Shown here: positions 1 through 64,000 of the stretch, piece after piece
How the letters are laid out: every line of letters starts with the position of its first letter
Numbering within the stretch: the stretch's first letter is position 1
Program-made: the position numbers and the translations under genes
Assembly: GCF_002024505.1 (NCBI RefSeq)
Contig: NZ_CP019402.1
Span: 3,410,001 to 3,474,000, forward strand
Direction of reading: 5' to 3'
Length of the DNA stretch: 64,000 nt
Origin: Plantibacter flavus
GTDB taxonomy: Bacteria; Actinomycetota; Actinomycetes; Actinomycetales; Microbacteriaceae
The notes under the pieces: generated by a model
Seen by the model: the letters and a program-made list of their open reading frames with translations, nothing else
Databases searched by the model: none
What the model was told of the DNA's origin: nothing

Positions 1-401
1 TCCTCCGTGATCCAGGTGAGCGTGTGCGCGAACCGCACCTCGCCCGGGTCGGCACGGACGTCCGTGACCGCGACGTGCTCGGAGCGGCCGTTGTTCGCGA
101 GTTGTTCGTAGGCGGTCCCGGTGAAGGTCGGGCCGCCCCAGAAGTTGTCGTCGCCGACGTGCGGGAGTGCCCACGCGATCCCGGTGTGCCAGACGTGGTC
201 GTGCGGTCTGGCCAGCGTCACGAGCGCGCCACCTGCCGTGCGCACCGGGTGGAGGTACGGCTTCGGCGATTCGCGCTGGACCGTGTCCGGACGGTAGGTG
301 TACCGCAGGATGTCGATCCCGTCGAGATGCACGGTGACGGCCGAACCGACCTCGTGCGTCAGCGCGAGACCGGTCGGACGGGTGCGGTGGTCGGTCGTCA
401 C
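1..401 (-). CDS. DUF6807 (PmoA-like) family protein, partial
   Basis: The gene is cut by the window edge; about 133 N-terminal codons are visible. The GTG start at 401 is chosen because GAGGGG lies 6 nt upstream. The visible protein has a short beta-rich start, the motif ESPKPYLHPVRT, then RPHDHVWHTGI and DDNFWGG. These are typical of the DUF6807 family, named after a misapplied 'methane oxygenase PmoA' label; no methane chemistry is implied. Such proteins are often found in sugar-catabolic clusters and their reaction is not established. It lies 95 bp downstream of an ABC binding-protein gene, with a strong hairpin in the gap. It is probably the last visible gene of the leftward arm of the LacI-controlled locus. 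The family call is fairly secure; the role is unknown. Confidence 0.75.
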   Translation of the reverse strand, partial: MTTDHRTRPTGLALTHEVGSAVTVHLDGIDILRYTYRPDTVQRESPKPYLHPVRTAGGALVTLARPHDHVWHTGIAWALPHVGDDNFWGGPTFTGTAYEQLANNGRSEHVAVTDVRADPGEVRFAHTLTWITE

Positions 402-439
402 GGGATCCCCTCGGATGAAGCGGTGGTGGAGCTGCCGGT

Positions 440-480
440 CGACCGGCTCGGGGAACGGACGTCGTTCCCCGAGCCGGTCG
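440..480 (-). terminator. 18-bp perfect hairpin after the sugar-binding lipoprotein gene
   Basis: The arms 440-457 and 463-480 are perfectly complementary, with a 5-nt loop. The core GGCTCGGGGAACG resembles the CTGTCGAA/GGTCCCTGAGC repeat family seen elsewhere in the window. It lies 15 bp past the binding-protein stop and 39 bp before the DUF6807 start, so it may act as a terminator, attenuator or mRNA-stabilising stem. There is no U-tract. Confidence 0.6.
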
Positions 481-495
481 AGGGCTGTGGCCGGG

Positions 496-1809
496 TCAGC
501 CGGCGGCGACCGCGGCCTTGAGGTCCTTGATGAACCCCTCGGCGGCCTGATCGGGCGTGTTCTTCCCGAAGAGGACCTGCTCGGTGTACTGCTTCACGAG
601 CGCCTCGATCGCGCTGCCACCGGCGGGCGTGACGGTCGGCGGCTCACCGATGTCGTCGGCGAGCCCGTCGAGGAACTCGACGACCGCCTGGTCGGTCTCT
701 GCCAGCTTCGGCGTGATGTACTCGCGGATCTTCGTGTTGGCCGGGACGCCGCGCTCGGTGAGGAGCGAGTCGGCCGCGGTCTCGCTGTTGGCGAGGAAGT
801 CGATGAACAGCGCCGCCTCGGCGGGGTGCTCGGTCCGGGCGGACGCCGACCAGTACATCGACGGCTTGTAGTACGCCGACTCGTCGGCCCCACCGTCGAC
901 GGTCGGGATCCGGAGGAGTTCGAGCGGCGAACCGCTCGCCTCGGTCAGGGCCGTCAGCTGGCTGTTCCACCAGGGGGCGAACGCCGCGGCGTTGGTCGCG
1001 GTGAAGGATTCGGCGAGCCCACCGGCCTGCTTCTCGACGATCGCGGACGCCGGCGGCGTCGCACCGTCGTTCACGAGCTCGAGCAGGTACGTCCACCAGG
1101 AGGCGAGCGTCTCCGGCTTGATGGACACCTCGCCCTTGTCGTTGTACAGCTCGTCGCCGTGCTGACGGGCCCAGTTGTTCAGGCCACCGTCCTCGAAGCC
1201 GAAGGGCTGGAAGCCGTAGACCGATCCGCCACCGGCTGCCGAGACCTGCTCGCTCAGCACGGTGAAGTCGTCCCAGGTCCAGGTCTCGTCGTCGGGCATC
1301 TCGATGCCGGCCGCGGCGAGCAGGTTCGGGTTCACGACGATGGAGTAGCTCGTGATCCCCGAGGGGATGCCGTAGAGCGAATCGTTGACCGTGCCGGACG
1401 TCAGCGTCTCCTTGGGGAAGTCTCCGAGGTCGAGGTGGTCGGTCACGGTGTTGAGGTCGAGGAGCGCGCCGCGGTCGCCGTAGGTGGCGATGTACTTCTC
1501 GTCCATCTGGATGATGTCGGGGGTGTCGTTCGCCGCCGTCTCGGTGGCGAGCTTGTCCCAGTACCCGGCCCAGTCCGTGAACTGCGGCTCGATGGTGATG
1601 TTCGGGTGTTCCTTCTCGAAGGCCGCGATGACCTCCTGCGTGGCCGCCGTGCGGGCGTCGTTGCCCCACCAGGTGAAGCGGAGGGTGACGGGCTCGTCGG
1701 ACAGTTCGGTGGCGGCGTCGCCTCCGGCGCTGCAGCCGGCGAGGAGGAGGGCGGCGACGGCTCCCGTCGCGATGAAGCCGGCGGCTCTGCCGTGCTTGCT
1801 GATGCTCAT
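496..1809 (-). CDS. ABC sugar transporter, extracellular substrate-binding lipoprotein
   Basis: This is a 437-residue family-1 extracellular solute-binding protein that captures a sugar outside the membrane for the two permeases upstream. It has a charged N-terminus, a hydrophobic stretch and the lipobox LLLAGC with lipidated Cys26, so it is a lipoprotein. The mature part starts with LRFTWWGNDARTAAT and contains EKEHPNITIEPQF, typical of MalE-like proteins. The ATG at 1809 is preceded by AAAGGGAA at good spacing. It is the third gene of a leftward operon (permease, permease, binding protein, DUF6807). No ATPase gene is present, so a shared MsiK-type ATPase is presumably used, as is usual in actinobacteria. 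The substrate is unknown. Confidence 0.9.
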   Translation of the reverse strand: MSISKHGRAAGFIATGAVAALLLAGCSAGGDAATELSDEPVTLRFTWWGNDARTAATQEVIAAFEKEHPNITIEPQFTDWAGYWDKLATETAANDTPDIIQMDEKYIATYGDRGALLDLNTVTDHLDLGDFPKETLTSGTVNDSLYGIPSGITSYSIVVNPNLLAAAGIEMPDDETWTWDDFTVLSEQVSAAGGGSVYGFQPFGFEDGGLNNWARQHGDELYNDKGEVSIKPETLASWWTYLLELVNDGATPPASAIVEKQAGGLAESFTATNAAAFAPWWNSQLTALTEASGSPLELLRIPTVDGGADESAYYKPSMYWSASARTEHPAEAALFIDFLANSETAADSLLTERGVPANTKIREYITPKLAETDQAVVEFLDGLADDIGEPPTVTPAGGSAIEALVKQYTEQVLFGKNTPDQAAEGFIKDLKAAVAAG

Positions 1810-1926
1810 GCTGTTCCCTTTCGAATCGATCGATCCGGATCCGATGCTGCTGGATCCGGTGGTGCTGGGTCTGGTGCTGGTGGTCTGGTGCGGGTGCTGC
1901 GGTGGTGCGGGTCGGTGGGTCGTGCC
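1810..1926 (-). other. Low-complexity intercistronic leader of the binding-protein gene
   Basis: The gap between the second permease and the binding-protein gene reads on the minus strand as repeated CCAGCACC/CACCAG units, followed by GGATCC and CGAT repeats and then the ribosome-binding site. It is C/A-rich and predicted to be weakly structured, a layout that may help high translation of the binding protein. No promoter was recognised. Confidence 0.35.
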
Positions 1927-2853
1927 TCACTTGCCGCCGGTCGTCGCGATGCCCTTCAAGAGGAACCGCTGACCGAACAGGAAGACGAGGAAGATCGGCA
2001 GGAGCGAGACGACACTCATGGCGAACATCGGCCCCCACGAGGTGGACGATTGTGCGTCCATGAACGCCCGGAGTGCGAGCGGCACCGTGTACATCTCCGG
2101 TTTCGTCAGGTACAGGAGCTGACTGAAGAAGTCGTTCCAGGTCCAGATGAAGGTGAAGATGGCGGTCGTCGCGAGCGCCGGCACCATGAGCGGCAGGATG
2201 ATGACCCCGAAGATGCGGGGGTGGCCGCAACCGTCGATGCGGGCCGCCTCGTCGAGTTCCTTCGGGATGCCGCGGATGAACTGCACCATGAGGAAGACGA
2301 AGAACGCGTCGGTCGCGAGGATCTTCGGCAGGATCAGCGGCAGGTAGGTGTTCACGAAGCCGAGCTGGGAGAACATGATGTACTGCGGCACGATGATGAC
2401 GTGGATCGGCAGCATGAGCGTCATGAGCATCGCCGCGAACCACCAGCGCTTACCGCTGAACTTCAGCCGGGCGAAGGCGTAGGCGGCCATCGAGCAGGAC
2501 ACGAGGTTGCCGACGATGCAGCCGAGGACGATGAGCACGGAGTTCAGCAGGAAGACGTGGAACGGCTCCGAGAGGGTGTTCCAGCCCTCGCTGTAGTTGC
2601 TCACCTCGAAGCTGTCGAGGACGATGCCGGGGTTCCGGAAGATCTCCTCCGTCGGGCGGAGCGAGGAGACGACGAGCCAGATCACCGGGTAGAGCATGAT
2701 GAAGCCGACGAGGATGAGGCCGATGTGCTTCAAGACCGACTTCCAGGGCGACCAGCCCCGAGCGCGGCGGTACTGGCGTTCGGCCTCCTTGGCCTCGCGA
2801 CTGCGGTTCTTGCTGTCCGTCGTGATGGACCGTGTGGTCAGCGTGTCAGTCAT
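1927..2853 (-). CDS. ABC sugar transporter permease, MalG type
   Basis: This is a 308-residue inner-membrane permease with six likely transmembrane segments; the first is around residues 45-65. The cytoplasmic EAA loop reads DEAARIDGCGHPRIFGVI, the site that contacts the ATPase. The cytoplasmic N-terminal tail of about 40 residues is long and charged. The ATG start at 2853 overlaps the end of the upstream permease gene by 8 bp, so the two are translationally coupled. Together with the MalF-type partner it forms the channel for the sugar delivered by the lipoprotein encoded next. Family assignment is secure; the substrate is not known. Confidence 0.9.
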   Translation of the reverse strand: MTDTLTTRSITTDSKNRSREAKEAERQYRRARGWSPWKSVLKHIGLILVGFIMLYPVIWLVVSSLRPTEEIFRNPGIVLDSFEVSNYSEGWNTLSEPFHVFLLNSVLIVLGCIVGNLVSCSMAAYAFARLKFSGKRWWFAAMLMTLMLPIHVIIVPQYIMFSQLGFVNTYLPLILPKILATDAFFVFLMVQFIRGIPKELDEAARIDGCGHPRIFGVIILPLMVPALATTAIFTFIWTWNDFFSQLLYLTKPEMYTVPLALRAFMDAQSSTSWGPMFAMSVVSLLPIFLVFLFGQRFLLKGIATTGGK

Positions 2854-3802
2854 CGTAGTTCACCCAGTATTTCGAGGCCCAGAAGTTGATCGCGGTGAAG
2901 ACTCCGATGATGAGGAGCAGGAACCAGGCCATGGCCGAGGCGTAGCCCATGTCGAAGTTCGAGAAGCCGCGGTTGTAGAGGTACAGCGTGTAGAACAGCG
3001 TCGAGTCGGCCGGGCCGCCCGTTCCGCCCGACACGATGAAGGCCTGCGTGAAGGCCTGGAACGCGTGGATGATCTGCAGCACGAGGTTGAAGAAGATGAT
3101 CGGGGTGAGCAGCGGCAGGGTGATCTTGGTGAAGCGCTGCCACTTCGTCGCGCCGTCCATCTGCGCCGCCTCGTGGTACATCACGGGGATCTGGCGGAGA
3201 CCGGCGAGGAAGATCACCATCGGTGCGCCGAAGGTCCACACGTTGAGCGTGATGAGGGTCGAGAGGGCGGTCGAGGGGTCCGCGATCCAGCTGCGCCCCT
3301 CGATCCCGAAGATCGCGATGAACTGGTTCACGAGGCCTTCGCCGCCGAACACCTGCTTCCACAGCACCGCGATGGCGACGGAGGAGCCGAGGAGCGACGG
3401 CAGGTAGTACACGGACCGGTAGATCGCGAGGCCACGGAGACCGCGGTCGAGCAGGGCGGCCAGGGCCAGTGCCGCGGCGAGCTGGAGCGGCACCGAGACG
3501 AAGACGTACACGAAGGTGACGCCGAGCGAGTTGTGGAGCCGCTCGTCGCCCATCATGCGGATGAAGTTGTCGACGCCGATGAACTTCGGCGCCTGCAGCA
3601 GGTTGTACTTCGTGAAGGACAGCGCGAGCGAGGCGACCATCGGGCCGACGGTGATGACGGCGAGTCCGATGAGCCACGGGAGGAGGAACAGGTAGGCGGC
3701 CTTGTTGTCGCGGCGGTTGTCCTTCTTGATGAAGGCCTTCTCGGCCGCCGTCTGCGGGCGTTTGCCGGCGCTGAGCTTGCGGAGCTCGCCGAGCGCGCTC
3801 AC
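2846..3802 (-). CDS. ABC sugar transporter permease, MalF type
   Basis: This is a 318-residue permease of the MalF/UgpA type and the first gene of the leftward operon. I place the start at the GTG at 3802 because GAGGGG sits 8 nt upstream; the reading frame stays open to 3922 but that extension has no membrane-protein character. Hydrophobic segments begin at LFLLPWLIGLAVITVGP, and the EAA loop reads YHEAAQMDGATKWQRFTKI. It should pair with the MalG-type protein encoded immediately downstream. Upstream lies a 310-bp divergent promoter region with two LacI-type operator candidates. Confidence 0.9.
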   Translation of the reverse strand: MSALGELRKLSAGKRPQTAAEKAFIKKDNRRDNKAAYLFLLPWLIGLAVITVGPMVASLALSFTKYNLLQAPKFIGVDNFIRMMGDERLHNSLGVTFVYVFVSVPLQLAAALALAALLDRGLRGLAIYRSVYYLPSLLGSSVAIAVLWKQVFGGEGLVNQFIAIFGIEGRSWIADPSTALSTLITLNVWTFGAPMVIFLAGLRQIPVMYHEAAQMDGATKWQRFTKITLPLLTPIIFFNLVLQIIHAFQAFTQAFIVSGGTGGPADSTLFYTLYLYNRGFSNFDMGYASAMAWFLLLIIGVFTAINFWASKYWVNYDD

Positions 3803-4112
3803 CGAACACCCCTCGCGAGTGTCGTCCTGGGCGCTCCTGGAGTTGCACGGACCACGTCGGACCTCCTTGTCGATCGTCGTTGATGACTTCCCGGAAAGCG
3901 TTTCCCGGCTGAGCTGCATCAAGTTCTATCACGGCCTCATCGGACGATGCAACGATTCAATCCGCATCCGTGTTCGATCCGTGATCACCTGTGACCGAAT
4001 CGGTTCGAACCCTTGCCTTGGCCCCGCACGCCGTTCTACAGTGACCCGGTAAACGCTTTCCGGACGAGTCGCGGCCGCCGGGACCGGAACACGAACCAGA
4101 GGGAGAGCCACC
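3803..4112. promoter_or_regulatory. Divergent control region with two LacI-type operator candidates
   Basis: This 310-bp gap separates the leftward transporter operon from the rightward catabolic operon. It holds GGAAAGCGTTTCC at 3893-3905 and GGTAAACGCTTTCC at 4048-4061. Read in opposite directions, both contain AAACGCTTTCC, so they are inverted copies of one site, each close to one of the divergent genes. They look like operators for the LacI regulator encoded at 7530-8579. Exact promoter elements were not assigned. Confidence 0.65.
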
Positions 4113-5330
4113 GTGTCAGAGCAGACCATCGGGATCATCGTCAACGGCGCCACCGGGCGCATGGGCTACCGGCAGCACCTCGTGCGGTCGCTGCTGGCCA
4201 TCCAGGAGCAGGGCGGCGTGCAGCTGTCCGACGGCACGCGCCGCCAGATCGAGTTGATCCTCGTCGGCCGCAACCAGGCGACCCTGGACGAGCTCGCCAC
4301 ACGGCACGGCATCGAGCACACCTCGACCGACCTCGACGCGGTCCTCGCCGACCCCCGCTGGGACGTCTACGCCGACTTCCTCGTCACGAAGGCCCGCGCG
4401 ACAGCGCTGCGCAAGGCGATCGCGGCCGGCAAGACCATCTACACGGAGAAGCCGACGGCGGAGTCCTTCGAGGAGGCGCTGGAACTCGCGCGCCTCGCCG
4501 CCGAGGCGGGCGTGAAGAACGGCGTCGTGCACGACAAGCTCTACCTGCCGGGGCTGCGCAAGCTCAAGCGCCTCATCGACTCGGGCTTCTTCGGTCGGAT
4601 CCTCTCCGTCCGTGGCGAGTTCGGCTACTGGGTGTTCGAGGGCGACTGGCAGCCGGCGCAGCGCCCGAGCTGGAACTACCGGGCCGAGGACGGCGGCGGC
4701 ATCGTCGTCGACATGTTCCCGCACTGGAGCTACGTGCTCGAGAACCTCTTCGGTCGGGTCGAGTCCGTGTACGCGAAGGCCACGACGCACATCCCCGAGC
4801 GCTTCGACGAGCGGGGCGAGGCCTACGCGGCCACCGCGGACGACGCCGCCTACGGGGTCTTCGAGCTCGAGGGCGGCGTGATCGCCCAGCTCAACTCCAG
4901 CTGGACGGTCCGCGTCGACCGCGACGAGCTCGTGCAGTTCCAGGTCGACGGCACGCATGGCTCCGCGGTGGCGGGCCTCTTCGGCTGCAAGGTGCAGCCG
5001 CGGAACGTCACCCCGAAGCCGGTGTGGAACCCCGACCTCGCCGACGACCACGACTACGCGGGCGACTGGCAGGACGTGCCGACGAACGACGTGTTCGAGA
5101 ACGGGTTCAAGACGCAGTGGGAGGAGTTCCTGCGCCACGTCGTCGAGGACGGCCCCTACGAGTACGACCTGCTCGCCGGTGCGCGCGGCGTCCTGCTCGC
5201 CGAGCTCGGCCTCGAGAGCTCGCGCACCGGCCGCCGCCTCGACCTGCCCGAGGTGAGGCTCGGAGGCACGAGCGACACCCCCGGCGCGGACGAGGAGCTG
5301 GCGTCGCTCGAGGCCTCGGTCGCACGATGA
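4113..5330 (+). CDS. Gfo/Idh/MocA family oxidoreductase
   Basis: This is a 405-residue NAD(P)-dependent sugar or polyol dehydrogenase-like enzyme. The N-terminal Rossmann fold starts with IIVNGATGRMGYRQHL, a nucleotide-binding glycine loop of the GxTGxxG kind. The family signature EKP appears in YTEKPTAES, and the C-terminal half is the expected alpha/beta substrate domain. The GTG start at 4113 is preceded by AGGGAGAG. It is the first gene of a three-gene operon; its TGA overlaps the ATG of the DUF993 gene by 4 bp. In this setting it probably oxidises the imported sugar or a derivative. The substrate is not predictable. Confidence 0.88.
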   Translation: MSEQTIGIIVNGATGRMGYRQHLVRSLLAIQEQGGVQLSDGTRRQIELILVGRNQATLDELATRHGIEHTSTDLDAVLADPRWDVYADFLVTKARATALRKAIAAGKTIYTEKPTAESFEEALELARLAAEAGVKNGVVHDKLYLPGLRKLKRLIDSGFFGRILSVRGEFGYWVFEGDWQPAQRPSWNYRAEDGGGIVVDMFPHWSYVLENLFGRVESVYAKATTHIPERFDERGEAYAATADDAAYGVFELEGGVIAQLNSSWTVRVDRDELVQFQVDGTHGSAVAGLFGCKVQPRNVTPKPVWNPDLADDHDYAGDWQDVPTNDVFENGFKTQWEEFLRHVVEDGPYEYDLLAGARGVLLAELGLESSRTGRRLDLPEVRLGGTSDTPGADEELASLEASVAR

Positions 5331-6514
5331 CGTCCGTCCCGCTGCTCTCGACCGACGGCACGGTCACCGCGCTGGAGCTCCGCGAGCCCGTCGTGGCCGA
5401 GCGCCCGACCACTCCCCTGACGAGCCGCACCGCCTACGCCGCCGCGCACGTCGTCCCGAAGCCTTGGGCGGAGAACGTGCCGGGTGCGCCGGCCGAGCTC
5501 GACTGGGACGCGACGCTCGCCTACCGCCACCATGTGTGGTCGTACGGCCTCGGCGTCGCGGACGCGATGGACACCGCCCAGCGGAACATGGGACTCGACA
5601 CCACCGCCACGCGCGAGCTGATCACCCGGAGCGCCGCGGAGGCCGCCTCCGTCGGCGGTGCGCTCGTCGTCGGTGTCAACACCGACCACCTCAGCGACGA
5701 GACCGTCTCACTCGACGCGGTCGCCGACGCCTACCTCGGACAACTCGCGTTCGCCGAGGACGCGGGCGCCGGGACCGTGATCATGGCCAGCCGACACCTT
5801 GCGAGGGCCGCTCAGTCCGCCGACGACTACCGTCGCGTCTACGACCGGGTCCTGTCGGCGGCGCAGGCGCCCGTGGTCCTGCACTGGCTCGGCACGGCGT
5901 TCGACCCGAGCCTCGAGGGCTACTTCGGCGCAAGCGACGTCGCCGAAGCCTCGGACACCCTGCTGCGCATCATGACCGACCACGTCGACCACGTCGCCGG
6001 AGTCAAGATGAGTCTTCTCGACGCCGATGCGGAGATCGCCGTCCGGCGTCGCCTCCCGGCCGGCACGACGATGTTCACCGGGGACGACTTCAACTACGTC
6101 GATCTCATCGCCGGTGACGCCGTCGGACACTCCGACGCCCTGCTCGGGGCGTTCACCGCGATCGCCCCGGCCGCCTCCGCCGCGATCCAGGCGCTCGACG
6201 CCGGCGACCCGGCCGCCTACGAGCGGATCCTCCGACCGACCGAGGCCCTGTCGCGCCAGATCTTCGCCGCGCCGACCTACTACTACAAGACGGGTATCGC
6301 CTTCCTCAGTTGGTTGAACGGTCACCAGCCGGCGTTCTCGATGGTCGGCGGCCTGCACGCAGCCCGGAGCCTGCCGCACCTGTCGGAGATCGTGCGCCTC
6401 GCCGACGCGGCCGGCGCGCTCGAACACCCGGAACTCGCCGCCGAGCGCTGGACGGGCCTGCTGCGCACGGCCGGTGTCGTCGGCACGCTGACCGCTGCGG
6501 GAGGAACCCGATGA
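5327..6514 (+). CDS. DUF993 family protein (dihydrodipicolinate-synthase-like TIM barrel)
   Basis: This is a 395-residue protein of the DUF993 family, which databases often describe as dihydrodipicolinate-synthase-like. The body starts at SRTAYAAAHVVPKPWA; recognisable stretches include GVADAMDTAQRNMGLD, GGALVVGVNTDHL, GTVIMASRHLARA and APVVLHWLGTAFDP. An aldolase- or lyase-type reaction on an oxidised sugar is plausible but unproven. The ATG at 5327 overlaps the stop of the dehydrogenase gene, and its own TGA overlaps the ATG of the isomerase gene, so all three are translationally coupled. Family call good; reaction unknown. Confidence 0.82.
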   Translation: MTSVPLLSTDGTVTALELREPVVAERPTTPLTSRTAYAAAHVVPKPWAENVPGAPAELDWDATLAYRHHVWSYGLGVADAMDTAQRNMGLDTTATRELITRSAAEAASVGGALVVGVNTDHLSDETVSLDAVADAYLGQLAFAEDAGAGTVIMASRHLARAAQSADDYRRVYDRVLSAAQAPVVLHWLGTAFDPSLEGYFGASDVAEASDTLLRIMTDHVDHVAGVKMSLLDADAEIAVRRRLPAGTTMFTGDDFNYVDLIAGDAVGHSDALLGAFTAIAPAASAAIQALDAGDPAAYERILRPTEALSRQIFAAPTYYYKTGIAFLSWLNGHQPAFSMVGGLHAARSLPHLSEIVRLADAAGALEHPELAAERWTGLLRTAGVVGTLTAAGGTR

Positions 6515-7470
6515 GCACCACCGCCCTTCGACAAGCTCAGGGACCGGCGGGACAGGGTCAGGGACCGGCGGGACAGACTCAGGGACCGGCGGGCGGCAGC
6601 ACCACCCCGCACCCGCGGCTCTCGGTCAACCAGGCCACGATCAAGTACGCCACCCTCCCGGAGGCGGTCGCGGCCGTCACCGCGGCCGGCGTCACGAGCT
6701 TCGGCGCCTGGCGCGAGCCGGTGCAGGAGTACGGCGTCGCCGCCTCGGCGAGCCTCCTGACGGACAGCGGCCTGCGTGTCTCCAGCCTGTGCCGTGGTGG
6801 CTTCTTCACCATGCCCGAGGGGTCGGCTCGCCGGACGTCGATCGACGACAACCGGATCGCGATCGACGAGGCCGCCGCCCTCGGCGCTCCGGCCCTCGTC
6901 CTCGTGGTCGGCGGCCTCCCGGCCGGGTCCCGCGACCTCCTCGGCGCCCGCGAACTCGTCCGCGACGCGATCGGCGAGCTCACCGACCACGCCCTCGAGT
7001 CCGGCGTGCAGCTCGCCGTCGAGCCGTTGCATCCGATGTACGCCTCGGACCGCGCGGTCGTCTCGACCCTCGGTCAGGCCCTCGACATCGCCGAGCAGTT
7101 CGCTCCGGAGGCCGTCGGGGTGGTCGTCGACACCTTCCACATCTGGTGGGACCCGCAGGTGCTCGAGCAGATCGCCCGCGCTGGTGCGACCGGTCGGATC
7201 TCCAGCTACCAGGCGTGCGACTGGGCGACACCGCTCGCCGCGGACGTCCTCCTCTCCCGGCACTATCCGGGTGACGGCGTCGTCGACTTCGGCTCGCTCA
7301 CCCGTGCCGTCGAGGCGGCGGGCTACACGGGTGACATCGAGGTCGAGCTCTTCAACCAGGACATCTGGGACAGCCCGTTCCAGCAGGTGGTCGATCGCAC
7401 CGTCGACGCGTTCCGGGCGACGGTCGTCCCGCACCTCGACCACGACGACGACGCGATCCACCACGCCTGA
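6511..7470 (+). CDS. Sugar phosphate isomerase/epimerase family protein with a repeat-derived N-terminal insert
   Basis: This is a 319-residue AP-endonuclease-2/xylose-isomerase-like TIM barrel. Likely metal-site motifs are AVEPLHPMY, VVDTFHIWWDP and DIEVELFNQDIW. It completes the dehydrogenase/DUF993/isomerase operon and probably isomerises or eliminates an oxidised sugar. The ATG at 6511 overlaps the preceding stop. The first four codons encode MSTT, then about 26 codons read ALRQAQGP, GQGQGPAG and QTQGPAGG before STTPHPRLSV, where the normal protein seems to begin. The DNA of that insert is three copies of the TTCGACAAGCTCAGGGACCGG-type repeat, so a dispersed element has entered the frame without breaking it. 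A LacI gene follows 59 bp downstream. Confidence 0.85.
   Translation: MSTTALRQAQGPAGQGQGPAGQTQGPAGGSTTPHPRLSVNQATIKYATLPEAVAAVTAAGVTSFGAWREPVQEYGVAASASLLTDSGLRVSSLCRGGFFTMPEGSARRTSIDDNRIAIDEAAALGAPALVLVVGGLPAGSRDLLGARELVRDAIGELTDHALESGVQLAVEPLHPMYASDRAVVSTLGQALDIAEQFAPEAVGVVVDTFHIWWDPQVLEQIARAGATGRISSYQACDWATPLAADVLLSRHYPGDGVVDFGSLTRAVEAAGYTGDIEVELFNQDIWDSPFQQVVDRTVDAFRATVVPHLDHDDDAIHHA
6526..6596. repeat. CTGTCGAA/GGTCCCTGAGC-family repeat inside a coding sequence (three units)
   Basis: The stretch carries CTTCGACAAGCTCAGGGACC followed by two further CAGGGACCGGCGGGACAG-like units. The same TTCGAC..GCTCAGGGACC unit recurs at 45.2, 49.0 and 57.7 kb in non-coding positions. Here the array is a multiple of three and is translated near the N-terminus of the isomerase. 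Confidence 0.8.
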
Positions 7471-7529
7471 TCGCCGCGGCCGCCCTGTGGCAGAGTGTGT
7501 CTCAGCAGCCGCCAGTACGAAGGAGCGCC

Positions 7530-8579
7530 ATGTCGGTCGACGAGCACCGGTCGACGCCGGTCCCACCGACGCTGCACGACGTCGCCCGTGAGGCGGGGGT
7601 CTCCCTCGCCACCGCGTCGCGCGCGCTCAACGGGAGCACGCGGACGGTCAACGAGACGTTCCGTCGGCGGGTCCTCGACGCCGCACTCCGGCTGAACTAC
7701 ACGCCGAACCTGTCGGCCCAGGCCGTCGCGAAGGGCCTGTCGTCGACGATCTCGCTGCTCGTCAGCGACATCGCCGACCCGTATTTCTCGTCCATCGCGG
7801 CCGGGGCCATCCGCGCGGCCGACGAGCAACGCATCGCCACGACCATGGCCGTCACGCACCGCGACCACGAGCGCGAACTCGAACTCGTGCGGGTGCTCCG
7901 CGGACAACGGCCACGCGCCATCATCCTGACGGGTAGTCGCTGGGACGTGGTCGCTTCGGAGCACCGACTGTCGGATGAGCTCGCGGCCTACGAGTCCACG
8001 GGCGGACGCGTCGTCCTCGTCTCGCAGCGGACGCTCCCGTTCGCAACGGTGCAGCTCGGCAACGCGACCGGTGCCCGCGAGCTCGCCCGGGAGCTCGTCG
8101 GTGCCGGGTACCGCCGCTTCGCCGTCATCGCCGGCGACGACCGCCTGCTCACCTCCCGGGAGCGCGTGAGCGGGTTCGCCGAGGGCTTGGCCGAACACGG
8201 CATCGCGATCCACCCGTCGAGGATCGTCCGGGCCGAGTTCACCCGCGACGGCGGGCGCCAGGGGGCCGCCGAGCTCCTGCAGCTGGGACTCGACGACGTC
8301 GACCTGATCTTCGCCGTCAACGACGTGATGGCGATCGGCGCGATGTCGGCGTTCCGCGCGGCCGGACTCCGACTTCCCGAGGACCTCGCGGTCGCCGGGT
8401 ACGACGACATCGCCACCTCCCGCGACGTCACCCCCGCGCTCACCACGGTCGCCGTGCCGCTCGAGGCGGTCGGTGAGCACGCGGTGCGGCTGGCGCTGGA
8501 CCCGGCGACGGACAGCTCGACGACGGAGCCCGTCGGCGCGACGGTCCTCCTCCGCGAGAGCACGCCCGCGCGCGCCTGA
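7530..8579 (+). CDS. LacI family transcriptional regulator of the adjacent sugar locus
   Basis: This is a 349-residue LacI/GalR repressor. The N-terminal helix-turn-helix reads TLHDVAREAGVSLATASRAL, followed by the hinge-like NLSAQAVAKG and a periplasmic-binding-protein-like effector domain from LSSTISLLVSD onward. I use the ATG at 7530 because AAGGAG lies 5 nt upstream; a longer frame starts at 7497. It is encoded just after the catabolic operon and is the natural candidate to bind the AAACGCTTTCC sites at 3893-3905 and 4048-4061, controlling both arms in response to the imported sugar or an intermediate. Confidence 0.88.
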   Translation: MSVDEHRSTPVPPTLHDVAREAGVSLATASRALNGSTRTVNETFRRRVLDAALRLNYTPNLSAQAVAKGLSSTISLLVSDIADPYFSSIAAGAIRAADEQRIATTMAVTHRDHERELELVRVLRGQRPRAIILTGSRWDVVASEHRLSDELAAYESTGGRVVLVSQRTLPFATVQLGNATGARELARELVGAGYRRFAVIAGDDRLLTSRERVSGFAEGLAEHGIAIHPSRIVRAEFTRDGGRQGAAELLQLGLDDVDLIFAVNDVMAIGAMSAFRAAGLRLPEDLAVAGYDDIATSRDVTPALTTVAVPLEAVGEHAVRLALDPATDSSTTEPVGATVLLRESTPARA

Positions 8580-8618
8580 CTCGCCAGTCCGTCTCCTCCC
8601 CCGGGGCGTTCACCGGGG

Positions 8619-8697
8619 CACAACTCCTGCAGCTCGCCCCGATCGGGGCGTGCAGCGTCCGACTCAGTGGCCCTGGGGCCATGCAGCAGGAGTTGCG
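8619..8697. repeat. Inverted-repeat element 1 (79 bp)
   Basis: CACAACTCCTGC at 8619-8630 pairs with GCAGGAGTTGCG at 8686-8697 (11 of 12). It sits between the LacI gene and the DarT-like gene. Outer arms match the window-wide family, but the internal ACGCCGAGG motif is absent. Confidence 0.7.
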
Positions 8698-8781
8698 GAC
8701 AGCAGCACGCCCTGAGCCTGGTGTCCTCGGCAGGGGACACGTTCGCCTCCGCACAGCCGAGGTGCGCACTCGTTCCCGCGC

Positions 8782-8861
8782 ACAACTCCTGCTGAGGGTG
8801 GCAAGGCCGCCTGACACCGCGCCGGCAGCCGGGTTCCGGTGCCGTCCAGCAGGAGTTGTGA
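8782..8861. repeat. Inverted-repeat element 2 (80 bp)
   Basis: CACAACTCCTGCTG at 8782-8795 and CAGCAGGAGTTGTG at 8848-8861 form perfect 14-bp arms. It follows element 1 after 84 bp and ends 17 bp before the stop of the DarT-like gene. The stretch 8580-8878 holds these two elements and no gene that I can support. Confidence 0.75.
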
Positions 8862-8878
8862 ACGCGGTGAGGCTTCGC

Positions 8879-9766
8879 CTAGTCGGCGACGTGCTCTTGG
8901 AACCAGGGGGTGTAGGCGGCGACCTTGGTGCGGTGGCCGGCGCCGGCGACGAGTCGCTTGACGTGCTCGCGGACGTTGACCGTCGCGACGCCGATCACGG
9001 TGACGCGGTCGAACGGGACGGCGTCGGCGACGAGCACCTCGGCGCGGCGGAGGGCCGCGGGGTCATCGTCGGTCGCGAAGCGCTGCACCATGCGGTCGGC
9101 GGTCATCGCGTTGGCGCCGATGCTCGTGAGCACGTGGGACGCGTCACCGTCGGCGACCACGACGCGTGCCCGGGAGGGTCGACCGGTGTCGGCGTCGAAC
9201 TCGCCCGGGTGCACGGCTGCGCCGTCGATGGTGGTGACGAGCACCACGTAGTCGTTGACCGATGACGCGAGCGCCTCGGCGGACAGACGGACGTCGTGCT
9301 CACCCGCGCGGATGCCCGCCCAGAGGTCGGCGTCCGGGGTCAGGAAGAACGGGACGAAGTCGGCCGGCGTGAGGTCGTCGGTGCCGGCGAGGACCATCGT
9401 GCGTCTCGCTTCGCGGTGGCTCGCGGCGGCGATGTCGACGACCGGCCCGTCGGGGAGCGCCGGTGACGCCACCGGCAGGATGCTGCCGGCCTCGAGGATG
9501 CGCTCGAGGTTGCGGATGTGGGTGACGTGGTACAGCCGCTGCTCGCCGACGCGCACGACGGGCAGGGCGGCTGCCGCCTTCGTCACCGTCTTCGTGGTGG
9601 CGGCGGTCCGCACGCGGGTCGGCGCCGGCTCGCGGAGCGAGGGGGCGACCGTCGACCGACGGACCTTGGGAGCGGGTGGTTCAGCGACCGGCACCTCGCG
9701 GGGCGGCGGCGGGAAGCAGGTCGCGCAGAGGCCGTTGTCGAAACCGTGTTTGCATTCGTCGCTCAA
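8879..9766 (-). CDS. DarT-like (DUF4433) ssDNA thymidine ADP-ribosyltransferase family protein
   Basis: This is a 295-residue protein. Residues about 1-18 carry a Cys/His cluster (CKHG..LCATC) that looks like a small zinc knuckle, then a Pro/Arg-rich linker to about residue 70. The remainder matches the DarT family: LYHVTHIRNLERILEAG for NAD binding, DFVPFFLTPDA, and RRAEVLVADAVP, where Glu243 is the likely catalytic glutamate. DarT enzymes ADP-ribosylate thymidine in single-stranded DNA and are normally neutralised by the macrodomain protein DarG. No macrodomain gene is adjacent, so this is an orphan in the window. The TTG start at 9766 is preceded by AGAAGGA. Activity and DNA specificity are not shown by sequence alone. 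Confidence 0.75.
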   Translation of the reverse strand: MSDECKHGFDNGLCATCFPPPPREVPVAEPPAPKVRRSTVAPSLREPAPTRVRTAATTKTVTKAAAALPVVRVGEQRLYHVTHIRNLERILEAGSILPVASPALPDGPVVDIAAASHREARRTMVLAGTDDLTPADFVPFFLTPDADLWAGIRAGEHDVRLSAEALASSVNDYVVLVTTIDGAAVHPGEFDADTGRPSRARVVVADGDASHVLTSIGANAMTADRMVQRFATDDDPAALRRAEVLVADAVPFDRVTVIGVATVNVREHVKRLVAGAGHRTKVAAYTPWFQEHVAD

Positions 9767-9882
9767 GAGAGTCCTTCTGCAGTCCGGCTCCGAGACACGA
9801 GGAGCGGGTCACTGGGGGGACGAGCCGAGACGTACGCATCAAGGGTACGCGGCTTCGGCACCCCTCATGCACGCTGGCGCCG

Positions 9883-10449
9883 TCAAACGAGACCGCGCTG
9901 CGCCCGCAACACCCGGACGCACGAGACGGCGAGCGAGCCGAAGAACACCGCCATCAGCACCGGGAGCAGCCAGGGCGCCATCCACGCGGGCACGCCGAGC
10001 CAGGTGGTGAGCGCGACGACGGCGATGAATGCGGCGGTCGCGATCGTCAGATCCCCCAGCAGTCGCGCGCTGGCGTCCAACGTGGCGGCCCTCACCTCCG
10101 GACGAGGCGACAGTTGCGTGGACCACGTCGATGCAGCGGCCGGTGGGTGGGGGCCGTCCTCCGATCGGGTCGTTCCGGCGAGCGGCAGGCACGCGGCGAT
10201 GATCCAGAAGACCGCCACGACCGCGGCGCCGATGATGACCGGCAGCAGGAACCCGCCGAGGCTCTTGGCCGCCCAGGTGTCCGGCTGGAGTTCGGCGTCG
10301 ACGTGCACCGGCATCGGATCCGGTGCAGACGGATACACCGCCAGGCCGACGACCAGCGTCGCCGCGACGATGACGAGAGCGACGAGATGCGGCCAGACCG
10401 GCGTCCGGCGAACGGTTTGCTCCGGGCGAGTGGTCGTCGGGTCCTGCAT
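9883..10449 (-). CDS. DUF1648 domain membrane protein
   Basis: This is a 188-residue protein with a DUF1648-like N-terminal part: a first membrane helix (HLVALVIVAATLVVGLAVY) followed by PSAPDPMPVHVDAELQPD. At least three further hydrophobic helices follow, ending in a positively charged tail. Members are often encoded near regulators or signalling proteins, and no biochemical function is settled. I choose the ATG at 10449, with GGAG just upstream, over the longer frame from 10515. It runs in the same direction as the DarT-like gene, separated by 116 bp. Confidence 0.65.
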   Translation of the reverse strand: MQDPTTTRPEQTVRRTPVWPHLVALVIVAATLVVGLAVYPSAPDPMPVHVDAELQPDTWAAKSLGGFLLPVIIGAAVVAVFWIIAACLPLAGTTRSEDGPHPPAAASTWSTQLSPRPEVRAATLDASARLLGDLTIATAAFIAVVALTTWLGVPAWMAPWLLPVLMAVFFGSLAVSCVRVLRAQRGLV

Positions 10450-10570
10450 GGCGCTCCTCGTCTGGGCGAGCGCCACCGATGACGCATGTCGTGACCCGCG
10501 GAATATCTGCATCAATCATACCCGGTGCGCGGCGCTCGAGCGCGAGTCCGCCGCCTGGACACTGCAGCGA

Positions 10571-10597
10571 TGCGTGGGCGACGCTACCCCCCACGCA
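10571..10597 (-). terminator. Hairpin between MFS and DUF1648 genes
   Basis: TGCGTGGG at 10571-10578 pairs with CCCACGCA at 10590-10597 over an 11-nt loop, 33 bp after the MFS stop. It is a plausible terminator for the MFS gene. Confidence 0.5.
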
Positions 10598-10629
10598 CCG
10601 CAGCACTACCCAGGCGACGGTGTCTCGGC

Positions 10630-12135
10630 TCACCCGGTCACGCCTGGCTCCGCTGGTCGGCTCACCCGACGCGCGACGACGACCGCCGCGACACCGGCGA
10701 CCAGCGCGATCGCGAAGCATCCGGCGAACGCGACCCCGCCGGGAGCGATCCAGCTCAGCCCGGCGAACGCCCCCGAGCCGTCGAGCGCCGTGAACGCCAG
10801 CCCGGTCGCCGCGAGCGCGAGGGCACCGCCGATCGCGTCGCCGATCGACATCGCCGCACTGTTGAAGCCCTGCGAGCGCTCGTCGGAGTAGGCGAGCGTC
10901 ATCACGCTGAGTCGCGGGAACATGAGGCCCATCCCGCCACCACTCACCACCCAGGCGACGATCGGTACCACCGGCGGCAGGCCGACGAGGGCGGCGGACA
11001 GGGCGATCGCGACGGCGACCGCGACGAGTGACGACCCGATCTGCACGGCGTTCGCATTCGACAGCCGGTCCCCGAGGCGCCCCTGCAACCAGGACGACAG
11101 CGACCACGCGATCGCTCCACCGGTGAGCGCGAGTCCGGCGAGCGCCGGCGTGAGCCCGTGCTCGCGGGTCAGCAGGTAGGGCACGTACACCTCGGCGCCG
11201 AAGAACGCGGCGGAGGTCAGTCCGCGCACCAGGATGACCGTCGGGAGCCCTCGGCGCGCGGTGAGCGTGCCGAGCGGGATGAGTGGTCGGAGGGCGAGGA
11301 TCGCGACGACCGCGCCGACGATCGGCAGCGCCCACGCGGTCCATCCCGAGAACTCCGTCGAGAGGTTGACCGCGAGGACCGCGGCCGCGACGAGCACCGC
11401 CCACCCGAGCCGACGCAGCTCCGCGCCCGTCCGCGCGACGGTGGCCGCCTCGCCACCGTCCTCCGCCGACTGCAGCTCGGCGGCCTGCCGCTCGGCGCGT
11501 TCGGTTGCGGACGCGCGCAGCATCCGGAGCGCCGGCAGGAGGAGGAGCGTCGCCACGACCACGAGCCCGACCACGCCGAGGAAGACCCAGTGCCAGCTGA
11601 ACCGCTCGGCGACCACGCCGGCGAGGAACGGCCCGATCAGGGAGGGGACGACCCAGGCGGCCGCGAACCCTGCGAAGATCCGCGGGTGCAGGGCCGGTGG
11701 GTAGATGCGGGCGACGAGGACGTACAGGGCGACGGTCATCGCTCCCGAACCGAGGCTCTGGACGAGGCGTCCGGCGACGACGGCCCACATGGTGGTCGCG
11801 GTTCCGGCCAGGAGGAGTCCGACGAGGAACAGGACGACGGAGGCGAGCAGCGGCTGGACCGGACCGAGGCGGTCGGCGACCGAGCCCGCGGCGACCATGC
11901 CGATGACGCTGACGGCGAGCGGGCCGGCGAAGGCGAGCGCGTAGAGCTGCTCGCCGCCGAGCTCGCCACTCACGAGCGGCATGATCGTCGTGACGGCGAG
12001 GGACTCGAAGGCGCCGAGGAACACGAGCGCGCACGCACCGATGGTGACGAGGACGAACCGGCGGCTGAAGATCCCGCGGTCGCGGGGCGTCGGGTCGGCT
12101 CCGATCGCGGGCTCGGGGGTCGTCGCTGTGGTCAC
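10630..12135 (-). CDS. MFS transporter (drug-efflux type)
   Basis: This is a 501-residue major facilitator with about 14 hydrophobic segments, starting RRFVLVTIGACALVFLGAF. It includes a loop with DRLGPVQPLL (motif-A-like) and RLVQSLGSGAM. It probably expels a toxic or redox-active compound using the proton gradient. The GTG start at 12135 has no Shine-Dalgarno sequence. It lies about 7 nt beyond a good -10, so the transcript looks leaderless. The promoter has a 19-bp spacer occupied by an inverted repeat, the arrangement used by MerR/SoxR activators. No MerR-family gene lies nearby, so regulation would be in trans. Confidence 0.85.
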   Translation of the reverse strand: MTTATTPEPAIGADPTPRDRGIFSRRFVLVTIGACALVFLGAFESLAVTTIMPLVSGELGGEQLYALAFAGPLAVSVIGMVAAGSVADRLGPVQPLLASVVLFLVGLLLAGTATTMWAVVAGRLVQSLGSGAMTVALYVLVARIYPPALHPRIFAGFAAAWVVPSLIGPFLAGVVAERFSWHWVFLGVVGLVVVATLLLLPALRMLRASATERAERQAAELQSAEDGGEAATVARTGAELRRLGWAVLVAAAVLAVNLSTEFSGWTAWALPIVGAVVAILALRPLIPLGTLTARRGLPTVILVRGLTSAAFFGAEVYVPYLLTREHGLTPALAGLALTGGAIAWSLSSWLQGRLGDRLSNANAVQIGSSLVAVAVAIALSAALVGLPPVVPIVAWVVSGGGMGLMFPRLSVMTLAYSDERSQGFNSAAMSIGDAIGGALALAATGLAFTALDGSGAFAGLSWIAPGGVAFAGCFAIALVAGVAAVVVARRVSRPAEPGVTG

Positions 12136-12142
12136 GAGTCCG

Positions 12143-12173
12143 AGCCTAGAACCTCAATGCGACTTGAGGTCAA
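12143..12173 (-). promoter_or_regulatory. MerR/SoxR-type promoter of the MFS gene
   Basis: On the minus strand, TTGACC (12173-12168) and TAGGCT (12148-12143) are separated by exactly 19 bp. The spacer region carries the palindrome ACCTCAA-N6-TTGAGGT (12151-12170). An over-long 19-bp spacer with a dyad between -35 and -10 is the established layout for promoters untwisted by MerR-family activators. The dyad resembles SoxR-type boxes (CCTCAA..TTGAGG). Confidence 0.75.
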
Positions 12174-12190
12174 GCGCTGACGAACCCCTG

Positions 12191-12283
12191 CCCGTTCACC
12201 ATTCAGGACGTGCCCGGCGCGCCGTCGCCGATCGACGGGCTCGGGCGCAGGGCGCGCCGCAGCCGTCCTGAATTGCGAACGGG
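12191..12283. repeat. Inverted-repeat element 3 (93 bp)
   Basis: Arms 12191-12210 and 12264-12283 match at 18 of 20 positions. The inner ends are TTCAGGACG and CGTCCTGAA. A GGGCCG/CGGCCC hairpin overlaps its right end and precedes the metB stop, so the region may also terminate the metB transcript. Confidence 0.75.
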
Positions 12284-12296
12284 CCGGAACGGCCCG

Positions 12297-13475
12297 CTAG
12301 TGCTTGGCGCTCGCCTTCAGGACCTTCGCGAGCGCGCGGTCGAGGTCGGCGATGAGGTCGGCGACGTCCTCGATGCCGACCGACAGCCGGACGACGTTCT
12401 CGGGGACAGCCAGCTCCGTGCCCTTCACCGAGGCGTGCGTCATCTGCGCCGGCAGGCCGATGAGCGACTCGACGCCGCCGAGCGACTCGGCGAGTGCGAA
12501 CAGCTTCGTCTTCTCGACCAGGCGCGTGGCTGCAGCCGGGCCACCGACGAGCGCGAGCGACAGCATGCCGCCGAAGCCGGACATCTGGCGGGCGGCGAGC
12601 TCGTGACCGGGGTGGCTCTCGAGGCCCGGGTAGTAGACGCGCTCGACGGCGGCGTGGCCGTCGAGGAACTCCGCGATCGCCTGCGCGTTCGCGCTGTGCT
12701 GACGCATGCGCACCGCGAGGGTCTTGATGCCACGCGTCGTGAGCCACGCGTCGAGCGGGGCCGAGACCGCGCCGGCGGCGAACTGGACGAAGCCGAGCTG
12801 CTCGGCGAGCTCGTCGTCGTTCATGATGATGGCGCCGCCGAGGACGTCGGAGTGTCCGCCGAGGTACTTGGTCGTCGAGTGCACGACGATGTCGGCCCCG
12901 AGCGAGAGCGGCTGCTGCAACGCCGGCGAGGCGAAGGTGTTGTCCACCACGGAGAGCACCTCGTGGCGGTGCGCGAGGGCCGCGAGGGCCGCGATGTCGC
13001 TGATCTTCATGAGCGGGTTGCTCGGCGTCTCGACCCACAGCAGCTTCGTGCGGCCCGGGATGATCGCCGCTTCGACGGCGGCGAGGTTGCCGAGGTCCAC
13101 GACCGTGTGCTCGATCCCCCAGGCGCCGTGCACCCGGTTGATCAGCCGGTAGGTGCCGCCGTAGACGTCGTTCCCGATGACGATGTGGTCGCCGGGGCGG
13201 AGCGCCGTGCGGATGAGCGCGTCCTCGGCGGCGAGGCCGGAGGCGAAGGAGAAGCCGTGCTTCGCGCCTTCCAGGGCGGCGAGCTGCGTCTCGAGTGCCG
13301 TGCGGGTCGGGTTGGCGGAGCGGCTGTACTCGTAGCCGCCGCGGAGCCCACCCACGCCGTCCTGGACGAAGGTCGACGTCTGGTAGATCGGCGGGATGAT
13401 CGCCCCGGTGGTGGGGTCGAACTCCTGTCCGGCGTGGATGCTGCGGGTGGCGAAGCCGTGGTCGTGCTTGCTCAT
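12297..13475 (-). CDS. metB: Cystathionine gamma-synthase / gamma-lyase family enzyme
   Basis: This is a 392-residue PLP enzyme of the Cys/Met metabolism family. The Schiff-base lysine is Lys203 in VVHSTTKYLGGHSDV. Other signatures are YQTSTFVQDG, YSRSANPTR and NPLMKISDI. It is encoded 132 bp downstream of cystathionine beta-synthase in the same direction. This pairing suggests reverse transsulfuration (homocysteine to cysteine), in which the enzyme would work as a gamma-lyase. Sequence alone does not separate lyase from synthase, so the symbol is provisional. The ATG at 13475 has GAAAGAG upstream. Confidence 0.88.
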   Translation of the reverse strand: MSKHDHGFATRSIHAGQEFDPTTGAIIPPIYQTSTFVQDGVGGLRGGYEYSRSANPTRTALETQLAALEGAKHGFSFASGLAAEDALIRTALRPGDHIVIGNDVYGGTYRLINRVHGAWGIEHTVVDLGNLAAVEAAIIPGRTKLLWVETPSNPLMKISDIAALAALAHRHEVLSVVDNTFASPALQQPLSLGADIVVHSTTKYLGGHSDVLGGAIIMNDDELAEQLGFVQFAAGAVSAPLDAWLTTRGIKTLAVRMRQHSANAQAIAEFLDGHAAVERVYYPGLESHPGHELAARQMSGFGGMLSLALVGGPAAATRLVEKTKLFALAESLGGVESLIGLPAQMTHASVKGTELAVPENVVRLSVGIEDVADLIADLDRALAKVLKASAKH

Positions 13476-13607
13476 GGGTGACTCTTTCGGTTCAGGATTC
13501 GGGGAGGTGTCGGGTGGGCGACCGGTCGGACTGGCCCGGTCACCGGGGTCGGGCGCGGTCGGGACATCGCCCCGACTCCGCCCACACGACCTGCATGCCG
13601 CCCACGC

Positions 13608-14972
13608 TCAACCCGCCAGGTAGGTGAGGAGGTCGTGCCGCGTGATGACGCCGATCGGCTTGCCGCCATCGGTGACGAGGAACGCCGGGGCGGAACCGAG
13701 CGCCGCGCGCGCCGCCGGGATGGACTCACCGAGGCCGATGAGCGGCAGCGGGTCGCCGACGAACGCGCTCGCGGCGTCGTTCATCTTGGCCGCGCCGCTG
13801 AAGACGGCGTCCATGAGGCTCGCCTCGTCGATCGCACCGACGACCTCGCCCATCACCACGGGCGGCTCGGCGCTCAGCACCGGGAGCTGGGAGACGCCGT
13901 ACTCGGTCATGATGTCGACGACGTCGCGGACGGTGTCGCTCGGGTGCACGTGCACGAGGTCCGGCATCTCCGAGCCCTTGCCGCGGAGGATGTCGCCCAC
14001 GGTGCGGTCGTCGGCGACCTCGCTGAAGCCGTAGGACTGCAGCCAGGAGTCGTTGAAGATCTTGCCGAGGTAGCCACGCCCGCCGTCGGGCAGGAGGACG
14101 ACGACCACGGCCGACGCCGGGAGGTCGCGCGCCGCGACGAGGGCGGCCTGGACCGCCATGCCGCTGGAGCCGCCCACGAGCAGTCCCTCCTCGCGGGCAA
14201 GGCGACGCGTCATCGCGAACGACTCGGCGTCGGTGACGGCGATGATCTCGTCGGGGATGGAGGGGTCGTAGGCGGTCGGCCAGAAGTCCTCGCCGACGCC
14301 CTCGACGAGGTACGGGCGACCGGTGCCGCCGGAGTAGACCGAGCCCTCCGGGTCCGCACCGATGATGCGCACGCCGCCCTCGGAGACCTCCTTGAGGTAC
14401 TTGCCCGTCCCGGAGATGGTGCCTCCGGTGCCGACGCCCGCGACGAAGTGGGTGATCTCGCCCTCGGTGTCGCGCCAGATCTCGGGACCGGTCGACTCGT
14501 AGTGGCTGCGCGGCCCGTTCGGGTTCGCGTACTGGTTGGGCTTGAACGCCCCCGGGATCTCGGCGGTGAGGCGGTCGGACACGCTGTAGTAGGAGTCGGG
14601 GCTGTCGGGAGCGACCGAGGTCGGCGTCACCACGATCTCCGCACCGTAGGCGGTGAGCACGTTCCGCTTGTCCTCGCCGACCTTGTCGGGCAGGACGAAC
14701 ACGCAGCGGTACCCGCGCTGCTGGGCGACGAGGGCGAGGCCGACTCCGGTGTTGCCGGAGGTCGGCTCGACGATCGTGCCGCCCGGCTTGAGGTCGCCCG
14801 ACGCCTCGGCGGCGTCGATGATACGCGTGGCGATGCGGTCCTTCGAGGAGCCGCCCGGGTTGAGGTACTCCACCTTGACGAGCACGGTGGCCGCGATGCC
14901 CTCGGTGACCCGGTTGAGCTTGACGAGGGGCGTGTTCCCGATGAGATCGAGCACGGAGTCTGCGTAGTTCAT
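13608..14972 (-). CDS. cbs: Cystathionine beta-synthase
   Basis: This is a 454-residue PLP beta-family enzyme that condenses serine (or O-acetylserine) with homocysteine. LDLIGNTPLVKLN starts the fold, the cofactor lysine is Lys44 in GGSSKDRIA, and SGNTGVGLA and GTGGTISGTGKYL are phosphate- and cofactor-binding loops. The C-terminal third (about residues 335-454) is a pair of CBS domains; DLLTYLAG is at the very end. There is no N-terminal heme domain, as expected for bacteria. Length and CBS pair separate it from cysteine synthase. It probably forms an operon with the downstream metB-like gene. Confidence 0.92.
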   Translation of the reverse strand: MNYADSVLDLIGNTPLVKLNRVTEGIAATVLVKVEYLNPGGSSKDRIATRIIDAAEASGDLKPGGTIVEPTSGNTGVGLALVAQQRGYRCVFVLPDKVGEDKRNVLTAYGAEIVVTPTSVAPDSPDSYYSVSDRLTAEIPGAFKPNQYANPNGPRSHYESTGPEIWRDTEGEITHFVAGVGTGGTISGTGKYLKEVSEGGVRIIGADPEGSVYSGGTGRPYLVEGVGEDFWPTAYDPSIPDEIIAVTDAESFAMTRRLAREEGLLVGGSSGMAVQAALVAARDLPASAVVVVLLPDGGRGYLGKIFNDSWLQSYGFSEVADDRTVGDILRGKGSEMPDLVHVHPSDTVRDVVDIMTEYGVSQLPVLSAEPPVVMGEVVGAIDEASLMDAVFSGAAKMNDAASAFVGDPLPLIGLGESIPAARAALGSAPAFLVTDGGKPIGVITRHDLLTYLAG

Positions 14973-15166
14973 GTCTGCAATCTGTTCCTGTGGTGCGTCA
15001 CCGCACGACTCTCGCGTGCGTCACCGGATGGCTGGGGCGGCTGAGGCGGCATCCCGGCAGGGACGGTTCAGCGGGGACAGCAGGAACACGACAGGCGGAG
15101 ACGCATGCAGACCACCCTACCCGGCGAGTGCAGGGAACGCAGCCGGATGACGGGGCCGATCCGGCG

Positions 15167-15472
15167 TCAGTGGATCACGACGAGTCGCTGCCGCGGACCG
15201 AGTGCCGAGACAGCCGAGACCACCAGCCGGACGGCGAGGGTCAGCACCATGAGGACACCGATGACCGTGAGCACGACCGCGGCGAGCAGCAGCACCGCGA
15301 GGAGCGCCGGGAGCCGGCGCAACACGAGCTCGACCGGGCGACGACGGGGTGTCCCGTCCGCCCCGGGTGCCTCCAGGTGGCCTTCGCCCGCCATCGCGGC
15401 GGCGACGAGTTCGAGCGTGGCACGCGCGCCGGATCCGAGCCGTGCGGTCGAGGTGCGCAGCGCCTGGGACAT
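15167..15472 (-). CDS. Small hydrophobic membrane protein, unknown
   Basis: This is a 101-residue hypothetical protein. The N-terminal half is polar; residues about 52-90 are strongly hydrophobic (ALLAVLLLAAVVLTVIGVL, then LTLAVRLVVSAVSAL) and could form one or two membrane helices, and the tail is GPRQRLVVIH. The ATG at 15472 follows GAGAAGGGCC; a GTG one codon earlier is also possible. It is divergent from mntR, with 173 bp between the starts. No family recognised. Confidence 0.5.
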   Translation of the reverse strand: MSQALRTSTARLGSGARATLELVAAAMAGEGHLEAPGADGTPRRRPVELVLRRLPALLAVLLLAAVVLTVIGVLMVLTLAVRLVVSAVSALGPRQRLVVIH

Positions 15473-15645
15473 CACGTGGCCCTTCTCGTCGGATGGATCG
15501 GTGTTCGCGGGTGCGAGGACTCGACCGTAGCAGCCGGGTGCCCCGTTCGGGGGTGCCGGAGCCCATTCTGCCAGGCGGGCGTGAACACCCGGTGGCCTTC
15601 CGAAGGACGCATGATGGACGCGCACCTGCTCCCTAGACTGGAGGC

Positions 15646-16323
15646 ATGACCGTCTCCGGCCTCTCCACCGTCTCCCAGGACTACCTCAAGACGATCTGGA
15701 CGACCTCCGAGTGGGCCGACGAGTCGGCCACCGTCAAGCTGCTCGCGGATCGCATGGGCGTCCGTCCCGCGACCGCCTCCGACGCGGTGAAGCGACTCGC
15801 CGCCCAGGGACTCGTCGTGCACGAGCCCTACGGCAGCATCGAGCTCACCCCCGCCGGGCAGGCGCATGCGGTCGCGATGGTGCGGCGGCACCGACTCATC
15901 GAGACCTTCCTCGTCGAGATGCTCGGCTACGGCTGGGACGAGGTCCACGACGAGGCGGAGATCCTCGAGCACGCGGCGAGCGACACGATGATCGAACGCA
16001 TCGACGCCGCGCTCGGCCACCCGATCCGCGATCCGCACGGCGACCCGATCCCCTCCGCCGACGGCACCCCGCACCGCCCGGACGCGGTCCGGTTGAACGA
16101 GGCTCCGTCCGACAGCCCGTTGACGGTGTGCCGCATCTCGGACGCCGACCCGGAGACCCTCCGACACCTGAGCAGCCTCGGCATCGTCCTCGACACCGAA
16201 CTGAGCGTCGACGACCACCGTGCGTTCGCGGGCGAACTCGAACTCCGGCTCACCGCGACCGGCACGCGCCTCACGCTCGGCCGCCTCGCCGCCGATGCCG
16301 TCTGGGTGACGGTCGCCGCCTGA
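15646..16323 (+). CDS. mntR: MntR/DtxR-family metal-dependent regulator
   Basis: This is a 225-residue metal-dependent repressor. The winged helix reads KLLADRMGVRPATASDAVKRL, the dimerisation and metal domain contains MVRRHRLIETFLVEMLGY and DEVHDEAEILEHA, and a C-terminal SH3/FeoA-like domain follows from about residue 150. It faces the MntH transporter gene tail to tail, so manganese rather than iron is the likely signal. A TAGACT -10-like box at 15634-15639 lies only 6 bp before the ATG, suggesting a leaderless transcript. It probably binds the GTTAG..CTAAC sites upstream of mntH. Confidence 0.87.
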   Translation: MTVSGLSTVSQDYLKTIWTTSEWADESATVKLLADRMGVRPATASDAVKRLAAQGLVVHEPYGSIELTPAGQAHAVAMVRRHRLIETFLVEMLGYGWDEVHDEAEILEHAASDTMIERIDAALGHPIRDPHGDPIPSADGTPHRPDAVRLNEAPSDSPLTVCRISDADPETLRHLSSLGIVLDTELSVDDHRAFAGELELRLTATGTRLTLGRLAADAVWVTVAA

Positions 16324-16339
16324 TCGCCGGCAGCTCCTC

Positions 16340-16391
16340 TCGCCCGTCTTCAGGCGGATGAGCGCTCGTTCGCCCGTCTTCGGGCGGATGA
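16340..16391. terminator. Two direct 22-bp hairpin repeats between convergent mntR and mntH
   Basis: TCGCCCGTCTTCAGGCGGAT (16340 on) and TCGCCCGTCTTCGGGCGGAT (16370 on) repeat with a 30-bp period. Each forms a CGCCCG/CGGGCG-type stem. The position between two gene ends suggests bidirectional termination. Confidence 0.6.
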
Positions 16392-16404
16392 ACCGCCGGG
16401 CGGA

Positions 16405-17649
16405 TCACCCGAAGAAGGTCAGCACGATGAGCGCGACGTTCAGCGAGACGATGAGTGCGACCACGACCCAGGCGAACACCCGGGTGGCGAGCTGGTCGAC
16501 ATGGACCCCCATGATCCGCCGGTCGCCCGTGTAGCGCACGAGCGGGATGAGCGCGAAGGGGATGCCGAGGCTGAGGAACACCTGGCTCAGCACGAGCGCG
16601 GTGGTCGGGTCGATACCCGCCGCCAGGATGACGAGCGCCGGGATGAGGGTGATCACCCGTCGGGCGAGCAACGGGATGCGCACCTTGAGGAGCCCGCCCA
16701 TGATCGCCGCTCCCGCGTAGGCGCCCACCGAGGTCGAGGCGAGCCCGGAGGCGAGCAGCCCGATGGCGAAGATCACGCCGATGACGGGCCCGAGCGCGGC
16801 GGTGATCGCCGCGTGCGCGCCCTCGATCGAGTCCGTCCCGTCGACACCGCCGAGCGATGCGGCCGCGAGCAGCAGCATCGCGATGTTCACCGCTCCGGCG
16901 AGGACGAGTGCCGCCGCGACGTCCCAGCGGGTCGCCACGATGAGCCGACGGATGGCACCGTCACTCGTCTGGACGCCGTGCCGGTCCCTGCTGAGCGAGG
17001 AGTGGAGGTAGATCGCGTGCGGCATGACCGTCGCGCCGAGCATGCTCGCGGCGAGCAGGACCGTCGCCGTGCCCTCGAACCGTGGCACGATACCTCCGGC
17101 CGCGGCACCCCAGTCGACGGGACTGACGAACAGGCCGGCGAGGAATCCGACGGCGATGACGGCGAGGAGCGTCAGGATGGCGAACTCGAAGTGCCGCTGG
17201 CCGTACCAGTTCTGCACGGCGAGGAGCACGATCGAGAAGACCCCCACGATGACGCCGCCGAGCACGAGCGGGATCCCGAACAGCAGGTGGAGCGCCACGG
17301 CGCCGCCGATCACCTCGGCGAGGTCGGTCGCGGCGGCGACGAGCTCCGCCTGCGCCCAGTAGAGCCGACGCGGCCCGGTTCGCAGTCGTGAGCCGAGCAA
17401 CTCGGGCAGGCTCTGCCCGGTGACGAGGCCGAGCTTGGCGGAGAGGTACTGGACGAGCACGGCCATCGCGTTCGCGGCGACGAGCACCCACACCAGCAGG
17501 TAGCCGTACTGGGCTCCCGCCGTGAGGTTCGCCGCGACGTTCCCGGGATCGACGTAGGCGATCGCCGCCACGAAGGCGGGTCCGAGCAGGAACAGGAGTC
17601 GCGGTCCGCGGGGCGCGCGGGTCGTCGGAGCAGCGAGGTCGGTGGTCAC
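16405..17649 (-). CDS. mntH: Nramp-family Mn2+/H+ symporter
   Basis: This is a 414-residue inner-membrane protein with 11 likely helices. Helix 1 carries the metal-binding DPGN at residues 34-37, and helix 6 carries MPHAIYLHS, both diagnostic of Nramp/MntH. It imports Mn2+ with protons. The GTG start at 17649 lies close to a TAACAT -10-like box, so the message is probably leaderless. Overlapping inverted repeats (17659-17697) and the neighbouring mntR gene indicate manganese-dependent repression. Confidence 0.93.
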   Translation of the reverse strand: MTTDLAAPTTRAPRGPRLLFLLGPAFVAAIAYVDPGNVAANLTAGAQYGYLLVWVLVAANAMAVLVQYLSAKLGLVTGQSLPELLGSRLRTGPRRLYWAQAELVAAATDLAEVIGGAVALHLLFGIPLVLGGVIVGVFSIVLLAVQNWYGQRHFEFAILTLLAVIAVGFLAGLFVSPVDWGAAAGGIVPRFEGTATVLLAASMLGATVMPHAIYLHSSLSRDRHGVQTSDGAIRRLIVATRWDVAAALVLAGAVNIAMLLLAAASLGGVDGTDSIEGAHAAITAALGPVIGVIFAIGLLASGLASTSVGAYAGAAIMGGLLKVRIPLLARRVITLIPALVILAAGIDPTTALVLSQVFLSLGIPFALIPLVRYTGDRRIMGVHVDQLATRVFAWVVVALIVSLNVALIVLTFFG

Positions 17650-17658
17650 GTCGGCTAT

Positions 17659-17697
17659 GTTAGCAACACCGAGCTACATTTGTTAGACGAGGCTAAC
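17659..17697 (-). promoter_or_regulatory. MntR-type operators at the mntH promoter
   Basis: GTTAGACGAGGCTAAC (17682-17697) is a GTTAG-N6-CTAAC inverted repeat. GTTAGC..GAGCTAC (17659-17677) is a second, imperfect one. They cover the expected -35/-10 region of mntH and resemble DtxR/MntR-family boxes. Confidence 0.65.
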
Positions 17698-17823
17698 TCT
17701 TGGTTTCACCCGCCGTCTGCTTGGATGAGGCTGAGAATCGACTGCACATCGTCAGGCGCCGGAACGGCCCCCGGAAGCACATCTGGTTCGATAGTTACGC
17801 ATACAACTTTTCGAGAGGCCCCC

Positions 17824-18528
17824 GTGACCCCCGCAGCAGATCGCCCCAAGAACACCCCCGTCCCGCCCGCCGTCAAGCAGCAGAGCGTGAAGCAGGAGCG
17901 CGAAGCCCAGCGTCAGGCCAAGGTCGCGGCGTTCAAGCAGGCGCAGAAGCGGAAGAACCGCAACCGCCGCATCGGGATCTGGGCCGCTGTCGTCGGCGGC
18001 GTGGCCGTCATCGCCGTCCTCATCACGAGTGTCGTCCTCACCCTGCCCAAGAACGCCAGCTACCCCGGCGGCGGCACCGGCACCGGCCAGGACATCGCGG
18101 GCGTGCAACTGTTCCAGAACACCTCGGAGCACGTCGAGGGCACGGTCGACTACCCGCAGAACCCGCCGGCAGGTGGTCCGCACAACCAGTACTGGCTGAA
18201 CTGCGGCGTCTACACCGAGGAGCAGACCAACGAGAACGCGGTCCACTCCCTCGAGCACGGTGCGATCTGGGTCACCTACGACCCGTCCCTCAGCGACGCG
18301 GAGCTCACGAAGCTCAAGGAGCTGCTCCCCACCACGTACGTCATCCTGTCGCCGAAGTCCGACCTCCCCTCCCCGATCGTGCTGAGCGGCTGGAACTCCC
18401 AGCTGCAGGTCAACAACGCGAGCGACGCGCGCATCGCCGACTTCTTCGAGGAGTTCTGGAAGAGCAACAACGTCCCGGAGCCCGGCGCGGCCTGCACGGG
18501 CGCGATCGACGGTCCCGGCAAGGTCTGA
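17824..18528 (+). CDS. DUF3105 family membrane-anchored protein
   Basis: This is a 234-residue protein. The Lys/Gln-rich cytoplasmic N-terminus (about residues 1-47) is coiled-coil-like; one membrane helix follows (GIWAAVVGGVAVIAVLI), then an extracytoplasmic DUF3105 domain with YPQNPPAGGPHNQYWLNCGVY and HSLEHGAIWVTYDP. The conserved His and Cys residues suggest metal binding, but no reaction is known. The GTG at 17824 follows GAGAGG. The DUF305 gene starts 4 bp after its stop, and the two families frequently travel together, so a shared cell-surface metal role is inferred. Confidence 0.8.
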   Translation: MTPAADRPKNTPVPPAVKQQSVKQEREAQRQAKVAAFKQAQKRKNRNRRIGIWAAVVGGVAVIAVLITSVVLTLPKNASYPGGGTGTGQDIAGVQLFQNTSEHVEGTVDYPQNPPAGGPHNQYWLNCGVYTEEQTNENAVHSLEHGAIWVTYDPSLSDAELTKLKELLPTTYVILSPKSDLPSPIVLSGWNSQLQVNNASDARIADFFEEFWKSNNVPEPGAACTGAIDGPGKV

Positions 18529-18532
18529 TCCG

Positions 18533-19321
18533 TTGACCCCGGCGAGCACCCCCGACGCCCCGGCGACCGGTGAACCGGCCGACGGCGGTGTGACCGACGA
18601 GGAACTCGCCGCCTGGGAGGCGCAGGGCTCCCCCGACGGCTCCAGCCGGACCCGCGTCGTCATCGCCGCGATGACCGTCGTCGCGATCATGGTCGCTGCG
18701 GCGATCGGTTTCTCGGTCGGTCGGCTCAGTACGCTCGCCGACCCGACACCCACCACGACGAGCGCCGAGGCGGGCTTCTCGCGCGACATGCAGGTGCACC
18801 ACAACCAGGGCGTGGAACTCGCCATGATCATCCGCGACCGGACGGACGCGGTCGACGTTCGCACCCTCGCGTACGACATCGCGACCACCCAGGCGCAGCA
18901 GTCCGGGCAGTTGTACGACTGGCTCGTCCAGTGGAACCTGCCGCAGGGCTCACGGCAGCCGGACATGACGTGGATGACGCTCCCCACGCTCTCGGGTGCG
19001 AGCGGACATGCGCACGGCGGCGACTCGGCGACCCCCGGGTCCACCCACACCCCGGGCGATCCGATGCCGGGCCTCGCCACACCCGCCCAGATCGACCAGC
19101 TGACGGCGGCGTCCGGGGTTCAGGCCGAGCGGGTGTTCCTGACCCTGATGATCGCCCATCACCGCGGCGCGGTCGAGATGGCCGAGGCGTTGCAGCCGCG
19201 GACCACGAACGCGACCGCGCTGGCCTTCACGCGCGCGGTGATCGCGAGCCAGCAGGCGGAGATCGAGCTCATGACCGGCATGCTCGACGACCGGGGCGGA
19301 CCGGTCGACCTCGCCGGCTGA
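18533..19321 (+). CDS. DUF305 family membrane-anchored protein
   Basis: This is a 262-residue protein with one membrane helix (VVIAAMTVVAIMVAAAIGF, about residues 42-62) and an exported four-helix DUF305 domain. Paired His motifs MQVHHNQGVELAM and MIAHHRGAVEMAE give the ferritin-like repeat; some relatives bind copper. A His/Gly-rich linker (GHAHGGDS) separates the halves. The TTG start at 18533 lies 4 bp after the DUF3105 stop. Likely an operon with that gene; function inferred as metal binding or stress. Confidence 0.82.
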   Translation: MTPASTPDAPATGEPADGGVTDEELAAWEAQGSPDGSSRTRVVIAAMTVVAIMVAAAIGFSVGRLSTLADPTPTTTSAEAGFSRDMQVHHNQGVELAMIIRDRTDAVDVRTLAYDIATTQAQQSGQLYDWLVQWNLPQGSRQPDMTWMTLPTLSGASGHAHGGDSATPGSTHTPGDPMPGLATPAQIDQLTAASGVQAERVFLTLMIAHHRGAVEMAEALQPRTTNATALAFTRAVIASQQAEIELMTGMLDDRGGPVDLAG

Positions 19322-19437
19322 CGCCCCGTCGACCGCCCGGACGACCTGCGGGCTCCGACAAGGGGCTAGCCAGAACACCGACTGACGGCGAAGAATGATC
19401 CCGACGCCCGAACGGGCCCGATGAACAGGAGCGACGG

Positions 19438-19647
19438 ATGGCACTGGACGACATCACCAAGAAGGCTCAGGAATTCCTGAACGACAACAAGGTCAAGGAC
19501 GCCCTGAAGAGCGAGCAGGCCGAGGACATCAGCGACAAGCTCCTCGGCACCGTGGCCGACGCGGCCAAGAAGGTCACCGGCGGCAAGTTCGACGGGCAGA
19601 TCGACAGCGCTCGCGACGCCGCGGACAAGGCCGTCGGGAACGAGTAG
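19438..19647 (+). CDS. Small MT0933/Rv0909-type antitoxin-like protein
   Basis: This is a 69-residue, highly charged, helical protein: ALDDITKKAQEFLNDNKV, then a Ser/Glu/Asp-rich middle, DAAKKVTGGKFDGQIDSA and a C-terminal DAADKAVGNE. It matches the small actinobacterial family named after Mycobacterium MT0933 (Rv0909), described as an antitoxin. No toxin gene lies beside it, so the antitoxin label should not be taken as function here. GGAG precedes the ATG, and a long GC-rich hairpin follows. Confidence 0.75.
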   Translation: MALDDITKKAQEFLNDNKVKDALKSEQAEDISDKLLGTVADAAKKVTGGKFDGQIDSARDAADKAVGNE

Positions 19648-19660
19648 TCCCTCAGGTCGA

Positions 19661-19705
19661 GACGCGTGACGGCCGGGTCCCGACGGGAGCCCGGCCGTTC
19701 GCGTC
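19661..19705 (+). terminator. Intrinsic terminator-like hairpin after the MT0933-type gene
   Basis: ACGGCCGGG (19669-19677) pairs with CCCGGCCGT (19690-19698), extended by GACGCG/CGCGTC outside. It lies 14 bp past the stop; there is no U-tract, as is common in high-GC genomes. Confidence 0.7.
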
Positions 19706-19748
19706 TGCAGCGGTCAGCGGTCAGCGGTCGATCGTCACTCCGTGCCGG

Positions 19749-20258
19749 TCAGCTGCCCTCGACGCCGCCGTCGACGGGGTTGCTCCGGAACCGGTCGAGC
19801 GCGATGGCCACGAGTTCCGGAGCGGACAGGTGCGTGTCCTGCATGAGGTCCGAGAGCACTTCTGACGCGCGCCCGCTGAGCGTCAGTTGCACGGTCGCGG
19901 AGCGGTCCTCATCGACACCGCTCAGCGCGCGACGACGTTCACCGAGGCTGAGGATGGCCGACCGCAGGTAGGTGCGGCTGGCGACGGTGTCGATCTCCCA
20001 TCGGCCGGCGCGACGGTTCGCGACGACATTGCCACGACGGATGTTGGTCATGAGGGACGCGCGGCTCACATGGAGCCGGGCCGCGAGTTCCGCCGTCCGG
20101 ACCGGACGCGGGAGGTCGTCGATGAAATCCTCGACCAGCGCCTCCCGGAGGAGCTCCCAGGCGACGTCCGGTGGGAGCGGCGCATCGGGCATGCTGCCGC
20201 CATCCTGCAGCGGACCCACCCACGCGGTCGTGGGGGCGTCGCGTTCGGTCATCGTCAT
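19749..20258 (-). CDS. Putative HTH DNA-binding protein, unknown
   Basis: This is a 169-residue protein. The middle part, TAELAARLHVSRASLMTNIR followed by GNVVANRRAGRWEIDT, looks like an excisionase- or MerR-like helix-turn-helix with wing. The C-terminus (VQLTLSGRASEVLSDLM, then SAPELVAIALDRF) is helical and could mediate dimerisation. I use the ATG at 20258; a second ATG at 20252 has more typical spacing to GGAGG. No neighbour suggests its target. Confidence 0.6.
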   Translation of the reverse strand: MTMTERDAPTTAWVGPLQDGGSMPDAPLPPDVAWELLREALVEDFIDDLPRPVRTAELAARLHVSRASLMTNIRRGNVVANRRAGRWEIDTVASRTYLRSAILSLGERRRALSGVDEDRSATVQLTLSGRASEVLSDLMQDTHLSAPELVAIALDRFRSNPVDGGVEGS

Positions 20259-20366
20259 CGCCCCTCCAAGGTTCCGGCGCTCGAACCTCAAGCATGCTCG
20301 GTGCCCGTGGAAAGCGCGTCCCCCAATGCGGGTTGCCCGCGTTCGCGGGGTGCCGGCCCGAAACGA

Positions 20367-20399
20367 CGCACCCCGTCCAGCAAGAGCGGACGGGGTGCG
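20367..20399 (-). terminator. Terminator-like hairpin after the aquaporin gene
   Basis: GCACCCCGTCC (20368-20378) and GGACGGGGTGC (20388-20398) form a perfect stem with a 9-nt loop, 18 bp after the aquaporin stop. Confidence 0.7.
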
Positions 20400-20416
20400 G
20401 GCGATCCGGAGACGAC

Positions 20417-21208
20417 TCAGCTGCGGTTCGCGACCGGTCGGGAACCCGCCGGGCGGGTCCCCTCGAACAGGATCCGGTAGCTGAATCCGGCGATCAGCGC
20501 GCCGATGATCGGGAACACGATGAACACCCAGACCTGCGCGAGCCAGTCGCCCCCGCCGAAGATGGCGGTCGCGATGGAGCGCGCCGGGTTGATCGAGCCG
20601 TTGTCGATCGGGATCGCGATCAACAGGAACAGCGTGAGGGCGCCGCCGATGGCGATCGGCGCGAAGCCAGCGGCGGCCCGGGTGTGCGTGACGCCCAGGA
20701 TGACGTACAGGAAGAGGGCGGTGATGACGACCTCGATGACGATCGCCGAGACGAGTCCGAATCCGCCGGGCGAGAGCTCACCGAAGCCGTTCGAGACGAA
20801 GCCGCTTGCGACGGCCTTGTCGAGGAATCCTGCCGGGCCGCCGGCCGCGAGGCCGAAGACCGCCAGTGCGCCGAGGAACGCTCCGACGAGCTGCGCGAGG
20901 ATGAACGTCCACGTCGCACGCCAGGGGAACCGACCGGCGGCGGCCAGCCCGAGCGTCACCGCCGGGTTGAAGTGCCCGCCGGAGACGGGGCCGAACGCGT
21001 AGGCGGCGATGGTCACCGAGAGGCCGAGGGCGATCGCCACCCCGAGGAAGCCGACGCCCAGGGGGTTCGACGTCTCTTCGCCGAAGAACGCGGAGAAGGT
21101 CGCCGTCCCGACGAGACCGAAGACGAGCAGGAAGGTGCCCGCGACCTCGGCGAGCAGCTGCGACGCGGTCGTCGGTTCGACGGAGGGTGGGACTTCCGGG
21201 GAGGACAT
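20417..21208 (-). CDS. MIP-family aquaporin / glycerol facilitator
   Basis: This is a 263-residue channel with six membrane helices and both half-helix signatures: HFNPAVTLG and SINPARSIA. The AqpZ-like spacing and the absence of an obvious glycerol-facilitator insertion favour a water channel, but selectivity-filter residues were not modelled. The ATG at 21208 starts MSSPEVPP, followed by the first helix LLAEVAGTFLLVFG. The gene stands alone between a terminator hairpin and a GntR-like regulator gene transcribed the same way. Confidence 0.88.
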   Translation of the reverse strand: MSSPEVPPSVEPTTASQLLAEVAGTFLLVFGLVGTATFSAFFGEETSNPLGVGFLGVAIALGLSVTIAAYAFGPVSGGHFNPAVTLGLAAAGRFPWRATWTFILAQLVGAFLGALAVFGLAAGGPAGFLDKAVASGFVSNGFGELSPGGFGLVSAIVIEVVITALFLYVILGVTHTRAAAGFAPIAIGGALTLFLLIAIPIDNGSINPARSIATAIFGGGDWLAQVWVFIVFPIIGALIAGFSYRILFEGTRPAGSRPVANRS

Positions 21209-21329
21209 CTGGACTCTTCTCGTTCGAGGTGACGACGTGGACGCGGTCGGCTCGCGGCCACCGCGTCACCAGCAGACTATTGCCAGGCGTCCCACCGGCG
21301 ACAGCCCGCGGTCCGCATGTCGCCGTCCG

Positions 21330-21998
21330 TCAGTGCACCTCCAGGTCCTGGAGCGGGACCTGGAGCCGGAAGATGTGCTCGATCGCGAGCTCCGCGCCGA
21401 CGGCGTCGCCCGAGGCGATCGCGGATCGGAGGTGCGGGTACCCGACGCGCAGATCCGACCAGTCGACCGTCTCAGCCGACCGCGTCGCCACGACGCGGTA
21501 GATCAGTGCGCCGATCACGTCCTTCGTCGCCGTGACGAGGACCGGGTTCTCGCAGTGTTTCAGGAACCGGTCCACGAGCCCCCAGACGCAGCGGCCGTGC
21601 GCGTCGGCGTCCTCCGCCGCCACGGTCGTCATGGTGTGCTCGACGAACGCGAGGAGCTCGGCCCGCTGCCCCGGGGTCAAGGTCGGGACGGTGACCCGGA
21701 CGACGCCGCTGACGAGCGCCCCGAGGGTCTGCAGCACGGCTGTCCGATCCTCGGCGCGTGGCTGCGCGACACGGGTGTGCCGTTGCGGTGCCGTCTCGAC
21801 CAGTCCGACGCGCTCGAGTTCCCGGAGTGCTGCGTGGACCGCCTCGCTCGGAGCGTCGAGCCACTCCCGGAGTTCCGCCTCGATGAGCAGTTCACCGGAG
21901 GCGAGCGTCCCGTCATAGATCGCGTTGCGGATCCGCTCGGTCACGGACTCACCTGCGGGAGACGGCCGCGACCCGGACGGTCCATCGGGGTTCGGCAT
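21330..21998 (-). CDS. GntR-family-like transcriptional regulator
   Basis: This is a 222-residue protein. The N-terminal winged helix contains ESVTERIRNAIYDGTLASGE and LREWLDAPSEAVHAALREL, the typical GntR opening. The C-terminal helical domain (about residues 75-222) resembles FCD effector domains but lacks an obvious full metal-binding His set. GAGGAA precedes the ATG at 21998. It is transcribed in the same direction as the channel gene that ends 32 bp upstream, so it may belong to the same transcript as the cyclase and channel genes. Confidence 0.75.
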   Translation of the reverse strand: MPNPDGPSGSRPSPAGESVTERIRNAIYDGTLASGELLIEAELREWLDAPSEAVHAALRELERVGLVETAPQRHTRVAQPRAEDRTAVLQTLGALVSGVVRVTVPTLTPGQRAELLAFVEHTMTTVAAEDADAHGRCVWGLVDRFLKHCENPVLVTATKDVIGALIYRVVATRSAETVDWSDLRVGYPHLRSAIASGDAVGAELAIEHIFRLQVPLQDLEVH

Positions 21999-22030
21999 CG
22001 GTTCCTCGTTCGGCTGGGGACGGCTGCTGG

Positions 22031-23452
22031 CTACCGGCCGATCGTACCGCGGACGATCCCCGCCTCGGCGAGCGCCGCCTGCGCCTGCCGATGCTTGTTG
22101 TCGATGGAGGCGCCGATCTCCTGCGCCAGCCGGGGCTTGCTCCGCACGAGCTGATCGATGGTGGACAGCGGCATCCGCAGGACCAGGGTCGTGCCGTCGG
22201 CGATCGCGGCGGCCATGGCGACCTCCCTCGTGAGCGCCGTCTGGCCGATGAAGTCGCCGACGCCGAGTCGTTGGAAGGTGATGAGCCCGTCCGTCGTCGG
22301 CACGGCGAGATGGACGCCGCCCTCGACGAGGAACCGCATCGCTCCGGGGATGGTTCCCGCCTGCTGGATGGTCTCCCCCGGCCCGTACCGTTCGAGCGTG
22401 CACGTCCGGGCGAGGTCGTCGTAGTCCTCCTCACGCGCGTGGAGCGTGGGGGCCAGTGCGGCGATGGCACTCCGCAAGCGCTCCGGCGTCGCGATCGGGT
22501 CGGAGCCGTCGCCGTCGAGCGCGAGACCACGGCGGCGCGAGGCGTACCAGAGCCAGGCGCGGAACAGGGCGACGGCGGCGTCGGCCGTGGACGGCCCGGA
22601 CACGGGGAGGGTGACGGCGAACCGCGCGGCACCGAGGTAGGACGCGGACACCACGTCCCCTGGCTCGAGCATCGGAAGGCCCGAGCCGACCTCGCGGAGC
22701 AGCCGGAGCACGTCGTCCGGCGGGTCGTCGGTGGAGAAGGTCACTTCGACGCTCGCGGTGTAGGCGCCGACGGGCTGACTGAGGTTCGTGAACGACGACC
22801 CGGCGAGCGACGAGTTCGGCACGATCTGGATACCGTTGCCGGTGTCGAGGTGCACCGCACGCCAATTGACCTCGACCACGCGACCACGGACATTCCCGGT
22901 GTCCAACCAGTCCCCCAGTTTGAAGGGCTGCTCGAACAGCAGCAGCAGTCCGGAGATGACCCCGCCGACCGCGTTCTGGAGGGCGAGGCCGATCACGATC
23001 GAGGTGACGCCGAGCGCGGTGACCAGGCCGCCGATGTCGGCGCCCCACACCCACGAGAACAGGATGGCGAGTCCGATGAGGATCAGCGCGAGCCGAGCGA
23101 GGTCCACGAAGATCGACGGGATGCGGTCACGCCACGAGCCCTCCTCCGCGTTGGCGAAGAGCGCCACGTTGAACGCCGACAGGATGAGCAGGATCACGAG
23201 GAACCCGAGGACCGTTCCGACGATCCGGACCCAGATGAGGTCGTCCGCCCGCAGCGAAGCGAACACCAGGAGCGCGAACACCGCGCCGACCGGCACGACG
23301 TAGTTCCGCATGAGTCGTACCGGCTTGGCCGCGGCGTTCCCGCGCCGGGTCAGTGCGCCCAGCACCTCGGTGAGGACGATGAGGAGGACCGGGACACCGA
23401 CCGCGAGCGCGATGGCCCAGGGGAACCACGCCTCCTGCCACACCTGCGTCAT
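22031..23452 (-). CDS. MscS-family channel with C-terminal cyclic-nucleotide-binding domain
   Basis: This is a 473-residue membrane protein with four or more helices in residues 10-175. The pore-lining stretch is ALGVTSIVIGLALQNAVGG and the MscS beta domain follows (FEQPFKLGDWLDTGNVRG, VPNSSL). Residues about 335-440 form a cNMP-binding barrel (RYGPGETIQQAG, FIGQTALTREVA). It belongs to the bacterial cyclic-nucleotide-gated branch of the MscS superfamily. In the phosphate-binding cassette the usual GE is GQ, and the arginine normally seen before the second Ala is missing, so canonical cAMP binding is doubtful. The ATG overlaps the stop of the cyclase-like gene by 4 bp. Confidence 0.88.
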   Translation of the reverse strand: MTQVWQEAWFPWAIALAVGVPVLLIVLTEVLGALTRRGNAAAKPVRLMRNYVVPVGAVFALLVFASLRADDLIWVRIVGTVLGFLVILLILSAFNVALFANAEEGSWRDRIPSIFVDLARLALILIGLAILFSWVWGADIGGLVTALGVTSIVIGLALQNAVGGVISGLLLLFEQPFKLGDWLDTGNVRGRVVEVNWRAVHLDTGNGIQIVPNSSLAGSSFTNLSQPVGAYTASVEVTFSTDDPPDDVLRLLREVGSGLPMLEPGDVVSASYLGAARFAVTLPVSGPSTADAAVALFRAWLWYASRRRGLALDGDGSDPIATPERLRSAIAALAPTLHAREEDYDDLARTCTLERYGPGETIQQAGTIPGAMRFLVEGGVHLAVPTTDGLITFQRLGVGDFIGQTALTREVAMAAAIADGTTLVLRMPLSTIDQLVRSKPRLAQEIGASIDNKHRQAQAALAEAGIVRGTIGR

Positions 23453-25695
23453 GACGTCGTCCCTGCCACGACCTGCCAGACGGCCTGCGGACCCCCGCGC
23501 GTCTCCACGGTGCCGGCGGCCTCGAAGGTGACGGTGTCCTGCATGCGGTCGCGCACCCGCTGGCTGACGAAGATCCCGGCCCGACCGGAGACCGACTGGA
23601 CCTGGTTGGCGAGACTGACCGCGTCACCCCACATGTCGTAGGCGAGACTCGTGCGACCGACGAGGCCACTCGTCACGACACCCGTGTCCACGCCGATCCG
23701 GAGCGTCAGTTCGGCCTGGTGCTGGGCGTTGAAGCGTTCGACGATCGTCCGCATCTCCAGCGCGAAGTCGAGGGTCCTGCGGACGTTGTCGACGCGGGGC
23801 ACGATGAGGCCGCAGCTCGCGAGGTAGCCCTCCCGCAGCGTCCGCACCTGCTCGATCCCGAGTCGTTCCGCCGCCTCGTCGAAGCTGCGGACGAGGGCGT
23901 TGAGCATCGACAGCTCGCGCTCCGGGTCGAGGCCTCGGGTGAGGTCGTCGAATCCGACGAGGTCCGCGAAGATGACCGACACGTCCTGGTGGACCTCGGA
24001 GATGGTCTCCTCGCCCTCCTTGTAGCGTTTCGCCACCGTCGCCGGCATGAGCGTCAGCAGGAGCTTCTCGTTCTCGGCGCGCTGCTCGTCGATGAGTTCC
24101 TGCTTCACCCGGAGGCTGCGACTCATGTCGTTGAAGGCCGCGCCCAGGTCGCCGAACTCGTCACGCCTGTTGACCGGTACCTCGACGCTGTAGTCACCGG
24201 CGGCCACGCGCCGCACCGCGCCGACGAGGGACCGCACCGGGCGTGCGAACACCTGCGCCAGCAACAGCGAGAGCAACGACACGACGACCACGATCGCCAG
24301 CACGGAGATGATGAGGTTGCGCGTGAAGTCGGTGACCGGCGCGAAGGCCTCCGACGCGTCGATCCGCGCGACGAGCACCCACTGGAGCCCGTCGATGTCG
24401 AGTGGTGTGTACGCCGTCAGGTTCTCCCCACCGAGGTAACCACGACCGATGAGCGTGCCGGTCTCCCCGGCGAGCGCCCGCTCCACGGACTGGGTTCGGG
24501 TCGGCTGGATCTCGATCGTGCCCTTGACGTCGACCGCGCGCTGCGCGTCCTGCGGTGGCGTGCCGGCCGCGACGGACTGCTTGAGATACGCCTTCGGGTC
24601 CTCGATGAGCAGTCGGGACGTCGAGCGCATCAGCTGATCGGGTCCGGCGAGGTAGGTCTCGCCGGTCTCGCCCAGGCCGTCCTGCTTCCATTCCCCGCCA
24701 CTCGTCATGATCGAGTTGATCTGCTCGATGGGCACCTGCAGCGCCAGGACGCCGTCGATGCGGCCATCCTGCCCCACCGGTGAGAAGATCCACTGCGTGG
24801 GGACGTTGAGCGAGGGCTGGTACCGCTCGAAGTCGGTGATGCCCGTGTAGTCGACCGCGTTGGACCGCAGGGCCTTCGTGAACCCGTCGCCGAGGACGCC
24901 ACCCTGGTACGGGCCCGTCAGCACGTTGGTCCCGAGGTCCGGTCCCTTGAACGCGCTGTAGACGACGTCACCCTCGTCGTCGATGAGGAGGGCGTCCTCG
25001 TAGCCGAACCGGTTGATGATCTCGCGGAAGTAGTCGTTGTAGGTCGCGTTGACGGCCGACCACGTGCTCCCGTCACCGGCGTCGTCGACCGTGATCGCCT
25101 GGTCGTAGTCGAGATCGGTGGGCGTGTAGACCGACTGCAGGTAGGTCTGGGCCGGGTTCGTCGGGATGAAGGCCTCTGGATCCGCCGTGTCGCCGGTCCG
25201 TTCGTTGAGCGCGGGGACGAAGGTGTCCGTGTAGAAACGGTCGACCTCCGCAGCTCGCGCCGGCTCGACCGGCTGCTCCTCGAGCTCCTGGAACGCGTCG
25301 TGGTACCGGTTCATCGCATCGACGACGGTCGTGCCACGGGTGTAGACGACGAGCGAGTCCGCCGTCTGGCGGTAGTAGTTGGTGATCTCGCGGGCACGCG
25401 ACTCGCGCAACTCGGTCAGTCGCTCGAACGACGCCTGTCGGAGGGATTCACTGCCGGAGAGGTACCCGACGATGCCGGTCACCACCGACGCCCCCACGCT
25501 GACCAGCAGCAGCATCACCAGGAGTTTCGACTGGATGCTGAAGCCGGGGCGGCCGAAGCGACGACGCCCGAGCCTCCGGGACCGCGCGACCGAGGACGGC
25601 GCTGGAGGGATCGGAGGACCCGTCGTGGAGGCGTCCACGGGCGGAGTGCCGTCACCTGACGGGGGTCCGGATGGTGCGTTCACAGCTGCGGTCAT
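23449..25695 (-). CDS. Membrane sensor with class III nucleotidyl cyclase-like domain
   Basis: This is a 748-residue protein. The Pro/Arg-rich N-terminus leads to a membrane helix (residues about 56-80), a large extracytoplasmic sensor (about 85-455, Cache-like), a second helix (about 461-482), a HAMP domain (about 483-535) and a class III cyclase domain (about 568-720). One metal Asp is present (Asp578, IFADLVGF). Other catalytic positions differ: Arg618 for the substrate-recognising Lys, Glu622 for the second metal Asp, and Ser694 and Gln698 for the transition-state Asn and Arg (WGDAVSLANQ). It may be inactive or make a different product. The downstream channel gene overlaps it. Confidence 0.85.
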   Translation of the reverse strand: MTAAVNAPSGPPSGDGTPPVDASTTGPPIPPAPSSVARSRRLGRRRFGRPGFSIQSKLLVMLLLVSVGASVVTGIVGYLSGSESLRQASFERLTELRESRAREITNYYRQTADSLVVYTRGTTVVDAMNRYHDAFQELEEQPVEPARAAEVDRFYTDTFVPALNERTGDTADPEAFIPTNPAQTYLQSVYTPTDLDYDQAITVDDAGDGSTWSAVNATYNDYFREIINRFGYEDALLIDDEGDVVYSAFKGPDLGTNVLTGPYQGGVLGDGFTKALRSNAVDYTGITDFERYQPSLNVPTQWIFSPVGQDGRIDGVLALQVPIEQINSIMTSGGEWKQDGLGETGETYLAGPDQLMRSTSRLLIEDPKAYLKQSVAAGTPPQDAQRAVDVKGTIEIQPTRTQSVERALAGETGTLIGRGYLGGENLTAYTPLDIDGLQWVLVARIDASEAFAPVTDFTRNLIISVLAIVVVVSLLSLLLAQVFARPVRSLVGAVRRVAAGDYSVEVPVNRRDEFGDLGAAFNDMSRSLRVKQELIDEQRAENEKLLLTLMPATVAKRYKEGEETISEVHQDVSVIFADLVGFDDLTRGLDPERELSMLNALVRSFDEAAERLGIEQVRTLREGYLASCGLIVPRVDNVRRTLDFALEMRTIVERFNAQHQAELTLRIGVDTGVVTSGLVGRTSLAYDMWGDAVSLANQVQSVSGRAGIFVSQRVRDRMQDTVTFEAAGTVETRGGPQAVWQVVAGTTS

Positions 25696-25732
25696 CGACG
25701 AGTCCCCTACTCGATCCGGCGGTGCGCGGGCG

Positions 25733-25749
25733 TCCCCCTCCTTCGGGGG
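25733..25749. other. Short GC hairpin upstream of the cyclase-like gene
   Basis: CCCCC and GGGGG around TCCTTC form a small stem in the 201-bp gap before the cyclase-like gene. It could lie in the leader or promoter; no clear -10/-35 pair was identified in the gap. Confidence 0.3.
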
Positions 25750-25896
25750 TCACGATGGCGCTCACTCTAGCCACACGTGTCACGCGCCCACAATGGCCGG
25801 ACGGCGGTTCTTCGCTGGCCGGACATTGCCGGGCCGGACTGCCGTGCCCGCGGTCGACGTGTCCAGACGAGACGTCGCAGCGCCTGCCGTCTCGAC

Positions 25897-27792
25897 TCAG
25901 GCGGTGACGGCCTGCTGCGCGTAGAGCGTCGCGTACACGCCGCCGGCGGCGAGCAGCTCCTGGTGGGTGCCACGCTCCACGATGCGCCCGCGATCGAGCA
26001 CGAAGATGACGTCGGCGTGCACGACGGTCGACAGGCGGTGCGCGATCGATACCGTCGTGCGTCCGCGGGTCGCGTCGTCGAGGGCGACCTGGACGACCCG
26101 TTCGGAGATCGTGTCGAGGGCGCTCGTCGCCTCGTCGAGGATGAGCACCTCCGGGTCCTTCAGCAGCACGCGCGCGATGGCGATGCGCTGCTTCTCACCG
26201 CCGGACAAGCGGTAGCCGCGTTCCCCGACGAGCGTGTCGTAGCCGTCCTCGAACCGAGCGATCGTCTCGTGGATGTTCGCGGCGCGGCAGGCGGCCTCGA
26301 GCTCGTCGAGGGTCGCGTCGGGCTTCGCGTAGCGGAGGTTCTCGGCGATCGTCGCGTGGAAGAGGTAGGTCTCCTGGCTGACGATGCCGATGCGGGAGAC
26401 GAGGGACTCCTGGGTGACGTCGCGGACGTCGGCGCCCGCCACCATGACCCGGCCGTCCGACACCTCTTGGAAGCGCGGGATGAGGTAGGAGATGGTCGTC
26501 TTGCCCGCTCCCGAGGGTCCGACGAACGCGGCGAACTGTCCGGGTTCGATCGTGAAGGAGACCCCGTCGAGGGTGGGGGTCGAGTCGTCCTGGGCGTCGG
26601 CGTAGCGGAAGGTGACGTCGTCGAAGCGGATCTGCGGTGCGACGCTCGGGAGCGGTGCGGCCCCGGGGCGGTCGGCGATCGCGGGCTTGAGGTCCAAGTA
26701 CTCGAAGATCCGCGCGAAGAGGGCTCCGGAGGTCTGCAGGTCGAGGGCGACCCGCATGACGCCCATGAGCGGGAACAGCAGGCGGGCCTGGATGGTGGTG
26801 AAGGCGACGATCGAGCCGGCGGTGACGTCCGCGGCCCCACCGGTGATGAGCCAGCCGGCCACGAGGTAGACGATCGCGGGGATCGACGACAGGAAGATGT
26901 TCACCATCGCGAAGAACCACTGTCCGCTCATCGCCTGGCTGACCTGGAGGCGGATCTGGGTGCGGTTCTCGGCGCTGTAGCGCTCGACCTCGGTGTCCTG
27001 GCGGTTGAAGCTCTTCGCGAGGAGCACGCCGGAGACGCTCAGGGCCTCCTGCGTGATCGCGGTCATCTCCGACAACGACTCCTGCGTCTTCGTGGCGATC
27101 CGCGCCCGGACCTGACCGACGCGGCGCTGCGCGATCACGAGGATCGGCATGAGGATGAGGGCGACGATCGTCAGCTGCCAGTTGAGGATGAGCATGGCGA
27201 CGAGCGCGGAGATGACCGTCACGGTGTTGCCGAGCACGCTCGAGACGGTGTTGGTGAGGACGTTCGCGACGCCACCGACGTCGTTCTGGAGGCGCGACTG
27301 GATGATGCCCGTCTTGGTGCGGGTGAAGAAGCTCAGCTCCATCGCCTGCAATTGCGAGAACAGCTTGATGCGCAGGGCGCCCATGACGCTGTTGCCGACG
27401 GTCGCCGTGAGGTAGGTCTGCCAGACGCCGAGCAGCGCCGCGATGATGAACAGCGCCACCATCGCGCCGACGATCTCCGCGAGGGCGACGAGGTTCGGGC
27501 TGCCACCGTCGGTCGGGAACAGGCCGACGTCGAACGCCTGCTTGACGAGCAGCGGTGGGAGCACCGCGAGGGCGGCACCGATGACGACGAGCACCATCGT
27601 GAGGATGATCTTGGCGCGGAAGGGCACGAACAGCGCGACGATGCGCTTGCCGAGGTTCGGGATCTTCGGCGCCTCGGCGTTGAGCGCCTTCTGCGCCGCC
27701 GTGTCGCCACCGCTGACGCGACTGCCCGCGCGGGGTCCGCCGCCCCCGGGTGCACCGCCGCGTGGCCCGCCCCGTCCGCCGTGCATGCTCAT
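25897..27792 (-). CDS. ABC exporter, fused membrane and ATPase domains
   Basis: This is a 631-residue half-transporter of the MsbA/multidrug type. The Gly/Arg/Pro-rich N-terminal tail (about residues 1-45) precedes six membrane helices (about 50-340). The ATPase domain has Walker A GPSGAGKTTISYL, the Q-loop region GIVSQETYLFHAT, signature LSGGEKQR and Walker B VLILDEATSALD. It probably homodimerises to export lipids or drugs. The gene stands alone; an inverted-repeat element lies 51 bp upstream of its start. A second in-frame ATG lies two codons later. Confidence 0.88.
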   Translation of the reverse strand: MSMHGGRGGPRGGAPGGGGPRAGSRVSGGDTAAQKALNAEAPKIPNLGKRIVALFVPFRAKIILTMVLVVIGAALAVLPPLLVKQAFDVGLFPTDGGSPNLVALAEIVGAMVALFIIAALLGVWQTYLTATVGNSVMGALRIKLFSQLQAMELSFFTRTKTGIIQSRLQNDVGGVANVLTNTVSSVLGNTVTVISALVAMLILNWQLTIVALILMPILVIAQRRVGQVRARIATKTQESLSEMTAITQEALSVSGVLLAKSFNRQDTEVERYSAENRTQIRLQVSQAMSGQWFFAMVNIFLSSIPAIVYLVAGWLITGGAADVTAGSIVAFTTIQARLLFPLMGVMRVALDLQTSGALFARIFEYLDLKPAIADRPGAAPLPSVAPQIRFDDVTFRYADAQDDSTPTLDGVSFTIEPGQFAAFVGPSGAGKTTISYLIPRFQEVSDGRVMVAGADVRDVTQESLVSRIGIVSQETYLFHATIAENLRYAKPDATLDELEAACRAANIHETIARFEDGYDTLVGERGYRLSGGEKQRIAIARVLLKDPEVLILDEATSALDTISERVVQVALDDATRGRTTVSIAHRLSTVVHADVIFVLDRGRIVERGTHQELLAAGGVYATLYAQQAVTA

Positions 27793-27842
27793 CCCGCCAC
27801 CCTATCCCCGCCCACCGTCCTCCCCGCCCCTGTCCCCGTCCC

Positions 27843-27934
27843 GCGGTTCACAACTCAGGAGCGGCTCGGCGTTTCGCCTCCGTTCGTGTTCCTGCTGGCC
27901 GACACGCCGCCCCCGATCCTGAGTTGTGAACCGC
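27843..27934. repeat. Inverted-repeat element 4 (92 bp), left of the AbiEi/DUF559 gene
   Basis: Perfect 18-bp arms start GCGGTTCACAACTCAGGA and pair with TCCTGAGTTGTGAACCGC. Inside, TCGGCGT near the left and GACACGCCG near the right form a second, inner inverted repeat. It lies between the divergent ABC exporter and AbiEi/DUF559 genes. Confidence 0.85.
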
Positions 27935-28030
27935 CACGAGCATGCTCCACAACCGGTCGAACCGGTCACCAGTGCACATCGGCGCTGGCGGGCGTCGTCG
28001 CGACCGATGCGGCACGAGGACGCTGGAGCG

Positions 28031-28906
28031 ATGATCGGACTCGCGACCGCCGTAGAGCACCTGGGACAGGTGGCGACTCGGCGTGAACTGATCGACCACG
28101 GTTTCACGGGGCGACAACTGACATTCGCGGTGGCGACAGGACTCCTCGTCCGACCACGCCGTGGCTGGTACGCGGCACCCGCCGCAGATCCCGCCTTGAT
28201 CCGGGCCGTCCGGGTGGGCGGGCGACTGGGCTGCGTTTCAGCCGCGGAGCGTTACGGCTGGGCCGTTGCTCGGAGGGGTGAGGTGCATGTGAGCCTCGCC
28301 GAGAACGCCTCACGACTCCGCCATCCCGATGACCGGACGACCTACCCCAGTGGCGAGGAGTTCCGCGACCTGCAAGGTCTCGTTCTGCACTGGCACTCGC
28401 CCCTCTCCAGAGATGACCGACCGAAGCTCCTGACCTCGCCATACGAGACCACCCTGCAGATCGCAGCCTGCCAGCATCCCGACCTCGCCGTCGCCGCATT
28501 CGACTCCTTCATCAACGTCGATCCACGCGGCGCAGTGCATCTCGAGGACTGGCTGCGGGAACTCCCCCGCCGGTTCTTCGACGCCCTCCCCCGGCGAGAG
28601 AGCGGCTGCCACAGCTTCCTCGAGACCATCGGCCGGATCCGCCTCGAGCGTGCGGGCATCCGCGGAGTCCATCAGGTACTCATCGATGGGGTAGGGCGGG
28701 TCGACCTCGTCCTGGCGGGACGGATCGTGATCGAGTGGGACGGACGTGAGTTCCACGACACGCCAGATGCTCACGAGCACGACCGCTGGCGGGACGCGAT
28801 GCTGGCGATCCGCGGGTACCGCGTCCTCCGATTCACCTACCGGATGGTCATGGACGACTGGTACGCCGTCGAAGGAGCCATTCGTTCGGCTCTCGCCGAA
28901 TCGTGA
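28031..28906 (+). CDS. AbiEi antitoxin-like HTH fused to a DUF559 nuclease-like domain
   Basis: This is a 291-residue protein. Residues about 1-45 are an AbiEi-type wing (HLGQVATRRELIDHGFTGRQ, then LVRPRRGWY). The C-terminal part (about 205-285) is a DUF559/Vsr-like PD-(D/E)XK fold: GVGRVDLVLAGRIVIEWDG, REFHDTPDAHEHDRWRD, IRGYRVLRFTYRMV. Asp and Glu of the catalytic core are visible. The ATG at 28031 is preceded by GGAGCG. No AbiEii nucleotidyltransferase toxin gene is adjacent. It is bracketed by inverted-repeat elements on both sides, which suggests movement as a cassette. Function unproven. Confidence 0.75.
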   Translation: MIGLATAVEHLGQVATRRELIDHGFTGRQLTFAVATGLLVRPRRGWYAAPAADPALIRAVRVGGRLGCVSAAERYGWAVARRGEVHVSLAENASRLRHPDDRTTYPSGEEFRDLQGLVLHWHSPLSRDDRPKLLTSPYETTLQIAACQHPDLAVAAFDSFINVDPRGAVHLEDWLRELPRRFFDALPRRESGCHSFLETIGRIRLERAGIRGVHQVLIDGVGRVDLVLAGRIVIEWDGREFHDTPDAHEHDRWRDAMLAIRGYRVLRFTYRMVMDDWYAVEGAIRSALAES

Positions 28907-28940
28907 CCTCGACTGGTCGTTCGATGTGCCGTTGCTCTCG

Positions 28941-29027
28941 GTCCACAACTCAGGATGTCCACGGAGTGTCGCGCCGAGAACCCGGTCAGTCGGGCGGGGC
29001 ACGCCGAGGCTCTCCTGAATTGTGAAC
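28941..29027. repeat. Inverted-repeat element 5 (87 bp)
   Basis: GTCCACAACTCAGGA pairs with TCCTGAATTGTGAAC with two mismatches. The right arm is preceded by GGCACGCCGAGGCTC. It starts 35 bp after the AbiEi/DUF559 stop. Confidence 0.8.
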
Positions 29028-29058
29028 ACTGCCGTCGAACTCCCACATCGGTCTCCTT

Positions 29059-29144
29059 GTTCACAATTCAGGACGGATTCGGCGAGCCTGACTGAGTCTC
29101 CCGGCGGCAGGTCCGACACGCCGAGGCTCACCTGAACTGTGAAC
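29059..29144. repeat. Inverted-repeat element 6 (86 bp)
   Basis: GTTCACAATTCAGG pairs with CCTGAACTGTGAAC at 13 of 14 positions. GACACGCCGAGGCTC precedes the right arm, nearly identical to element 5. Elements 5 and 6 lie in tandem 31 bp apart. With the following terminator they fill the 343-bp gap 28907-29249, which has no gene. Confidence 0.8.
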
Positions 29145-29171
29145 CAGACCAGACGACCCGCAGACGCACGG

Positions 29172-29201
29172 ACGCCCCGGGAGCATGAGCTCCCGGGGCG
29201 T
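29172..29201 (-). terminator. Terminator of the alpha-glucoside-type transporter operon
   Basis: ACGCCCCGGGAGC and GCTCCCGGGGCGT form a perfect 13-bp stem with an ATGA loop, 48 bp past the last permease stop. Confidence 0.8.
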
Positions 29202-29249
29202 TCGCGCACCGACGACGCTGTCGATCGGAGGATCGAACCGCGTGTCGGG

Positions 29250-30224
29250 TCAGCCCTTCGTCGAACCGGCCAGGAGCCCGCGGACGAAGTAGCGCTGCAG
29301 GGCGAAGAACACCACGAGCGGGACGAGGATCGAGATGAACGCGCCGGCCGTGAGCAGGTGCCACTCGTTGCCTCGCGTACCCGTGATCTCCGCCAGCAGC
29401 TTCGTGATCGGCGCGACCTCGCCGTCCGCGAAGATGAGCGCGACCAGAAGGTCGTTCCACACCCACAGGAACTGGAAGATCGCGAACGACGCGATGGCGG
29501 GCATGGTCAGCGGCAGCACGATCCGGAAGAAGATCTGACCGTGACCGGCACCGTCCACGCGTGCCGCTTCGATGACCTCGGCAGGGATCTCCGCGACGAA
29601 GTTGTGCAGCAGGAAGATCGCCAGCGGCAGCGCGAACATGGTGTGCGCGATCCACACCTGGGCGAAGGTGCCGCTCGCGTCCAGTCCCTCGCCGACCTGC
29701 AGGCCGAAGATGTTCAGGCCGCGGGAGAAGGTCGACAGCAGTGGCACGAGCGCCATCTGGATCGGCACCACCTGCAGCGCGAATACGAGGATGAACAGGA
29801 AGTTCTTGCCGCGGAAGTCGATCCACGCGAACGCGTACGCCGCGAGGCTCGCCACCACCAGCGGGATCAGGGTCGCCGGGACCGCGATGGCGATCGAATT
29901 GACCCACGAGCCCGCGAGGTTGAGCGTCGAGTTGCCGGCCTGCAGCACCTGCACGTAGTTGTCGATGGTGACCTGGAAGTCGGAGAAGATCGTCCACCAA
30001 CCGGTGGTCTTCACCTGCTGCTCAGGTCGGAACGAGGAGACGAACAGACCGAAGGTCGGGACCGTCCACAGCACCGCGATGATGACGGCCGCGATGGTCG
30101 CCCCGCGGCTGGTGAGCCGCTTCTTCGTCCGGCGGCTCGCGGCCTCGATGCCGCGTTCCCCCTGGGCGAGCTGTTCCTTGGTGGATTCGTCGATCGGTAG
30201 TTCGATCGGCTGCACAGCACTCAT
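29250..30224 (-). CDS. ABC transporter permease, AglG/MalG type
   Basis: This is a 324-residue permease. After a charged cytoplasmic N-terminus (MSAVQPIELPIDE, about 50 residues), six hydrophobic segments follow, with the EAA loop VIEAARVDGAGHGQIFFRIV. The ATG at 30224 overlaps the stop of the MalF-type permease gene by 4 bp; the longer open frame to 30674 lies inside that gene and is not real. It is the last gene of the binding-protein/permease/permease operon and ends before a strong hairpin. No ATPase gene is present. Confidence 0.9.
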   Translation of the reverse strand: MSAVQPIELPIDESTKEQLAQGERGIEAASRRTKKRLTSRGATIAAVIIAVLWTVPTFGLFVSSFRPEQQVKTTGWWTIFSDFQVTIDNYVQVLQAGNSTLNLAGSWVNSIAIAVPATLIPLVVASLAAYAFAWIDFRGKNFLFILVFALQVVPIQMALVPLLSTFSRGLNIFGLQVGEGLDASGTFAQVWIAHTMFALPLAIFLLHNFVAEIPAEVIEAARVDGAGHGQIFFRIVLPLTMPAIASFAIFQFLWVWNDLLVALIFADGEVAPITKLLAEITGTRGNEWHLLTAGAFISILVPLVVFFALQRYFVRGLLAGSTKG

Positions 30225-31354
30225 CGGATCTCCCTCTGCTTCTTGATCTGCCGTGCGTTGTAGATGACGATCGGCAGCACGAGGACGAACAGGACCACGG
30301 CGAACGCCGCACTCCGGCCGTTCTCGAAGTTCTTGAACTGGGTGTACATCTCGTTCGCGATGACCGAGGTGCCGTTGTTGCCGGCGGTCATCGTGCGGAC
30401 GATGTCGAAGACCTTCAGCGAGGCGATCGAGATCGTCGTGACGACCACGACGAGCGAGGAGCGGATGCCGGGGACGATGACGTTGATGAAGCGCTGCCAG
30501 GCGTTGGTGCCGTCGAGCTCGGCGGCCTCGATCTGCTCGGTGGGGACACCCTTGATCGCGGCGGACAGGACGACCATCGCGAAACCGGTCTGGACCCAGA
30601 TGAGCACGACGATGAGGAACAGCGTGTTCCACGGCTCGTTCTGCAGCCACTGCACCGGAGTGCCGCCGAACCACACGACGATCTGGTTGAGCAGACCGAT
30701 CTGGGTCGCGTCGGCCTCGCGGTAGGCGTAGATGAAGCGCCAGATGATCGACGCACCGACGAAGGAGATCGCCATCGGCATGAAGACGAGGATCTTGAAG
30801 TACTTCTCACCGCGGGACTTGTCGATGAACACGGCGTAAGCGAGTCCGAAGGCCGTCGACAACGCCGGGACGAGCAGCACCCAGATGATCGTGTTGATGA
30901 CGGTACGAATGGCGCTCGGCTGCGTGAACAGCCAGATGAAGTTGTTCAGGCCCACGAAGTTCTTGCCGGACGCCGACATGAATGCGGCGATCGTCGTGTT
31001 GATCGACGGCAGGATCAGGCCGATCAGCAGCAGCAGGAACGCCGGTGCGAGGAAGCCGACGAGCTGGACGAGGTACCCGACGCCCTTCTTCGAGCGGTAG
31101 TCGAGGAGGAAGAGCACGCCGCCAAGGACGGCGGCGACGGCCGCGGCCCAGAGGAACGAGCCGAAGAAGAGGACGACGACGACGGGCACCAGGACGCAGA
31201 ACGCCAGACGGATGACCGTGTACAGGGTGCCCTTGCGTGGCGCGATGTCCACGAAGAAGAGGAGGAGGGCCACCACCGCACCGAAGGCGATGACGACGAT
31301 CGGGATCTGGGCGAGCGGAGGCAGTCCGCCCAACCAGTTGAGGAAACCTGACAT
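30221..31354 (-). CDS. ABC transporter permease, AglF/MalF type
   Basis: This is a 377-residue permease that is longer than ordinary MalF-like proteins of actinobacteria. Residues about 15-95 add two or three extra hydrophobic helices (PIVVIAFGAVVALLLFF, VLVPVVVVLFFGSF) before the core, as in alpha-glucoside permease AglF. The EAA loop reads QIEAAELDGTNAWQRFINVI. The ATG at 31354 has GAAAGG at 7 nt spacing. It is co-transcribed with the binding-protein gene upstream across a 130-bp gap that contains a hairpin, and is coupled to the next permease. Confidence 0.88.
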   Translation of the reverse strand: MSGFLNWLGGLPPLAQIPIVVIAFGAVVALLLFFVDIAPRKGTLYTVIRLAFCVLVPVVVVLFFGSFLWAAAVAAVLGGVLFLLDYRSKKGVGYLVQLVGFLAPAFLLLLIGLILPSINTTIAAFMSASGKNFVGLNNFIWLFTQPSAIRTVINTIIWVLLVPALSTAFGLAYAVFIDKSRGEKYFKILVFMPMAISFVGASIIWRFIYAYREADATQIGLLNQIVVWFGGTPVQWLQNEPWNTLFLIVVLIWVQTGFAMVVLSAAIKGVPTEQIEAAELDGTNAWQRFINVIVPGIRSSLVVVVTTISIASLKVFDIVRTMTAGNNGTSVIANEMYTQFKNFENGRSAAFAVVLFVLVLPIVIYNARQIKKQREIR

Positions 31355-31420
31355 AGCTGGCCTTTCGAGTACGGCGTTGGACCCTGAGTGAACCCTAGGG
31401 GGTTCCACTGCCGAGGCGGA

Positions 31421-31453
31421 AGCGCCGGAGGGTGGTGATCACCCTCCGGCGCT
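31421..31453 (-). terminator. Intercistronic hairpin between binding-protein and permease genes
   Basis: AGCGCCGGAGGGT and ACCCTCCGGCGCT form a 13-bp stem with a 7-nt loop, 31 bp after the binding-protein stop. In ABC operons such stems often let the first gene be expressed above the permeases by partial termination or 3'-end protection. Confidence 0.6.
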
Positions 31454-31484
31454 CCCGCTCACGAGCAGCAGTTCCGGATATCGA

Positions 31485-32798
31485 TTACTCGCTGGAGGGC
31501 CAGCCGGCTTCGATGTCCTTGAGGACCTGGTCGGTCTCGTCGCCGTTGATCCAGTTCACGAGGCCCTTCCAGAAGGTTCCGGCGCCGACGGCACCGGGCA
31601 TCAGGTCGGAGGCGTCGAAGCGGAACGTGGTCTTCTCGTCCTGCAGGATCTCGATCGCCTGGCTGAGGATCGGGGTCGAGGCGTTCGCCGGGTCGAGGCC
31701 GTTGTTGGCGGAGATGACGCCGCCGAGCTTGACCCGCTTGTTCGCCCACTCAGGGCTCGAGAGGTACTCCTGGACCTTGACGGTGCTCTCATCGTCGCTG
31801 AACGCGCCGACGATCTCGCCACCACCGGTGACAGCGGTCTCGCCCTCCTTGATGCCGGGGGTCACGAAGGCCCACACGTCACCGTCGGGGGCGACGGTCG
31901 CGCCGGCGTCCTCGAGGAAGCCGGAGAAGAACGATGCCTGGTGGTGGAGGGCGCAGGCGCCGGAGGCGAGCGCCGGAGCGACGTCACCGAACTCGGTCGA
32001 GTTGATCGAGGACACGTCGCCGAAGCTCGCGTTCACGTACTCCGGGTTCTTGAGGATCTCGCCGACCGAGTCGAACGCTTCCTTGATCTTCGGGTCGGTG
32101 AACTTGACCTTGTTGGCCACCCAGTCGTCGTAGACGTCCGGGCCCTGCTGGCGCAGGACGAGGTCTTCGATCCAGTCGGTGCCGGGCCAGCCCGAGGCGT
32201 CGCCGGAGCCGAAGCCGGCGCACCACGGTGCGGAACCCGTCTTCTCCTGGATGGTCTTGGTCAGCGTGAGCAGCTCGTCCCAGGTCTTCGGGACCTCGAC
32301 GCCCCACTCCTTGAACTTGGCCGGCTGGTACCAGACGAGGCCCTTGACGCTCGCCATGAGCGGAGCGCCGTAGACGGTGTCGTTGACGGTGCCGTAGGCG
32401 GCCCAGTCCTTCGACCAGTACTTCTCGATGTTCGCCTTGACGCTGTCGGGCGCGGGCTTCAGGTAGTCGCGCTTGGCGAGGTCGGCCAGGAGGCCGGGCT
32501 GCGGGAAGATCGCCAGGTCGGGCGGGTTACCACCCTGGGCGCGGATGCCGATCTGCGACTCGAACTCCTTGGAGGACTCGTACTTGATCGTGATGCCGCT
32601 CTCCTTCTCGAAGTCGGCCCAGCTCTCCTCGAGCAGCTTCGCCTCGGTGTCGGCGATCGTCCCGTAGATGGTGACGGTCTTGTCGTCGTCGCCACCGCCG
32701 CTGCTGCCCGATCCGCCTGAACAAGCGGTGAGCGCGACGCCCGCGACGGCCAGGACGGCCAGCGGCAGGGCCGTCCGGCGGGTCCGAATGAAACTCAT
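31485..32798 (-). CDS. AglE-like alpha-glucoside ABC transporter substrate-binding lipoprotein
   Basis: This is a 437-residue lipoprotein: Arg-rich n-region, hydrophobic core and lipobox ALTAC with the lipidated Cys at about residue 26, then a Gly/Ser linker. The mature part contains KTVTIYGTIADTEAKLL, PPDLAIFPQPGLLADLAKR, PWCAGFGSGDASGWPGTDW and CALHHQASFF, a combination that resembles AglE of alpha-glucoside transporters. AGGAGGA precedes the ATG at 32798. Substrate is inferred (alpha-glucosides such as maltose, trehalose or sucrose) and could differ. Two operator-like sites and a divergent LacI gene lie upstream. Confidence 0.87.
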   Translation of the reverse strand: MSFIRTRRTALPLAVLAVAGVALTACSGGSGSSGGGDDDKTVTIYGTIADTEAKLLEESWADFEKESGITIKYESSKEFESQIGIRAQGGNPPDLAIFPQPGLLADLAKRDYLKPAPDSVKANIEKYWSKDWAAYGTVNDTVYGAPLMASVKGLVWYQPAKFKEWGVEVPKTWDELLTLTKTIQEKTGSAPWCAGFGSGDASGWPGTDWIEDLVLRQQGPDVYDDWVANKVKFTDPKIKEAFDSVGEILKNPEYVNASFGDVSSINSTEFGDVAPALASGACALHHQASFFSGFLEDAGATVAPDGDVWAFVTPGIKEGETAVTGGGEIVGAFSDDESTVKVQEYLSSPEWANKRVKLGGVISANNGLDPANASTPILSQAIEILQDEKTTFRFDASDLMPGAVGAGTFWKGLVNWINGDETDQVLKDIEAGWPSSE

Positions 32799-32888
32799 CT
32801 GTGTCCTCCTCATTGAGTGCTGCAGGTTCGAACGTCTCCAGGGTCGAGCCGTTCCGATGATGCACTGGTGCGGAATCGGTCCGGATGC

Positions 32889-32976
32889 GGAACCGTTTCC
32901 ATGCGCCAAAGTACTTCACCCGGCGACAGGATGCAAGCACGAGAACATAACGAAATAGACAGTGAGAGCGCTCCCA
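32889..32976. promoter_or_regulatory. LacI-type operators between the transporter and its regulator
   Basis: TGAGAGCGCTCCCA (32963-32976) differs at one position from TGGGAGCGCTCCCA, the established operator of the actinobacterial CelR/CebR group of LacI proteins. GGAACCGTTTCC (32889-32900) is a second near-palindrome. Both lie in the 298-bp divergent gap, so one repressor could control both directions. Confidence 0.7.
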
Positions 32977-33096
32977 CCAAAATCACGAGGCCGGGCGGAT
33001 CCTTCGTGCTCCAGTTGTTATGGATCAGTTCCAGTCGGCAGTTCCAGGTCTGTTCCAGATTCGCTATGGTGGTGCTACCCAACGGAGGGAGTCGGC

Positions 33097-34146
33097 ATGA
33101 GTGGTGCCATCAGCGATGTCGCGGCCCTCGCCGGCGTCTCGAAAGCGACGGCCTCGCGAGCGCTCACCGGGCGCGGATACGTGTCGGCCGAGACCCGGGA
33201 ACGGGTCGTGCAGGCCGCAGCCACGATCGGGTACGTCGCCTCGCCCATCGCCGCGAGTCTGTCCACCGGACGCACGCTGGCCATCGGCGTCCTCACCTCG
33301 TTCCTCAACCGCTGGTACTTCGGGGAGGTCCTGGAAGGCGCCGAGGGCGCCCTCCGTGCGCGGGGCTACGACCTGACGCTCCACCATCTGCCGCCCGACT
33401 CCCCGGAGCGCGATCGCATCTTCGACGCCTACCTGACGAACAAGCGCTTCGACGGCATGATCTCGATCGGGATCGAGGCCTCGCAGGACGAGATCGCGCG
33501 ACTGCTCGCCAATCCCCGTCCACTGGTGTCGATCGGCGGCAACATCCGTGGCGGTCACTCCATCAACATCGACGACCAGGCACTCGGCCGTGAGGCGACG
33601 GAACATCTCATCACCCTCGGGCACACGCGCATCGCCCACATCACCGGGCACGACGCGGAACTGCAGACGGACACCGTGCACGGGAGGCGCCTGGCCGGCT
33701 ACCTCGCGGCGATGGAGGATGCCGGACTCACCTCAGCCGTGCACGTCCTGCCCGCCGTCCATTCGTTACCGGGCGGGTACGAGGCCGCGGCGCAGTTGCT
33801 GCGGGACGCGAGGATCCGGCCGACGGCGGTGTTCGCCTCGACGGACGAGGTGGCGATCGGCATCATCATCGCGGCACGTCGCCTCGGGATCACCGTTCCG
33901 GCGGAGCTGTCGGTCATCGGGATCGACGGGCACTCCTACGCGGAGATGTTCGCGCTCACCACCTTCGAGCAGGAGCCCCGCGCGCAGGGACGGCATGCCG
34001 TCGAGATCCTCCTCCAGGACCTGGAGGACGAGCAGCGCGCGCAGGCTCCGGACTCCGCGGACCCGGGCACAACGGTCTCCGAGGTGCGCTGGCCGACCCG
34101 CCTGGTGATCCGACAGACCACGACGCGCCCCGAGCCCGCGGACTAG
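33097..34146 (+). CDS. LacI family regulator of the alpha-glucoside-type transporter
   Basis: This is a 349-residue LacI/GalR repressor with HTH AISDVAALAGVSKATASRAL, hinge ASPIAASLSTGRT and an effector domain with ISIGIEASQDEI and IGIDGHSYAEMFALTTFEQ. The ATG at 33097 lies just after GGAGGG; the frame is open further upstream but without a ribosome-binding site. It is divergent from the AglE-like transporter operon and should bind the TGAGAGCGCTCCCA site in the gap. Effector likely the transported sugar. Confidence 0.88.
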   Translation: MSGAISDVAALAGVSKATASRALTGRGYVSAETRERVVQAAATIGYVASPIAASLSTGRTLAIGVLTSFLNRWYFGEVLEGAEGALRARGYDLTLHHLPPDSPERDRIFDAYLTNKRFDGMISIGIEASQDEIARLLANPRPLVSIGGNIRGGHSINIDDQALGREATEHLITLGHTRIAHITGHDAELQTDTVHGRRLAGYLAAMEDAGLTSAVHVLPAVHSLPGGYEAAAQLLRDARIRPTAVFASTDEVAIGIIIAARRLGITVPAELSVIGIDGHSYAEMFALTTFEQEPRAQGRHAVEILLQDLEDEQRAQAPDSADPGTTVSEVRWPTRLVIRQTTTRPEPAD

Positions 34147-34186
34147 ACGACCCGGCTGCGGTCCCAGCGCGGTGCGCTGGCACGAG

Positions 34187-34246
34187 CGCGCCCCACCGAC
34201 GTGAGCGCGGGCCCCCGGAGGGTCGCGCTCGCGTCGGTGGGGCGCG
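34187..34246. terminator. 60-bp near-palindrome between convergent LacI and MFS genes
   Basis: CGCGCCCCACCGACG and CGTCGGTGGGGCGCG make a 15-bp outer stem, extended inside by GAGCGCG/CGCGCTC after one mismatch. It sits midway between the two gene ends and is a likely bidirectional terminator. Confidence 0.75.
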
Positions 34247-34259
34247 GTGATCGGTCGGA

Positions 34260-35558
34260 TCAGCTCGCGTCGGCTGCGGTGATCGCGATGGCCTCGTCGA
34301 GCTCACTCTCCACCGGGCCGTCGACCCGGGCGAGGTGCTTGCGTCCGAGGACCACGATGAGGACCGCGACGATGAGCGAGCCGGCGGCCACATAGTAGGG
34401 CGCGGCGGGCGAGATGAGCTTCGCGATCTCCGCGGCGGCCGGTGGCGCGATGGCCCCACCGAGGAACCGGACCGACGAGTAGGCCGAGGATGCGACGTTG
34501 CTCGGCAGGTCCGTCGCCTCCATGACCGCCTCGGTCAGCACCGTGTTCATGACGCCGAGCAGCAGCCCACCGACGACGATGCAGACGATGAGGCCGACGG
34601 TGGACTGCACGAGGAGTCCGGCCGCGACGAGGTCGAGTGCCAGCAACGGCAGGACGAGCTTGATCACGGAGGTGCGACGCATCCGGGCCGTGAGCAGCGG
34701 TGCGACGAACACGCTCGTGATCGCCAGCGCGACACCCCACCCGAAGAAGGTGAACCCGAGACCCATCGCATCGAGGCCGAGCGGGAACGGCGAGTATGCG
34801 AGGAGCGTGAAGAAGCCGATGTTGTAGAACAGTGCGGCTGCCGCGAGGATGCCCAGCGACGGGATCGCCAGCGCCCTGAACGGTGCGGACAGCTTGAGCG
34901 GCGCGGGCTTCGGGCCCTCGGTCTTCAGCAGGGTGACGATCGCGATGAACCCGACGGCCATGAGCGTCGCGGTGCCGAAGAACGGCCACTTCCAGCCGAT
35001 GCCGCCGAGGAGACCCCCGAGCAGCGGACCGATCGCGATGCCGAGTCCGAGGGCGGCCTCGTACAGGATGATCGCGTTGGCGCGTCCGCCCGCTGCGGCT
35101 CCGACGATGGTGGCGAGTGCCGTCGAGATGAAGAGCGCGTTGCCGAGGCCCCAGCCGGCCCGGAAGCCGATGACGGCACCGACGGAGTCGGAGAGGCCCG
35201 CGAGGAGCGCGAACAGGACGACGAGCGCGAGTCCGATGAGGAGCGTGCGCTTGGCACCGATCCGGCTCGACAGCCAGCTCGTGAACAGCATCGCCACGCC
35301 GGTGACGAGCAGGTAGCTCGTGAAGAGCATCTCGGCCTGGGTCGGCGTCGCCTGGAGGTCTTCGGCGATCGCGGGCAGGATCGGGTCGACGAGGCCGATG
35401 CCCATGAAGGCGATGACGCTCGCGAAAGCGACCGCCCAGACGGCCTTCGGCTGGTGCAGGATGCCGCCGAGGCCGGCACTGTGGCCTGCGGCGTGGCCGT
35501 GGCTCGACGCTGCGGGGGTGGGCACGGAGGACGTGTGTGCGCTGGTTTCGGCGCTCAT
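34260..35558 (-). CDS. MFS transporter (12-helix efflux type)
   Basis: This is a 432-residue major facilitator with a His/Ser-rich N-terminus (about residues 1-35) and 12 hydrophobic segments starting at VWAVAFASVIAFMGIGLVDP. LSSRIGAKRTLL is motif-A-like, and GFRAGWGLGNALFISTALA follows. Its ATG overlaps the stop of the MarR gene by 4 bp, so the two form a regulator-pump operon. That points to efflux of a compound sensed by the MarR protein. Substrate unknown. Confidence 0.85.
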   Translation of the reverse strand: MSAETSAHTSSVPTPAASSHGHAAGHSAGLGGILHQPKAVWAVAFASVIAFMGIGLVDPILPAIAEDLQATPTQAEMLFTSYLLVTGVAMLFTSWLSSRIGAKRTLLIGLALVVLFALLAGLSDSVGAVIGFRAGWGLGNALFISTALATIVGAAAGGRANAIILYEAALGLGIAIGPLLGGLLGGIGWKWPFFGTATLMAVGFIAIVTLLKTEGPKPAPLKLSAPFRALAIPSLGILAAAALFYNIGFFTLLAYSPFPLGLDAMGLGFTFFGWGVALAITSVFVAPLLTARMRRTSVIKLVLPLLALDLVAAGLLVQSTVGLIVCIVVGGLLLGVMNTVLTEAVMEATDLPSNVASSAYSSVRFLGGAIAPPAAAEIAKLISPAAPYYVAAGSLIVAVLIVVLGRKHLARVDGPVESELDEAIAITAADAS

Positions 35559-36016
35559 GCCGTCAGCTCCGAGGCGACCTCGACGGCCACGCGGGCCTGG
35601 ATGATCTCGACGGTCCTGGCGATCGCGGCGAGGTCGTCGTCCTCGAGGTCGGTGAAAGCCGGCTCCAGGGCGTCGGTGAGCTCGTCGCGCCAGGCGAGGA
35701 GGGCGGCCGTCCCCTTGGGGGCGATGGCGATGAGCCACGCGCGGTGGTCGTCGACGTCGGCGATCCGCTTGATCCAGTCGCGCTCGTCGAGGCTCTGCAC
35801 GAGCTTGGTCATCGTGGGTTGGGACACCCGGCTCTGGCGGGCCAGTTCGCCGACCCGGACGGGGCCGACCGTGGTGAGCACGGAGAGCGTGCGCCAGACG
35901 GCGGGCGATTCGGAGGATCCGGTGGCCTGGGCGGCAAGGCGGGTGAGCCGGTGCGATGCCGTGATGAGGTCGCCGAGGATGGTGTGCAGGGGTGAATGCG
36001 TACGGTTCTCGGTCAT
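35555..36016 (-). CDS. MarR family regulator of the MFS pump
   Basis: This is a 153-residue winged-helix repressor: VRVGELARQSRVSQPTMTKL is the recognition region, and the wing follows with DERDWIKRIADVDDHRAW. The ATG at 36016 is only about 10 nt beyond TATACT (a -10-like box), and a palindrome (ATAGC-TTG-GCTAT, 36033-36045) overlaps the promoter, so autorepression is likely. It overlaps the downstream MFS gene. Confidence 0.87.
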   Translation of the reverse strand: MTENRTHSPLHTILGDLITASHRLTRLAAQATGSSESPAVWRTLSVLTTVGPVRVGELARQSRVSQPTMTKLVQSLDERDWIKRIADVDDHRAWLIAIAPKGTAALLAWRDELTDALEPAFTDLEDDDLAAIARTVEIIQARVAVEVASELTA

Positions 36017-36026
36017 GATGTGACCA

Positions 36027-36048
36027 GTATACATAGCTTGGCTATACA
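36027..36048 (-). promoter_or_regulatory. MarR-type operator and promoter
   Basis: On the minus strand, TATACT follows a TGTATAGCCAAGCTAT sequence. The dyad ATAGC-TTG-GCTAT at 36033-36045 lies immediately upstream of the -10-like box and 17 bp from the start codon, the position expected for repression by the adjacent MarR protein. Confidence 0.6.
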
Positions 36049-36064
36049 CATCCACCCGACCCGT

Positions 36065-36135
36065 CCCCAACGCAGGAGTTCGTCGGCGTGGCGGGCCTCG
36101 GTGGCGCGGCACGCCGAGACACTCCTGAGTTGGGG
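36065..36135. repeat. Inverted-repeat element 7 (71 bp)
   Basis: CCCCAACGCAGGAGT pairs with ACTCCTGAGTTGGGG (14 of 15). GGCACGCCGAGAC precedes the right arm, matching elements 4-6 and 8. It lies between the MarR promoter and a small ORF. Confidence 0.75.
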
Positions 36136-36152
36136 CCGGGGGGCAGGTCGGG

Positions 36153-36296
36153 TCAGCGCATCCAGGTGGTGAAGGACTGGCTGACCCGTGGATCGGGCGG
36201 GTGGGCGTCGCTCGCCCGTTCCGACTCGGTGAAAGCGGATGCGAGCTGGGCTCGGATCCAGGTGATGGTTGCACGCCAGCGTGCATGGGTGTTCAT
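36153..36296 (-). CDS. Possible 47-residue cationic protein
   Basis: This short frame encodes a Trp/Arg/Thr-rich peptide (MNTHARWRATITWIRAQ at the start, SFTTWMR at the end) with GC-rich third codon positions. GGGAGAA lies about 10 nt before the ATG at 36296. It ends 17 bp from inverted-repeat element 7. No family recognised; it could be a chance frame. Confidence 0.4.
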   Translation of the reverse strand: MNTHARWRATITWIRAQLASAFTESERASDAHPPDPRVSQSFTTWMR

Positions 36297-36362
36297 GGTG
36301 GTGGGTTCTCCCGATTCGGGCACCGCACCGACAGCCCCCACTCACCGGGAGCGGAACGACGA

Positions 36363-36420
36363 CGCGGATGCCTGCGTGAACCGTCGACGAACGTCGTCGA
36401 CGGGGTGCAGAGCATCCGCG
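36363..36420. other. Nested palindrome (58 bp) downstream of rplL
   Basis: CGCGGATGC (36363-36371) pairs with GCATCCGCG (36412-36420). Inside, CCGTCGACG (36381-36389) pairs with CGTCGACGG (36395-36403) around AACGT. The two-level structure is unlike a simple terminator and could be a structured RNA or protein site. Confidence 0.5.
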
Positions 36421-36464
36421 TGCATGGAGGGGCGCGACGAATCGCAGGCCCCCCGGTTAACCGA

Positions 36465-36507
36465 CGGAGGGCACCGCTCCCGAACGAATCGGGGGCGATG
36501 CCCTCCG
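36465..36507. other. Second hairpin downstream of rplL
   Basis: CGGAGGGCA (36465-36473) pairs with TGCCCTCCG (36499-36507); the inner GCTCCCG/CGGGGGC stretch extends the stem imperfectly. Together with the neighbouring palindrome it occupies most of the gap 36297-36569, where I see no gene. Confidence 0.45.
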
Positions 36508-36569
36508 ATCACGGATGTCTCTGCCGAGTGCACACAGCACTCGTCTCAGGAAGATCCGCGATCGTCAGC

Positions 36570-36593
36570 GGCGACCGACCGGAGTCGGTCGCC
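36570..36593 (-). terminator. Terminator of the rplJ-rplL operon
   Basis: GGCGACCGAC and GTCGGTCGCC form a perfect 10-bp stem with a CGGA loop, 32 bp beyond the rplL stop codon. Confidence 0.75.
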
Positions 36594-36624
36594 AGCCCAG
36601 TGGTTGTCCCCCGCAGGGGACCGA

Positions 36625-37011
36625 CTACTTGAGCGTGACGGTGGCGCCGGCAGCCTCGAGGGCTTCCTTCGCCTTGTCAGCGGCTTCCTTGTTGGCGCCT
36701 TCGAGGACGGCAGCCGGAGCGCCGTCGACGAGAGCCTTGGCCTCGCCGAGGCCGAGCGAGGTGAGCTCGCGGACCGTCTTGATGACCTGGATCTTCTTGT
36801 CGCCAGCAGCCTCGAGGATGACGTCGAAGTCGGACTTCTCCTCGACCTCTTCAGCAGCAGCGCCGCCGGCAGCAGCCGGGCCGGCAACGGCGACGGGAGC
36901 AGCAGCGGTGACCTCGAAGGTCTCCTCGAACAGCTTGACGAACTCGCTGAGCTCGATGAGCGTGAGCTCCTTGAACGCGTTGATCAGTTCTTCGTTTGAC
37001 AGCTTTGCCAT
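36625..37011 (-). CDS. rplL: 50S ribosomal protein L7/L12
   Basis: This is a 128-residue acidic stalk protein. The N-terminal dimerisation helix begins [17 protein letters not shown], an Ala/Gly/Glu-rich hinge (about residues 35-58) follows, and the C-terminal domain ([20 protein letters not shown], then [13 protein letters not shown]) binds translation factors. It follows rplJ by 78 bp in the same direction. Full length and intact. Confidence 0.97.
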
Positions 37012-37089
37012 GATTGTTCTCCTTGTTTCATGCCCTGCAACCGCATCACGCGGCGCACAGGTACGGGGTTGATGGTTCGCGGAACCGAA

Positions 37090-37608
37090 TTACTCGGCCG
37101 CGGACTCCTGCTTCTCGCGCAGCGCCTCGACCGTGCGAACGGCCTTCGAGAGCGGTGCGTTGAAGAGGTAGGCAGCTCCGAACAGCGAGGCCTTGACGGC
37201 GCCGGCGAGCTTCGCCAGCAGCACTTCACGGGACTCGAGGTCGGCGAGCTTGCGCACCTCGTCAGCGGTCAGCGGGTTACCGTCGAAGTAACCGCCCTTG
37301 ACCACGAGGAGAGGGTTTGCCTTGGCGAAGTCACGAAGAGCCTTCGCGACGGTGACCGGGTCACCGTGCACGAATGCGATCGCGGACGGACCGGCGAGCT
37401 CGTCGTCGAACGACGAGATGCCGGCGTTGTTCGCCGCGATCTTGGTCAGCGTGTTCTTCACCACGGCGTAGGTTGCGTCCGCACTGATGCTCTTGCGCAG
37501 GGTCTTGAGCTGAGCAACAGTGAGGCCGCGGTACTCGGTCAGCAGAACGGCGGTCGAGCTCTGGAACTTCTCCGTGAGTTCGGCAACCGAGGCTTCCTTG
37601 TTCGCCAT
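37090..37608 (-). CDS. rplJ: 50S ribosomal protein L10
   Basis: This is a 172-residue protein that anchors L7/L12 to the ribosome. It starts [18 protein letters not shown], contains [17 protein letters not shown] and ends in a helical L7/L12-binding tail ([16 protein letters not shown]). The ATG at 37608 has GGAG upstream; the frame extends into the leader but the extension is not protein-like. Expression is probably controlled by the attenuator in the L10 leader just upstream. Confidence 0.96.
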
Positions 37609-37850
37609 GGCCACTCCTTTTCGAATCTTGAATGCATGCAGCGGAGGCCGCACACACCAACCGCCGGACCGGTGAAGGATTCGGGCATGAAAAAAGCTCC
37701 GGCGCAAGCGCACGGAGCTGGGGAGAGGCGAGCCTCGATCAGATCTTCATACACCTGCGCTGGACGTCTCGTCATGAGAACCTTCGACTGTCTCGTTTGC
37801 ACGCGACAGTGACCGGCGGTCTTTGGTTTCCACAACCATAACACACCCCC
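37609..37850 (-). ncRNA. Ribosomal L10 leader RNA
   Basis: The roughly 240-nt leader of rplJ contains the AAAGACCGCCGGTCA and CAGCGCAGGTGTATGAAG segments typical of actinobacterial L10 leaders, followed by a perfect terminator hairpin with a U-tract. The L10(L12)4 complex is known to bind such leaders and reduce expression. The 5' end is approximate. Confidence 0.75.
37690..37719 (-). terminator. Rho-independent attenuator in the L10 leader
   Basis: On the minus strand, AGCTCCG-T-GCGC-TT-GCGC-CGGAGCT is followed directly by six Ts, the clearest intrinsic terminator of the window. It lies 81 bp before the rplJ start, so it is an attenuator rather than a gene-end signal. Confidence 0.9.
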
Positions 37851-37928
37851 GACCCCGCTCCGACAGGCGTGCTCCGGGCGCTCACGACCGCCCGCCCGGA
37901 TGTCCGAGGCGACCGGCACCATGGAGCC

Positions 37929-39086
37929 ATGATCCAGACGCTCGCCATCTCCGGCTACCGGTCCATCCGAGACACCGTGCTGCCGCTGCACGGCCTCGAC
38001 GTCGTGACCGGCGCGAACGGCACCGGCAAGTCCAACCTCTACCGGGCACTCCGGCTCCTCGCGAGTGCGGGCGACGGCGATGTCGTCGGATCACTCGCCC
38101 GCGACGGCGGGCTCTCCTCGACGCTCTGGGCCGGCCCCGAACACGTGAGTCACGCCATGGTCGACGGCTCCGTCCCGGTCCAGGGCACGCGCCGCTCGGG
38201 GCCGATCAGCCTGCGACTCGGGTTCGCGACCGACACGCTGGGGTATCTCATCGACCTCGGGATCCCGCAGCCGTCCACGACCCTGTTCGGCCGCGACCCC
38301 GAGATCAAGCGGGAGCAGATCTTCGCCGGCGCACTGGCCAAACCGAGCAGCCTGCTCGTCGACCGGCACGGTCCGGCGGTCCGGGTCCGCGACGGGTCGT
38401 GGCGTCCGATCGGTCGAACGCTCGGCACCTCGGAGAGCATCCTCACCGAGTTCTCGGACGCCGACGCGACGCCCGAGGTCCTCCGCGTGCGCGGCCAGGT
38501 GCGCGGCTGGCGGTTCTACGACCAGTTCCGGACCGACCGCGAGGCCCCGGCACGTGCGCCGCAGGTCGGCACGCGGACGCCCGTGCTCGGACACGACGGT
38601 GCCGACCTCGCCGCCGCGGTAGAGACGATCATCGAGTCCGGCGCCCGGGACCGCCTCGACGCCGCCGTCGACGACGCGTTCCCCGGCAGCGTGCTGCGTG
38701 TGCGTGCCGACGACGGGGTGTTCCGGCTGGAGCTCGAACAGCCCGGCATGCTCCGTCCGCTCTCGGCCGGCGAGCTGTCCGACGGCACGCTCCGCTACCT
38801 GTTGCTCGTCGCGGCACTCCTGACCCCTCGCCCGCCCGAGCTCATGGTGCTGAACGAGCCGGAGACGAGCCTGCACGGCGACCTCCTCCCGCAGCTCGCT
38901 CGGCTCATCACCGCGGCGAGCGCCGACACGCAACTCGTGGTCGTGTCCCACGCCCGCCCACTCATCGCGGCCATGCTCGAAGCCGGCGAGGTGCACGAGC
39001 ACCGGCTGGTGAAGCGACTCGGCGAGACGACCGTCGAGGATCAGGGCCTGCTGTCGACGCCCCCGTGGACCTGGCCGTCGCGGTGA
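37929..39086 (+). CDS. AAA family ATPase (AAA_15/OLD-like, RecF-related)
   Basis: This is a 385-residue ATPase. Walker A is GANGTGKS at residues 28-35, and the signature-like AGELSDGTLRYLLLVAAL is followed by Walker B ELMVLNEPETSLHGDLLPQL and QLVVVSHARPLI. There is no attached TOPRIM nuclease domain, unlike OLD proteins. The ATG at 37929 follows GGAG. It diverges from the L10 leader and stands alone, so no partner is implied. Such single-gene ATPases are widespread; a role in DNA maintenance or defence is only a guess. Confidence 0.8.
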   Translation: MIQTLAISGYRSIRDTVLPLHGLDVVTGANGTGKSNLYRALRLLASAGDGDVVGSLARDGGLSSTLWAGPEHVSHAMVDGSVPVQGTRRSGPISLRLGFATDTLGYLIDLGIPQPSTTLFGRDPEIKREQIFAGALAKPSSLLVDRHGPAVRVRDGSWRPIGRTLGTSESILTEFSDADATPEVLRVRGQVRGWRFYDQFRTDREAPARAPQVGTRTPVLGHDGADLAAAVETIIESGARDRLDAAVDDAFPGSVLRVRADDGVFRLELEQPGMLRPLSAGELSDGTLRYLLLVAALLTPRPPELMVLNEPETSLHGDLLPQLARLITAASADTQLVVVSHARPLIAAMLEAGEVHEHRLVKRLGETTVEDQGLLSTPPWTWPSR

Positions 39087-39110
39087 GCGTCAGGCCCCGG
39101 TGACCGCCGG

Positions 39111-39521
39111 CTAGGCGCGGTCGACCTGCTTGCCCAGGTAGCGGTCCGAGCCGTAGCTGAGGATGAAGAAGCCGATCAGCTGGAACAGGATGAGCCCGAA
39201 GATCCGGAACACGGTGCCCTTGTCGAACTGCTTGCCGATGTGCCAACCGACGATCCAGCCGAACACGATGTTCACGAGCGGGATGAAGTAGAGGATGGTC
39301 GCCGCGCCCGTGAAGCCGGCGAGTTTGACGACGACGTACCAGTTGTAGATCGGGATGATCGCGGTCCAGCCGGAGCGGCCCGACTTCTCGAACATGCCCC
39401 ACACGGAGGCGACGAACAGGGCGTAGCCGATGATGCCGCCGAAGACGTTGGCGGGGGCGTTCATGAACTCGATGGCGGCCCGACCGTTGTCGTCCGCGGC
39501 GAGCAGGATGGTGTCGAACAC
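39111..39521 (-). CDS. DUF5684 membrane protein
   Basis: This is a 136-residue protein with about four membrane helices. The motif KSGRSGWTAIIPIYNWYVVVK is interrupted by hydrophobic stretches and followed by ILYFIPLVNIVFGWIVGWHIGK, as in DUF5684 proteins found in actinobacteria and linked in some annotations to signal-peptidase neighbourhoods. The GTG at 39521 follows AAGGAG. It ends 24 bp from the convergent ATPase gene. Function unknown. Confidence 0.75.
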   Translation of the reverse strand: MFDTILLAADDNGRAAIEFMNAPANVFGGIIGYALFVASVWGMFEKSGRSGWTAIIPIYNWYVVVKLAGFTGAATILYFIPLVNIVFGWIVGWHIGKQFDKGTVFRIFGLILFQLIGFFILSYGSDRYLGKQVDRA

Positions 39522-39622
39522 GGTGGTGGCGCTCCTTGTCGTCGTCGCGGTCGGCCGACCGCCTCATCCGACGAATGTAGCGTGCGGGTCACACCGCGGA
39601 CCAGCGGGTGTCCCGCTGACGC

Positions 39623-40243
39623 TCAGACCGCCCGGGCGGTGCGGGCGGCGTGCACGAACGACCGGATGAGCTCCGGTGATTTCACCCCGCGCGAGGACTC
39701 GACCCCGCTGGACACGTCGACCCCCCAGGGGCGGAGCTCGGCGACGAGGCCCTGGACGTTCTCCGGCGTGAGCCCTCCGGCGAGGATCCAGGTGCGGGTG
39801 GGTGGGTTCGCCACCAGGGCGATCGTGTCGAAGGTCTTCCCGGCTCCCGGGTCCGGTGCGTCGAGCAGCAGCAGCTCTTCGGCGTAGGCGGCGCGCTCGG
39901 CGGCGTTCTCGGAGGCGTAGCGCACCGCCGAGGTCGCCCGGAGCGTCCGCCACCCCATGGCCTGCAGCTCGTGGAACGCCTCGGGTGGTTCGTCGCCGTG
40001 GAGCTGGACGGCCTGCACCCCCGCAGCACCGGCGATCCGTGAGACCTCCTCGACCGACTGGCGCCGGAAGACGCCGACCGTCAGCACCGACTCTGGGACG
40101 TCGGCGAGCAGCGAGGCGACCCGTTCGGGCTCGACGGTCCGGGGCGACCCCGGCGCGAACACGAAGCCGATCGCGTCGACTCCGGCGTCCACCGCCGCAG
40201 CGACGTCGGACGCCTCGGACAGACCGCACACCTTCACCCACAT
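39623..40243 (-). CDS. trpF: Phosphoribosylanthranilate isomerase
   Basis: This is a 206-residue TIM barrel that converts N-(5-phosphoribosyl)anthranilate to CdRP in tryptophan synthesis. VKVCGL at the start holds the catalytic Cys; IGFVFAPGSPRTV, VQAVQLHGDE, WILAGGLTPENV and GVDVSSGVES are family motifs, including the catalytic Asp in GVDVSSG. The ATG at 40243 is chosen over an upstream one because the family starts at this point. No other trp gene is nearby; it follows a histidine-kinase gene by 27 bp in the same direction. Confidence 0.9.
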   Translation of the reverse strand: MWVKVCGLSEASDVAAAVDAGVDAIGFVFAPGSPRTVEPERVASLLADVPESVLTVGVFRRQSVEEVSRIAGAAGVQAVQLHGDEPPEAFHELQAMGWRTLRATSAVRYASENAAERAAYAEELLLLDAPDPGAGKTFDTIALVANPPTRTWILAGGLTPENVQGLVAELRPWGVDVSSGVESSRGVKSPELIRSFVHAARTARAV

Positions 40244-40270
40244 GGGGACCACGCTACCCGGCCGCACGGA

Positions 40271-41866
40271 TCACTCCGCCGACGGGACGAGGACGTCCGG
40301 GGTGGCGACGGCGGGTAGCTCGACGCGGAACACCGTCCGTCCTGGTGCGCTCTCGCATCGTACGGTGCCGTGGTGCGCGGTCACGACGGCGTGCACGATC
40401 GCGAGCCCGAGGCCGGTGCTCCCCGTGGCGCGTGAGCGGGAGTCGTCACCGCGGACGAAGCGCTCGAAGAGGTTGGGTTGCAGCGCAGGGTCGATGCCGG
40501 GACCGTCGTCCGACACGGTCAGCACGGCGATCTCGCCCGCAGGACCGCTCGCGACCGCCAGCCCCGTCCGCACGGTCGTCCCGGCGGGCGTGTGGGTCCG
40601 CGCGTTCGCCAGCAGGTTGACGATCACCTGTTGCAGCCGGGACGCGTCTCCCGTGACGAGGACGGGCTCCTCGGGGAAGTCCAGTTCGAACACGTGGTCC
40701 GGCCCGGCGACATGGGCGTCGCCGACGGTGTGGATGACGAGTTCGGTGAGGTCGACGGGGCGCTTCGCGAGTTCGCGTCCCTCGTCCAACCGCGCCAGCA
40801 GCAGCAGGTCCTCGACGATCGTGGTCATGCGACCGGCCTCGGAGCGGATCCGGCCGAGGGAGTGGGTGACGTCCTCCGGCAGCGCGTCCGACTTCCGCGC
40901 GGCGAGTTCCGAGTATCCGGCGATGGAAGCCAGCGGGGTCCGGAGCTCGTGGCTCGCGTCCGAGACGAACCGGCGCACCTTGTTCTCGCTCGCCTGCCGG
41001 GCGTTCAGTGCGGACGAGACGTGCCCGAGCATGCGGTTGATCGCCGATCCGACGCGTCCGACCTCGGTGCGCGGGTCGGTGTCCGACTCCGGTACCCGGA
41101 CGGCGAGCGCCACCTCACCGCGGTCGAGGGGAAGCTCGGCGACGACCGCGGCCGTCGCGACGACGCGGTCGAGCGGGCGGAGCGAGTACCGCACGATCGC
41201 GAACGCCGCCAGTCCGGCGAGCAGCAGGACCACGACGCTCATGATCGCGATGAGGGTGACGAGCTGCATGACCGTCGACGCGACCTCGGCGAGCGGAAGC
41301 CCGATGATCCTCGTCGCGCCGCTCGCGTCGGTGACGGCGACGACGCGGTAGTCGCCGAGGTGCTCCCCGAGGTTGATGGTCGACGGTCGGTCACCGGCCG
41401 ACACCGTGAGGATCATGGCGTCCTGGCTCTCGGTGCACGGGACCGTGCTGCCGTCGGCGCTGAGGTATCCGGCGTTGACGATGGTGCCGTCGACGACGAT
41501 CGCCCCGAGTGCGCCGGGCCCGAGGCCCGGAGCGCCGATGAAGGCGGGCGGCTCACGCGTGCCCGAACCACCGCCGTAGCCGTCCGGGATGCCGGAGTCC
41601 GGCAGGGATTCCGGTGCGGGGAGCTGGCCGTTGCGGCCGTAGTCGACGATCCGCTCGGCGGCCTTCGTGAGCTGGTTGTCGACGCCCTCGGTGAGGAGGC
41701 CGCTCACCGCGACCGCGCTCGCGACGCCGACGATGGCGCTGCCGAGGGCGAGGAGGCCGACGACGACGACCATGAGGCGTCGACGGAGCGTCCACGGAGC
41801 GCGTTTGCGGCGGGTGGAGTCGACGGTCGTCGCTGTCGGGTCGGTGACGGGAGGTCTCGTGGTCAC
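40271..41866 (-). CDS. Two-component sensor histidine kinase with HAMP domain
   Basis: This is a 531-residue membrane kinase. Helix 1 is about residues 29-53, an extracytoplasmic sensor with a Gly/Pro-rich segment spans about 58-200, helix 2 about 201-224, then HAMP and a dimerisation domain with phospho-acceptor His306 (SDASHELRTPLASIAGYSE), and an ATPase domain with NLLANARTHTP, SDDGPGIDP and GLGLAIV. The GTG start at 41866 overlaps the response-regulator stop by 4 bp. With the divergent ABC efflux genes it likely senses an envelope-acting compound. Confidence 0.9.
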   Translation of the reverse strand: MTTRPPVTDPTATTVDSTRRKRAPWTLRRRLMVVVVGLLALGSAIVGVASAVAVSGLLTEGVDNQLTKAAERIVDYGRNGQLPAPESLPDSGIPDGYGGGSGTREPPAFIGAPGLGPGALGAIVVDGTIVNAGYLSADGSTVPCTESQDAMILTVSAGDRPSTINLGEHLGDYRVVAVTDASGATRIIGLPLAEVASTVMQLVTLIAIMSVVVLLLAGLAAFAIVRYSLRPLDRVVATAAVVAELPLDRGEVALAVRVPESDTDPRTEVGRVGSAINRMLGHVSSALNARQASENKVRRFVSDASHELRTPLASIAGYSELAARKSDALPEDVTHSLGRIRSEAGRMTTIVEDLLLLARLDEGRELAKRPVDLTELVIHTVGDAHVAGPDHVFELDFPEEPVLVTGDASRLQQVIVNLLANARTHTPAGTTVRTGLAVASGPAGEIAVLTVSDDGPGIDPALQPNLFERFVRGDDSRSRATGSTGLGLAIVHAVVTAHHGTVRCESAPGRTVFRVELPAVATPDVLVPSAE

Positions 41867-42621
41867 GAACCGACCGTCGGGATCTTCAACATGTAGCCGG
41901 CACCGCGCACGGTGTGGATCATGGGCTCGCGCCCGGCGTCGATCTTCTTGCGGAGATAGGAGATGTAGATCTCGACGACGCTCGCACGACCGCCGAAGTC
42001 GTAGCTCCACACCCGGTCGAGGATCTGGGCCTTGCTCAGCACCCGGCGCGGGTTCCGCATGAGGAACCGCAGCAGCTCGAACTCGGTCGCGGTGAGCTCG
42101 ATGGGTTCGCCGTCGCGCGTCACCTCGTGGCTGTCCTCGTTGAGCACGAGGTCGCCGACCACGATGTCCGGGCCGGACTCGTCGGCGGCCAGCAGGGTCG
42201 ACCGGCGGATGAGCCCGCGCAGCCGCGCGACGACCTCTTCGAGACTGAAGGGCTTCGTCACGTAGTCGTCGCCGCCGGCGGTGAGGCCGGCGATGCGATC
42301 GTCGAGCGAGTCCTTGGCGGTGAGGAACAGGACGGGGACGTCGCTCCCCGAGGTCCGCAGGCGGTTCAGCACCTGCAGTCCGTCCAGGTCGGGCAGCATG
42401 ATGTCGAGCACGATGGCGTCCGGTCGGAAGTCGCGGGCGATCGTGAGGGCTTCACGGCCGTCGGCGGCGGTCCGGATCTCCCAGCCCTCGTAGCGCAGGG
42501 CCATCTGCAGGAGGTCCGTGAGCGTCGCCTCGTCGTCGACGACGAGCACACGGACGGCGGTGCCGTCGGCCCGTTTGAGTGCGCTTCGCGCGGCACCGGG
42601 CGCCTGGGTCGGGATGTTCAC
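41863..42621 (-). CDS. OmpR/PhoB family response regulator
   Basis: This is a 252-residue protein. The receiver domain has acidic VVDDE and phospho-acceptor Asp73 (VLDIMLPDLDG); the winged-helix output domain has TEFELLRFLMRNPRRVLSK and IYISYLRKKID. The ATG at 42621 begins an extra N-terminal stretch of about 22 residues. The gene overlaps the kinase gene downstream. A CTATGA direct repeat with an 11-bp period lies in the promoter region shared with the ABC efflux operon. Confidence 0.92.
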   Translation of the reverse strand: MNIPTQAPGAARSALKRADGTAVRVLVVDDEATLTDLLQMALRYEGWEIRTAADGREALTIARDFRPDAIVLDIMLPDLDGLQVLNRLRTSGSDVPVLFLTAKDSLDDRIAGLTAGGDDYVTKPFSLEEVVARLRGLIRRSTLLAADESGPDIVVGDLVLNEDSHEVTRDGEPIELTATEFELLRFLMRNPRRVLSKAQILDRVWSYDFGGRASVVEIYISYLRKKIDAGREPMIHTVRGAGYMLKIPTVGS

Positions 42622-42643
42622 GCGTTCAGTATTCGCCTCCGCC

Positions 42644-42730
42644 CTATGAGCTGTCTATGAACCGGCCAGACGGATGCTGTGCCCTCCCCGAGCCGCCGGA
42701 GCGCCCGCAGCGGCCTGGGCCGATTCATAG
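42644..42730. promoter_or_regulatory. Likely response-regulator binding sites in a divergent promoter
   Basis: CTATGA at 42644-42649 and again at 42655-42660 gives an 11-bp direct repeat, the spacing usual for OmpR/PhoB-type dimers. TTCATAG (42724-42730) is a third, inverted copy nearer the ABC permease gene. One regulator could thus control itself and the efflux genes. Confidence 0.55.
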
Positions 42731-42856
42731 CGTCACCGAGGCGCAGGCCAAGTGAGCCTCCGTAGCGTCCGGTCCAAGTCATCCGCGACGTGCGGATCGT
42801 CGGCGTCGCGCAACGGGGACGCCGGCACGTGCACCAGAGCAGAAGGAAACGCAGAC

Positions 42857-44380
42857 ATGTTCGGAACCTATCTCCGGCGGGAACTCGTCGGTCGCCGCAA
42901 ACAGACCATCATCATCGCCATCGGGATGGCGCTCGCCATCGCCCTCGTGATCATCGTCAACTCGGTCGCCGCCGGCGTGAAGACGGCGCAGGCGTCGGTG
43001 CTGGAATCCGTCTACGGGGTCGGAACGGACATCACGGTGAGTCAGGCGGCCGAGGCGCCGACGGACGGCGGCGGCCCCGGCCAGAACTTCGACTTCGGCT
43101 CGGGCGACGGGTCGACGAGTGACGGGACGACGACCGTCAACCAGTCGCGGTTGGAAGCCGCGCGTGGCACGTCGACCTTCGACGCGACGTCCCTCGGCAC
43201 GGTCACCGACGTCGCCAACGTCGAGGCCGCCGCAGCCACCCTGTCGCTCACGAACACGACCTTCACGGGCGAGCTGCCCGACTTCTCGCAGGCACAGGGA
43301 TCCGACGGGGCGGCAGGCGTCCCGGGCGGTGACGCGAGCGGCGCGACCCCGCCGCAGGGTGGTCCGGACGGCGCAGGCGGGAGTTCCTTCGGCGTCGACT
43401 CCTTCACGGTCCTCGGTCTCGACCCCTCGGGCGACGCCGTGGGTCCGCTCTCGGCCGTCACCCTCAGCGACGGTCGCTCGCTCGCAGCCGACGACGCGGG
43501 CACGGACGTCGCCGTCCTCGACGCCTCCTACGCCACCGAGGCGGGGATCGCCACCGGCGACACGATCGACATCGCGGGCACCACGTTCAGCGTGGTCGGC
43601 ACGGTGACCGCCTCCGGGGCCGATTCGACGACCGCATCGAACGTCTACATCCCCCTCGACGTCGCGCAGTCCCTCGCCGGGCTCGACGGCCAGGTCAGCG
43701 ACGTGTACGTGCAGGCCGCCTCGTCGACCGACATCACGCAGGTGCAGACGGACATCGAGGCGGCACTGCCCGACGCGACCGTGAGCACCCAGGAGGACCT
43801 CGCGTCCACCGTGTCCGGCTCGCTCGCCTCGGCGTCGACGCTGGTGTCGAACCTCGGCACCTGGCTGTCGCTCATCGTGCTCGCCGCCGCGTTCCTCATC
43901 GCGATCCTCTTCACGATCTCCGGCGTCACGCGCCGGACCCGCGAGTTCGGCACGCTCAAGGCGATCGGCTGGAGCGACCGGCGCATCGTCGGCCAGGTCG
44001 CGGGTGAGTCCGTCGTCCAGTCGCTCATCGGCGGCGCCGTCGGTGTCGCGGTCGGCCTCATCGGCATCCTCGTGGTGAACCTCGTCGCTCCGACCCTCAG
44101 TGCAGCGGCGACGACCTCCGCCGGCGGCGGACTCGGCGGCCCCGGCGGTGCCGCGGGCATGCCGTCGGATGCGGCGGCGGGAGCGGCCGGTGGGTTCGGC
44201 GGTGCCCCGGGCGCTGCGGCCGCGACCACCACCGACATCGTCCTCCAGGCTCCCGTGACCGCGTGGATTATCGTCATCGCCGTCGGGATCGCCATCCTCG
44301 GCGGGCTGCTCGCCGGTGCGATCGGCGGGTGGCGCGCCTCACGACTGCGCCCGGCCGAGGCACTCCGCTCCGTCGCCTAG
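42857..44380 (+). CDS. ABC transporter permease, MacB/FtsX type
   Basis: This is a 507-residue protein with an N-terminal helix (QTIIIAIGMALAIALVIIV), a large extracytoplasmic domain (about residues 45-330) rich in Gly/Ser/Thr/Asp, then three helices with the FtsX segment VTRRTREFGTLKAIGWSDR. A Gly/Ala-rich insertion (GGGLGGPGGAAGM, GGFGGAPGAAA) lies between the last two helices. It pairs with the ATPase encoded 90 bp downstream, and is probably an efflux or envelope-stress transporter controlled by the divergent two-component system. Confidence 0.87.
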   Translation: MFGTYLRRELVGRRKQTIIIAIGMALAIALVIIVNSVAAGVKTAQASVLESVYGVGTDITVSQAAEAPTDGGGPGQNFDFGSGDGSTSDGTTTVNQSRLEAARGTSTFDATSLGTVTDVANVEAAAATLSLTNTTFTGELPDFSQAQGSDGAAGVPGGDASGATPPQGGPDGAGGSSFGVDSFTVLGLDPSGDAVGPLSAVTLSDGRSLAADDAGTDVAVLDASYATEAGIATGDTIDIAGTTFSVVGTVTASGADSTTASNVYIPLDVAQSLAGLDGQVSDVYVQAASSTDITQVQTDIEAALPDATVSTQEDLASTVSGSLASASTLVSNLGTWLSLIVLAAAFLIAILFTISGVTRRTREFGTLKAIGWSDRRIVGQVAGESVVQSLIGGAVGVAVGLIGILVVNLVAPTLSAAATTSAGGGLGGPGGAAGMPSDAAAGAAGGFGGAPGAAAATTTDIVLQAPVTAWIIVIAVGIAILGGLLAGAIGGWRASRLRPAEALRSVA

Positions 44381-44395
44381 GCGACGCACCAGACG

Positions 44396-44432
44396 CCGCC
44401 GGGTGGCCGTCTCCCCCGCGACCACCCGGCGG
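44396..44432 (+). terminator. Intercistronic hairpin between ABC permease and ATPase genes
   Basis: CCGCCGGGTGG and CCACCCGGCGG form an 11-bp stem with a 15-nt loop between the two genes of the efflux pair. It may lower expression of the second gene or protect the first message. Confidence 0.5.
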
Positions 44433-44470
44433 TCCGACTTCTCACTCCGACCAGCAGAACGAAGGACCCC

Positions 44471-45151
44471 ATGTACACGATCACCGGCCTCACCAAGCAG
44501 TACCGCCAGGCGAAGCGCTCCGTCACGGCGCTCGACGGCGTCGACCTCGAGATCCCCGATGGACAGCTCGTCGCCATCCAGGGCCCGACCGGCGGCGGCA
44601 AGTCGACGCTCCTCCAGATGCTCGGCGCACTGGACCGACCGACCGCCGGCAGCATCTCCCTCGCCGGCGACGACCTCTCGACGCTCAGCGAGACGAAGCT
44701 CGGCAGGATCCGCGCCACGGAGATCGGCTTCGTGTTCCAAGGATTCAACCTCATCCCGACGCTCACAGCACAGGAGAACGTCGAGATGGCCCTGGTCCCG
44801 ATCGGCACCCCGCGGGCCGAACGCGAGACCAGGGCTCGCGCGGCGCTCGCGTCCGTCGGACTCGCCGAGCGGGGTTCACACCTCCCCGCCGAGCTGTCCG
44901 GTGGGCAGCAGCAGCGGGTCGCGATCGCCCGTGCGCTCGTCAAGGAGCCTGAGGTGCTGCTCGCCGACGAACCGACCGGCAACCTCGACGAGGAGACCCG
45001 CGACGAGATCATGGACCTCCTCGAGGGCCTGTGGCGGGACCGCGGGCTCACCGTCGTGGTGGTGACGCACGACACCGCGGTCGCCAAGCGCGCCGAGCGT
45101 CGTCTGCACATCGCGAACGGGAAGCTCAAGGACGTCACGACTCGGCGCTGA
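44471..45151 (+). CDS. ABC transporter ATP-binding protein (MacB/LolD-type)
   Basis: This is a 226-residue ATPase. Walker A is GPTGGGKST, where the usual SGSGKST has become TGGGKST; the Q-loop is EIGFVFQGFNLIPTLTA, the signature ELSGGQQQRVAIARAL, Walker B EVLLADEPTGNLD, and the H-loop VVVVTHDTAVA. It powers the FtsX-type permease encoded upstream. The ATG at 44471 is preceded by GAAGGA. A hairpin and repeats follow its stop. Confidence 0.92.
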   Translation: MYTITGLTKQYRQAKRSVTALDGVDLEIPDGQLVAIQGPTGGGKSTLLQMLGALDRPTAGSISLAGDDLSTLSETKLGRIRATEIGFVFQGFNLIPTLTAQENVEMALVPIGTPRAERETRARAALASVGLAERGSHLPAELSGGQQQRVAIARALVKEPEVLLADEPTGNLDEETRDEIMDLLEGLWRDRGLTVVVVTHDTAVAKRAERRLHIANGKLKDVTTRR

Positions 45152-45165
45152 CCGGCGCCTCGGCA

Positions 45166-45254
45166 GGCTCGGGGAGCGGCTCCCATCCGCTCCCCGAGCC
45201 GCCCACCCCGGTCCCTGAGCCACCCCCGCCCCGGTCCCTGAGCCTGTCGAATTG
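45166..45254. repeat. Palindrome plus GGTCCCTGAGCC repeats after the ABC efflux genes
   Basis: GGCTCGGGGAGCGG (45166-45179) and CCGCTCCCCGAGCC (45187-45200) form a 14-bp stem, suited to terminate the ABC operon. Two CCCCGGTCCCTGAGCC units follow, the second ending CTGTCGAATTG, the same family as at 6.5, 49.0 and 57.7 kb. Confidence 0.75.
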
Positions 45255-45282
45255 CCACGGGAATACGCCGTCACCGTGATTG

Positions 45283-45329
45283 GTTGACACTGATCAACTA
45301 CTTCTCATATAGTTGACGCATATCAACTA
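45283..45329 (+). promoter_or_regulatory. Two TTGA-N6-TCAA operators before the DHA2 transporter gene
   Basis: GTTGACACTGATCAAC (45283-45298) and TAGTTGACGCATATCAACTA (45310-45329) are inverted repeats with the same TTGA-N6-TCAA core, centred 29 bp apart and ending 27 bp before the start codon. They are the expected targets of the MarR protein encoded downstream. Confidence 0.65.
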
Positions 45330-45356
45330 GCTGACGTCATCACGATCGCGGAGCCC

Positions 45357-47165
45357 ATGTCACACACCACCTCAACACCCGCCACGCCCGCTCGCGCGGA
45401 CAACGGCATGACGCATCGCCAGGTGCTCGAGGCCCTCTCCGGCCTCCTCCTCGGCATGTTCGTGTCGATCCTCGCCGGCACCGTCGTCTCGACCTCCCTC
45501 CCCCGGATCATCTCCGACCTGAACGGCGACCAGACGGCCTTCACCTGGGTCGTCACGGCCACCCTCCTCGCCACCACCGTCTCGACGCCCATCTGGGGCA
45601 AGTTCGCCGACCTCTTCAACCGCAAGCTGCTCATCCAGCTGGCGCTCGGGATCTTCGTCCTCGGCTCGGCGCTCGCGGGCTTCTCGCAGGACACCGGCAC
45701 GCTCATCGGCTTCCGCGTCCTGCAGGGCCTCGGCGCCGGTGGTCTCACGGCGCTCAGCCAGATCATCATGGCCGACATCATCAGCCCGCGTGAGCGTGGC
45801 CGGTACATGGGCCTCTTCGGTGCGGTCATGGCGGTCGGCACGGTCGGCGGCCCGCTCTTCGGCGGCCTCCTCACCGACTCGCTCGGCTGGCGCTGGAACT
45901 TCTTCGTCGGCGTCCCCTTCGCGATCGCCGCGATCTTCCTCCTGCAGCGCACGCTCCACCTCCCGAAGCGGAACGTCGGCAAGGTCAAGATCGACTACCT
46001 GGGCGCCGCCCTCATCGCCGGCGGCGTCTCGCTGCTGCTCATCTGGGTCACCCTGGCCGGGACGCAGTTCGAGTGGGCGAGCTTCACGACGCTCGTCATG
46101 GTGGGCATCTCCGTCCTCCTGCTCGCCGCGGCGGTCATCGTCGAGATCAAGGTCGACGAGCCGATCATCCCGATGTCGCTGTTCAAGAACCGCACCTTCA
46201 CCCTCGCGGTCGTCGCGAGCATCTCGGTGGGTGTGGCGATGTTCGGCACCTCGGTGTTCCTCAGCCAGTACATGCAGCTGGCGCGTGGAGCGACGCCGAC
46301 GGAGTCGGGCCTGCTGACGCTCCCGATGATCGGCGGCCTCCTGATCGCCTCCATCGTGGTCGGGCAGTTCATCTCCCGCTTCGGCCACTGGAAGCCGTAC
46401 CTCATCGTCGGCTCGATCCTCCTCACCGCCGGCCTGTTCCTCATGAGCACGATCCACTACGACACGAACTACCTGCTCGTCTCGGTGTTCATGTTCATCC
46501 TGGGCGCCGGCGTCGGCATGGTGATGCAGAACCTCGTGCTCGTGGTCCAGAACGACGTCCTGCCGCAGCAGCTGGGTACGGCGAGCGCGGGTGTCGCGTT
46601 CTTCCGCAGCCTCGGCGGCACGATCGGCGTCTCGGTCATGGGCTCCGTGCTCGCGACGAAGGTCACCGACATGCTGGCCGACCGCCAGGCCGACCTGCAG
46701 GCGGCCATCGTCGCCCTCGGCGCACCCGGCGCCAAGATCGCCGAGACGCTCTCGAGCGGCACGATCCCGAAGGTGAGCACGCTGCCCGAGTCGGTGCGGA
46801 CCATCATCGAATCCGTCTACGGTGACGCGGTGGCCGACATCTTCCTCGTCGCCGCACCACTCGCGATCCTGACGATCATCGCCGTGATCTTCCTCCCGAA
46901 CAAGAAGCTCGGGTCGAAGAACGCCGTGCAGCGCATGGCCGAGCAGCGTTCCGGGGAGCCCGCCCTCGTCGGCGCGGCCACCGGGTCCGTCACGACGGCC
47001 ACCGGGTCCACGTCGACCCAGTCATTCGCGACCGGTGCGCTCGACGTGGCCGAGGCCATGATCGGTGGCGAGGCGGACACCCGACTCGAGCGAGGACGGG
47101 ACGAGACCGCCGACACCGACGGCGGCACGGAGACCGAGGCACACAGCCCCCGCCACGGCCGCTAG
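45357..47165 (+). CDS. DHA2-type (14-helix) MFS multidrug transporter
   Basis: This is a 602-residue drug:H+ antiporter-like protein. The start MTHRQVLEALSGLLLGMF is followed by motif-A-like WGKFADLFNRKLLI, RVLQGLGAGGLTALSQII and the antiporter region GAVMAVGTVGGPLFGGLL. The cytoplasmic C-terminus (about residues 520-602) is long, Thr/Ala/Asp-rich and probably disordered. A MarR gene begins 9 bp after its stop. Two inverted repeats lie at the promoter, so induction by a transported drug via MarR is likely. Confidence 0.9.
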   Translation: MSHTTSTPATPARADNGMTHRQVLEALSGLLLGMFVSILAGTVVSTSLPRIISDLNGDQTAFTWVVTATLLATTVSTPIWGKFADLFNRKLLIQLALGIFVLGSALAGFSQDTGTLIGFRVLQGLGAGGLTALSQIIMADIISPRERGRYMGLFGAVMAVGTVGGPLFGGLLTDSLGWRWNFFVGVPFAIAAIFLLQRTLHLPKRNVGKVKIDYLGAALIAGGVSLLLIWVTLAGTQFEWASFTTLVMVGISVLLLAAAVIVEIKVDEPIIPMSLFKNRTFTLAVVASISVGVAMFGTSVFLSQYMQLARGATPTESGLLTLPMIGGLLIASIVVGQFISRFGHWKPYLIVGSILLTAGLFLMSTIHYDTNYLLVSVFMFILGAGVGMVMQNLVLVVQNDVLPQQLGTASAGVAFFRSLGGTIGVSVMGSVLATKVTDMLADRQADLQAAIVALGAPGAKIAETLSSGTIPKVSTLPESVRTIIESVYGDAVADIFLVAAPLAILTIIAVIFLPNKKLGSKNAVQRMAEQRSGEPALVGAATGSVTTATGSTSTQSFATGALDVAEAMIGGEADTRLERGRDETADTDGGTETEAHSPRHGR

Positions 47166-47173
47166 TCCGTACA

Positions 47174-47674
47174 ATGCGAACGATGTCCATCGATCACGAC
47201 GCCCAGGCCGGGCCGGCCGCTGCCGACGACGCAGCGGCCGGCACCGCGCACGACCTCGCGATCGGTGCCGTGGAGGAGCAGTTCGCGCTCCTCGTCAACC
47301 GCATCCGCAACGGTATCCGCGACCGCGCCGAGCGGATCTCCCCCGGACTCCAGCCGGCCGGCTACAAGTTGCTCAGCATGGTCTCGCGCTCCGGAGCGAT
47401 CCGCGCCGGTGCCCTGGCCGAGATGCTCGCGACGGACAAGAGCGCGGTGAGCCGTCTCATCCACCAACTGGAGACGCTCGGCCTCGTCACGAGGACGCCG
47501 GACCCCGAGGACGGCCGTGCGAGCCTCGTCGTCGCGACCGCCGAGGGCGAGCGCCGGATGGAGTCGACACGGGCCAACGACCAGGCGATGCTCTACCAGC
47601 AGCTCTCGTCCTGGGACGAGGCCGAGGTGCGGCGGCTCGCCGAACTCCTCGCGAAGCTCAACGGCGCCCTCTGA
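47174..47674 (+). CDS. MarR family regulator linked to the DHA2 transporter
   Basis: This is a 166-residue winged-helix protein. After an Ala/Asp-rich N-terminus come AGALAEMLATDKSAVSRLIH (recognition helix region) and the wing LVTRTPDPEDGRASLV. The ATG at 47174 is used; an in-frame ATG at 47183 is equally possible and neither has a strong ribosome-binding site. It is the second gene of an operon with the transporter and probably binds the TTGA-N6-TCAA sites upstream of it. Confidence 0.85.
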   Translation: MRTMSIDHDAQAGPAAADDAAAGTAHDLAIGAVEEQFALLVNRIRNGIRDRAERISPGLQPAGYKLLSMVSRSGAIRAGALAEMLATDKSAVSRLIHQLETLGLVTRTPDPEDGRASLVVATAEGERRMESTRANDQAMLYQQLSSWDEAEVRRLAELLAKLNGAL

Positions 47675-47681
47675 AGTCCCT

Positions 47682-47745
47682 TTCTCAGGAGTCCGCCGGA
47701 GCGCCGGGCTCGCGAGCAAGCGACGCGCCGAGGAACTCCTGAGAA
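47682..47745. repeat. Inverted-repeat element 8 (64 bp)
   Basis: TTCTCAGGAGT pairs with ACTCCTGAGAA perfectly (11 bp). ACGCGCCGAGG precedes the right arm, as in elements 5-7. It fills the gap between convergent MarR and epimerase genes and could act as a terminator there. Confidence 0.7.
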
Positions 47746-47749
47746 CGGG

Positions 47750-48589
47750 TCAGCGCCAGCTGTGCTTCGGGTCGTACCCGAGGACCTCGCGGGCGTGGTC
47801 GATCGAGAGCAGGGTGCCGTTGCCGGCGATGTCGCCGGTGACGGGGACGTCCGGGAAGACCTCTGCGACGAGCTCGACGTTGTCGCGCGACATGACCGTG
47901 TCGGCAGCCGCGATGATGAACCGGTCGAATCCCGTGGCCTGGTGCTCGAGCGCGAGTCGCACGGCCTGCGCGCCGTCGCGGCCGTCGATGTAGCCCCAGA
48001 GGTTCCACTTGCGGAGGGTGGCGTCGGCGTCGAACGAGGGGAACGCCGCGTAGTCGGCCTCGTCCATCACGTTGGAGAACCGGAGGGCGATGATCTTGAG
48101 CTCGGGGTGCCACCGCGTGAGCTCGATCGCCAGCTGCTCCTCGAGGTGCTTCGACAGCGAGTACGTCGACTCGGGTCGTGCGGCGTAGGCCTCGTCGACG
48201 GGGATGTACGGGGGCGGGGTGTCGAACGGCAGCCCGAGCACGGTCTCGCTCGACGCCGTGACGATGTTCGTGATGCCGGCCTTGATGGCGGCGTTGAACA
48301 CGTTGTAGGTGCTGAGGATGTTGTTCTGGAAGGTCGCGGTGTTCGTCGAGAGCCCCGGCGCAGGGATGGCGCTCAGGTGGACGACCGCGTCGAACCCGTT
48401 CGGCGCCTGCTCGTCGACACCGGTGAGGGCGTCGAACACCTGGCCCGCGTCACGCAGGTCGATGCGGACGAAGCCGTCACCGCGCTCTCCCGCCTGGTCG
48501 AGGTTGATCACCAGGTGACCGTGTTCCCGAAGATGGCCGACCACTGTTCGCCCGAGCTTGCCCGAGCCTCCCGTCACTGCGATTCTCAT
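47750..48589 (-). CDS. NAD-dependent epimerase/dehydratase family protein
   Basis: This is a 279-residue extended short-chain dehydrogenase. It starts MRIAVTGGSGKLGRTVV (NAD-binding glycine loop), with HLSAIPAPG and the active-site YSLSK (Tyr and Lys four apart). The C-terminal part with RFSNVMDEADY is sugar-binding-like. It may act on a nucleotide sugar or uronate, but no neighbour fixes the substrate. The ATG at 48589 is preferred to one six codons upstream, with AGGATGG before it. Confidence 0.82.
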   Translation of the reverse strand: MRIAVTGGSGKLGRTVVGHLREHGHLVINLDQAGERGDGFVRIDLRDAGQVFDALTGVDEQAPNGFDAVVHLSAIPAPGLSTNTATFQNNILSTYNVFNAAIKAGITNIVTASSETVLGLPFDTPPPYIPVDEAYAARPESTYSLSKHLEEQLAIELTRWHPELKIIALRFSNVMDEADYAAFPSFDADATLRKWNLWGYIDGRDGAQAVRLALEHQATGFDRFIIAAADTVMSRDNVELVAEVFPDVPVTGDIAGNGTLLSIDHAREVLGYDPKHSWR

Positions 48590-48697
48590 GACGCCATCCT
48601 GGTCCATCCGACGAGGAATGGGTGGGCGATTGACAACTCACCCAGGAACCGGCGGTCGCGGTGGAATGGCGGACCGTCGGCTCGCGTTGGAGGAGAT

Positions 48698-48958
48698 GTG
48701 AAGCTCACCCTGTACACCTCCGCGTTCTGCGCCCCCTGCATGCAGGCTCGCGCCGTCCTGGCCGAGGTCCCGGCACTCGTGGCCGGAGCCGTCGTCGAGG
48801 AGCGCGACGTCGCCTTCCGTTCGGCGGAGGCGGAGGCCGACGGCATCCGTTCCACCCCGACGGTCATCATCACGGCCGACGACGGCACCGAGGTGTTCCG
48901 CGCGACCGGGGCACCCACGCTCAACCAGGTGCTCGTGGCGGCGGCGAAGGCGTTGTAG
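48698..48958 (+). CDS. Glutaredoxin/thioredoxin-like small redox protein
   Basis: This is an 86-residue thioredoxin-fold protein. It has KLTLYTSAFCAPCMQARAVL with an active-site CAPC, the conserved cis-proline loop (RSTPTVIITADDG) and a C-terminal helix NQVLVAAAKAL. The GTG start at 48698 lies just after GGAGGAG. It likely reduces disulfides in the cytoplasm. A repeat-filled 46-bp gap separates it from the convergent isomerase gene. Confidence 0.82.
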   Translation: MKLTLYTSAFCAPCMQARAVLAEVPALVAGAVVEERDVAFRSAEAEADGIRSTPTVIITADDGTEVFRATGAPTLNQVLVAAAKAL

Positions 48959-49004
48959 CCCTTCGACAGGCTCAGGGACCGGGGAAGCGACTCAGGGACC
49001 GGGG
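48959..49004. repeat. CTGTCGAA/GGTCCCTGAGC-family repeat in a convergent gap
   Basis: CTTCGACAGGCTCAGGGACC is followed by a second GACTCAGGGACCGGGG unit. The repeat fills the whole space between the stop codons of the redox-protein and isomerase genes. Confidence 0.75.
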
Positions 49005-50039
49005 CTACTGGGTGCTGAACGCCGCGTCGAAGGATTGCTCGGGCAACTTCCAGAGCAGGTTCCGGATGTACCCGACGGCCTCCTCGGCTCCGTGCAGGCG
49101 GTCCATGCCGGCGTCCTCCCACTCGATGGAGATCGGCCCGGCGTAGCCGATGCTCGAGAGGGCACGGAAGGCGTCCTCCCACGGCACGTCGCCGTGACCG
49201 GTCGACACGAAGTCCCAGCCGCGTCGCGGGTCGCCCCAGGGCAGGTGCGAGCCGACGATGCCGGCGTGACCGGTGGCCGGCCGGATCCGGGTGTCCTTGC
49301 AGTCGACGTGGTAGATCCGGTTCGCGAACTCGACGATGAACCCCACCGGGTCGACGCCCTGCCACATCATGTGCGACGGGTCCCAGTTGAAACCGAACGC
49401 CGGGCGGTGGTCGATCGCCTCGAGGGTGCGGACACTCGTCCAGTAGTCGTATGCGATCTCGGACGGGTGCACCTCGTGGGCGAAGCGGACCCCTTCGGCG
49501 TCGAAGACGTCGAGGATCGGGTTCCAGCGGGTGGCGAAGTCCTCGTACCCGGCGTCGATGACGGAGGCCGGTACCGGCGGGAACATCGCGGAGTACTGCC
49601 AGATCTTCGACCCGGTGAAGCCGACGACCGTGTCGACGCCCAGCTTGCGGGCGACCCGCGCGGAGCGCTTCATGTCCTCGGCCGCGCGCTGACGTACCCC
49701 CTCCGCGTCGCCGTCGCCCCAGGTGTAGTCGCGGACGATCGCCTGGTGGCGGAAGTCGATCGGGTCGTCGCACACGGCCTGGCCGGTGAGGTGGTTCGAG
49801 ATCGCGAAGACCTCGAGACCGTGCCGGTCGAGGATGTCGAGGCGGGACTGCAGGTAGGCGTCGTCCTCATCCGCGCGCTTCAGGTCGAGGTGGTCGCCCG
49901 AGGCCGCGATCTCGAGGCCGTCATAGCCCCAGGAGGCGGCGAGGCGGGCGACCTCCTCGAAGGGGAGGTCCGCCCATTGTCCGGTGAACAGGGTCACCGG
50001 GAGGCGGCTCGCGTACTGCTTGTCGGTGGTGTCGGTCAT
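49005..50039 (-). CDS. Sugar phosphate isomerase/epimerase family protein
   Basis: This is a 344-residue AP-endonuclease-2-like TIM barrel. Likely metal ligands sit in FAHEVHPSE, FNWDPSHMMW, YHVDCKDT and SIEWEDAGM. It is the last gene of a four-gene operon whose start and stop codons overlap throughout (its ATG overlaps the preceding stop by 4 bp). In the oxidation-elimination-hydration-reduction scheme known for levoglucosan catabolism, proteins of this fold do the elimination and hydration steps. That role is inferred here. Confidence 0.87.
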   Translation of the reverse strand: MTDTTDKQYASRLPVTLFTGQWADLPFEEVARLAASWGYDGLEIAASGDHLDLKRADEDDAYLQSRLDILDRHGLEVFAISNHLTGQAVCDDPIDFRHQAIVRDYTWGDGDAEGVRQRAAEDMKRSARVARKLGVDTVVGFTGSKIWQYSAMFPPVPASVIDAGYEDFATRWNPILDVFDAEGVRFAHEVHPSEIAYDYWTSVRTLEAIDHRPAFGFNWDPSHMMWQGVDPVGFIVEFANRIYHVDCKDTRIRPATGHAGIVGSHLPWGDPRRGWDFVSTGHGDVPWEDAFRALSSIGYAGPISIEWEDAGMDRLHGAEEAVGYIRNLLWKLPEQSFDAAFSTQ

Positions 50040-51154
50040 GCGTTGATCCTCTGCTCGTCGTCGGTGGAGGTGGCGATCGCTTCCCAGCGACCGGTGTCGG
50101 CCGCGTCCAGAACGGCCTCGGTGATGCGCGCGGTTCGGAGTCCGTCCGCGAAGACGGGCAGACCGTCCGGCGACTGTCCGGCCATCGCCGCGTAGCTGTC
50201 GGCCACGAAGGCGTTGAAGGCGTCCTGGTAGCCCATCGGGTGCCCCGAGGGGACGATGGACAGGCGTGCGGCGTCCGGGTGCAACTGGTCGGCGTCGCGA
50301 GGCAGCACCTGCGTCCCCGACCGACGGCCGAGCCAGAGCGTCTCCGGCGCTTCCTGGTCGAAACCGATGATGAGTTCCGTCCCGGCGACCTCGAGGTGCA
50401 GACGGTTCTTCCGACCGGGCGCGACCTGCGAGACGAGCAGCGTGCCGATGGCGCCGCCCTCGAGCCGGATGACGACCGCGGCCGCGTCCTCGGTCGTGAC
50501 CTCCGGGGTGTTCGCGCGTTCGGCGAAGAAGGTGCGGACCGTCGAACTCAGCTCGGTGATGTGCGCGCCGGTGATGAACTCCAGGAGGTCGACGAGGTGG
50601 GAACCGATGTCGGCGAAGGCGCGCGAACGGCCCCCGGCCGCCGAGTCGACCCGCCAGTTGTCGTCGGCCTGCGCGAGCAACCAGTCCTGGAGGTACGACC
50701 CGCTGATCGTGAGCAGGGTCCCGAGGTCGCCCGCGGCGACACGCGCGCGGGCCTCCCGGACGAGCGGGTGGAAGCGGTAGACGAACGGCACCGTGCCGAC
50801 GACACCGGCCTCGGCTGCGGCGCTGACGAGACGCTCGGCGGTCGCGGCGTCGGTCGCGAGGGGTTTCTCACAGACGACGTGCTTGCCGGCCGCGATGGCC
50901 GCGAGTGCCTGCTCGGCGTGGAGCGCGTTCGGCGTGCACACGTGCACCACGTCGACCGAGGGGTCGGCCAGCAGCTCGTCGAGCGAGCCGTACCCGCGCT
51001 CGAACCCGAGGTTCGCGGCGACCTCCCGCGAGCGCTCGGGCGTCGAGGCGACGACACCGACCAGCCGGGCACCCGCCGCGCGGGCCGCCCGGCTGTGGAC
51101 GGTGGCCATGAAGCCACCGCCCACCACCGCGATACCGGGACCGGCCACGGTCAT
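50036..51154 (-). CDS. Gfo/Idh/MocA family oxidoreductase
   Basis: This is a 372-residue dehydrogenase with Rossmann motif IAVVGGGFMATVHSRAA, family motif HVVCEKPLATDAATAE and substrate-domain stretch DIGSHLVDLLEFI, where the family's catalytic His and Asp occur. The ATG at 51154 overlaps the preceding stop by 4 bp; the longer frame to 51184 lacks support. It is the third gene of the operon, with a second Gfo/Idh/MocA protein just upstream, so one may oxidise and the other reduce a sugar intermediate. Confidence 0.88.
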   Translation of the reverse strand: MTVAGPGIAVVGGGFMATVHSRAARAAGARLVGVVASTPERSREVAANLGFERGYGSLDELLADPSVDVVHVCTPNALHAEQALAAIAAGKHVVCEKPLATDAATAERLVSAAAEAGVVGTVPFVYRFHPLVREARARVAAGDLGTLLTISGSYLQDWLLAQADDNWRVDSAAGGRSRAFADIGSHLVDLLEFITGAHITELSSTVRTFFAERANTPEVTTEDAAAVVIRLEGGAIGTLLVSQVAPGRKNRLHLEVAGTELIIGFDQEAPETLWLGRRSGTQVLPRDADQLHPDAARLSIVPSGHPMGYQDAFNAFVADSYAAMAGQSPDGLPVFADGLRTARITEAVLDAADTGRWEAIATSTDDEQRINA

Positions 51155-52260
51155 GCTCCGAAGGTGCCGTCCGCCGGCGTCCACGACTCGGGGAGCGCGG
51201 GAGCGAGCTCCACGGTGCTGACGACGTCGACCGAGGTGCGGCTCAGGCCCGACTCGGCCGTCGAGACCATGACGTCGAGCACGTGGTAGGCGAGCTCACC
51301 GGAGGCACGCTCGGGACGACCGGCGCGGATCGCCTGCGCGAGCTCGACCACACCGGTTCCGCGGCCCTGCGTCGGACCGGTCGACGGGATCGACTCGGGT
51401 TCCTCGCCACCGCCGTAGACGAGCAGGTCACCCTCGAAGGTGTTCGGGTCGGGGACGACGAGCGTGCCGGTCGAGCCGGCGACCTCGAACTGCGTGCGAC
51501 CGAGCTTGGAGTCGAAGCTGAAGACGCTCTGCGCGAGCTGGCCGCTCTCGAACTCGAAGAGGGCGCTCACGTGCGTCGGCACCGTCACGTCGAACGACTC
51601 ACCCGCGCGCGGGCCGGATCCGATCGTCCGCTGCGGGAAGGCCTGTGAGGCCAGAGCGGTGACGCGGGCGATCGGCCCGAACAGCTGCACGAGCGCCGTG
51701 ATGTAGTACGGGCCGATGTCGAAGAGCGGACCGGCGCCGTCCTGGAACAGGAAGTCGGGGTTCGGGTGCCACGACTCCGGGCCGGGGCTCTGCATGAGGG
51801 TCAGCGCGGTGAGGGGCTGGCCGATGCCACCGGCCTCGACGAGTCGGCGGGCGGACTGGATGCCGGCGCCGAGGAAGGTGTCCGGTGCCGTGGCGACGCG
51901 GAGCCCCTTCTCCTTCGCGGCGGCCAGCAGGGCCTGCCCGCTCTCACGGTCGAGCGCGAAGGGCTTCTCGCTCCACACGTGCTTGCCGGCGTCGAGGATC
52001 TGCATGGCGACCTCGACGTGGACCTTCGGGATGGTCAGGTTGACGACGATCTCGATCTCGGGGTCGGCCAGGAGTTCGGCGACCGAGCCGTGGCCGGGCA
52101 CCCCGTACTTCTCGGCCTGCGTCTTCGCCCGCTCGAGGTCGAGGTCCGCGACGAACCGGACGTCGAGGTCGGGGAAGGTCACCAGGTTGCCGAGGTACTG
52201 GTCGCTGATGACGCCGGCGCCGATGAGTCCGACACCGACCGTTCCGGTGCTGTTGCTCAT
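51151..52260 (-). CDS. Gfo/Idh/MocA family oxidoreductase
   Basis: This is a 369-residue dehydrogenase with GVGLIGAGVISDQYLGNL (nucleotide-binding loop), KHVWSEKPFALDRESG and LFDIGPYYITALVQLFG (substrate region with Asp). It differs clearly from its neighbour, so the two are not a recent duplication. The ATG at 52260 overlaps the stop of the first gene by 4 bp. The protein is similar in layout to dehydrogenases that oxidise glycosides at C3, but specificity is not visible from sequence. Confidence 0.88.
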   Translation of the reverse strand: MSNSTGTVGVGLIGAGVISDQYLGNLVTFPDLDVRFVADLDLERAKTQAEKYGVPGHGSVAELLADPEIEIVVNLTIPKVHVEVAMQILDAGKHVWSEKPFALDRESGQALLAAAKEKGLRVATAPDTFLGAGIQSARRLVEAGGIGQPLTALTLMQSPGPESWHPNPDFLFQDGAGPLFDIGPYYITALVQLFGPIARVTALASQAFPQRTIGSGPRAGESFDVTVPTHVSALFEFESGQLAQSVFSFDSKLGRTQFEVAGSTGTLVVPDPNTFEGDLLVYGGGEEPESIPSTGPTQGRGTGVVELAQAIRAGRPERASGELAYHVLDVMVSTAESGLSRTSVDVVSTVELAPALPESWTPADGTFGA

Positions 52261-53003
52261 GCCTGGACTCCGTTCGTGGTGAGGTAGGTGAAGCTCTGCT
52301 CGAGCCCCTGGAAGATGTCGCCGTCGAACGCGTCGAACTCGACGACGCGCAGGGCCTGCGGTGCCGCGGCGAGGATGTCGAGCACCGGGACGACCCCGGC
52401 ACCCGCGGGCAGCTGCTTCAGCGTGTCGCGGGAGGCGTCACCGTCCTTGACGTGGATGAAGCGCACGCGATCACCGATCGCGCCGAGGACGTCGACCGCG
52501 CGGCGTCCACCGACCTCGACCCAGTAGGTGTCGACCTCGAACACGACGGCCGGGTCGGTGAGTGCGGCGAGGTGCTCGAGCGGGCTGGTGCCCGCGACGT
52601 CGCCCTCGAGCTCCCACCAGTGGTTGTGGTAGCCCACCTGGACCCCGTGACCGGCGGCGACCGCCGCCGCGGCGTTCAGCTCGTCGGCGATCGACGCGAC
52701 CGTCTCTGCCGTGGCGAAGCGCTCTTCGGCGATGGCGGGGTCGATGAGGACCTGTACGCCCTGCTCAGCAGCGGCGCCGAAGGCCGCCGACAGGTCGATG
52801 CCCTCGGCGATGACCTTGCCGTGCGCGCTCGGGGTGGCGAGGCCGGCATCGTGGATGTCCTGCAGGCTGACGCCGGGACCGAAGCCGAACGGCTCGGCCT
52901 GACGGAAGCCGATCTCGGTCAGGCGCTGCAGCGCTGCGGCACGATCCGCGGTGAGCGGCTCCCGTACCGAGTAGAGCTGGACAGAGAGTTGGGAAGTCGA
53001 CAC
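52257..53003 (-). CDS. Sugar phosphate isomerase/epimerase family protein
   Basis: This is a 248-residue TIM barrel and the first gene of the operon. It starts STSQLSVQLYSVREPL and contains VGYHNHWWELEG, VVFEVDTYWVEVGG, VRFIHVKDGD and VVEFDAFDGD, which carry the usual metal ligands Glu, Asp, His and Glu. I use the GTG at 53003, with AGGAG 4 nt upstream, instead of the ATG at 53015 that overlaps this site. Promoter and ROK-type operator candidates lie in the 136-bp divergent gap. Confidence 0.86.
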   Translation of the reverse strand: MSTSQLSVQLYSVREPLTADRAAALQRLTEIGFRQAEPFGFGPGVSLQDIHDAGLATPSAHGKVIAEGIDLSAAFGAAAEQGVQVLIDPAIAEERFATAETVASIADELNAAAAVAAGHGVQVGYHNHWWELEGDVAGTSPLEHLAALTDPAVVFEVDTYWVEVGGRRAVDVLGAIGDRVRFIHVKDGDASRDTLKQLPAGAGVVPVLDILAAAPQALRVVEFDAFDGDIFQGLEQSFTYLTTNGVQA

Positions 53004-53062
53004 GATGCTCCTCAATGATGATGGTGTCAGGCAGCCGCTGCTGCGAGATCCAGGCTAACCAC

Positions 53063-53072
53063 ACTTCTGTCG
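53063..53072 (-). promoter_or_regulatory. Candidate ROK regulator site upstream of the isomerase/dehydrogenase operon
   Basis: On the minus strand the gap carries CGACAGAAGT, the same 10-mer as at 53829-53838 just before the ROK gene. It lies about 60 bp from the operon start codon. Sharing of an exact 10-mer between the two candidate target promoters is the only evidence. Confidence 0.45.
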
Positions 53073-53139
53073 GTGGTCAAACAAAAGTCTCCCACCGGTC
53101 GCCACTCCCCCGGCGACGAATACCGCAGGAGTCGGAAGC

Positions 53140-53820
53140 GTGGGGGACAATGGAGAGGTGAACTCAGCTCTGCTCTCCCGGATCGTCGCTGATTCCAGCG
53201 ACCGCATCTCGTGGCTGCGGGCTCGTTCGCGCGGGATCACCGCGACCGACGTCGCCACCCTCTCGACCCCGGCCTCGATCCAGCGGGCGGCCGACGCGAA
53301 GCTCGGCGGGACGGGCTTCTCCGGCAACGCCTTCACCGACCACGGGCGCGCCCGCGAGCCCGAGATCGCCCGGTGGGTCGCCGCGACGCACGGGATCAAC
53401 CCCTCGTCGGCGCTGTTCCGGGCCGAGGTCGAACACCGCCACCTCGCCACCCCCGACGGCATCGCCGTGACCGAGCGCGGGGCCGTCGTGCTCGCGGAGA
53501 TCAAGACCACGACGAAGTCCTGGCGCTCGATCCCCCGCAACTACCTGCGTCAGGTGTGGTGGCAGCAGTACGTGATCGGCGCGGAGCGGACACTCGTGGT
53601 CTGGGAGGAGCACAAGGACTTCGTCCCCGTCGACGACGAACCGCTCTGTCGATGGGTCGAGCGCGACGACGCCGAGATCGCGAAGCTGGTCGGCCTCGCG
53701 AACGCACTCATCGACGAGCTGTACCACCGCACCAATCCGGCCGCCCGGCGCCCGGTCCTCCCGGAGCCCGCGCCCGTCGCTCGGCCGCTCCGGGAACCCC
53801 TGGTGAGCCTCGACTTCTGA
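53140..53820 (+). CDS. YqaJ-like recombinase/nuclease family protein
   Basis: This is a 226-residue PD-(D/E)XK-type protein resembling YqaJ viral recombinases (exonuclease partners in phage recombination). It has RSRGITATDVATLSTPASI, FTDHGRAREPEIARWVAA, then the core ATPDGIAV (Asp) and VVLAEIKTTTKSW (Glu-x-Lys), and QVWWQQYVIGAERTLVVWEE. The GTG at 53140 has AGGAG 8 nt upstream; the GTG at 53158 is less well placed. No recombinase partner or phage gene is adjacent, so it looks like a domesticated copy. Confidence 0.75.
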   Translation: MGDNGEVNSALLSRIVADSSDRISWLRARSRGITATDVATLSTPASIQRAADAKLGGTGFSGNAFTDHGRAREPEIARWVAATHGINPSSALFRAEVEHRHLATPDGIAVTERGAVVLAEIKTTTKSWRSIPRNYLRQVWWQQYVIGAERTLVVWEEHKDFVPVDDEPLCRWVERDDAEIAKLVGLANALIDELYHRTNPAARRPVLPEPAPVARPLREPLVSLDF

Positions 53821-53828
53821 CGACAAGT

Positions 53829-53838
53829 CGACAGAAGT
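53829..53838 (+). promoter_or_regulatory. Candidate ROK regulator autoregulatory site
   Basis: CGACAGAAGT lies between the YqaJ-like and ROK genes, next to a second AAGTCGA half. The identical 10-mer is present upstream of the divergent sugar operon. Confidence 0.45.
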
Positions 53839-53862
53839 CGACCGAGGTGGTTGACTGTGGCC

Positions 53863-55089
53863 ATGACCGAGCCGCTACGCCCCTCCCCCGGAGCACCGGG
53901 CGCCGGCGACCTCTTCCAACTCTTCCGCGGCGGTGAGGCACGCACGAAGTCGGAGTTGTGCGCCCTGACCGGCCTGGCCCGCTCCACCGTCTCCCTCCGG
54001 ATCGACGCCCTCGTGGCCGCTGACCTGCTCCGTCCCGCTGGAGAGGCAGCCTCCTCGGGTGGCCGCCCGCCCGCACGGATCGCGTTCAACCCGCTCGCGC
54101 GCGTCGTCGTCGCCGTCGACTTGGGGGCGACGCACGGGACGGTGGCCGTCACCGACCTGGCCGGAGCGATCCTCGCGACGAGCCGCGCGGAGCTGCAGAT
54201 CGCCGCAGGACCCGAGCCCGTCCTCGACTGGGTCGTCGAAGCGGCGTCGGCCCTGCTGGCCGCTCCGCAGACGTGGGCCACACCCCAGCCGGTCGCTCCC
54301 CCGGTCATCGGGATCGGGATCGGCCTGCCGGGACCGGTCGAGCACTCCACCGGACGGCCGACCAACCCGCCGATCATGCCGGGCTGGGACCGCTTCGACG
54401 TCCCCGCCTACATCCGCCGGACCCTCGACGTCCCGGTCCTCGTCGACAACGACGTCAACGTCCTCGCCCTCGGGGAGCACGCGATCTCCTGGCCGGACAC
54501 CGACGACCTCGTCTACGTGAAGGTGTCCACGGGGATCGGTGCCGGCATCATCGCGGGTGGCGAACTGCAGCGCGGCGCACTCGGTGCGGCCGGCGACATC
54601 GGGCATGTGCAGGTCCCCGTCGGACGGGACTCCCCGCGCGCAGCCGACGACGACCGCGACCTCGAGGCCATCGCGAGCGGGCCGGCGATCGCCACCGAGC
54701 TCCGCGCCCACGGGATCGACGCCATGAGCAGTCGCGACGTCGCAGCGCTCATCCGCGCGGGCGACCGGACGGCCATCGAGACCACCCGGCAGGCCGGCCG
54801 GGAGATCGGTGAGGTGCTCAGTGTCGTGGTGAACCTCCTGAACCCCTCGGTGATCGTGCTCGGTGGGACGATGACGCGTGCCGGCGAACATCTCCTCACC
54901 GGCGTCCGCGAAGTGGTCTACCGTCGGTCGATGCCGCTCGCCACCGGGCACCTCGGCATCGTCACCTCGACGGCCGGCGAGGAGGCCGGGGTCTTGGGAG
55001 CGGCGATCATGGTGCTGCGCGACGCCCTGTCCGCACCCGCGATCGACGCGATGACTCAGCCTCGGGCGCTCGACGCCGCATCGACCTGA
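53863..55089 (+). CDS. ROK family transcriptional regulator
   Basis: This is a 408-residue protein. The N-terminal winged helix has ARTKSELCALTGLARSTVSL, and the C-terminal ROK sugar-kinase-like fold has VAVDLGATHGTVAV, LVDNDVNVLALGEHA and STGIGAGIIAGGELQRGALG, then DIGHVQV. The usual CxCGxxGCxE zinc motif after this point is missing, so the protein probably lacks the structural zinc. The start is uncertain: ATG at 53863 is used, GTG 53857 and TTG 53851 are alternatives. It likely controls the nearby isomerase/dehydrogenase operon. Its end overlaps the convergent DUF998 gene by 34 bp. Confidence 0.85.
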   Translation: MTEPLRPSPGAPGAGDLFQLFRGGEARTKSELCALTGLARSTVSLRIDALVAADLLRPAGEAASSGGRPPARIAFNPLARVVVAVDLGATHGTVAVTDLAGAILATSRAELQIAAGPEPVLDWVVEAASALLAAPQTWATPQPVAPPVIGIGIGLPGPVEHSTGRPTNPPIMPGWDRFDVPAYIRRTLDVPVLVDNDVNVLALGEHAISWPDTDDLVYVKVSTGIGAGIIAGGELQRGALGAAGDIGHVQVPVGRDSPRAADDDRDLEAIASGPAIATELRAHGIDAMSSRDVAALIRAGDRTAIETTRQAGREIGEVLSVVVNLLNPSVIVLGGTMTRAGEHLLTGVREVVYRRSMPLATGHLGIVTSTAGEEAGVLGAAIMVLRDALSAPAIDAMTQPRALDAAST

Positions 55090-55829
55090 CGCGCGTCCTC
55101 CACTGTGGAACCAGGGCGTCCGTCGTCGTCCGCCTTCCCGACGGCGAGCACCTCCGCCAGGCCGTATCCGACGAGCCAGAACAGGGCGATCGTCATCGCC
55201 GCGAACTCCAACCAGCTCCCGACCTGCTGCCCCACCTCGGCGAGCGAGAGGAGGCCGCCGAGCCCCGCGATCACCGCGACGGCTGACCCCGCGAACCAGG
55301 ACAGCCGCCGGACGGCGCGCAACCGCGATCCGAGGGCCGACCCGATCATCGCCAGGCAGGCGAGCGCGAAGCCCAGCACCGCGAAGGAGATGTGCACCGC
55401 GTCCTGGAGCGTGAACAGCGGGTTCGACGGGATCGGGCACTCGTAGGTACAGGTCACCCGGGACGCCACGAGGAAGCACAGGCTCGACAGTCCGACGAGC
55501 AGCCAGGGGACGAGCAGCAGTCCGACCCTCGTGCGGCGCTGACCGGGCTCGCGGGACGGGAGGACTCGCTGCAGCGCTCCGGCGATGCTGAGACCACCGA
55601 TCGCGACCATGAGCAGTGCCGCGTTGAAGACCGGAGCCGTCACCTCGCCGGTGGCGCCGAGGCCGCTCACGTAGCTGTTCTTACCGAGACTGAGACGCGC
55701 GGCCCAGATCATGACCGTGGCGACCACGACGAGCACGCCACCGATGATCGCGAACGCGAGGGCGACGGACCGGCGACGGCGGACCGCCGAGGAGCGAGGG
55801 ACCCGCTGGTCCGATGTGGCTCCCGTCAT
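55056..55829 (-). CDS. DUF998-like multi-pass membrane protein
   Basis: This is a 257-residue protein with about six hydrophobic helices, the first SVALAFAIIGGVLVVVATVM. A loop with FLVASRVTCTYECPIPSN contains two Cys that could pair, and AVHISFAVLGFALACLAMIG follows. The Asp/Glu-rich C-terminus is cytoplasmic. The ATG at 55829 overlaps the stop of the upstream Pr6Pr gene by 4 bp, so the two membrane proteins form an operon. No function known. Confidence 0.7.
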   Translation of the reverse strand: MTGATSDQRVPRSSAVRRRRSVALAFAIIGGVLVVVATVMIWAARLSLGKNSYVSGLGATGEVTAPVFNAALLMVAIGGLSIAGALQRVLPSREPGQRRTRVGLLLVPWLLVGLSSLCFLVASRVTCTYECPIPSNPLFTLQDAVHISFAVLGFALACLAMIGSALGSRLRAVRRLSWFAGSAVAVIAGLGGLLSLAEVGQQVGSWLEFAAMTIALFWLVGYGLAEVLAVGKADDDGRPGSTVEDARQVDAASSARG

Positions 55830-56455
55830 CCGCGGATGAGCCTCGTCCGGCTCAACGCGATGACGGCGCAGCCCATCAGGCCGATGAACCCGGCGATGGC
55901 GATCATGTAGACGACGACGGCTCCCCAGCCGCCGGGCTGAGCCGGGTTGAGGAACGGGTACGGGTACCAGCCGACGATCGATCCGCGGATCATCGTGTAG
56001 ACGGTCCAGACGAGCGGGAACGCGATGATCGCCCACACCTGACGCCATTCCAGGCGGGACTTGCCGGGCGTCACGATCCAGACGAGCACCAGGTAGATCG
56101 GTGCGATGAGGTGCAGCACCTCGTTCGACCAGCCGAGGGTGTGCCCCTGGTCGAGGGCGATGCCGCGGAGCAGCAGATTGTAGACGACGCCGGTGGTCGC
56201 CATGTAGGTCACGACGCAGCCGAGGACGAGGTTGTACCAGGCCGGATCGCGTCGCAGCCGGAAGCAGTACCCGGCGCCGACCAACAGGACGATCGCACTC
56301 AGCGCGTTCGACAGGATCGTGAAGTAGCTGAAGAAGTTGACGAAGAAGTCGTCGGGCGCATCACCGAAGGACAGGGTGTAGACGAACTGGCCGACGATGG
56401 CGGCGATGATCACCCCACCCGCGATGATCCTGATGACTCCGAACAGTGCGCGCAT
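55826..56455 (-). CDS. Pr6Pr family membrane protein
   Basis: This is a 209-residue protein with six predicted helices. Signatures are FVNFFSYFTILSNALSAIVL, NEVLHLIAPIYLVLVWIV and GSIVGWYPYPFLNP, found in the Pr6Pr/FAR-17a-like integral membrane family of actinobacteria. I use the ATG at 56455; the frame extends upstream to 56551 without protein-like composition. It is the first gene of a two-gene operon with the DUF998 protein. Function unknown. Confidence 0.82.
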   Translation of the reverse strand: MRALFGVIRIIAGGVIIAAIVGQFVYTLSFGDAPDDFFVNFFSYFTILSNALSAIVLLVGAGYCFRLRRDPAWYNLVLGCVVTYMATTGVVYNLLLRGIALDQGHTLGWSNEVLHLIAPIYLVLVWIVTPGKSRLEWRQVWAIIAFPLVWTVYTMIRGSIVGWYPYPFLNPAQPGGWGAVVVYMIAIAGFIGLMGCAVIALSRTRLIRG

Positions 56456-56684
56456 TGCGCCACTGTATCGGAAGCACGCTCCCGACGATCGGGCGACAGC
56501 CGGGCAGCCGTGTCCCCCGAAGAGAGGGAATCGTTTCCAGCCAATTGACACCCCCGTAACAGCGCCGACTCATTCGACGGGTTTGATGAGAACAGAGCCG
56601 GACCACGCACCGGAGCGAGACTCGTCGCCGAGCCGACCTCCGCCGGGTGGAGCTTTCGGGGGATGAACGACGAAGGAGTACTCG

Positions 56685-57713
56685 ATGCGTCAAGGAGTCG
56701 GACACTCCTGGTCTCTGGCGACAACCGCGGACGCGGTGAAGCCGGCACCGGAGACCATGCGAGCCGCGGTGATCGACGCCGTCGGCAGCCCTGAGGTCCT
56801 CCGGATGGAGACCGTACCGACACCGCGTCCGGTCATGGCGGAGTTCCTCGTGAAGGTCGTCGCGGCCGGCGTGAACCCGGTCGACGCCAAGACCCGCGCG
56901 GGCCGGGGCGTCTCCTCGGCCATCACGACGATGCCGGCCGTCCTCGGGTACGACTTCAGCGGCATCGTGGTCGAGTCGCCCTTCGCTGCGGCCGGCCTCC
57001 TGCCCGGCGACGAGGTCTACGGCATGACGAGTTTCCCGCGGACGGGCGGCAGCTATGCCGAGTACGTCACGGTGTCCTCCCTGAGCCTGACGCGGAAGCC
57101 GACGACCCTGTCGCACGTCGAGGCAGCCGGGGTCCCCCTCGCCGCACTGACCGCGTGGGGCATGGTCGTCGACGTCGCGAAGGCGCACGAGGGGCAGCGC
57201 ATCCTCGTCCACGCCGGGAGCGGCGGTGTCGGGCACTTCGCCGTGCAGTTCGCCACCTACTTCGGCGCGCGGGTGATCGCCACCGGCTCCGGTCGGAATG
57301 TCGGTTGGCTGCGCGAACTCGGCGCCCATCAGGCGGTCGACCACGAGTTGCACCGGTTCGAGGACGTCGTCGACCAGGTCGACGTCGTGATCGACCTCGT
57401 GGGCAACACCGTGGAGGACACGGGGTCGCGATCCCTGCGGGTCCTCCGCCCGGGCGGGCTCATCATCAATGCGCCGACCGGTTCCTGGCCGACACTCGAG
57501 GAGGAGGCCCGGGCCGCGGGCGTCCGCGCGACGCGGTTCACCGTGGCACCCGACGGCGCCACACTCGACACCATCAGCAGGCTGCTGGAGTCCGGGGACG
57601 TCCGGGTGTTCGTCGACCAGGTGTTCGACCTCGACGCCGTCCGGCAGGCCCACGTGCTCCTCGAGGGCGGGCACTCACGCGGCAAGATCGTCCTCAAGGT
57701 CGCCGACGGCTAG
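56685..57713 (+). CDS. NADP-dependent quinone-oxidoreductase-like MDR enzyme
   Basis: This is a 342-residue medium-chain dehydrogenase/reductase lacking the zinc-binding residues of alcohol dehydrogenases. GroES-like part: VVAAGVNPVDAKTRAGRG and PAVLGYDFSGIVVES; Rossmann part: RILVHAGSGGVGHFAVQFA; C-terminal HSRGKIVLKV. It probably reduces quinones or enones with NADPH. AAGGAG lies 6 nt before the ATG at 56685. The gene stands alone, with repeats after the stop. Confidence 0.9.
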   Translation: MRQGVGHSWSLATTADAVKPAPETMRAAVIDAVGSPEVLRMETVPTPRPVMAEFLVKVVAAGVNPVDAKTRAGRGVSSAITTMPAVLGYDFSGIVVESPFAAAGLLPGDEVYGMTSFPRTGGSYAEYVTVSSLSLTRKPTTLSHVEAAGVPLAALTAWGMVVDVAKAHEGQRILVHAGSGGVGHFAVQFATYFGARVIATGSGRNVGWLRELGAHQAVDHELHRFEDVVDQVDVVIDLVGNTVEDTGSRSLRVLRPGGLIINAPTGSWPTLEEEARAAGVRATRFTVAPDGATLDTISRLLESGDVRVFVDQVFDLDAVRQAHVLLEGGHSRGKIVLKVADG

Positions 57714-57717
57714 GCTG

Positions 57718-57868
57718 CCGCCCTTCGACCAGCTCAGGGACCGGTTGGGGGCGCTCAGGGAGCGGTTGGGGGCGCTCAGGGAGCGGCGACAGGACCCCGC
57801 CCTTCGACGAGCGCAGGGACCGGAGAACCGGTCAATGAGCCCCACCCCGGTCACTGAGCCTGTCGAAG
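57718..57868. repeat. CTGTCGAA/GGTCCCTGAGC-family repeat cluster, overlapping a GNAT gene end
   Basis: It begins CCCTTCGACCAGCTCAGGGA, continues with two tandem TTGGGGGCGCTCAGGGAGC units, then CCCTTCGACGAGCGCAGGGA, and closes with the inverted CCGGTCACTGAGCCTGTCGA. The last unit supplies the stop codon and the C-terminal LRQAQ residues of the GNAT gene. Confidence 0.8.
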
Positions 57869-58408
57869 TGCGCTCCCGAAGACCTGCTCCATGACGAAGT
57901 CGTCGTGCCGTTCGGGTCCGACGAGGAAGGTCTTCGTCCCCACGACCGTGAACCCGCTCTTGTCGTAGAACCGGATCGCCCTGGCGTTCTGCTGGTTCAC
58001 CCCGAGCCACACCGACGTCACCTCTCGGGACCGGGCGTCGTCGAGGGTCGCCTCCATGAGCGTGCGCGCTCCGCCGGCACCGTGGCTCGCGGGGAGCACG
58101 TACAGCTTGCTGAGTTCCGCCGTCGGGCGGTGCGCGACCGCAGCGAGCACGTCGGCGTCCACCGGATCGCCGAAGACGAGCATCGTGTAGCCGATGGCCG
58201 TGCCGTCATCGTCATCGACGAGGAGCCGGAGCGCGCGTCCGGAATCGGCCAGGTAGCCGGTGAACCGGTCGAAGGTGAAGTGCTCGGCGATGAACGCGTC
58301 GATGTGCTCCTGCGCGGTGCCGGGCGGGCAGGCGAGGGCGAAGGTCGCTGCGGCGAGCGTGGCGAGGGTGGCGGCGTCATCGGCCGTGGCGGTGCGGGTG
58401 GAGACCAT
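57851..58408 (-). CDS. GNAT family N-acetyltransferase
   Basis: This is a 185-residue acetyl-CoA-dependent acyltransferase with AELSKLYVLPASHGAGGART (strand 4 and the acetyl-CoA loop, though the usual Q/RxxGxG/A is HGAGGA), SVWLGVNQQNARAIRFYDKS and GFTVVGTKTF. The C-terminus ends SALRQAQ, encoded by the adjacent dispersed repeat, so the natural end of the gene was probably replaced when the repeat inserted. The ATG at 58408 is preferred to an upstream one. Substrate unknown. Confidence 0.85.
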   Translation of the reverse strand: MVSTRTATADDAATLATLAAATFALACPPGTAQEHIDAFIAEHFTFDRFTGYLADSGRALRLLVDDDDGTAIGYTMLVFGDPVDADVLAAVAHRPTAELSKLYVLPASHGAGGARTLMEATLDDARSREVTSVWLGVNQQNARAIRFYDKSGFTVVGTKTFLVGPERHDDFVMEQVFGSALRQAQ

Positions 58409-58440
58409 CCCTGCATCGTACGACGCCACCCCGTCGTACG

Positions 58441-58477
58441 ACGAAGGCCCGGTCGCGTGACGCGACCGGGCCTTCGT
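58441..58477. terminator. Perfect 17-bp bidirectional terminator after rplA
   Basis: The arms 58441-58457 and 58461-58477 are exactly complementary with a TGA loop; the core is AAGGCCCGGTCGCG. It lies 11 bp after the rplA stop on the minus strand and shields the GNAT gene from the ribosomal operon. Confidence 0.88.
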
Positions 58478-58487
58478 GCTGGTGAGA

Positions 58488-59177
58488 CTAGATGGAGTTG
58501 ACGTCCAGCGGGATGCCGGGGCCGAACGTGGTCGACACGGCGCCCTTCTGGATGTAACGGCCCTTCGAGGAGGACGGCTTGAGGCGGAGGATCTCCTCGA
58601 GCGCGGCGTTGATGTTCTCCTCGAGCTGCGAAGCGTCGAACGAGGCCTTGCCGACGACGAAGTGCACGTTGGAGTGCTTGTCGACGCGGAACTCGATCTT
58701 GCCGCCCTTGATGTCGGACACGGCCTTGGCCACGTCCGGCGTCACGGTGCCGGTCTTGGGGTTCGGCATGAGGCCACGGGGACCGAGGACCTTACCGAGA
58801 CGACCGACCTTGCCCATGAGCTCCGGGGTGGAGACCGCGGAGTCGAACGAGGTGTAGCCCTCGGCGACCTTCGCGATGAGCTCGTCGCCGCCGACCTCGT
58901 CAGCACCGGCCGCGATCGCGGCTTCTGCTGCCGGGCCCGTCGCGAAGACGATGACGCGGGCGGTCTTGCCCGTGCCGTGCGGGAGGATGACCGTGCCGCG
59001 GACCATCTGGTCAGCCTTGCGCGGGTCGACACCGAGCTTGAGGGCGACCTCGACGGTGCTGTTGAACTTGGCGGAACCGGTCTCCTTGGCGAGGGCGACG
59101 GCCTCGTTCGGGGTGTAGTACTTGTCAGCCTCGATCTTCTCGGCTGCGGCCCGGTAGGCCTTCGACTTCTGTGCCAT
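58488..59177 (-). CDS. rplA: 50S ribosomal protein L1
   Basis: This is a 229-residue two-domain rRNA-binding protein, starting [20 protein letters not shown]. Signature stretches are [39 protein letters not shown] and [18 protein letters not shown]. It ends the secE-nusG-rplK-rplA group, followed by a perfect terminator. Intact and of normal length. L1 also represses its own operon in many bacteria; no mRNA target was assigned here. Confidence 0.97.
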
Positions 59178-59291
59178 GTGCGTTCTCCTATGAGAAATGT
59201 GGTCATCTGCGCCTGGCCGGCGCTGCCACGAGTGAAAAAGTGAGACGTGCGCGGTTCCGCCTGGTGGCGTCCCCGAAGCGGGTCGAGAGGG

Positions 59292-59723
59292 TTAGCCCTC
59301 GACCGTGATGCCCATGGAGCGGGCGGTGCCGGCGATGATCTTCGCGGCTGCGTCGATGTCGTTCGAGTTCAGGTCGGGAGCCTTCTGCTCGGCGATCTGA
59401 CGGACCTGCTCCTTGGTGAGCTTCGCGACCTTGACGGTGTGCGGGGTACCGGAGCCCTTGGCGACGCCGGCGGCCTTCTTGATGAGCTCCGCTGCGGGCG
59501 GGGTCTTCAGGATGAAGGTGAACGAACGGTCCTCGTAGACGGTGATCTCGACGGGGATGACGTTACCGCGCTGCGACTCGGTGGCCGCGTTGTACGCCTT
59601 GCAGAACTCCATGATGTTGACGCCGTGCTGACCAAGGGCGGGGCCGATGGGGGGAGCAGGGTTTGCGGCGCCGGCCTGGATCTGCAGCTTGATGAGACCC
59701 GTGACCTTCTTCTTCGGTGCCAT
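59292..59723 (-). CDS. rplK: 50S ribosomal protein L11
   Basis: This is a 143-residue GTPase-centre protein, starting [40 protein letters not shown] is the thiostrepton-region loop with conserved prolines, and [20 protein letters not shown] and the C-terminal [12 protein letters not shown] are standard. It lies between nusG and rplA in the same direction, 114 bp before rplA. Confidence 0.97.
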
Positions 59724-59816
59724 GTTTCTTCCTTCTTCTGGGGTTCGAGCGCCATCGGATGATGTGCGCTCTCCCGCGCGCCCGTCGGGCGGCGGTGGAC
59801 TGTGGAGCCGTGTGGC

Positions 59817-60773
59817 TTAGAGCTTGGTGACCTGGTCGAAGCTGAGCTCGACCGGCGTCTCGCGCTCGAAGAGGGAGACGAGCACCGTGAGCTTGCCGCT
59901 CTCGGGCTTGATCTCGCTGATGGAGCCGGGGAGACCCGCGAACGAGCCTTCCTTGATCGTGATGGTCTCGCCGATCTCGAAGTCGACCTCGGCGGGGATG
60001 ACACGCTGCTGCGTGGCGCTGCCCTTGGTGCCGGAGCCCTTGACGGGCGCGGTCTCCTTGACCTCGACGAGCGACTTCAACATGTTGAAGGACTCCTCGA
60101 AGCGGAGCGGCGTGGGGTTGTGCGCATTGCCGACGAAGCCGGTCACGCCAGGCGTGTGGCGGACGACCGACCAGCTGTCCTCGTTGAGGTCCATGCGGAC
60201 GAGCACGTAGCCGGGGATGCGGACGCGGGTGACCATCTTGCGCTGGCCGTTCTTGATCTCGACCACGTCTTCCATGGGGACCTCGACCTGGTAGATGTAG
60301 TCCGCGACCTCGAGCGTCGACTTGCGCTGCTCGATGTTGGCCTTCACCTTGCGCTCGAAACCGGCGTAGGAGTGGATGACGTACCACTTGCCGGGCAGGA
60401 AGCGGAGTTCCTTGCGGAACGCGTCGTAGGGGTCCTCCTCGGACTCCTCGGCGGGCTCGGCGTCGGTGGGGTCGGCCTCTTCTTCGGCGATGGCCTCTGC
60501 TGCGGCTTCGACCTCGGCGGCCTCATCGAGCTCGAGGGCGTCGTCGACGACGGCGTCGGCCTCGGGGTCGACGGCTTCTGCCATCGCGTCGAGCACGGCG
60601 TCGAGGTCGACCTCGGTGTCGCCGGTCTCCTCGACGTGGACGGCGTTGTGCTCAGCGGGGTCGACGGAGTGCTCGTCGGCCGAGAGCACGTTGCCCTCCT
60701 GGGCCTCGTCGTCCTCCGAGGACTGCTCGGCAGCGGTTGCCCAGTCGACGTCGTTCGAGTTTCGCTCAGACAC
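59817..60773 (-). CDS. nusG: Transcription termination/antitermination factor NusG
   Basis: This is a 318-residue protein. Residues about 1-125 are a very acidic, Glu/Asp/Ala-rich extension (EEDPYDAFRKELRFLPG marks its end), typical of actinobacterial NusG and absent from E. coli. The NGN domain follows (KWYVIHSYAGFERKVKANIE, RIPGYVLVRMDLNEDSW, RHTPGVTGFVGN), then a C-terminal KOW domain (GETITIKEGSFAGLPGSISE). GTG 60773 is used as start because the upstream frame lacks a ribosome-binding site. It binds RNA polymerase and couples to ribosomes or Rho. Confidence 0.95.
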   Translation of the reverse strand: MSERNSNDVDWATAAEQSSEDDEAQEGNVLSADEHSVDPAEHNAVHVEETGDTEVDLDAVLDAMAEAVDPEADAVVDDALELDEAAEVEAAAEAIAEEEADPTDAEPAEESEEDPYDAFRKELRFLPGKWYVIHSYAGFERKVKANIEQRKSTLEVADYIYQVEVPMEDVVEIKNGQRKMVTRVRIPGYVLVRMDLNEDSWSVVRHTPGVTGFVGNAHNPTPLRFEESFNMLKSLVEVKETAPVKGSGTKGSATQQRVIPAEVDFEIGETITIKEGSFAGLPGSISEIKPESGKLTVLVSLFERETPVELSFDQVTKL

Positions 60774-60912
60774 TGATTTCCATTCCGTTTCTGTTGTGCG
60801 GATCGCGGGTGATCCCCGACCGCGGCGCCGGATCCTGGCGCGTGACGACTGCGTCGCCGTCTGTGATTGTGGAACCCGGGTACCGGGCCGGAGCACCGGA
60901 ACCTGAGCGGAA

Positions 60913-61185
60913 CTAGCTCGCGGTACCGAACACCAGCGTGACGACCCAGGCGAAGACGAAGTCGATGCCGTAGACGAGCGCCATCATGATGCAGACGAAG
61001 ATGAGCACCACAGCCGTGTAGCTGAGGAGTTCCTTCCGCGTCGGCGTGACGACCTTCTTGAGTTCCGCGAAGACCTGCTTCAGGAACAGGACGATGCCCG
61101 AGAAGAAGCCGCGCCGTTCGGCACGGTCCGCCTTCGCCTTGACGACGACGTCCTCGCCGGGCGTGTCGGTACTCTTCGGGGCCAC
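60913..61185 (-). CDS. secE: Preprotein translocase subunit SecE
   Basis: This is a 90-residue protein with one membrane helix at the C-terminal end (TAVVLIFVCIMMALVYGID, then FVFAWVVTLVFGT). The cytoplasmic amphipathic helix ends in FAELKKVVTPTRKELLSYT, the classic SecE motif. The GTG at 61185 has GAAAGG 8 nt upstream. It lies 41 bp downstream of tRNA-Trp and 139 bp before nusG, the usual bacterial order. It is part of the SecYEG channel. Confidence 0.95.
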   Translation of the reverse strand: MAPKSTDTPGEDVVVKAKADRAERRGFFSGIVLFLKQVFAELKKVVTPTRKELLSYTAVVLIFVCIMMALVYGIDFVFAWVVTLVFGTAS

Positions 61186-61226
61186 TCGTTACACCTTTCG
61201 TGTGCCGGTGCATACGCACCGACTCG

Positions 61227-61299
61227 CAGGGCGGACAGGACTTGAACCTGCAACCTGCGGTTTTGGAGACCGCTGCTCTACCAATTGAGCCACCGCCCT
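61227..61299 (-). tRNA. tRNA-Trp (anticodon CCA)
   Basis: This is a 73-nt cloverleaf. The acceptor stem AGGGCGG pairs with CCGCCCT, with discriminator G. The anticodon stem GCGGT/ACCGC encloses CTCCAAA with CCA, and the T-arm carries GGTTCAAGTCC. The 3' CCA is not encoded. It precedes secE, as commonly seen in bacteria, and is probably co-transcribed. Confidence 0.97.
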
Positions 61300-61548
61300 T
61301 CAGTGCTGACGCACCGGAGGGGTCGAAGCTACCCTGACCTCCTGTGCGTTGCCTCACCACACGGGTGAAAACAGGCGCAGAAAATCATGGCAGATTTCAA
61401 CTACCTCCATCTAGTGTACGGCACGGTCGCCCGGCTGTAAAACCGGCGTCAGGTCTCGCCGGCGAGGGATCCCTCCTCCTGCACTCGGAGCGCTTGCTCG
61501 CGTAGGGTTGCTCCTTCGGACGCACGACGACTCGACCCGGGGGGACCG

Positions 61549-62109
61549 ATGAGCAGCGCAGACGAACACGAGACGACCTCGAAGGCGGCGGAGACGAACC
61601 GCGAGGACGATCGCCGGATCCCGCCCCGCTTCGCGGATGACAGCCCGCTCCCGGGAGCCGGCCCGATCCAGGCGTTCCTCCGCTTCTGGAAGCGGTATCC
61701 GATCTTCACCGGGCGGGCCAGCCGGAGCGAGTTCTGGTGGTGGGTGGTCGTCCACGCCGTCATCGTCACCGCACTCCTGGTGATCGGACGCGGCGTCGAC
61801 GTCGCGACCGGGGTGACGGCCGGTTTCTGGGAGGGTCAGGTCACCGAAGGCCCCGCATGGGGCGTCCAGAGCATCCTGTCCGGGATCTGGGGTCTCGCGA
61901 CGATCATCCCGGGGCTGTCGCTGAACGCACGCCGAATGCACGACACGGACCACAGCGGCTGGTGGCAGCTCATCAACCTGGTCCCGATCTTCGGGTGGTT
62001 CTTCTTCATCTGGCTCGCGGCGCAGCCGAGCGACCGGGGCGGTGCCCGCTACGACACGGGGCCGAACCGCGAGGGCGCCGAGATCAAGCCTGGCGACGCT
62101 CCGCAGTGA
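61549..62109 (+). CDS. DUF805 family membrane protein
   Basis: This is a 186-residue protein. The N-terminal tail of about 45 residues is polar; the DUF805 domain follows with FLRFWKRYPIFTGRASRSEFWWW and SLNARRMHDTDHSGWWQLIN interspersed with three or four helices. The ATG at 61549 follows GGGG. Its last 26 bp overlap the end of the convergent LtrA gene. Function unknown. Confidence 0.85.
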   Translation: MSSADEHETTSKAAETNREDDRRIPPRFADDSPLPGAGPIQAFLRFWKRYPIFTGRASRSEFWWWVVVHAVIVTALLVIGRGVDVATGVTAGFWEGQVTEGPAWGVQSILSGIWGLATIIPGLSLNARRMHDTDHSGWWQLINLVPIFGWFFFIWLAAQPSDRGGARYDTGPNREGAEIKPGDAPQ

Positions 62110-63352
62110 CCCGCCGGTCCGGGAGGACCGTGTCGGCGATCGCGGCGAGGACGAGCACGCCGGTGCAGAGACACCCGAGGACGAGTTCCCCGAGCTGCGG
62201 CAGGAGGAACGCGGCGACCGCGCAGCCCGCGAGCATCGCGAGGCCGATGACCGGTGCGAGGGGTACGGCGCGGTCGACGACGAACCGGAACAGCGACAGC
62301 CCGAGCAGGTAGAGGACCGGGCCGCCGAGGATGACGACGCCCCCGGCGAGTTCGACGGCGTCGGCGGGTCGGTCGAGGATCTCCTTGTCCCCCACCGAGA
62401 CGAGCACGATCCCGGCGACGACCACGACGTGGGCGTAGCTGTATCCATCGCGCGCGATGCGTCCGAGGCGTCCCGGCCCGCGTCGTCCGGAACGACCCTC
62501 GTCACCGTCGGCGCGGTCGGCCTCCTCCTCGGCGGCCTCGACCGCTCGGCGTCCCGCCGCCTCCGTGCGGTGGAAGTACAGCCACCACAGCGCGACCGCG
62601 GAGACGAAGGCGCTCAGCATCCCGACGACGGCGTCGACCGACGTCTCGAGCTCGACGAACGCGAACCCGGTGACGAGCAGGGACTCACCGATCGCGATGA
62701 TGATGAAGAGCGACGCCCGCTCGGAGAGGTGCGCACCGGAGAGCTCCCAGCTCTCGACCTCCGAGCGCCGCACCCCCGGCAGTCGGAATCCGAGGGCCCC
62801 GCCGCCGTACTCGACGGCGACGGCGCAGATCCAGAACGCCAGTTGCCAGTCGGCCGGCACCAGCGCGCCGGCGATCCAGAAGACGGCGGCGAACGCGGTC
62901 CAGACGAGGACGCGTGCGAAACTCAGGGCCACGTCCCGGTCGTGCCGCCAGGTCGCCACGACCATGAACAGCGTCCGGACGAGCTGGAGCACGACGTAGG
63001 CGACGGCGAACGCCAGCGCGCGATCGGTGAACGACGCCGACACCGACACCGCCGCGACGAACGCCAACAGGCCGAAGCCGATGAGCGCGAGTCGCACCGC
63101 GAGCCGTTCCGGGTCGAGCCAGTTCGTCACCCAGCTCGTGGACACCCACGACCACCAGAGCGCCAGGATGAGGACGATCGACTCGAGCGCGGCGGTGACG
63201 CTCTGGTCGTCGGCGATGAGCTTGCTCAGCTGGGTGAGCGCGAAGACGAAGACGAGGTCGAAGAACAACTCGACGAACGTGACGCGCTCGGCGCGTTCGC
63301 CGGACTCCGGGCGACGGAGATCGGAGACGAGGCCGAATCTGGGGGCGGACAT
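62084..63352 (-). CDS. ltrA: Low temperature requirement protein A (LtrA) family
   Basis: This is a 422-residue protein with about ten hydrophobic helices. The LtrA hallmark ERVTFVELFFDLVFVFALTQ is near the N-terminus, and SERASLFIIIAIGESLLVTG and HLSER segments are also typical. An Arg/Glu/Asp-rich loop (EEEADRADGDEGRSGRRG) lies in the middle. First linked to growth of Listeria at low temperature, its molecular role is not established. I use the ATG at 63352; upstream frames lack support. Confidence 0.9.
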   Translation of the reverse strand: MSAPRFGLVSDLRRPESGERAERVTFVELFFDLVFVFALTQLSKLIADDQSVTAALESIVLILALWWSWVSTSWVTNWLDPERLAVRLALIGFGLLAFVAAVSVSASFTDRALAFAVAYVVLQLVRTLFMVVATWRHDRDVALSFARVLVWTAFAAVFWIAGALVPADWQLAFWICAVAVEYGGGALGFRLPGVRRSEVESWELSGAHLSERASLFIIIAIGESLLVTGFAFVELETSVDAVVGMLSAFVSAVALWWLYFHRTEAAGRRAVEAAEEEADRADGDEGRSGRRGPGRLGRIARDGYSYAHVVVVAGIVLVSVGDKEILDRPADAVELAGGVVILGGPVLYLLGLSLFRFVVDRAVPLAPVIGLAMLAGCAVAAFLLPQLGELVLGCLCTGVLVLAAIADTVLPDRRVTAERRQA

Positions 63353-63475
63353 CTTCGTATCCTGGCAGGGATCCCGGTGCCGACGCCTCCCCCTCGGATT
63401 CGTCGACACCGGGTCGTGCTCGTCGCGAGCTGCGGGGACAGAGCCCGACGACCACCCTGCGAGCCTAGCAAGAAG

Positions 63476-63514
63476 TATTCCAGATGCACAAGGTCCAGAA
63501 GCATCATCGGAATA
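63476..63514. promoter_or_regulatory. Inverted repeat in the OYE/LtrA divergent gap
   Basis: TATTCCAGATGC near 63476-63487 pairs with GCATCATCGGAATA (63501-63514) in two blocks: TATTCC/GGAATA outside and GATGC/GCATC inside. It may be the operator of a regulator not encoded in the window. The rest of the 237-bp gap shows no gene. Confidence 0.4.
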
Positions 63515-63589
63515 TCGACGGTCACCGGCGGGTTGCGTCCGGAGGCCGCGTCGTCCGCGTGCCGCACCCCCACGAAAGGCATCACCCGT

Positions 63590-64000
63590 ATGGATCTCTT
63601 CGCCCCCGTCCGACTCGGCGACCTCGAACTCGCCAACCGCGTCGTCATGGCCCCGCTCACCCGCATGCGGTCCGGAGCCGACGGCGTCCCCGGCGACCTC
63701 GTCGCCGAGCACTACAGCCAGCGCGCAGGACTCGGGCTCATCATCACGGAGGGCACCTACCCGAGCGCCGAGTCGCGCTCCTACCCGGGCCAGCCCGGCA
63801 TCGTCACCCCCGAGCAGGTCGAGGGCTGGCGGGGCGTCGCGGAGGCCGTGCACGGCGCAGGCGGGCTCATCGTCATGCAGCTCATGAACGGTGGCCGTGT
63901 CTCGCACACCGACATCACTGGCACCGACCGCATCGTCGCGCCGAGCGCGATCGCCATCGCCGGCGAGGTCCGGACGCCCGCGGGCGCCCAGCCGTACCCC
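63590..64000 (+). CDS. Old Yellow Enzyme family NADH:flavin oxidoreductase, partial
   Basis: Only the first 137 residues are visible; the gene runs past the window end. It starts MDLFAPVRLGDLELANRVV and continues APLTRMRSGADGVPGDLVAE, GLGLIITEGTYPS and GGLIVMQLMNGGRVSH, the FMN-binding N-terminal half of OYE/NemA-type ene-reductases. These reduce activated C=C bonds or nitro groups with NAD(P)H. GAAAGG precedes the ATG. A possible operator lies upstream. Confidence 0.9.
   Translation, partial: MDLFAPVRLGDLELANRVVMAPLTRMRSGADGVPGDLVAEHYSQRAGLGLIITEGTYPSAESRSYPGQPGIVTPEQVEGWRGVAEAVHGAGGLIVMQLMNGGRVSHTDITGTDRIVAPSAIAIAGEVRTPAGAQPYP

What the first reader, a model, noticed from the sequence alone, without database searches (positions are those of the whole stretch)
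22031..25695. Cyclase-like sensor and MscS/cNMP channel operon with matched degeneracy in both nucleotide sites
Seen: a Cache-HAMP-cyclase protein and an MscS channel with a cNMP-binding domain overlap by 4 bp (ATGA). In the cyclase, by my alignment, the substrate Lys is Arg618, the second metal Asp is Glu622 and the transition-state Asn and Arg are Ser694 and Gln698; only Asp578 is standard. In the channel, the phosphate-binding cassette has GQ for GE and lacks the phosphate-contacting Arg. Known: class III cyclases need these residues, and bacterial cNMP-gated MscS members normally keep the cassette Arg. Inference: either both act without a nucleotide, by direct contact, or they use a different nucleotide made and read as a pair. 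A membrane sensor coupled to its own channel through an altered signal would be new.
Basis: partly seen in the sequence, partly recalled or inferred. Interest (0 to 1): 0.75.

Follow-up and report, generated by a model that had tools for sequence, protein, structure and literature searches.

The report
Dead-cyclase sensor paired with ion channel
A membrane sensor that looks like a cyclic-AMP-making enzyme but has lost its active site is encoded together with an ion channel in many actinobacteria, which suggests that the sensor works the channel by touch rather than by a chemical messenger.

Summary
In this Plantibacter chromosome a Cache-HAMP-cyclase protein overlaps by 4 bp an MscS channel ending in a cNMP-binding fold, and both nucleotide sites are degenerate. 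This belongs to an old, conserved two-gene unit. Of the 80 best-matching named loci 78 have the channel directly downstream, as do 30 of 30 loci from a class-wide draw (own genome included). The second metal Asp is never D in 79 readable named loci, the Lys is R or H, and the cassette Glu is absent in 76 of 76 channels. Unlinked relatives are canonical (16 of 17 actinobacterial loci, 4 of 4 rhizobial full-length relatives). A second, three-gene lineage lost the other metal Asp. Yet the cyclase domain is under strong purifying selection (dN/dS 0.04-0.07). The metal position drifts instead of taking one new residue, which argues against a new nucleotide. I favour a pseudo-cyclase receptor gating its channel by contact; contact is inferred. 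One premise fails: 13 of 13 other MscS-cNMP channels also lack the cassette Arg at the aligned position. Mycobacteria carry the unit too, so some annotated 'adenylate cyclases' there are probably not enzymes.

The parts
23449..25695 (-). Cache-HAMP-cyclase-like membrane sensor, 748 aa (pseudo-cyclase)
24316..25473 (-). extracytoplasmic sensor region, residues about 75-460, double-Cache-like
   Evidence: PF02743 below cut-off but precomputed for the same protein P0001; confident model, pLDDT blocks 82-97
24109..24264 (-). HAMP domain, residues 478-529
   Evidence: PF00672, 58.8 bits
23473..23997 (-). class III cyclase fold, residues 567-741, catalytic residues lost
23809..23856 (-). former substrate-Lys and metal-Asp loop, residues 614-629 (R618, R621, E622)
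23602..23616 (-). former transition-state Asn/Arg segment, residues 694-698 (S694, Q698)
23449..23452 (-). 4-bp ATGA overlap of the two genes
22031..23452 (-). MscS-type channel with C-terminal cNMP-binding fold, 473 aa
22778..23098 (-). pore helix and beta domain, residues 119-225
   Evidence: PF00924 over cut-off and PF21088 below it (19.6 against 23.1 bits); YnaI best PDB sequence match
22103..22435 (-). cNMP-binding fold, residues 340-450
22199..22261 (-). degenerate phosphate-binding cassette, residues 398-418 (Q404, no cassette Arg, conserved TALTR)

Best explanation
The two genes form a conserved actinobacterial receptor-channel unit. A Cache-like domain outside the membrane binds or senses an external cue; HAMP and the helix after it pass the change to a dimer of cyclase-fold domains that no longer make any nucleotide. 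These domains act as a signalling body that touches the cNMP-fold ring of its own MscS-type channel and changes the channel's tendency to open. Shown: the operon, its conservation, co-inheritance, loss of the catalytic residues, intact predicted folds, purifying selection. Inferred: absence of catalysis in the test tube, physical contact, gating of the channel, and the nature of the cue.
For: Linkage: 78 of the 80 best of 561 relatives have the channel directly downstream; 30 of 30 class loci, own genome included. Family-wide loss: in 240 listed homologues no K618, and D578 with D622 together in only 9; 0 of 79 readable named loci have D622. Unlinked relatives intact: 16 of 17 phylum loci have all seven catalytic residues, the other has R for K; no channel-like hit on either strand of their short loci. 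4 of 4 rhizobial full-length relatives have all seven, with no channel-like hit in their 12-14-kb loci. A second lineage with cyclase-channel-cyclase lost the first metal Asp in 7 of 7 cyclases examined. Selection: dN/dS 0.038-0.072 in the cyclase domain against 0.075-0.193 in Cache. Position 622 drifts while Y624, L625 and S627 are invariant in 240 of 240. Co-inheritance r = 0.944 over 76 pairs, highest of 1000 permutations 0.116; two units in one genome each sort with their own partner type. Own genome: this is the only class III cyclase found, no CYTH, no cNMP-binding protein over cut-off except the channel.
Against: No interface or complex was predicted or measured; co-inheritance fits a diffusible signal as well. 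One degenerate cyclase in a Mycobacterium MAG (L067) has no channel in its 10.2-kb locus. Nine of 240 homologues keep both metal Asp (all with R618; linkage not checked), and one of 30 class loci has D622 though with N at 578. The cNMP fold is intact and the substrate Asp D687 is kept in 238 of 240, so some ligand binding is possible. MscS-cNMP channels of other bacteria are degenerate too. The correlation was not corrected for the species tree.
Confidence: 0.55

Rival explanations
1. Ligand sensing without catalysis: the pseudo-cyclase pocket and/or the cNMP fold still binds a nucleotide, nucleoside or other small ligand made elsewhere in the cell, and the pair integrates it with the external cue.
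For: D687 kept in 238 of 240; basic residues (R or H, rarely K) in place of K618 in 236 and of G621 in 239 of 240; conserved TALTR-like cassette motif, R409 in 72 of 76 named loci and 120 of 120 listed proteins. Precedent: trypanosomatid PKA has cNMP domains that lost the cassette Arg and bind purine nucleosides (PMC10959531, passages read).
Against: Metal and phosphate contacts are lost without a conserved replacement (622 drifts; K733 and K735 lost). The cassette Glu is also lost here. No ligand was tested.
Confidence: 0.25
2. Altered messenger: the cyclase makes a different cyclic nucleotide with a changed active site and the channel reads it through a matched, changed cassette.
For: Both sites are changed in the same operon in the linked pairs that were readable on both sides.
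Against: No fixed new residue set: 622 is E, G, T, A, S, N, Q, K or R; 694 and 698 vary, 698 even within the genus. The three-gene lineage lost a different metal residue. Class III cyclases work by two-metal catalysis (established knowledge; seen here only as a reference title in PMC4215837).
Confidence: 0.08
3. Ordinary cAMP pair with weak activity: Arg and Glu stand in for Lys and Asp, and the enzyme still feeds a cAMP-gated channel.
For: Single changes can be tolerated: Ma1120 works with Ala in place of the Asn (PMC4215837, passages). One otherwise canonical unlinked relative has R for K (L156). Nine of 240 homologues keep both metal Asp.
Against: 622 is G, A, T, S, N or Q in most homologues, which cannot bind metal as Asp does. 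The cassette Glu is lost in 76 of 76. No other maker or reader was found in the genome.
Confidence: 0.07
4. The two genes are merely co-transcribed and the proteins act independently.
For: Other neighbours are also partly conserved, e.g. an ABC exporter in 33 of 81 loci, window included.
Against: Among ORFs of nine reference loci compared with all 81, only the cyclase (81) and channel (77) are near-universal; a second lineage has the same partners in another gene order; paralogous units keep their partners.
Confidence: 0.05

Closest known systems
bCNG channels (MscS superfamily with a cyclic-nucleotide-binding domain; Caldwell 2010, Malcolm 2012, seen only as references in PMC4560390)
   Same: MscS pore and beta domain plus C-terminal cNMP-binding fold
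   Different: Cassette Glu lost in 76 of 76 readable named loci, coupled to a cyclase-like receptor gene; gating by cyclic nucleotide not tested. In an unrooted tree 13 channels of the unit form one side of a branch with 100/100 support against 13 proteobacterial ones
Class III adenylate cyclases: Rv1625c/Cya, and Cache-HAMP cyclases of Sinorhizobium plasmids
   Different: Those have D, K, D, D, N, R, K intact, and the rhizobial loci show no channel; here the Lys, second metal Asp and phosphate Lys are lost
Mycobacterium tuberculosis Rv2435c/Rv2434c gene pair
   Same: Rv2435c has a double Cache and is called an adenylate cyclase (PMC4822843, passage). Rv2434c is a transmembrane protein said to be 'possibly cyclic glycine-binding' [sic] and 'involved in cAMP signaling' (PMC11205783, passages); that it is an MscS-cNMP protein is my recall. 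The same unit is in Mycobacterium genomes here (L064, L069). Likely the counterpart
   Different: Its sequence was not fetched, so orthology is not tested
Trypanosomatid PKA regulatory subunit (nucleoside-binding cNMP domains)
   Same: A cNMP fold that lost the cassette Arg and cyclic nucleotide control (PMC10959531, passages)
   Different: There an Ala became a ribose-binding Glu; here the canonical Glu is itself lost, and the protein is a channel

Membership tests
Class III nucleotide cyclase | class III catalytic-domain fold | tested here: met
Class III nucleotide cyclase | two metal-binding Asp | tested here: not met
   D578 present, second is E622; 0 of 79 readable named loci have D there
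Class III nucleotide cyclase | substrate-specifying Lys/Asp pair (adenylate type) | tested here: not met
   R618 for Lys (no K in 240); Asp D687 kept
Class III nucleotide cyclase | transition-state Asn and Arg | tested here: not met
   S694 and Q698 in the window; N in 48 and R in 69 of 79 readable named loci
Class III nucleotide cyclase | cyclase activity | not testable with these tools
   needs protein
bCNG channel | MscS pore and beta domain fused to a cNMP-binding fold | tested here: met
bCNG channel | phosphate-binding cassette Glu and Arg | tested here: not met
   Q404; no R at aligned position. Note that 0 of 13 other MscS-cNMP channels have the Arg in the aligned column, so the feature may not define the family
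bCNG channel | gating by cyclic nucleotide | not testable with these tools
   needs electrophysiology
double-Cache receptor | dCache_1 profile over its cut-off | tested here: inconclusive
   28.4 bits, cut-off 45; PF02743 precomputed for the same protein (P0001)
Rv2435c/Rv2434c orthologues | reciprocal best match to the M. tuberculosis pair | not tested
   sequence not fetched; other Mycobacterium loci match

The most novel reading that the evidence does not exclude
A bacterial receptor-gated ion channel made of two proteins: a Cache receptor whose former adenylate cyclase domain has become a gating lever, directly docked on a former cyclic-nucleotide domain of an MscS channel, so that both halves of an ancestral second-messenger pathway were kept as protein parts after the messenger was dropped. 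In another actinobacterial lineage two different dead cyclases flank one channel gene and may form a heterodimeric receptor.
Probability: 0.45. Interest if true: 0.85.

Novelty: new variant of a known kind. Interest (0 to 1): 0.62.

Why it matters
These proteins are annotated, in Mycobacterium too, as adenylate/guanylate cyclases (names); most of the channel-linked subfamily probably makes no cyclic nucleotide, which would correct counts of 'cyclases' used in cAMP studies. If contact gating is right, it is a way by which an external chemical cue could control an MscS-type channel in bacteria, and an example of a second-messenger pathway collapsing into a protein complex. The intact rhizobial relatives and the second lineage make the idea testable.

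Tried and rejected
Altered-substrate cyclase: not the best reading because no alternative residue set is conserved. Heterodimer rescue inside the genome: only one PF00211 domain was found there; in the three-gene operons the two cyclases do not complement each other, since all 7 examined lack the first metal Asp. Pseudogene decay: rejected by dN/dS. Natural fusion of the two proteins in Leifsonia aquatica (L029): it is a frameshift near the cyclase end, not a clean fusion. A third conserved gene: none near-universal among ORFs of nine reference loci. The structure search for the whole sensor is filled by cyclases and lists no separate Cache entry; that is no evidence against a Cache fold.

Papers: the 2004 survey PMC2447327 names both Rv2435c (10 times) and Rv2434c (3 times) by search count, but only abstract, outline and references are held, so it may already note the missing residues or the gene pair. 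Searches for bCNG with mechanosensitive, for MscS with cNMP domain and adenylate cyclase, for mechanosensitive channel with adenylyl cyclase and Mycobacterium, for inactive or pseudoenzyme cyclases and for Rv2435c showed no title or abstract start describing the unit; one search listed 15 of 35 and 15 of 20 papers. bCNG papers are known to me by recall and as references only.

Five of the 78 linked loci have interrupted frames (L018, L029, L036, L084, L085). Spacings are extrapolated from tblastn ends. In one search the first column of the residue string is the neighbour of the metal Asp (my off-by-one); one search repeats it with the right column. Two distant hits, L010 and L011 (about 30% identical, no channel-like hit), keep both metal Asp but read as gap or T at the substrate Asp, and L011 has R for K. 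L157 and L161 are the same place. L166, a relative cut by a contig end, was not counted. In the tree, 17 rows from protein searches were labelled linked without checking their loci, and long branches meet. A search in 60 relatives at E up to 1e-10 found the full-length cyclase only in this genus, 6 of 7 with the window's own genome counted, and two partial hits elsewhere, so distribution within the family is patchy. Class searches gave 18 of 246 genomes (channel) and 30 of 394 (cyclase), own genome included. The 13 control channels were chosen by me for variety from 50 listed of 222 plasmid records; their neighbours were looked at only for L114-L116. In one search an Arg stands at 411 in 19 or at 415 in 18 of 76 channels, so a shifted cassette Arg cannot be excluded for those; Plantibacter has none there.
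Full report

Alignment to Rv1625c confirms R618 for the substrate Lys, E622 for the second metal Asp, S694 and Q698 for the transition-state pair. D578 is standard, and so is D687. G621 has become Arg, and the canonical Lys at positions 733 and 735 are mostly gone in the family. The catalytic roles of these positions are established knowledge for class III cyclases (recalled); PMC4215837 (passages) names the same classes of metal, substrate and transition-state residues and warns that the Asn is dispensable in one active enzyme.

A CONSERVED UNIT. A scan of one genome for each of 84,980 species with a 22-protein alignment gave 561 relatives, of which the best 80 loci were kept. In 78 of 80 the channel follows on the same strand; in the 73 with an uninterrupted cyclase frame the extrapolated spacing is at most 15 bp, and 27 overlap. 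Hosts include Microbacterium, Agromyces, Curtobacterium, Leifsonia, Leucobacter, Occultella, Propionicimonas and Mycobacterium. The two exceptions are an orphan in a Mycobacterium MAG (L067) and Microbacterium sp. 8M (L091), where the cyclase match stops at residue 614 and a weak remaining channel match (E 0.026) begins at residue 436, as one deletion through both genes would leave. An even draw of 394 genomes of the class found the cyclase in 30, own genome included; all 30 loci examined (of 33 matches) have the channel downstream. Cyclase and channel distances correlate at r = 0.944 over 76 pairs, and the two units of Microbacterium sp. Root166 (L041, L076) each group with their own partner type.

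A FAMILY-WIDE DEAD SITE. In the 79 readable named loci position 622 is G 29, E 13, Q 12, S 10, A 6, N 4, T 2, K 2, R 1 and never D; 618 is R 78, H 1. In the 120 best homologues of a Mycobacterium cyclase (mostly mycobacterial where named) 622 is N 111, T 4, A 3, S 2 and 698 is Q 108, R 12. In 240 homologues together there is no K618; 9 keep both metal Asp. In the class draw one of 30 has D622, and that one has N at 578. Position 622 ranks 23rd in variability of 175 domain positions (2.57 bits) while Y624, L625 and S627 never vary. That is drift at the metal site within a frozen loop, not a new fixed chemistry. Between the window and five same-genus genomes the cyclase domain has dN/dS 0.038-0.072, lower than Cache (0.075-0.193), so it is kept for something, and the residues say not for catalysis.

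CONTROLS. Seventeen relatives from other actinobacterial genomes, with no channel-like hit on either strand of their short loci, have all seven residues D, K, D, D, N, R, K in 16 cases; the exception has R for K. Four full-length Cache-HAMP-cyclase relatives on Sinorhizobium, Ensifer and Pararhizobium plasmids, about 34% identical to the window's protein, have all seven and no channel-like hit within their 12-14-kb loci. In the tree the canonical and the unit's cyclases are separated by one branch (92/92), with the caution that long branches meet and 17 rows were labelled linked without locus check.

A SECOND LINEAGE. Three genomes outside the class, same phylum, have cyclase-channel-cyclase (L158, L159, L160), with 4-bp overlaps at some junctions, and a fourth has channel-cyclase at a contig end (L161). 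All 7 cyclases examined lack the first metal Asp (T, H, A or G), although the three upstream ones keep the Lys and two of them the second metal Asp. Three of these channels join ten of the two-gene unit against 13 proteobacterial MscS-cNMP channels with 100/100 support (unrooted). A loss by another residue in another lineage, again beside the channel, is the best single argument that what is shared is lack of catalysis.

THE CHANNEL SITE. Position 404 (canonical Glu) is Q 40, L 29, H 5, I 2 in 76 readable named loci, Q 96, L 12, H 11, D 1 in 120 listed proteins, and never Glu in the 30 class loci. The aligned cassette Arg is missing in Plantibacter; 36 of 76 named loci have an Arg at 411-415, off the aligned position. 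A TALTR-like motif is conserved in its place (R409 in 72 of 76). But 13 MscS-cNMP channels of proteobacterial plasmids, none found through a cyclase, have the Glu in only 8 and the Arg in the aligned column in 0 (3 have one next to it). So a degenerate cassette is common in this channel class, and only the complete loss of the Glu is characteristic here.

NO MESSENGER IN SIGHT. In the host genome this is the only PF00211 match; there is no CYTH match and no PF00027 protein over cut-off except the channel, one weaker match aside. The abstract of the 2004 survey says that the actinobacteria then sequenced have only class III cyclases (PMC2447327, abstract). Two other MscS-type matches exist in the genome, so the channel is not the cell's only valve of this kind.

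MECHANISM. The simplest account is that an ancestral Cache-HAMP cyclase and a cNMP-gated MscS channel once formed a messenger pair and that the messenger was dropped when the proteins came to touch. Steps shown: unit, loss, selection, folds. Steps inferred: contact, gating, cue. The strongest rival is ligand sensing without catalysis, because D687, the Arg-rich loop and the cNMP fold remain, and trypanosomatid PKA shows that a cNMP domain can change ligand after losing the cassette Arg (PMC10959531, passages).

NOVELTY. Components are known kinds (MscS-cNMP channels, class III folds, Cache receptors). No NCBIfam model listed scored near its curated cut-off for either protein. I found no paper describing the unit in the listings, but the full text of the 2004 survey, which names both Rv2435c and Rv2434c, could not be read, so the gene pair in M. 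tuberculosis may have been noted before.

Noticed in passing
21330-21998 (-): A GntR/FCD-type regulator starts about 30 bp after the channel stop and may be co-transcribed in Plantibacter; its homologues are near the unit in fewer than 8 of the 81 loci.
   Followed up: partly
20417-21208 (-): An aquaporin/MIP gene (PF00230) lies two genes downstream of the channel on the same strand, an osmotic theme; homologues near the unit in fewer than 8 of 81 loci.
   Followed up: no
25897-27792 (-): An ABC exporter (PF00664 and PF00005) lies directly upstream; a homologue is near the unit in 33 of 81 loci, window included.
   Followed up: partly
L158, L159, L160: Three-gene operons cyclase-channel-cyclase in actinobacteria outside the class, with two differently degenerate cyclases around one channel.
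   Followed up: partly
L091: Microbacterium sp. 8M: one deletion seems to have removed the cyclase domain and most of the channel together; the channel remnant is a weak match, E 0.026.
   Followed up: partly
L029: Leifsonia aquatica: a frameshift near the cyclase end runs the frame on into the channel; sequencing error or real, not settled.
   Followed up: partly
L067 and L069: A Mycobacterium MAG has one linked unit (L069) and one degenerate cyclase without a channel in its locus (L067).
   Followed up: no
15646-17649: A DtxR/MntR-type metalloregulator with a FeoA domain (+) sits beside an Nramp metal transporter (-).
   Followed up: no
P0016 and P0129: Plantibacter sp. RU18 seems to carry a second, divergent cyclase and channel; both are listed with a contig of the same length as P0004 and P0125.
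   Followed up: no
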